NCBI GenBank assembly: GCA_025399215.1
Contig: MU621328.1
Span: forward strand, 1 to 25,700
Source: Globomyces pollinis-pini
Taxonomy: Eukaryota; Chytridiomycota; Chytridiomycetes; Rhizophydiales; Globomycetaceae
Direction of reading: 5' to 3'
DNA: 25,700 bases
The position numbers were made by a program, and so were the translations under genes. The notes under the pieces are model-generated. The model was not told where the DNA came from and did not search any database. It was given only the letters and a program-made list of their open reading frames with translations. Of the stretch, positions 1 through 25,700 are shown one piece after another (within the stretch, counting starts at the first letter, position 1; each line of letters begins with the position of its first letter).

Positions 1-738
1 TATCTGCTTTTTGTCAGTGTGTCGATCACTGGACGGGTACAAATCACTGACATCATCACGTTGAAAGTGACATTTGGAAGCGTGTAAAAAAATGAATTTT
101 GTCATTTATACCCTTTACTGTTGGTGTGATTTACCACTAAGAGTCATATTTGCTGAGTGGAGACCAACATTTGTATCAATATTGTCCACCATCTATTTGG
201 ACAAGACTAGTGCCAATGAAATTGTGTTGTTTGATGATGATATCGTAAACTGCGAATGATATTAATACTGATCACAGTCACGAACAGACAGATTGCGACA
301 ATTCATTGTTATCACACTAATAATATCAGTCTCATCTCGTCTCAGTCGGAGGTTATGGTACAATGCCGATCATTTGGTTGGTTTATTCAGAATGTCACGT
401 ATCGCGTTTCCCGACTTCAGGGTATGGTACATTGCCGATCATTTAGTTGGTTTATTCAGAATGTCACGTCTCGCGTTTTTCCGACTTCTGGGTATGGAAA
501 CATGACATTCATTGGTAAAGCTCAGTTTCTGTTCATTGACGATCTTGGGTTCCCTTATGCTTCGAGACACACTTTAGGATCAGATACTGGCAAATGGTAT
601 CAAAGTTATTTCGGCTTTAGAGCGATCGTCTCACCAATCAAATGCAGTAAAAATTTAGCAAGTTTAGGGACAATACACAATTTTCAATGCCAATCTTTAT
701 ATAATTTAAAATACAATAATTGCAATAATCAGGATTGA
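1..738 (+). CDS. Doubtful partial gene, unknown protein
   Basis: The window opens inside an open frame (1-87) that stops at TAA. From about 150 a second frame runs to 252, where a GTAA donor is followed by a TATTAAT branch-like box and CAG at 285, a 33-nt gap of the size used by real introns here. After 285 two frames remain open. One (to 505) is hydrophobic and basic. The other (to 738) contains NVT, NVT and NMT sequons and a GKWYQSYFGF stretch, suggesting a secreted or surface protein. Both run through the 69-bp tandem repeat, which being a multiple of three does not break any frame. I recognise no family, cannot settle the frame or the start, and part may be non-coding. It would end convergently 52 bp from the JAMM gene. 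Confidence 0.2.
353..492. repeat. 69-bp tandem repeat, two copies
   Basis: Two near-identical units start at about 353 and 422 (offset 69 bp), and the first bases of a third are recognisable at 493 (offset 70). The shared core includes GCCGATCATTT, GGTTTATTCAG and AATGTCACG; differences are mostly single substitutions. Each unit carries a GT start and a TTTATTCAG end about 38 nt apart, which resembles an intron boundary pair, so the repeat might have duplicated an exon-intron module. A 23-residue peptide repeat would result if translated. Confidence 0.85.
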
Positions 739-790
739 CGAAACCTTTTAAAAGTAAGTATTATTCAATTACTACCATTCTGCATTAATT

Positions 791-2414
791 TTAACTTAAA
801 TCAAAGTCCCATTGTAACACTTCAATAACGATTTGATTCATTATCAAGTTCATAGCTTCTTCCGATTGAAAATATGTCAATAAACTTTCTCTTAATTTAT
901 CTAGATTAGTTTTGGAATCATCATGAATCCATTTGGAGTTGAAATCTATACGATCGTCTCGAAATCGACAACTTCTAATCAATTCAACCTAATCATCAAT
1001 AAAATCATCAAACTGTTCGTTCACAAAGACTTGTCGTCAAGCATTTGATGGAATTGCATTGGTAATCCAACTTCATCGGCCTTGTACCTTCATCTGGTAC
1101 ATGGAACCAATTGGAGGTGGAACGAGCGGATTTGGATTTCGGATTATATGGACCTTTTCATTAATATGAGTATATTACTGATAATGGCACCTATAAAAGG
1201 GGATGAATTTCCTGAGAAAAGACGTTGATAGTTTCTCTGGTTTTCCAAATCAATTCGAGATGGATCTGGGTTAAATGTTGGATGAGAATGATACCTATAT
1301 TGCTATTTAACAACATAATTTGTTACCATCCAATTACATCCAGTCCCAAATCAGCAATTACATTACGAGTTTCCAATTCACTTACTGGATCCATTTCAAC
1401 ATTAAAATGTGTATCACTAAAATCTACATTTTGTTGTTCAACTGATCGACAAGGTATAGCCATTGTTACATTCAATACTATCATTAATATTCAGAATGAA
1501 TTACTATTTGATGATGCATTCCATTTACCAGCTAGAAATCCTATAATTTCTGATTTGAGTAGATGTGAATGTAAATCCATGATAAACAGTACACTAGCAT
1601 CTAAATCTATTTGAAATGGTTGTTTAGGACTATTTGTAACATCCAACGATTTAGAATATTTGTAACATTTCATTAATGTATGATCATTCAATACATCTTC
1701 ATCCGATTGAAATGCATCTTTTAAATCCACCTTACTCTTCATACTACGTTTGGGACGATCAACGTTCTTTGAATGTATTTTGGTTCCTGATGTGAAATCA
1801 TCATCATCGTTATGATTGTTTGATTTGTTTTTTGTAGTATATTTCCTCTTTTTAATCACTTTTTGAAATCCTGTGAATGATACAGTGTTTTTTGGTGGTT
1901 TACGAAGTTTCTGCAACAAATCTTTATCAACGTTACCCTTAGTTTCGGGAATAGTTGTATCTGAATCAGAAGGTATATGAATTGGCTGTATATCTTTGGT
2001 TGAATTATCCAATGTTGAGTTTGATTTTGAGTCTGTTTCTAGTTTTCTGTCATCATCATCTAGCACCACATATAAAGCATCTTTTGATATGCTTGAATTG
2101 GAATAATTGTCTATAATGTTTGTTTGTGTAATTTGATAAGGCAATGGTTGATCCAACAATTCGACTCCCAATGGATGATAAGTTGATTTGTCTTCGTCTT
2201 TTGATATTATATGAATGGGTTCTTTGAAAGTAATAGGTACAGAAGGGTTGTCCTGACTGGTTTTAATTTCCACTTTTTGGTAATCAAACGGTGTATTGAG
2301 AGTTTCCACATGAAGCAGATTTACAACTCTATCATCGTCTTCAGAAGATATTTCAATTGGTTGTTTAAGGTGGGGAAAATCATCTTTGGTATTTAGGTGA
2401 ATTTCGGAATTCAT
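791..2414 (-). CDS. JAMM/MPN+ metalloprotease, MYSM1/MPND-like
   Basis: Probable zinc deubiquitinase. Exons: 2414-1505, 1477-1327, 1294-1179, 1153-1101, 1080-1025, 974-791 (about 489 aa). The first three introns (27, 32, 25 nt) are secure. The last two (1081-1100, 20 nt; 975-1024, 50 nt) are forced by frame changes and may instead mark damage. The C-terminal half is an MPN+ domain: Glu289 in SEIIGFLAGKW, then VEMDPVSE, then HSHPTFNPDPSRID giving His356, His358, Ser366 and Asp369, a complete catalytic JAMM set. IGWYHSHP and EMDPVS match animal MYSM1, a histone H2A deubiquitinase. The MYSM1 SANT and SWIRM domains and the MPND RAMA domain are not visible. Instead, residues 17-152 hold a periodic array of hydrophobic-acidic motifs, followed by a basic, Lys-rich linker. 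Substrate is inferred, not shown. Confidence 0.85.
1959..2366 (-). repeat. Threefold 47-residue repeat with SUMO-interaction-like motifs
   Basis: Within the JAMM protein, units begin exactly 47 residues apart at Lys17, Lys64 and Lys111: KQPIEISSEDDD, KEPIHIISKDED and KDALYVVLDDDD. A fourth, off-register motif PIHIPSDSD lies at 144-152. Units 1 and 2 also share HVETLNTPFDYQ and GVELLDQPLPYQ at the same offset. Each motif is a short beta-branched/aliphatic core followed by Asp/Glu/Ser, the classic layout of a SUMO-interacting motif. This assignment rests on pattern only. Confidence 0.65.
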
Positions 2415-2546
2415 AGAGAAAATGAGACTTGGTCGTTTGACTCTAATTCAATCAAGAATCTCATATTCACGACAAATAAAACAAAAATAGCTTAATAATG
2501 GACTGAAATACGAAAACACATTTGACTAACTAAATAATTATATAAT

Positions 2547-3725
2547 CTAATTGTTGAAAGATAACCCATAGTGATCTTCCAAATAATCAAGGATTGCCGG
2601 TATACTGTACAAAACGTTAAACTGTTTCTTTTCAGCTTTTGACATTGAAGATTCAAGCATCCACATCAGATGATGGTGAAATATAAAATGATTAGTCCCA
2701 TAACCGATTGCTAGATTAACGTACTTTTCTATACAATCTATTGGTGTGTATTCATAACCAGCAAATAGTGCTACTAGTAAATTTAACGGTTAAATTACCA
2801 GGATTGTTTAACAGGCCTTGAGCAACCATAACCCCATCTGTTTTTGTGTAATCCACAAGATGTTCAGCTTCATTTTTTGTGGTAACTCCTCCATTAGCGA
2901 ACACAGGGACCGAAGAATGTTCTTTAACTATCTTTATATAATCCATATTAACATCCTCTGTGTTTCTTTGTTTCTTTGTTCTTCCATGTACTGTAATCCA
3001 ATCGACTCCAACTTTTTCTGCTCGTCTCACTAATTCCACAGTTTCTTTGACATCATCATGAATTCTAGACATAAGATATGATTGAATGCCTTATTTTAAT
3101 CGAGCATGGAAATGATTGTCCATTGGACATCTTAATTGGAGCAGTTCTACGCTTCACTTGATCCACAATGTCCTTTACAGTTTCTGGTGCTGTCATCAAA
3201 TATGACCCAATCCCTTCACCAATAGCCCATTTTTGGGGACTGGGTATTAAAATTCCTGTTCTACTTACCATCCACAATTAATATCCACACCATTGACATA
3301 TCTAGAGTAAAAACTAACCTTAGTATTACTTTGCAACCAATTCCGCAGCGTCAGCAGCATCCTTTCCATTGCTTGCTAAGAGAACGTTAAAGGTAGAGAT
3401 TTGATACCAGCAAATTGAACAATTACTGGATCATCATTGTAATTTGTTTTAAATTCCGCTTCTCTAGACAGGGAAGAATGTTTGAATACATCGGATAAGA
3501 TCATTGGAGTATAAACGAGATCCACATTATAAATTCTTACTAATTCTAAATATAATTAGGTAAGATATTTTACCTCTAAAAGCTAATTTTGAATATCTTT
3601 ATAAGCAACCAATTGGATACCTAACCATAGGAGCACAAATATTCTAATTTTAATGATGAAATTCATACCAAAGTTTTTTTATCATCCAACAGAGTTTTTG
3701 GATGTTTTCGTTCAATGATTTCCAT
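2547..3725 (-). CDS. DUS4: tRNA-dihydrouridine synthase, Dus4 type
   Basis: FMN-dependent reduction of uridine to dihydrouridine in the D-loop of tRNAs. Exons: 3725-3669, 3643-3621, 3596-3574, 3545-3408, 3375-3330, 3301-3269, 3239-3090, 3064-2799, 2770-2547; 319 aa, close to other Dus4 proteins. Seen in order: NICAPMVRYSKLAFR at the N terminus, YTPMILSDVF, INCGCPQKWA with the catalytic Cys107, CSIKIRIHDD, ITVHGRTKKQR (phosphate/FMN binding), VFANGGV and GVMVAQGLLNNP, ending in the LFAGYE stretch typical of the Dus4 branch. Eight introns of 24-32 nt; the one at 3065-3089 uses a GC donor. The start ATG at 3725 is the first in frame and is preceded by an A-rich stretch. The gene is divergent from the NRAMP gene. 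Confidence 0.95.
3065..3089 (-). other. GC-AG micro-intron in DUS4
   Basis: 25-nt intron between CSIKI and RIHDD. Only removal of the 25 nt starting GCATTC and ending TCTAG restores KIRIHDDVKE, a conserved part of the Dus fold; unspliced, the frame meets TAG at the intron end. All but one or two of the other introns here begin GTA or GTT. Confidence 0.85.
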
Positions 3726-4149
3726 TCAAAAAAAAAGAAATATTTTAACTCTGGAATGAATCCTATTTTAGTACAAGTAAAACCATACTAGAAGGTACAT
3801 TGAAGTCACTGGGAATTGAGTAAAAGTTACTAGATTGTACAAGAATTTACAGTGAATTTAGTAAATGTTAGTAGATTGTACATTGATACTATTGAAAACT
3901 TATAATTTGTACAGATACTACATAATGAACAACTAGTAGTTGTATCAAAGTAGTACATTCACTACCCCTAGTTTGTAGTTGGAAACGTGGTCAAATACGA
4001 TCGGGTATTTCGGAATCAGGCGGAATCTCAAGTTTCACTTCTTTTCATTTGCTTTGTTGGCAACTGCTTTTAACTTTCCCTGTTACTTCTCTTTTTGGTC
4101 TTGTTTTGCATAGACTTTCTTCTACTTGTTTTCACCAACATAAACAAAA
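3726..4149. promoter_or_regulatory. Divergent DUS4/NRAMP promoter with six GTACA sites
   Basis: No gene seen. GTAC followed by A occurs at 3771, 3795, 3837, 3878, 3909 and 3953, and GTAC is absent from the rest of the interval. Two of the sites sit in a 16-nt repeat with one mismatch (3826-3841 and 3867-3882, core TAGATTGTACA). The NRAMP-proximal 150 bp is pyrimidine-rich on the + strand, as in many fungal promoters. A copper/metal-response role is suggested only by the neighbouring transporter. Confidence 0.5.
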
Positions 4150-5917
4150 ATGCAACAGTATCAATCCACTTTGGATGACTCAAAACACAAAACTTGGAAA
4201 TCATGGTTTAAATCCTTATTGTCATTTATTGGACCAGGTTTTATGATCGCCGTCGGATACCTGGATCCAGGTAACTGGGCTACTGACTTAGCTGCTGGTT
4301 CACAATTTGGTTATAAATTATTATTCATCATTTTCTTGGCCAATCTGATGGCTATTCTCCTACAATCACTATGTATTCGATTAGGTGTCATTACTGGATT
4401 GGATTTAGCTCAGAGTTGTCGCAAGTTTTTACCTAGACCCCTTTGTTACTTTTTATATGTCTTATGTGAACTGGCAATTATGGCTACTGATTTGGCTGAA
4501 GTAATTGGGTCTGCGATAGCTTTAAATCTCTTGACTGGAATTCCATTGTTTTGGGGAATTATTATCACTGCGTATAAATCTCTTTTTTAACTTGATACAG
4601 AGCCGATGTGATGGTTTTATTAGCAGGATGGAATCATAAAAATTTTAGAATCTTTGAAGTTTTTATTATGGCTTTGGTTTTAATTACTGCTGGATGCCTG
4701 TTCGCTGTCACTGTCAAAAGTGACCCAGTTATTGGGGATGTATTATTTGGTATCATTATATAGCATTATTAACACTACATAGGTTATTTGCCATCTCCAA
4801 CTATCATAACTAATCCGGATGCAGTTTTCTTGGCAGTGGTAAGTTATATTACATTCACTAAATTATAGGGAATTATTGGAGCAACGGTAAATGACCTGAT
4901 ACATTTATTAGATTAGGTGATGCCGCATAACCTTTACCTGCATTCTTCAATTGTCAAATATAGGGCTAATCAGAATTCAGAAAACTTTGAAGATGAAGAT
5001 TTTGAAATCGATAATGCGTCAACAATGTCTGATACACAACCATTATCCAGAAATATATCTATTCCGAATACACTTTCTATGTCAAATACGGATTCCGTAA
5101 TGGCATTATTATTTGCATTACTAGTCAATTCATCAATTTTGATTATTGCTGCATCTAATTTCTACTATAATGACAAAACTGATGTTGCAGAAATCCCTGA
5201 TGCTTATCGCCTTATTCGTGAAATGCTTGGTTATGCCTTTGCTACCTTGTTTGCATTTGCTCTGCTTCTTTCAGGTCAATCTTCCACTATTACTGGTACT
5301 ATGGCTGGTCAAATCGTCATGTAAACATCATTCACTAAGTATATATAGGGAAGGGTTTTTAGGTGGTGCGATAAAGTTGAAACCGTGGGTACGTCGGCTT
5401 GTTACACGAGTATTGGCAATTGGACCTGCTTTAATTTGTATAACTTATTATGGCGAAAGTCGTTTGAATGATTTACTCATATTGTCTCAAATTATTTTAT
5501 CATTACAATTACCATTCGCTGTTTGGCCACTGATATATTTCACATCAAGCAAGGGATGTATGACTATAAAGTTCAGGTCTACGCATATCGAACAGGATGC
5601 AGATTTCGACATTCAAACATCCCCTTCCACTGACATACCATTAGCTATATGTAAGTCTTAAAATCTAACCAGAAGCAATAGTTGACCAAAATAGCTTTAT
5701 CCCTGCTAGCAAAGAATCATCTAATGTCGACACAACTTCAGTAAGATCATTTGAAGAAGTAGGTATTGGTCTTAATACAGAGAACAAGCCAGTGTTCATT
5801 GAAAAATGTTATACCAATGATACCAAAACTTTTGTTTTGGCTGTTATCGTTGGTTTAATGTTGACTACATTTAACTGTATCCTGCTTGTTCAAGTCGCCA
5901 CCAGTGGTGAAAAATGA
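4150..5917 (+). CDS. NRAMP-family divalent metal transporter
   Basis: Proton-coupled uptake of Mn2+/Fe2+ and related metals across a plasma or vacuolar membrane. Exons: 4150-4571, 4601-4749, 4783-4838, 4869-4886, 4917-5320, 5349-5650, 5676-5917; 530 aa. The family signature is complete: [15 protein letters not shown] in TM1 (Asp39, Asn42) and [13 protein letters not shown] in TM6 (Ala214, Met217), the four metal ligands of known NRAMP structures; the Met favours transition metals over Mg2+. [13 protein letters not shown] marks TM8. Exon 4 is only 18 nt and encodes the start of the TM6 motif. An acidic loop ([11 protein letters not shown]) follows TM6. The last intron is placed as 5651-5675 because the nearer AG at 5672 would create a stop. 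AATAAA at 5965 may be the poly(A) signal. Confidence 0.95.
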
Positions 5918-6078
5918 AGAACATCAATAGAAGCTAAATGGTTTTTATATATAGTTTCCTTCATAATAAATCTATTTGAATACTACATTCGTGGAGGATG
6001 TAACCAATAGAAATAATCCTTGAACGATTATTAGATAACTGCTTGACTTTTATCCCATAAAGTACATTTGATTCAGGC

Positions 6079-6651
6079 TCAAAGCAACCTAATTATTGAA
6101 CCGAATACACGTATACCTCCACCAGCCTCATTACAATAAGATCGCTTATCTTTTGAAATTCCAATCCAGCTATTTTGATCGCGTTTCAACATTCCATTTA
6201 AAGATTTTGTTAATTGACCATCACCGTTAAAAGAAATTCCTAATTGATAGTACAACGACCCTAAAGAAGGAGATTTTAAAATAGGTGCACTCCAAGATGG
6301 TAAAACAGGGAATTCACTAGTCAACAAGATGAAATCATATTTAATATCAATATGAGAAACTTGAACTTTAAAACTAATATGTAATCCAGAAATTGGATAT
6401 ATATCAATAAATTCATTTAATTTGTATTGACTATGTGGGAAATGTTGAAAGGTAATGAATTGTTTTGGTGTGATTAACGTTACTGGTTCAATCAAATCCG
6501 AATAAAAACAGTAATTGGAATAATCTTGAACAGGTATTTGGTTTGGTTTAGTTTCTTGGATTGAATCTCGTTTTGGCTGTCTCTTGAATATTTTGAATAG
6601 TTTTTGAATCCATTGTTTGATTTTTGGATACTTTTGCTTGATTCCATTCAT
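6079..6651 (-). CDS. Uncharacterised 190-aa protein
   Basis: One open exon without a needed intron, which is unusual in this window. The N-terminal 35 residues are strongly basic (KQKYPKIKQW, KLFKIFKRQPKR), possibly membrane-adjacent, nucleic-acid binding or a targeting peptide. The remainder alternates hydrophobic strands (HISFKVQVSHIDIKYDFILL) with Pro- and Gly-rich turns and ends GGGIRVFGSIIRLL, suggesting a beta-rich fold. No transmembrane helix is obvious. I recognise no family. The start at 6651 follows an A-rich leader and is the first ATG in frame. It ends 161 bp from the convergent NRAMP gene. Confidence 0.65.
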   Translation of the reverse strand: MNGIKQKYPKIKQWIQKLFKIFKRQPKRDSIQETKPNQIPVQDYSNYCFYSDLIEPVTLITPKQFITFQHFPHSQYKLNEFIDIYPISGLHISFKVQVSHIDIKYDFILLTSEFPVLPSWSAPILKSPSLGSLYYQLGISFNGDGQLTKSLNGMLKRDQNSWIGISKDKRSYCNEAGGGIRVFGSIIRLL

Positions 6652-7106
6652 TTTTTTATTTAGTATTGGAATGAATGGGTTAAATTTGGATTCATTTTTA
6701 AAGTTTTTGAATTTGATTTTGATGGGTGAAATCTTGACGTGCTGATGAGAAATTGGTAGTTTTGATGTACAGTTGATAGTTTTTATCGGATATAGATGGT
6801 AGCTTCACTTGATGCAATAATAAGAGTGATGTATACACAATTTTAACTCATTGACCCATCTGCTTGAGCTAAAACATTTAAACTATAGATTCTATCCAAT
6901 CCACTAACTATACATTCTATCCGGATTGGATTTCAATCCGAGTAATGACTAGAGTAGGAAACCGTTTGATTTATTTCACATCAATAGCAATTTTGGACTT
7001 TTAACTTGATTTGAGCTAATACTTCGCCCAATAGAAAACACATATGATGCAATTGGTTATAGATTTATTATACGCATTCACAAATAAATTTATGCAACGA
7101 TTTAAT
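6652..7106. other. Intergenic region, 455 bp
   Basis: No gene seen; it would hold the promoter of the 6079-6651 gene and the 3' end of the coiled-coil gene. It contains a degenerate 25-bp tandem duplication (about 6881-6930, core CTATAGATTCTATCC/CTATACATTCTATCC) and a perfect 7-bp inverted repeat, CGGATTG-5 nt-CAATCCG, at 6922-6940. Confidence 0.6.
6922..6940. repeat. Perfect inverted repeat, 7-bp arms
   Basis: CGGATTG, spacer GATTT, CAATCCG. It lies at the end of a 25-bp near-repeat. It could be a dimeric regulator site or a small hairpin; it is too far (about 280 bp) upstream of the nearest start to assign. Confidence 0.6.
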
Positions 7107-8233
7107 CTACACCCGTGTTCGCTTTTCGGATCCTAAAATATCTGATTGTTTCCGTTTCTTATCAACACCATTAGAAATATCACCAGTTAATTTTTGGATT
7201 CTGTCAAACCATACTTTTGCAATTGGATCCAATAGTAACTCTAGATTGGGTAAATGGTCAAGAACGTTTTGATGAGTCACATTTAAACTTGCGTTCGCTT
7301 CGAAAAAGTTGAGCCGGTTTTGAAGTTGCTTGATTGTTTTTTGTTGCTCTTCATTTTGTTTTGTTACTAATTCTAATGCTTTCTAGAAAATCATTAGCAT
7401 TGTGAAAATAGTGTGTAAAATAAAAGATCATTAATTGTAAATGGAAATTGGGTTGTCGTACCTCCATTCTATCTTTTAGTTCCATCATCTGTTGATTGGA
7501 GTTTGATACGACTTGTAATTTTTCTTCAAGAGTTTTTAGACTTTCTCGACTTTCATTTAGCTCAGAAAAGACCTGCTCATTAGCGCAATAGATAAGTATA
7601 CTTGATCTAACTTTGCAGCACCTACTCCTCTTGTAGATAAATCACCAAGTTCTTTCTTTGTTTGATTCTCCAATCTGCTTATTTTATCCGTAAAATCGTT
7701 TGTGATTTCCCTTTCCAGATTTGTAATTCTATGGTCCACTTGCATACTAAGTTTTTCGACTAGATTTTTTTGAGGAACTTCTTTCATATTGTGAGCTATT
7801 TGAGATACTCGTAATGCAAGTGCTTCACATTGTTTCTTCAATTCACTATTATTCTAAGATTTAACTCAACTATTTTTTACAGAGGAGTTTTCCGGTTGAG
7901 CTGTAGCAGTGATATTTGCTTTGAAAGCTGGCAAGATCTATCCATTAGATTTAAATATTATACACGCCCAATGTCCTGCATAGCAGTTTCTTTACAACTT
8001 TTGACAGTTTTCCATGCATCCTCTGCTTTTGAAGCTAATGAGGTTTTTTGGGACTCTAATTCACGAAGAACGGCCAAGTGAGCATCTTGACGAGTGACAT
8101 CTTTGAATGCAGATCTACTGAGGGATATATGTTCATCGATTCCTGTAACTTTCTCTTCATAATCTCTTGCTTGAATGTATGCAAAAGTTCCTTCGAAAAC
8201 ACTGTCAGTGATAGTAGTCGCTAATCTCTCCAT
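7107..8233 (-). CDS. Coiled-coil protein with C-terminal nuclear-localisation-like signal
   Basis: Exons: 8233-7964, 7937-7881, 7853-7602, 7572-7462, 7382-7107; 321 aa. Most of the length is predicted helix: residues 20-95 (charged, ESQKTSLASKAEDAWKTV), then a long heptad-like stretch from KKQCEALALRVSQ through LKTLEEKLQVVSN to NEEQQKKTIKQLQNRLN. The C terminus holds DKKRKQSD and EKRTRV, which resemble basic nuclear signals. I recognise no family; a kinetochore, nuclear-pore or centrosomal scaffold would fit, but nothing in the sequence decides. The 79-nt intron (7383-7461) is one of the few long ones and has no internal AG. The start is the first ATG; 142 bp separate it from the divergent INTS8 gene. 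Confidence 0.7.
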
Positions 8234-8375
8234 ATTCAATTCGATCTAAAAAATGAATTCACTTGGTACTAACTTTAGAAGGATTTTTGTATGAATGTCA
8301 GTTGAAGGGAACTAGGAGTAAAGTCAAGATTCTAAAAACTTTTTTACTTGACAATTTGAAGGAACTACAGAGAAA

Positions 8376-11300
8376 ATGTCATTACTATTGAAATCAGATC
8401 CAGAGTTGTCAGATTGGGTATTCTATGTGTTTAATATCAAGTTATCCCATTCAAAAAGAGAGGAGATTATGACGGAATTGAATATTCACGTAAAAATGGC
8501 CAATTCAATTCGATCAGATTCGGTGTATATTCCTCTGTCGCAATCACAACATGCTCATGTTAAAATGGCTGCAAAAGTAATTGTTGATAATCACTTATAG
8601 TGGAAGTTGATTATTTACTTGAATTTATCGTTACCTGAAATAGAAAAATGTGTTAAAGTAGAATCAATACCTGCTATACTATTGGCAATAGATCCGTACA
8701 ACTTCATATTTTAATCAATAGGAAGAATTCACCAAAAACGCATCATCCTTTTTTATTATTCAGTCGGTAAAGATATAAGATAATGGTAATTTCAGGTATC
8801 ATATTCGCAGTGTGAACAAATCTTGTCTTCCCTCTGCAAATGATTTAACAGATATGGTTGAATTTGTTCAATCAGCATTACAAGCACTATTGTCACTGTC
8901 ACCAACAAACAGTACGGATTTAATGCATAAATCAACATGTGCTCAAATGGCAATGGAAATTGGAAAGTATTACTTTGTTATGGACAATTATGAAAAGGTT
9001 TATAGCTTGCTTATTTGATGATTAGACAATTGAATATTTTAGTATATCCAAAGTTTTGTTGGAAGAATTTGAATTGACAGATGATAATATTTGGATGTAT
9101 TGATTTATATGTTGAAAGTTATAGAGATTTTACCATCGCAGAAGTAGAACGAATATTTAATATTTGTCAAAACATTGTCAAATCGAAATCAACAGCTCCA
9201 GAAAATCAGTCGAATGAATTGTCCATTATCACATTAATAACTGCAAATTGGTTCTTTAAGAAAGATTATGCAAATGAACCAATCTTTAATATGTTTTTGG
9301 AAGATATTTTCAATCAAGAAATGCCTGTTGTAATGAAGAAGCTATTTAGTTTGGATGCCCTCAAAGCAGGATTTAATGATCAAAGCCAACTGATTACATT
9401 TTGTTTAATACTGATTGAAACTATCAAGAAAGTAATGATACATAGATTAACAATAGAATGATAAGGAAGCTGTGGATAATGATCAAATGGAAGTGGACGT
9501 AATACTTTTGATAATTGATTGGTAGTACGAAGATTATGAATATCAAATGGAATTAGAGAGTGCAACACATCGTCTAGAGAGGTTAAGCGTTGAAAATATT
9601 TACAAGCAATCCTGTACCATATTAAATCCTGATTTCAATGTGATTTTAAAGCTCATAACAGTTCTAAAATTTGTTACCTCTCATAATTCTTTTCCATCAA
9701 CCAGTAAAATTTATAATGATTGGTTGGTAGATTTTCAATTTTACATCTTTTCGTTCCTGATGCAACTACCAACTGGTGCTCAGGTGATTCAGAAAGATGG
9801 TAGGATTACCTATGACTAATTTTAGAATTTTGGAGTCCACTCTTTGATAAATATCCTTATTTTAGACCTATCAATAATGTATTTTCAGATTGCTTATTTT
9901 AGTTACTGGAATGTCCTCTGGACCGTCCCGGTCAAGCTGCTTCCCCAATGGAAATGGTAAAGCGGTTTATCCTTAATTATTAAGCACGTTGCTTTGTATG
10001 AAATGATTTTAACAAAAATCACTCCCCAGGAAGAAAAATACATCACAGATTTAACACCAATCATAAATAAGGTAGCCATTAATTGTTTTATTTCAGCATC
10101 CTGTACCATTGTGCAGTCGTTTACTTAATCAAGCTGAAGAGCTCTATGAACGTCAATCATATAGCGCTTGCTTGGACTTGGCAAGAATGGTTGAACAAAA
10201 CTTGGGACAAGTTCCACAGTCACAGAACCTCAAAGATAGAGTCGTCAAACTTCAAACTGCCGCAGTTATTTCACAAGTCGTTGATCAAATAAATTTGCTT
10301 GATATTAAGACTCAGCGGGATCAAATCCCATTAGCGGTTCGCCAAGTATATGATACATTACATGCTGCAGTAACCATTTTATATCTTATGAAATCTAGAC
10401 TCCCAATACTTTAAAATTATTTGTATTTCGAGTTATATTATTCACTCTAGAAACGAGTTGTTGTTACGATGTTGGAAAAGAATCAATCAGCAACTGCATT
10501 GATGTACACTCAAGAAATACAGAATTCGAAACTTTCTGGTAAAATTAACGAATTTAACTTTTAAAAGACCCAAATTTATTAGCAGATATGTTTAACTTGG
10601 GAAGAATCATTATTTTGATATCTGCATTGTCAAAATCATTGGTTGACAATGGTCTTTCGTTGGATGGTACACTGTAATTTTTAACTGGTAGCTTCTTTGG
10701 ACGCGAATAGATTATGTGAGCTCCCTGTACTACTTATTGGAGAAATTGTCAGTTTCTCTATCCAAATTGGAACATGGCTTACAGAATGCGATATATCCAA
10801 AAGCCCTAACGTAAATTTAGCGATACTAACTTAGTAGCAAGTACATGTGGAATTAGTTGACTATTTAACCACACTTCCTAAAGGTATTTGGTCCTTGATA
10901 CTTGGATGTATTGGCGGTGTCGCAGCACGATCCATGCAATCTATTTGCCATGTAAAATGTAAAGAGTATTTATCTGTAGATTAGTATTGAAGCACTGGGA
11001 CCATTTTGTGTCTTTTCGTTTCCTGGTTCTTGGGAATGGTCAAAGCTGGGTGTTGAATCATTAGCGCAGAAGATTGATCCTAATCAGTTTCCGGCTGCAT
11101 CATTATCAATTGAAGATGCTAAAAAAGTAGTTGGATTTTTACAACTATGTTGTGATGCTATAATTAATATTGACAAAAATGCAGTCAAGAATATTTACTT
11201 TTTAAAGGCTCTTCTACATAAATGTCAATTGGATCACAAGCAAGCGGTTATGTAAGTTTGTACAACTAATCTAGTCAAGTTCTACTCTGGATGGGATTTT

Positions 11301-11819
11301 AATGATGACAGAGTACCTACACGAATCTACTCTGCTTTCACAATTTTTCACGGGTCCGTTTCTGAATCCATTGATACATTCTTTAATAGAGCTTAAATGT
11401 AATCATAATCAATTTAATATTATCAGGTGGACTGGATGCAGTATTTTTAATGCAATGCGGCTCGACTGTTGATTACGACCTTGCCTTTAATCTGCTGCGG
11501 TCGGTAACATTATCTGAATTTCTTGGGGAAGAGACCGAAATGTTTATTGATCCTCCTCAGATTCATGTGAATCTATCACCTATATATGGATTTTGGGACT
11601 TGCACATACTTGAGTACATTATGAACCTTGTCTCTCCCCATCCAAAATATATTGGGATAGTAAATCTCATGGTATTGACATGTATATTTAATTCTATAGA
11701 AAAAACGATTGGCACAACCGCATTTTATGGAGACAGCACCTCACTTTGGTCTGTACGTTGAAAGACTGCAAGTTTGGTACCTTACATGCATGATAGAAAG
11801 GCATGGCCAACCTTCTTGA
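8376..11819 (+). CDS. INTS8: Integrator complex subunit 8
   Basis: Subunit of Integrator, which cleaves snRNA and other nascent RNA 3' ends in the nucleus; INTS8 also recruits PP2A. Exons: 8376-8576, 8601-8695, 8722-8766, 8796-8997, 9026-9096, 9119-9431, 9457-9498, 9526-9799, 9826-9878, 9903-9956, 9985-10071, 10097-10369, 10399-10422, 10451-10538, 10568-10666, 10692-10810, 10838-10951, 10980-11251, 11280-11398, 11427-11659, 11700-11819. The product is 965 aa against about 995 in human. It is all-helical with TPR-like pairs (LNQAEELYERQSYSACLDLARM), and the C-terminal YGFWDLHILEYI matches human INTS8 YDYIWDVTILEYL. Similarity is modest elsewhere, so a diverged INTS8 is the best but not the only reading. 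The last intron (40 nt) could be shorter or unspliced, which would change only the C-terminal tail. Confidence 0.75.
10399..10422 (+). other. 24-nt micro-exon of INTS8
   Basis: Flanked by a 29-nt and a 28-nt GT-AG intron, encodes eight codons (TPNTLKLF) in phase 0 on both sides. Without it the surrounding 81 nt would be a single long intron with an in-frame stop. Both flanking introns have the usual local length, which favours the micro-exon. Confidence 0.7.
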
Positions 11820-11908
11820 TATATATAAATAATACTAAAATTGCACTTTTTATTTGAAACATAATCGACAAAAAGCAATCAAACCGAACTGGTCCTATTG
11901 TGGTAAGT

Positions 11909-12848
11909 TTAAGATTGAGATCCCAAAACATATGAATCTCGCCAAGTAGAATCATATCCTTTTTCTAACATTGAATTTTGATCATTGCGTTGTGCAGCCC
12001 AACGAACAGAATCATATTTATAAGCTGGATTATAACGAATGATTGGTTGTACATTATAGATATGAGAATTCGTCATATTATGTGTATGAGATGCGCGAGG
12101 GTATGGAAAGTAAGCTCGCTGAAGTCTATTCTGAGATACTGGTTGATGACGAATCTTGACCGGATTTTTTGGATTCATGTTACAATAACGTTCTATTAAA
12201 GCGTATAAAATATCTCCATCAACTTCTAATTTATAATCCTAATGGTTTAATCACATTTGTTTTTTGATACCAATAAAATCAAGAAATGTCGTTCCAACGA
12301 GTTAATCTCATTTAAATTGAAATATTTGGCATGAGCCATCCAGGATTTGTTCTTCATTGGTACATCACAGAGTACCTTTTCTGCAACAATGAACGATGCC
12401 AACACGGTGCGATGGGAAGTACAAGGCATCACTACAATAATAAGATTATGGAAATACGTATAACATACCAGTTGCATTCGGGTCAACTCGTCTCTTTAAT
12501 TTTTCTATAAAATGAATAAGAAATCTATGAAGAGATGCAATTGATGATGGACAAAATAATATTTTACATAGAGATTTAACAATTACCAATATAATAGAGA
12601 GCAATGAAAAGAACTGCACTACTTATTTGACTTCCATGTACGAGTTTTTCAACAAAGTAAGGCAAAAATGGTAAAGTTTTGGAATTATTTGAGAAACAAG
12701 TGGAAGATCCTTTCATAACTTGAGAGACTGCTTTTGAAATTGTATCTATAATCATTAAAACATCCAATGATAATTTACCAATCATGTTATTGTCAATGGG
12801 GTTACCAAAGAAGGAACTCAGTAAATTTCGTTGTGCAGTGGATATCAT
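11909..12848 (-). CDS. Pcl/Pho80-type cyclin
   Basis: Cyclin partner of a Pho85/CDK5-class kinase. Exons: 12848-12587, 12504-12469, 12431-12271, 12238-11909; 262 aa. The cyclin box runs from LPFLPYFVEKLVHGSQ through LFIALYYIEKLKRR and SHRTVLASFIVAEKVLCDVPMK to YFNLNEINSLERHFLILLDYKLEV, closely following the fungal Pcl pattern (CTxHRxxLAALIVAxKxLND..KNKxW...LExxFL.LLDWxL). The C-terminal 80 residues are polar, rich in Asn, Tyr and Arg, and without a recognised domain. The first intron is 82 nt; an earlier acceptor at 12525 would lead to a stop. The fungal subtype is informative about the organism. Convergent with INTS8 (89 bp). Confidence 0.88.
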
Positions 12849-13297
12849 TCTAACGTGTTGGCTTTTTCAATATAAATGGTATCAAAAGTAGAGGAAGGTT
12901 TAGTTTTAGAAAGTTTAAAGCAAGTCATTCTTTGATTTACATGATAGTTGACATACGTAAGACACGCTTAGGTCACCTCAATCTTGAAATGTTTCTTTGT
13001 GTGTCAATTATCAATATTGACATTTTGAACAATGAGTGTACATTTAACTATCTCGTCAATTATCTTCACTTCATTCACGTAGCAATTCACGTAGCTGTCT
13101 CATTTGTACATTTGAGAATGGTTTTGACTTTTTTTTAAATTTCGAACGGAGATTTTCTTTTACTTGAATTACACAATGAGAGTCTCATAAGAACGGAAAT
13201 TATAATTTAACAAACTAGAAATATATTACACAATTTTGATAGATGATACAGGATGGTGGAGTATGGATTACAACCACAGGATATGAAGATTTATGAA
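12849..13297. other. Intergenic region, 449 bp, upstream of the cyclin gene
   Basis: No convincing gene; a 68-codon open frame at 12932-13138 looks like chance. It holds a perfect inverted repeat TGTCAAT-7 nt-ATTGACA at 13002-13022 and a short direct repeat ATTCACGTAGC (about 13074-13096), both candidate regulator sites for the cyclin gene. Confidence 0.55.
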
Positions 13298-14404
13298 CTA
13301 TTCGCTCCATTTGATGGTCAAGTCAGGTTCAGTTGCATACATCAGATTATTTGAAGCAAGCTTGATTTTATAAGACTCAATCTTGACAGTTGTATCTAAT
13401 GGAATTGGTTTACTGGGATAACCTTTGACATATCCAGTTGCTCGAAGTAGATTTGCATTAGATAACTCTTTATGTGTTGAATACTCCAACGCATCTTCAT
13501 GATAAGAGTTTTTGTAAAGCGTGTGAAAAACACATAGGGCTATTATAGTTGACTTTGATGGAGTAATGGTGCATTGCATAATGTACAACAACGTACATCG
13601 TATTTTTAGTGTCTGCATAATCATGAACAATAAGGAGGGCAGCCAGCTGAAGAGTATGGCCAAGGTATAGTATGTCAGGATATCAATTAATATTTTGCTT
13701 GCCCTATGCTTATGTTCATTTCTCTTCATTGCCAAGGTGTCAAAAATAACTACATTTTTAGATTCTCGACGCAAAACTATTGATGCATAGATGAGTGTTA
13801 CGCAATTGAACACATTTAGTACTGTAATTATCCCCATCAACCACCATAGACGATAGGTAATATCAGGATTCATCTTGGTTTTGATTCTTGTCAAATATCG
13901 CATCACACTATTCAAGTCAGAAATATGAATTTAGTACCTGTAGATTGGCAATGATTTTCCAAGAAGCGGTAAAATAGGGATAGAGACGAGTAGCGAAGCG
14001 ACTATGCCATACCATTTCGTTGAGTTAACAGCCTTGGCTGTCCCACCAAACACCATGTACAAACCGATGATTGCCAACATGCTTGCCAAGAAGCAGTTGC
14101 TAAGAGCAGACCAGTTCCATAGTAAGCTTACTGGTCCCCAGATCTGTTTCGGATATATCTTTTGTTCCATGTCTTGGGTTAGGATAGGTATTAGTCCTTC
14201 CATTAAATTGAATACTAAGGTTAATAGTTTATGCTATTTACTTGAATTAATCAAGTCAATCCAAGCTGAAGTGATTATAATAAGAGTCAATGGAGTATTT
14301 CTGATTTGCTTTGAATAATAAACATAGAATAACCACCATATAGATGCAATGCTGATCATACTGAAGAAACTCAAAGAAACTGAGTAATAAATAACATGGT
14401 CCAT
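13298..14404 (-). CDS. Seven-transmembrane receptor-like protein
   Basis: Exons: 14404-14242, 14214-13938, 13907-13298; 349 aa with the chosen start. Hydrophobic segments in order: YYSVSLSFFSMISIASIWW, TLIIITSAWIDLINSIFNL, WSALSNCFLASMLAIIGLY, WYGIVASLLVSIPILPLLG, LWWLMGIITVLNVFNCVTL, LTYYTLAILFSWLPSLLFM and a weaker TIIALCVFHTL. The loop between the fifth and sixth is basic (MKRNEHKHRASK) and the tail is long and polar, the usual cytosolic pattern of G-protein-coupled receptors. No DRY or NPxxY motif is evident, so the class is unclear; a cAMP-receptor-like or fungal nutrient-receptor family is possible. Coding potential continues upstream of 14404 (to about 14476, after an AG acceptor), so an extra 5' exon may exist. 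Confidence 0.65.
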
Positions 14405-14728
14405 CGCGTTTTGGTTTCCGATTGTACTGTATAAATACACCACATATAAAGCCAGCCAAGCTTGGATGGGTTCAACCTAGAAGAAGCACCCTTTCAGTTC
14501 AGGCTCAAATAGAACTTCTGTAAGTTACAATAAGCTTTCTTCGCGAAACAATCAGTCGTTGAATATTGCATGAAGAGGGCAATGGAAGAACAGTTTATGG
14601 TGAAGAACAGGACTCAGGTATCAGTATCTGTTGATGTAAATAAAAACTCGGCTGTACCCATCTTTAAGGCTCAGCAACTAATATCCAAATACCAATGAAA
14701 CAACAAGTGAAGCATACATATATATTTA
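14405..14728. other. Intergenic region, 324 bp
   Basis: Between the receptor gene start and the stress-protein gene end, both on the minus strand. The first 70 bp may be coding (see the receptor gene). Otherwise I see no gene, tRNA box or strong repeat. Confidence 0.5.
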
Positions 14729-15273
14729 TTAGGCTTTTGGGATAATTGTAACAGGAATGCCAGCGTGATGAAGTAAATGCTCACTAACGGATCCCCAAAA
14801 AGCACCTGCAACGAAACCCATTCCTCGATTGGCCATGACAATCATACTTGGCTGCTCTTTCTTGGCAAATTGTTCCAACTCATAGCGAGGCTCACCAACC
14901 AATGTTGTTGTTTTAGTATGGATTTTGTGACTCTTGAAGACCCGCGCACTTTCTTCTAGAATTTCCTTTGATGCTTGCTGTAATCTTTGGTCGATTTCAT
15001 AGTAAAGAGTTGTAGATGAAGCTAAGATAAGAAATATTCAAGATTACTGTCTCCCACAATCATATCGATTGATCCAGGTAGCATAGGTGGTAATCCGGTT
15101 GATGGATGTTCTCTTACATTAACCAATAATATTTCATCTGTTTCTGGGTGAATAACGTTTTTGATGGCCCAGCTTAATGTATTGTAAGAGATTTCTGACC
15201 CATCCACTGGAATTAAGATTTTTCGAGTTTCGATGTTGTTTAGATTTTGCTCTGATGTGGTAGGATGTAACAT
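14729..15273 (-). CDS. Universal stress protein (UspA family)
   Basis: Exons: 15273-15048 and 15021-14729 (26-nt intron); 172 aa. Rossmann-like nucleotide-binding fold: first strand RKILIPVDGSEIS with the conserved Asp, helix SYNTLSWAIKNVI, second strand EILLVNVREHP, then MIVMANRGMGFVAGAFWGSVSEHLLHHAGIPVTII. The G-x2-G and GSVS elements of the ATP-binding loop are intact, so an ATP-binding rather than a non-binding type is likely. Cytosolic, single domain, no membrane segment. Family members respond to oxidative, starvation or osmotic stress; the exact role here is not visible. Start is the first ATG; 339 bp of divergent promoter separate it from RQT4. Confidence 0.93.
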
Positions 15274-15612
15274 TGAATTCCAATCTGATCCAGTTCACTT
15301 TGTATTTATAGTGGTGTATGGATCACGTTTCGTCACTTTGAATCAACTTTGCAAATATCATTCAATGAACACAGATTAATTAGACTGCAAGTAAATGATT
15401 TATTCTCTACTTAAATGTGAATGAGAGTCAATTCGATACTATTTATGAAGTAAATTAGAACAAAGTTGACGAGAGACACTCCCCAATAATGATAGTCAAT
15501 AATATATTCAGCGTTCATTGCATTTCTCTCTAGTATAAGTTTTAGCTATTCAACTAATGAGTAGACTGACTCACTAGATACCATAAACTTTTTCACTTTG
15601 CAAATCAACATC
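15274..15612. promoter_or_regulatory. Divergent promoter between stress-protein and RQT4 genes
   Basis: 339 bp without a gene. A related element occurs near each end: CACTTTGAATCAACTTTGCAAAT (15339-15361, given as CACTTTGAATC then AACTTTGCAAAT) and CACTTTGCAAATCAAC (15594-15609). The second lies directly at the RQT4 start. No TATA box is clear. Confidence 0.4.
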
Positions 15613-17002
15613 ATGAATGATTTAGTGGACCAATGGGCAATCAACGAAATTCAATCACTTACAAATGCATACTCTAGTCAAGATGTGGAACAAATGGTTC
15701 AATATGCATTTTCATTAAAATCACATCAAGAGATTAATGATTACTTTATGGGAATATTGGGAGAATCAACTTCAGTACATTCTTTCATTAAAGAATTCTT
15801 GATCAAAAAATTCCCAATAACAAAGAAAGGTGCTTGGGAGACTCCAAAAGATCCTAAATTGTTATTATTGACTTTGGTACCTGAAGGATTTGGTGAAAGT
15901 GATTGTAATGATATGATTGAACATGCAAGATCCTTATCCAAAAAAGAATTCCATGAATATTTTATAGTAATATTTCATGTATTGTTAATCGTCAGAGTTT
16001 TCTTGGAGATGGTCCTCAAACGCATACCTTTTGTAAATTATTATCAATTCAATTTAAAAACGAAAAGTCAAAGTATTTTTAGAATAGAATGATAATCTTA
16101 GAATCAAGAATATTACTCCCGATAACAAACCGGAACTTGAAAATTCAAAGAAACAAACTTCAAAAGCTAAAAAGAAAGGAAAGAATAAATTAGATAGTTT
16201 ACCGAAAGGTAAAGTAGGAAATGCAGCACCTGGGAAAGATGGTAGACCAATTTGCGAATGTTTAGGTAACAAAAATCTTTGGAATCTTATTCTTGTTAGC
16301 AACTATACATCCTCTCATCACAAATTGCTTATCATGTGGTAAAATTATTTGTGAATTTGAAGGAGATGAATCTTGTCCATTTTGTGGTGATTCGATTAGT
16401 CCAACTGAAAATGGAACCAAAATCAGTACTGATACTGATTTAATATTTGCAAACGAAAGAGCCCAAACACTATTAGATTATGATAGAAACAGTTCTCAGC
16501 GAACACAAGTGCATGATATGGTTTCAGATTTTGATGTTGGCAAATCAGATATTACAAATAAATGGTTGACTGCAGAGCAACGTGCATTAGCTTTACGTAG
16601 AGTTCAAGAAATCGAAAGGTTAGAGGAGGAACAAAAGAAAAGGAGAGTGGTAACGATTGATATAGCAAATAATCGCGTTTTTGTGGAAGCACCTAAAAAA
16701 ATAGTGTTACCTTCCGGTATTTGATTTATTTATTAATCATTCATATAGAAGAAATATTAGAAGTCAAAAAAGATCCTATTGAGACAGCTTCAACGGGTTT
16801 CTTTAGAAATCCTAATCTAAAAAAAAATCCCCCAAAGTTTGTATCACAAAAAGCCAGTGGGGATTCAAAAAGTAAAAAAAAGCCTAAAGCTAAATCGGAT
16901 ATAAATATGGCTTCATTAAAGAACAGATTACAAGATGAAGTCAATTTTGCAATGACGATGTATACTGACCAAGTGGACCACGAAGAACCAGATTGTGGAT
17001 AA
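15613..17002 (+). CDS. RQT4: Rqt4/TRIP4 (ASC-1) zinc-finger protein
   Basis: Subunit of the ribosome-quality-control trigger complex (ASC-1 complex in animals), which splits collided ribosomes with a Slh1/ASCC3 helicase. Exons: 15613-15966, 15996-16072, 16102-16265, 16300-16716, 16749-17002; 421 aa. The N-terminal helical region is acidic and Gln/Glu-rich with two similar modules (LGESTSVHSFIKEFL and LGDGPQTHTFCKLL). The diagnostic zf-C2HC5 finger is complete: Cys195, Cys197, His202, Cys208, Cys211, Cys216, Cys224, Cys227 in CECLATIHPLITNCLSCGKI and CPFCG. Then LDYDRNSSQRTQVHDMVSDF and RVVTIDIANNRVF match TRIP4. The ASCH domain of animal TRIP4 is absent, as in yeast Rqt4. The basic linker KKQTSKAKKKGKNK precedes the finger. 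An upstream TTG at 15598 is in frame but ATG 15613 is preferred. Confidence 0.92.
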
Positions 17003-17052
17003 TAAATCTTTAATACATCAAGAAATTGCATAAAATGATATTTATTCACTAT

Positions 17053-18322
17053 TTATTGAGGTTGAGAATAAAGAGCCTCATTGGTGACAACAAGTTCATC
17101 CAATTCAGGAGATAACTCAGACAAGAATTCAAAAGCAGCTTTGTGATATTGCAATTGGATTGCTACTAAATCAGCCAAATTTCGCAATGGTTTTCCATTC
17201 TCAACAACCAATTTCATCTTACCCATTGCTTCATCAACAGCAGCTACAAATTCATCCTCAGATTCAATCATTTCGGCACGGACAGCTTCTGCTTTGGCAG
17301 CTGGAGCGGATTTTAATCGAGCACGGCAAGAATCGTAAGTTAATCTACAGGATTGGACGTTACGGCGAGCTTTCTAAAAGTATGAGTTGAACAGTATAGT
17401 ACCATTGCATCAGCAATAAGTGATTCTACACTTTCATTGAAGGGTGTGTAAAATTTGCGAACGGCATCTTGATCCTATACGTAAAGATAAACAAATAATA
17501 GTATTTCATACTTGTTGAACTCTGGCATTTCCAATTCTCTCCTCAGTCATTGCGAATTTCTTTAAAGCAGAGCCTGATGGCATTAAAATAAAGTCGAATA
17601 CCAAGTGGTTCATCGATTCCAACAAGTTCTGAACCTTGAAATCCAGCTTTAGCGAAGGCATGAGAAAGACTTGGAGGTACTTCAGCATGTCCGGCTTTAG
17701 ATCCATCTTGCAAGGTTGTACCAGCAAGTTTGTCTGCCAAGCTTAAAGTTGTTGCACTGACAGAAGATGCGAAATCAGATAATTTGTCGACAGTTCCTGG
17801 ATTGTAATCATATGCTGTAGTAGTGTAGTTCTTTGCGACTTTGAGGAATTGTTCATGAACCTAATATGAGTTTGATAACCAGTACAATCTTCAAACGATC
17901 AACACGATCTTCCAATTGACGATATTCAGCTGGTAATTCAGTAACATCTGCGGAAGAACCGATTTTTTCCTTTGCAAACTATCAAGATTAACTAAAATTA
18001 AAACTTACTTGTTGCACTTGAACCTAAAAAATGAGAGATTGAAGCGATACCTAAACATGAATAAAAAGGTTGCTCTACATACCTAAAAGTCAATTAAAGA
18101 TAAAAACAAACCCATTGTTTTCCAGCATTTCCAGCAAGTGGTTTTAAAGAAGCAGTAAAGGATGAAAAAGCAGAACTTAATGACCCTGCAGCAGCGTTTA
18201 ACCCACCAGCTAATTGTTCTACAAAGGATCAGGAACACTTCACTAACCTAAGACTGTTAATATATGATTTCAATACCTAAAGAATAAACTTTTGGGTTGT
18301 CAATCATACCTTGAGTCGACAT
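17053..18322 (-). CDS. BAR-domain protein, fungal Gvp36 type
   Basis: Membrane-curvature protein of the fungal Gvp36 family (Golgi/endosomal vesicle traffic). Exons: 18322-18310, 18218-18112, 18023-18009, 17978-17886, 17860-17602, 17573-17512, 17474-17403, 17373-17053; 313 aa. Amphipathic N terminus, then VTELPAEYRQLEDRVDRLK, TTAYDYNPGTVDKLSDF, FAKAGFQGSELVGIDEPLG, FAMTEERIGNARVQQDQDAV, the typical BAR helix KARRNVQSCRLTYDSCRARL, and EDEFVAAVDEAMGKMK with LRNLADLVAIQLQYHKAAFE. The order and spacing match the fungal family throughout. Introns 1 and 2 are 91 and 88 nt and each consists of three end-to-end micro-introns (separate entries). Exon 1 is 13 nt and exon 3 is 15 nt (VQVQQ). Convergent with RQT4 over 50 bp. 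Confidence 0.93.
18024..18111 (-). other. Stack of three abutting micro-introns (BAR gene intron 2)
   Basis: The 88 nt between GKQW and VQVQQ divide at AG|GT junctions into 29 (18111-18083), 32 (18082-18051) and 27 nt (18050-18024). Ends are TTTTAG, GTTTAG and TTTTAG; starts are GTTTG, GTATG and GTATC. The first unit has a TTTAATTGAC branch-like box. No bases lie between the units. Confidence 0.7.
18219..18309 (-). other. Stack of three abutting micro-introns (BAR gene intron 1)
   Basis: The 91 nt between exon 1 (MSTQ-) and exon 2 (-EQLAGG) divide at AG|GT junctions into 33 (18309-18277), 29 (18276-18248) and 29 nt (18247-18219). Each starts GTAT/GTTA and ends TTTAG, CTTAG or TGTAG. The middle unit has a textbook ATTAAC branch box. 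No bases lie between the units. Confidence 0.7.
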
Positions 18323-18666
18323 TTGTAAGAGTTTAAGGAAGAAATTTAAAAAGATGGATTTTGATTTTAAGAAGCACAAGCGTGCTACTAAGTCACCGCC
18401 ATGCCGTTCAACGTAAAAGAACAAAGACATCATCAAATGAAAATCAAATTTCTTGAGGTATAGGATAGCATTTCAATTAACTTGATCATCCTTGTTGCTG
18501 TCTTAGAAGACCAAAAAGCAATACTTGATTAAATTCAAATTTTAGTTTAAGTGTGTTATATAAGATGCGCTGATTAAGTAACTGATCGCTTTCTATCCTT
18601 TATTCAATGTATGATCAAAACAATCGCGTAATACTCTTGAATCCATATTACTAAACAAATATCAAA
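18323..18666. promoter_or_regulatory. Divergent promoter between BAR and CatSper genes
   Basis: 344 bp. A 20-codon open frame starts at 18354 (MDFDFKKHKRATK...), too short to support. AT-rich block TTATATAAG near 18557 could serve as a TATA-like element for the channel gene. No repeat seen. Confidence 0.4.
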
Positions 18667-20567
18667 ATGGCCCAAAGACGACGACTTTCGATCTTTCAGC
18701 TTCCACCTCCAGAACCTAATCAGACAAATAAACCTGGTCAGCAAACGAACAACTCAAAGAAACCTAGCGTTGATCTTGCTAATGTTGCAAGCAATGGTAT
18801 CGCAAATTGCCCTTAATAATTACAAGCATTTAGAGACTTATCACCTGCTACGCGATTCTTTAGAGATAAACTAATTCAAGAGTTCAATATTATAGAGGTG
18901 ATATATCTTTTGTTCTTACAATAGTGTTTGGATGCAATTTCATCATCGTCAGTCAATGGATCAAGGTACACCACAAGAGACTTTCAAGGTATGAAGATTG
19001 TAGTTTGTTGATGCCAGATCCAAAAATACAAATGAAACTATTACTGGAATCACCATCTGCAGTGATTTGGTTTCCTGTAATTCACTACAATCAATAACAC
19101 TATTAGGAAATCAAAAGAAAAACAACATCTACCGGAAGAGTGGATCGTAGATTGATGCGTACCATGAATCAGTCTGTAGTTCCAATCGGAGCATGGGCTG
19201 GCTGGCTAATATCAAGTACGTTTACGTTATCCCCAATCCTTATTATGATAGAGAGTTGGTACAACAATTTAGTGGTTATTATTATTATTGTCTACAGTTT
19301 CTCTGTTGCTTGGCAAGTTGGTAAAATTAGTGTTTTAATGATAATCAGAATTACGTCAAAATGAAGAACTGTATCAGACCATGTTATTTAATTTGGATAT
19401 GCTCGATCATATATTAATTTCCTTGTTTGCTATTGATATAGTATTATTCTGGATTGACAACATTCAAAGGTATTTTCAAGATGTATGGAAAATATGTGAT
19501 TTTCTATTGACTCTTTTGGTAAGTTACAATTACTAACAATAGATTGTATTTTGGGATGTTATTGATTTCAACTCTGGAAAATATCACGTTTGGTCACTTG
19601 GAATAAAGACATTCGCCATTTTGAAAATCATTATTCGAATTGATGATTTAAGAACAGTTGTAGTTACAATCTCTCAAGCATTACAGGTAATAGATCAATT
19701 TAATAGATTATAGTCAATGAATTATATCATCATGTTTATCGTGATGATGGCTATTGTTTATGCTCATGTTGGAGTTCATATTTTTTATGATTACGTTAAT
19801 TCAACTGCATCTGGACTTGTATATCAAGATTACTTTCAGTTATTTAAATTAAAACTAAAGATTTAGAAATATGACGGAATCTTTGAAGACCATTTTTATT
19901 TTATTAACATTGGATCAATGGGATCTAATTAATATCAATATAGCCAAAATTTCAAATTCTGCTGTAACATATTTTTTCATGATATCTTGGACATGGGTGG
20001 GAGGTATACAAGATTCAAGCACTCACTTTAGCGTTTATCTTTAGAAACATATTTGTAGGTGTTATGATTCATAACTTTAAACGTATCACTGAAAAATTGG
20101 ATGCTGATGCAAAAGTCGAAAGAAAACAGAAAAAGATGGAGAAAATGAAAAAGAAACTTAAAAAGAGATTGGAAGTGGAAAGGCAGGAAGTTATATCACC
20201 GTAACTCTGCAAAATGGCTAATCATAGTAACGTTGAATCAAAACCAAAGAATAAACAACAAGAGAAAATAGATGATGTTAGAAAAATACTGGAACGTAGT
20301 ATGGGAAATGAAAAGAGTAAGTTGTTATATGTATCTAAGTTACTTTTTAGGATGGGAGGAAACAGTCCAGGAAACGTTACATGTAATAGCTGAAGGAGAT
20401 TCTGCTGATACTTACTGGCCAAGAGATACCATGTTCCAATATCTACAGTTGATGGAAACTTTAATGGAAAATCTTCAAGAATTCCAAGAATTGAATCTAT
20501 TGGCTCGTATGTTTTCACGTATTGACTTTCTATAGGTAAACAATTAGTTGAACTATGTGATACTTAA
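18667..20567 (+). CDS. CATSPER: CatSper-type voltage-gated calcium channel pore subunit
   Basis: One of the four pore subunits of the flagellar Ca2+ channel. Exons: 18667-18796, 18827-18897, 18925-18988, 19018-19076, 19107-19215, 19252-19320, 19349-19518, 19543-19686, 19714-19838, 19867-20003, 20032-20200, 20228-20316, 20351-20506, 20536-20567; 507 aa. Single six-helix domain: S1 about 147-165, S2 185-203, S3 212-231, S4 243-263 with spaced Lys/Arg (KTFAILKIIIRIDDLR), S5 275-298, pore helix with the TLDQWD filter (Thr328, Asp330, Trp332), S6 346-375 (FIFRNIFVGVMIHNF). T-x-D-x-W is the CatSper filter. A Lys/Glu coiled coil (KVERKQKKMEKMKKKLKK) and a C-terminal YWPRDTMFQYLQLME block follow, both typical of the family. 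The 27-nt intron 20201-20227 hides a false stop, so the downstream open frame is not a separate gene. Which of CatSper1-4 it matches is unclear. Confidence 0.9.
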
Positions 20568-20649
20568 ACACAACTTATTATATAAATGATTCGTAAATAT
20601 GCAAAAAAAAGCATCTTGATCGTTTTGTATTAATGTTGAAAATATATAG

Positions 20650-21655
20650 TTATGATGCATTTCTTTTAGATTCATAAGAACCTAAAACAACAACTTCTTG
20701 GCAAACAACACACAATTCATTCATTGCCAGCTTTACATCTTCATCAAGTACATGTCCTTCAAATTCCATGAAAAACATATAATGCCTATTTATTAATATT
20801 CAAAGTTGAAAACCATAAGTTCTGTCCAGAAGGTCTGGAATCAATTTTGGTGAGATTCAAATTAAATTTCTTCATAATTGCTAGTGCATCACATAACGTA
20901 CCAGATTGGTTATGATTTAAAGTAAACATGACTAGAGTTTCGTCATGACCTGTTGGTTTGGCCATTTCACTTCCAATAATGAAAAATCTGGTTGTATTGT
21001 CTATCTTTAACTATATCATATGAATTTACTTGAAATGTTTTCAATATTTTGGGCAATGATATTCAATTTAAATAAGTCTGCACATACTACACTTGAAATA
21101 CTGGCAGATCCAAATTCTTTTGCTGCCATTTCGGCTCCTTGTGATGTGGAACCAACAGGAATTCTTTGAGCGTGTGGTAGATGTTTAGAAAGCCAATCTG
21201 AACATTGACCCAATGCCTAAGTTGAATCAATGAACAAGTTACTTCTGGGTGACTATAAACTTTTTCAATATCATTCAAATTTGATATTGATAACAAACAA
21301 TGGTGAACGTTCAAGAAATGCTCGGCGTGAATGATAAAATCAATTAAAAATGATGTATGGTGTTTTTGGTTCAAATAGTTTCCCTTTGAATCTGACAGTT
21401 TTGAATTCAAAACGAAATAATCCAACGTTTGCAGTACGCTCCCATAAGTAGAATTTTCAAATGGAATTCTATGGGTAAGAAATTATTGGTGTACACTCCA
21501 TAATCAGCTTCTTTCGATCTGACTGAATCGAATACATCATTGATTGATTTTTGATTTATAAATTCATGGGTAGATGGATTGAAATGACTTACAGCAGTCT
21601 CGTATGAATATGTTCCTGGTGGTCCTAAAAATGATACTCGTTCTTGTTTTATCAT
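20650..21655 (-). CDS. PHA2: Prephenate dehydratase with ACT domain
   Basis: Converts prephenate to phenylpyruvate in phenylalanine synthesis. Exons: 21655-21495, 21468-21243, 21216-21030, 21000-20814, 20785-20650; 298 aa, a usual monofunctional length with no chorismate mutase fused. Seen: FLGPPGTYSYETA at the N terminus, DYGVIPFENSTYGSVLQTLD, VHHCLLSIS, SHPEALGQCSDWL, STSQGAEMAAKE, then NNTTRFFIIG with the catalytic Thr-Arg-Phe. The C-terminal ACT domain has LVMFTLNH, NLTKIDSRPSGQNLW and MFFMEFEGH; the SRPS element is the phenylalanine feedback site, so allosteric inhibition is likely. Introns 26, 26, 29 and 28 nt. Its presence indicates some capacity to make aromatic amino acids. Convergent with the CatSper gene (82 bp). 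Confidence 0.95.
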
Positions 21656-21803
21656 TGAATTGGGAAGATTTTCATCTCTGGTTAAAAATAAAATGTAGAC
21701 TCGGTTGGATTGATTAATACAATTAGAAGAAAGAGTTTATTGAAATGCATCTAGATTTTTCAGATCATCAGTATTCTGAATGAATATCAATACAGTTATG
21801 TCA

Positions 21804-22595
21804 TCACTTTTTACGGGTATTTTTGTTCATCTTTCGTTTCTTGAAGACTGGTTCGGGAGTATCTTTTGATTCATCTTCACTCACTTCAAGTTTCTTCTCC
21901 ACCAATTCGTATTTTTTTGAATCTTTTACGTTCTGTTCATCCTCTTCATCATCAGGATCTTCCACGCGATTACTACTAGCAATGACTATATTTGATGGTT
22001 CATTTTCTTCAAGATTGTTCTGATCTACATCTGAACTTGGTTCTTTTGCCCAGTCTGGGACATATTCTTCTTCCTCTTCTACTACCTCCCATTCACCTAT
22101 CTTTGCGCTTTCTACAATCCGTTGATTATTTTCAAGAAAACTGGCCGTTGCTTTAAACTCTTCTGGTTTCCACTCTTCTGGTGGTTGGTAAACAGTTGAA
22201 TCACCATATCCATAATTTGAAATATCAATTTTGGCACTTATTTTAGGAGGTTGATTGGAACTTCCGGCTGATTGAGAAGCTGGAATCTCTTTACGATATG
22301 CGATTGGTTGACCCATTGCTTTTGCAGCTGCCTATAATATTAATTTATTTTATGAATACTCTATCGATCTGAGCCAATATTTTAGCATTCTTTACATTCT
22401 GCTTTTCTTCTATATCCTTCTTTTTGTAGATATTACGTAAATTTCGTTGAACAGCTCCTTTATGACCACCACTTTGTTCATGGTTTTTCCTTGACTTGAA
22501 GTGAGATAAATATTGTTTACTATTTTATTATTCTGGATGAATATTCGACAGTATTCACACCAATACTTGTTTGTGTATTCATTTTGAGTTCCCAT
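21804..22595 (-). CDS. WBP4: WBP4/FBP21-like pre-mRNA splicing factor
   Basis: Exons: 22595-22521, 22494-22360, 22331-21804; 245 aa. A U1-C/matrin-type zinc finger at the N terminus has Cys13, Cys16, His30 and His36 (YWCEYCRIFIQNN, then SRKNHEQSGGHKG), followed by NLRNIYKK and a helix KAMGQPIAYRKE, the order found in WBP4 and its fungal relatives. The rest is acidic and low complexity (EVVEEEEEYVPDW, DPDDEEDEQ) and ends in a basic KKRKMNKNTRKK tail suitable for nuclear import. Animal WBP4 has two WW domains; none is visible here, so binding to Pro-rich partners is probably lost or never gained. Expected in early spliceosomal complexes; apt for a genome this intron-rich. Confidence 0.82.
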
Positions 22596-22699
22596 TTTGG
22601 TAGAAGAAAAATTCCAAGTTCAGTTTAGTTACTTGACTCAATATACAGATCACAATGAAAGAATTTCAAATAAATTTATTCTGGATATAATTTTTAAAT

Positions 22700-23080
22700 T
22701 TACTTGTTTGCTGTTAAAGCAGCCAATTTAGTTTCTACATCCACATCGTTTAATCCTTCAAGAGAAATTGAACGTTCCACTCCATAAGCTATTATAAGAA
22801 TGATTCATGATTACCAAAACGAGCAAATGCTTTTGCTTGAACATCTTCAGCTTCACGAATGAGAATTGGAAGAGAAGGATTTTGTTTTTTTAAACCAGGA
22901 TAAGCTCGAAGTAAAAAGTCTCTACAAGAGTGAGATTTATGGAATATTGAATAATAAAGATTGAGATTGAATGTATACTAAGATAACGTACCTAGTTCCT
23001 TTAGATTTCAAACTTGACTGAGATAAATGGATTCTTATCTCTCTTAAATGAGCTCCAAATTGACCTAATTTACTTGACAT
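22700..23080 (-). CDS. NDUFA2: NADH dehydrogenase (complex I) subunit NDUFA2/B8
   Basis: Accessory subunit of the mitochondrial complex I matrix arm, with the L51/S25/CI-B8 thioredoxin-like fold. Exons: 23080-22992, 22921-22815, 22788-22700; 94 aa against 99 in human. Seen: HLREIRIHLSQSSLKSKGTR, DFLLRAYPGLKKQNPSLPIL, IREAEDVQAKAFARFAYGVE and a C-terminal helix, following the family order. No cleavable targeting peptide, as usual for this subunit. The first intron is 70 nt with no internal AG|GT, the second 26 nt. It starts 56 bp from the divergent holo-ACP synthase gene. Its presence implies that complex I is retained. Confidence 0.92.
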
Positions 23081-23136
23081 TTGAATGAAATTTGTAAAAT
23101 TTTTACATCAAACAAAATTGAGTTAAAAATCCTAAC
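23081..23136. promoter_or_regulatory. 56-bp bidirectional promoter, NDUFA2/holo-ACP synthase
   Basis: All of the sequence between two divergent start codons. It is AT-rich (TTTGTAAAATTTTTACA lies in it, a near-palindrome: TGTAAAA-TTTTTACA) with no other feature. Both 5' untranslated regions must be very short. Confidence 0.6.
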
Positions 23137-23543
23137 ATGAAGATTATTGGAATGGGAATCGATATCTTAGACTTGAATCGAATGTCAAAAATAATTAACA
23201 AAGTTGGAGTTAATAGATTAGCTTTAAGAATTCTACATAATGATGAAATAATTTCATTACAACGTACAAATGATAAACTAAGATTCATGGGAACTCGGTA
23301 TGATCATAAACATTAACTCAAAGTTGGGCATTAAAAGAATCTTTGTATAAAGCTTTTTCTTCAAATAAAAAGTTGACTTGGAAAGATGCTAGAGTCACCC
23401 ATTCAATGGGTACATGTTGATCTATTAAATGAATAGGTAAACCACTTATTCAGATAGTTGGTTACGATAAATACGATACTCTTTGCTCAGTGTCCCACGA
23501 TGGAAATATGTTGGTCGCTTCAGTGTTAGTATTTGAAAAATAA
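23137..23543 (+). CDS. Holo-[acyl-carrier-protein] synthase (AcpS/Ppt2 type)
   Basis: Transfers 4'-phosphopantetheine from CoA to a conserved serine of acyl carrier protein. Exons: 23137-23297, 23324-23409, 23437-23543; 117 aa, the bacterial AcpS length and shorter than yeast Ppt2. All motifs are present: GMGIDILDLNRM with the Mg2+-binding Asp9, RWALKESLYKAF with Glu59 and Lys, and CSVSHDGNMLVASV near the C terminus. It probably serves the mitochondrial ACP used in type II fatty acid synthesis, lipoate synthesis and complex I assembly. No targeting peptide is evident. Its stop lies only 21 bp before the REV7 start on the same strand, so the transcripts probably overlap. Confidence 0.95.
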
Positions 23544-23564
23544 AGATTTCTTGTACTTTTAGTA

Positions 23565-24411
23565 ATGAACCATTCAGAACCAAACATAATAGGTTGAACT
23601 TGGAAGATTAATGAATAGAAACTGTCGATATTGTCGTTGAGTTTATTGAAATCGCAATTCACTATATCTTGTTCATTCGAAATGTATATCCAGGTAGGTT
23701 TAATTCATCTCATAACCATAAGGTTTGGTACATTGAATTTCTTATCTTTCAGCTGAATTATTCACAAAAAGAAAGGTTTACGAAATACCTGTTCAACAAT
23801 CCAGACATCCAGAATTGAATGGATACATTCAAGATCTTCTACTAACCATCAAACCGGATTTATTAAATGTAACAGCATCTTATTTACACAAGTAGGGTAG
23901 CATTTCGAAATTTTATGTGTGTATCAACGATTCTCAATCGAATTTATTGGAGAAGTTTACTTTTCAAATGAAGTCTATGATAAATGATTTATCCGAATCT
24001 CAGTAACTATTTTGGACAAACTCAATAACTTATAGACAAGCGGATAAGACTGGATCTGGATTGAAAGAGATACAACAATATCTTCGAGCGTTTTTGATGA
24101 AGATTTCATGTTTAGATGCACAATTGATGCCAAATCCAAGTGGTAAATGATTGCAATTAACATAATAGACTGTACCTGGTGTGCATGGGTAGAAATAGTA
24201 GGTGATGATCCTAGCCCCACAAAGTCAACACATTTAATACCTGGAGAACCTTCAGAAATCAAAGTAGAAAATGGCAGGTTATTACCATTACGTACTCTGG
24301 ATACTGGTAAATAAGATTAAGTTTATGGAGATAGGATTAATAAAAATGGAGATGTTTGTTGAGGAATCTGGTAGTAAATATCATAGTTCAACTCAACTAT
24401 CTGAATTCTAA
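23565..24411 (+). CDS. MAD2L2: REV7/MAD2L2 HORMA-domain protein
   Basis: Accessory subunit of translesion DNA polymerase zeta, binding REV3 and REV1; in animals also shieldin. Exons: 23565-23592, 23619-23693, 23753-23868, 23896-24002, 24036-24142, 24169-24306, 24335-24411; 215 aa against 211 in human. HORMA landmarks: [40 protein letters not shown] with the family's PVQ-x-S-x-HPELN stretch, [44 protein letters not shown], and the C-terminal seatbelt region [19 protein letters not shown]. The seatbelt is complete, so closure around a REV3-type peptide is plausible. Intron 2 (59 nt) is a stack of two micro-introns. Confidence 0.95.
23694..23752 (+). other. Stack of two abutting micro-introns (REV7 intron 2)
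   Basis: The 59 nt between NVYP and AELF divide at one AG|GT junction into 29 nt (23694-23722, GTAGG...CATAAG, with a CATAAC branch-like box) and 30 nt (23723-23752, GTTTG...TTTCAG). No bases lie between them. Confidence 0.65.
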
Positions 24412-24551
24412 TCTTCAAAGCAACTGTCTGTTAATAACCTTCATCATTTCCCTTAAAATATAAAATTCTTTAAAGAAAATGACTCAGATGATGAGTGACA
24501 CAAAGCTACACTTTCTTTTGTGTATCCATTTTTGAACTTTACAACAAACGG

Positions 24552-25700
24552 ATGGAAACTATTAAAATTCTAGAGGAACAAATCCGTCCCTATTTTGGAT
24601 CTTCATTACACTCTTTCAAGTGTATTTCAATGAAAGGAAATCGACTGGTTTTTCAAGCAATCAAAGATCCACTAAGTGCTGAATTTCCATACACTCTAGA
24701 TGGTGCCATTAATTACGTCAAAGTCATCCCAGAGTCGGATAATAGAGAAATCTATCTGACTGCTTCAATAGATTGCGCTCCTACAACATCTGAATTTGAT
24801 TTGGTCGCTTTTAAACCCCCAAATCAACACCTGGTTGGTTTTTTCATGTCTGACGTTGGAGTATCGATTCGTCAAAATATTCAAGATCATCAAGATTTCA
24901 CTTGGAATAAATTCAGAATTTTCTTGAATACATTCCTGTTGAATCTATCTAGACTACATGTACAAGGATATATTCATTTCAATATACATTCGGGAAATGT
25001 ATGTATAAAACATAGTTGCTGTCATTTGATTGATTTCGCTTTAACAGAAAAAATGGATTTTAATGGTGCTGTCAATGGAGGATTACGACCTACTTCTGTC
25101 TTTCGAGCACCTGAAATATGTCACGATGGCCCTCCATTAACTGCCGGTAAGTTAGCTGAATAATATCTGATAAATAGCTGTTGATATCTATGCATCAGGA
25201 AAAATGATTCAAGAGTTGATTGATTTAGGAATGGTCAGAGTGAATCCATTTACAATTCAAAAACTCACCAGTCTTGTTAAATCTATGATTCAAAAAGACT
25301 TTTTTGATAGACCTAGTGCATTGGATTTGTATAAAATGTTTCAAGAGATTGATGATGTAATACCCCAAATACCCTCATTACTCGATCTAACATACCAAAC
25401 CATCATTACCGCTTTAAATAGAGATACCATGGATAATATCGATCTACTAGAAACTGTGATGGAATCAAAATTGCCCAAATTCGTGGCTGGATTGAGATAC
25501 GTACCAAAAACAATATTAATTCAACATGGAGGAATACCCGGATGGCCATCACAAAAAACTATTGATTCAGATTATACCGATTTGGAGTATCAATACAGAG
25601 AATTGTTTTTGAAAGATAGAAATAATTGGAAACTTCGAGATCCATACTTGATGTTGGAAGATCTTTGTGTGTCTGCCACTGACTATACCGCTAAACCGAT
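24552..25700 (+). CDS. Protein-kinase-like protein lacking catalytic Asp (3' end outside window)
   Basis: Exons: 24552-25146 and 25178 to beyond the window end (31-nt intron); at least 372 aa. Kinase fold landmarks: YVKVI with a candidate ATP-site Lys57, the catalytic-loop equivalent YIHFNIHSGNVCI, LIDFALTEKM, VFRAPEI, DIYASGKMIQEL and a C-lobe RPSALDLYKM. In the catalytic loop HRDLKxxN has become HFNIHSGN (Asp to Asn144, Lys to His146) and DFG has become DFA, while Asn149 and Asp161 remain. This predicts weak or no phosphotransfer. After the kinase region comes about 110 residues without a recognised domain (DLTYQTIITALN, LIQHGGIPGWPS). The ATG at 24552 is preferred over a GTG at 24495 in frame upstream. 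Confidence 0.75.

Follow-up and report, generated by a model that had tools for sequence, protein, structure and literature searches.

Two stacks of abutting micro-introns in a BAR gene

Globomyces pollinis-pini is a chytrid of the order Rhizophydiales. The stretch of its genome analysed here (the window, 25,700 nucleotides, contig C239 of our scan) carries a gene on its minus strand that matches Pfam BAR_2. Its first two introns are much longer than its neighbours' typical length and divide into three units each:

18310..18322, minus strand: coding exon 1 of the BAR gene, ATG TCG ACT CAA G
18219-18309, minus strand: stack 1 (BAR intron 1), 91 nt, units of 33/29/29 nt
18277..18309, minus strand: unit 1a, 33 nt, GTATGA...TTTAG; open in frame, not in the public protein
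18248..18276, minus strand: unit 1b, 29 nt; branch box TTAAC, 9 nt from the end
18219..18247, minus strand: unit 1c, 29 nt; branch box CTGAT, 10 nt from the end
18112..18218, minus strand: exon 2, EQLAGG...KQW
18024-18111, minus strand: stack 2 (BAR intron 2), 88 nt, units of 29/32/27 nt
18083..18111, minus strand: unit 2a, 29 nt; branch box TTGAC, 7 nt from the end
18051..18082, minus strand: unit 2b, 32 nt; no YTRAY box
18024..18050, minus strand: unit 2c, 27 nt; no YTRAY box
18009..18023, minus strand: exon 3, 15 nt, VQVQQ
17053..17978, minus strand: remainder of the gene; its introns are single, and two of its exons match Pfam BAR_2

The initial annotation held that the 91- and 88-nt introns split exactly at AG|GT into units of 33/29/29 and 29/32/27 nt, and the coordinates bear this out, the units tiling both introns with no bases between neighbours. 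It also credited the units with plausible donors, acceptors and, often, branch boxes. The splice site part of that claim stands, as all six units start with GT and end with AG. The branch signal is weaker than claimed: a YTRAY box lies 5–20 nt from the 3′ end in three of the six (1b, 1c and 2a), and the box of unit 1a lies 23 nt from the 3′ end, beyond that range. When the two blocks were shuffled with dinucleotide composition preserved, tiling arose by chance in 54 of 20,000 shuffles of the 91-nt block (0.27%) and 32 of 20,000 of the 88-nt block (0.16%). In a unit-to-unit comparison of the six units, no sequence likeness stood out.

Both blocks were picked as introns by a home-made, two-strand gene finder that gave no credit for inner AG|GT sites. 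For training it was given 150 kb from C1, 100 kb from C2 and the window (275.7 kb in all; 1,664 bases of C1 and C2 were N). It placed the start of BAR exon 1 too far upstream. Coding support was 9.6 for the 88-nt block and below 3 for the 91-nt block, which adjoins the 13-base first exon. A support test in which one exact intron was forbidden proved uninformative, because inner sites of the stack took the place of the forbidden intron.

Removal of both blocks yields a product of 313 amino acids, identical over its full length to BC833DRAFT_602662 [Globomyces pollinis-pini]; the public annotation omits each block exactly, as a whole. At the first junction the closest of nine aligned relatives, from Boothiomyces, starts MSAQEQ as compared with MSTQ|EQ here, and the remaining relatives have still shorter N-terminal starts. 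The second junction, KQW|VQV, is continuous, with no gap, in all nine. Just inside exon 2 the Globomyces protein has four residues (LAGG) beyond those of the relatives. Together, the protein and the alignment vouch for the outer limits of both blocks, and they lend indirect support to excision of the blocks from the transcript. A reading of unit 1a as an exon was ruled out, since the 11 additional residues that it would encode occur neither in the public protein nor in any of the nine relatives; unit 1a is thus no conserved exon.

Predicted introns in a 275.7 kb sample

The gene finder predicted 601 introns in genes with at least 300 coding bases, with a sharp peak at 23–36 nt and a mode of 29 nt. 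Lengths of 23–36 nt were found for 410 of the 609 predicted introns, and the six BAR units therefore lie within the range of single introns here, as originally stated.

Predicted introns of 44–74 nt could be tiled into GT..AG units of 23–36 nt in 8 of 49 cases, where shuffling gave a mean of 1.05 and a maximum of 4 (300 rounds). For predicted introns of 75–110 nt the figure was 3 of 48, with a shuffle mean of 0.04 and a maximum of 1 (300 rounds); the three were the two BAR stacks and C2:6657-6748. Coding support was weak (below 3) for five of the eight tiling doubles, as for the 91-nt BAR block. The initial annotation had pointed to two genome-wide signs of such stacks. One, an excess of AG|GT at the division points of longer introns, was obtained in these comparisons (8 against 1.05 and 3 against 0.04). 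The other, length peaks at two and three times 29 nt, failed to appear: in the gene-finder sample no clear peak rose above the flat tail of longer predicted introns, a tail that we take to consist largely of false joins.

Longer introns without such structure were also found. Among predicted introns of 44–110 nt with coding support of at least 6, 4 of 31 tiled and 27 did not, and strongly supported single introns of 37–86 nt without AG|GT tiling lay beside 29-nt introns (for example C1:111575-111654 and C2:68018-68103).

Junction patterns in the whole genome

The genome (18,547,825 bases in 459 contigs) was scanned for chained AG|GT junctions at intron spacing. The strict two-junction pattern TAGGTATN{18,26}TAGGTAN{19,27}TAG occurred at 89 places, the BAR gene being one, when overlapping places of one array were counted apart; the reversed pattern occurred at 11. 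At a unit length of 40–48 nt the same pattern gave 1 place, and 13 when reversed. A three-junction pattern was found at 22 places as against 1 reversed, and two TAGGTAT junctions separated by any gap of 10–40 at 119 as against 42.

A looser chain scan of the 275.7 kb sample gave 19 doubles at intron spacing as compared with 15 and 11 at other spacings, and 4 triples as compared with none at either. Reversed sequence gave 63 doubles and 5 triples at 24–35 nt, 59 doubles at 40–51 nt, and 49 doubles and 1 triple at 56–67 nt, thus exceeding the real sequence at all three unit lengths. This excess was put down to different word content, and spacings were therefore compared instead of the reversed control. 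As the doubles barely exceeded those at other spacings, a good many of the isolated AG|GT pairs must be noise; the firm evidence lies in triples and rows of greater length. The tiling of both BAR introns is confirmed, and such tiling is not confined to the BAR gene.

Several pattern places, including the 6-unit row of L033, fell within 4 kb of each other at G000:C152 around 37000-40650, a possible regional hot spot.

Arrays in other genes

Twenty arrays were chosen for inspection, 17 from the three-junction list and 3 from the two-junction list; one of these 3, L044/C264, was selected for the visible likeness of its copies. The program tiled eleven loci (12 introns), and two more were tiled by hand (L031/L048 and L043/L049); no complete tiling was obtained at L027, L030, L032, L034, L037, L039 and L040. 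Across all arrays seen, the number of abutting units ranged from 2 to 12.

The longest array, of 12 units and 365 nt, lies inside the kinase domain of a MARK-like kinase gene, whose joined exons run gaplessly across the array position when aligned with a Boothiomyces relative and a solved MARK kinase. The model of this gene retains a 9-residue stretch absent from its relatives, perhaps an intron at another site that the model failed to remove. A UBE2H-like E2 gene has 7 units, set by hand, and its exons join as in solved E2 enzymes. A pantothenate kinase gene has 9 units, likewise set by hand, with exons joined as in CAB1; two further rows of 6 and 5 units in this gene (L049, G000:C451:2500-4900) were set by hand without homology support. 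Three rows in one gene suggest that arrays may cluster in some genes. In the Ran gene there are 3 units, two of them identical, and the joined exons align gaplessly with a related or solved protein.

Other rows lie in genes whose names we presume from their sequence: 6 units in what we take to be a SANT-domain-like gene, 4 in a presumed pyruvate dehydrogenase kinase-like gene and, in the list-order set described below, 4 in a presumed gamma-tubulin-like gene. The gene at L044 (G000:C264:22060-22740) presumably resembles the splicing factor RBM22/Slt11; its row has three units, two of them nearly identical.

The list-order set consisted of the first 20 two-junction places outside the chosen set, with units of 22–40 nt allowed. 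Ten were fully tiled, as arrays of 2–8 units; one of the others was a single 27-nt intron only, six lay in predicted introns without whole tiling and three in no predicted intron. In intron 152-371 of L067 (G000:C75:41080-41690), ATA stands between several units (TTAG-ATA-GTAT), around two units that abut directly. These spacers are perhaps repeated 3-nt exons, or the trace of a unit duplicated together with three bases of exon.

Among the 120 public matches listed, none was a Globomyces protein for the MARK-like kinase gene or the pantothenate kinase gene, the best identities among the listed matches being 64% and 77% respectively. The longest arrays are therefore without independent annotation. 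In these two most array-rich genes annotation may have failed, or splicing may differ from that proposed here.

Origin of the units

Neighbouring units were compared with pairs drawn from different arrays. Adjacent units exceeded the 99th percentile of between-array pairs in 15 of 69 cases in the chosen set together with the triples of the sample; for the list-order set the count was 5 of 30. In the 16 arrays of at least four units, the similarity of true neighbours was reached by shuffled order in none of 500 trials. Identical or near-identical neighbours were found at L035, in the pantothenate kinase gene and at L044, which points to tandem duplication.

The ends of the arrays are informative as to how copies might arise. 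The exon before an array ends in AG in 14 of 29 cases, compared with 83 of 327 for single introns (P = 0.015), and terminal microhomology averages 2.3 nt for arrays and 1.3 nt for single introns (P = 0.0001), in a test that includes two hand-set array ends without homology support. The final six bases, TATTAG, are common to the exon and the first unit of the Ran array. AG exon ends and longer terminal microhomology fit slippage between short repeats at intron ends.

The initial annotation proposed that introns had been inserted or duplicated at a splice junction. Abutting introns and duplication in place are supported genome-wide by the tiling excess, rows of up to 12 units, some near-identical neighbours and kept junctions; among the six BAR units themselves no likeness stands out. 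Because of this, duplication of the BAR units would follow from the class of arrays to which they belong, rather than being seen in the BAR gene.

Repeated insertion of introns from elsewhere at an AG|GT junction, whether as introners or as reverse-spliced lariats, is unlikely. AG|GT would be a natural target, and most neighbouring units are dissimilar, as expected if they came from different source introns. No intron family was found, however, in a comparison of 538 introns and units drawn from roughly 1.5% of the genome and from the inspected arrays, where 18 pairs from different loci scored above 0.5 and the best scored 0.64. A genome search that passes over very common words gave no second match at E 0.001 for either the 12-unit array or the BAR region, and the greater likeness of adjacent units than of the same units in shuffled order is also against insertion from elsewhere.

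Inner units resemble working introns

Splice signals were scored in 19 arrays, comprising the chosen set and the three triples of the sample. Mean donor and acceptor scores of array units, inner ones included, were near those of single introns. A YTRAY box 5–20 nt from the end was present in 33 of 50 inner units, compared with 13.3 expected from shuffles; the corresponding counts were 14 of 19 for first units, 11 of 19 for last units and 196 of 327 for single introns. With GT donor, AG acceptor and branch box, the array units would fit U2-type spliceosomal introns.

If rows were cut from their outer sites only, inner sites would be expected to decay. We therefore searched the genome for the three-junction pattern with one base of the middle junction changed. 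Change of the tolerated fourth donor base gave 16 places, whereas change of the donor G, the donor T or the acceptor A gave 0, 0 and 0. Change of the acceptor G gave a single place, which was spurious, the same place having also matched with an intact junction. Although the test covers one strict junction word and the counts are small, the near-absence of broken junctions favours use of the inner sites, and we infer that the units are spliced individually, each as an intron in its own right.

These results bear on whether the BAR introns are simply single introns of 91 and 88 nt, excised in one step, with inner AG|GT sites that are due to chance or unused. The public annotation drops each block exactly whole, and units 2b and 2c have no clear branch box. 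With 27 of 31 supported introns of 44–110 nt untiled, single introns of greater length are commonplace in this genome, and a single cut could remove each BAR block; the well-supported single introns of 37–86 nt likewise mean that length alone does not compel stepwise removal of the 88-nt block. Against this, tiling of each intron has the low chance frequencies given above, with both introns in one gene, the whole-genome excess (89 against 11) is not seen at a unit length of 40–48 nt (1 place), and broken inner junctions are practically absent in the tested pattern. We consider one-step excision of plain single introns distinctly improbable.

Growth of the rows as minisatellites inside an intron, spliced as one block with inner sites that are functionless copies, is very unlikely. 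Some neighbours are indeed identical or nearly so (L035, pantothenate kinase, L044), and outer-site splicing of a block would need no inner sites. Of the adjacent pairs, however, 54 of 69 in one set and 25 of 30 in the other do not exceed the 99th percentile of between-array pairs, so that many arrays look old, yet in the pattern tested essential junction bases were not seen broken while the tolerated base varied. Inner units also carry branch boxes, and a 365-nt block would be far above the typical local intron length.

A model for the growth and removal of intron arrays

Judged from the sequence, we think it probable that each of the two long BAR introns is three ordinary GT-AG micro-introns separated by zero-length exons, and that the stacks belong to a genome-wide class of arrays that grow by tandem duplication and whose units are mostly removed one at a time. 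A whole intron unit would duplicate in tandem, probably when the AG ending the exon (or the GT starting the exon) slips against identical bases at the intron end, such that copies join exactly at AG|GT and the array grows. Any donor could then pair with any later acceptor, which would make a row harmless: every partial product would keep a complete donor and acceptor, and all orders of removal would lead to the same mRNA. Units would mostly be removed singly by intron definition, as zero-length-exon splicing. The BAR stacks may share this origin.

In more general terms, and with somewhat less assurance, we favour the view that micro-introns here behave as a splicing-neutral tandem repeat, duplicating in place at AG|GT into rows of up to a dozen, each unit being kept working by its own removal. 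Introns would thus be gained without a new exon position, and zero-length-exon splicing would be routine in short, intron-defined genes.

Comparison with known systems

Recursive splicing in Drosophila and vertebrates uses juxtaposed acceptor and donor sites (AG|GT), and removal of a segment rebuilds a donor at the exon end, as proposed for the arrays. Known intronic ratchet sites are described from long introns, and in Drosophila they depend on a cryptic exon located there (PMC8605326; see also PMC10156609, PMC2773006). The segments here, in contrast, are mostly 23–36 nt with up to 12 in a row, a layout that favours intron definition; the BAR blocks, of 88 and 91 nt, and even the longest array, of 365 nt, are not long introns in that sense.

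The stwintrons of ascomycetes are also complex fungal introns, built from two or more U2 introns that are excised in successive reactions. There the inner intron splits an element of the outer intron, be it donor, acceptor or branch site, and so must leave first (PMC8469720; see also PMC9024468). Stwintrons of the [D1,2] type begin GGT (PMC8469720, PMC7138796), and in Lipomyces starkeyi abutting donors permit excision in one step or two (PMC7138796). In the arrays, by contrast, no element is interrupted; the units abut with whole ends, and any order of removal would work.

Dual-specific AGGT sites, as in polyubiquitin UBC and VCX3A, resemble the array junctions in that a tandem AGGT is usable as both donor and acceptor. 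Such sites have been linked to repeat expansion, and in UBC the repeat units encode ubiquitin monomers, of which splicing varies the number retained (PMC10809524). The array units differ in being non-coding introns, all of which are omitted from the protein. Introner elements, such as those of Amoebophrya (PMC7789003), are likewise introns that multiply within a genome, but they form dispersed families, whereas the copies here are adjacent and the sample comparison revealed no dispersed family.

Tiny introns are known from ciliates (PMC5014332, PMC9505925) and Trichomonas (PMC12316389), with no rows mentioned in the available parts of these reports. Among the matches listed from the open-access literature, no title or opening of an abstract described rows of abutting micro-introns, in agreement with the earlier statement that no case of abutting introns of this size had been described.

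The arrays suggest that introns can multiply in place and yet be cut out cleanly. If their units are spliced singly, they would represent zero-length-exon splicing on a miniature scale, with as many as twelve units in a row. Duplication in place, if true, would offer a simple route to intron multiplication, with stages from identical to unrecognisable copies. Several questions become testable: the minimum length of an intron when the upstream exon end is a fresh junction, whether one exon end can serve the spliceosome twelve times over, and why rows are tolerated. Gene callers may fail at such rows, as may have happened in the two array-rich genes with no Globomyces protein among the 120 listed matches.

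Lengths divisible by three were rarer than expected among array units (29 of 128; P = 0.006); the figure for single introns was 109 of 327.
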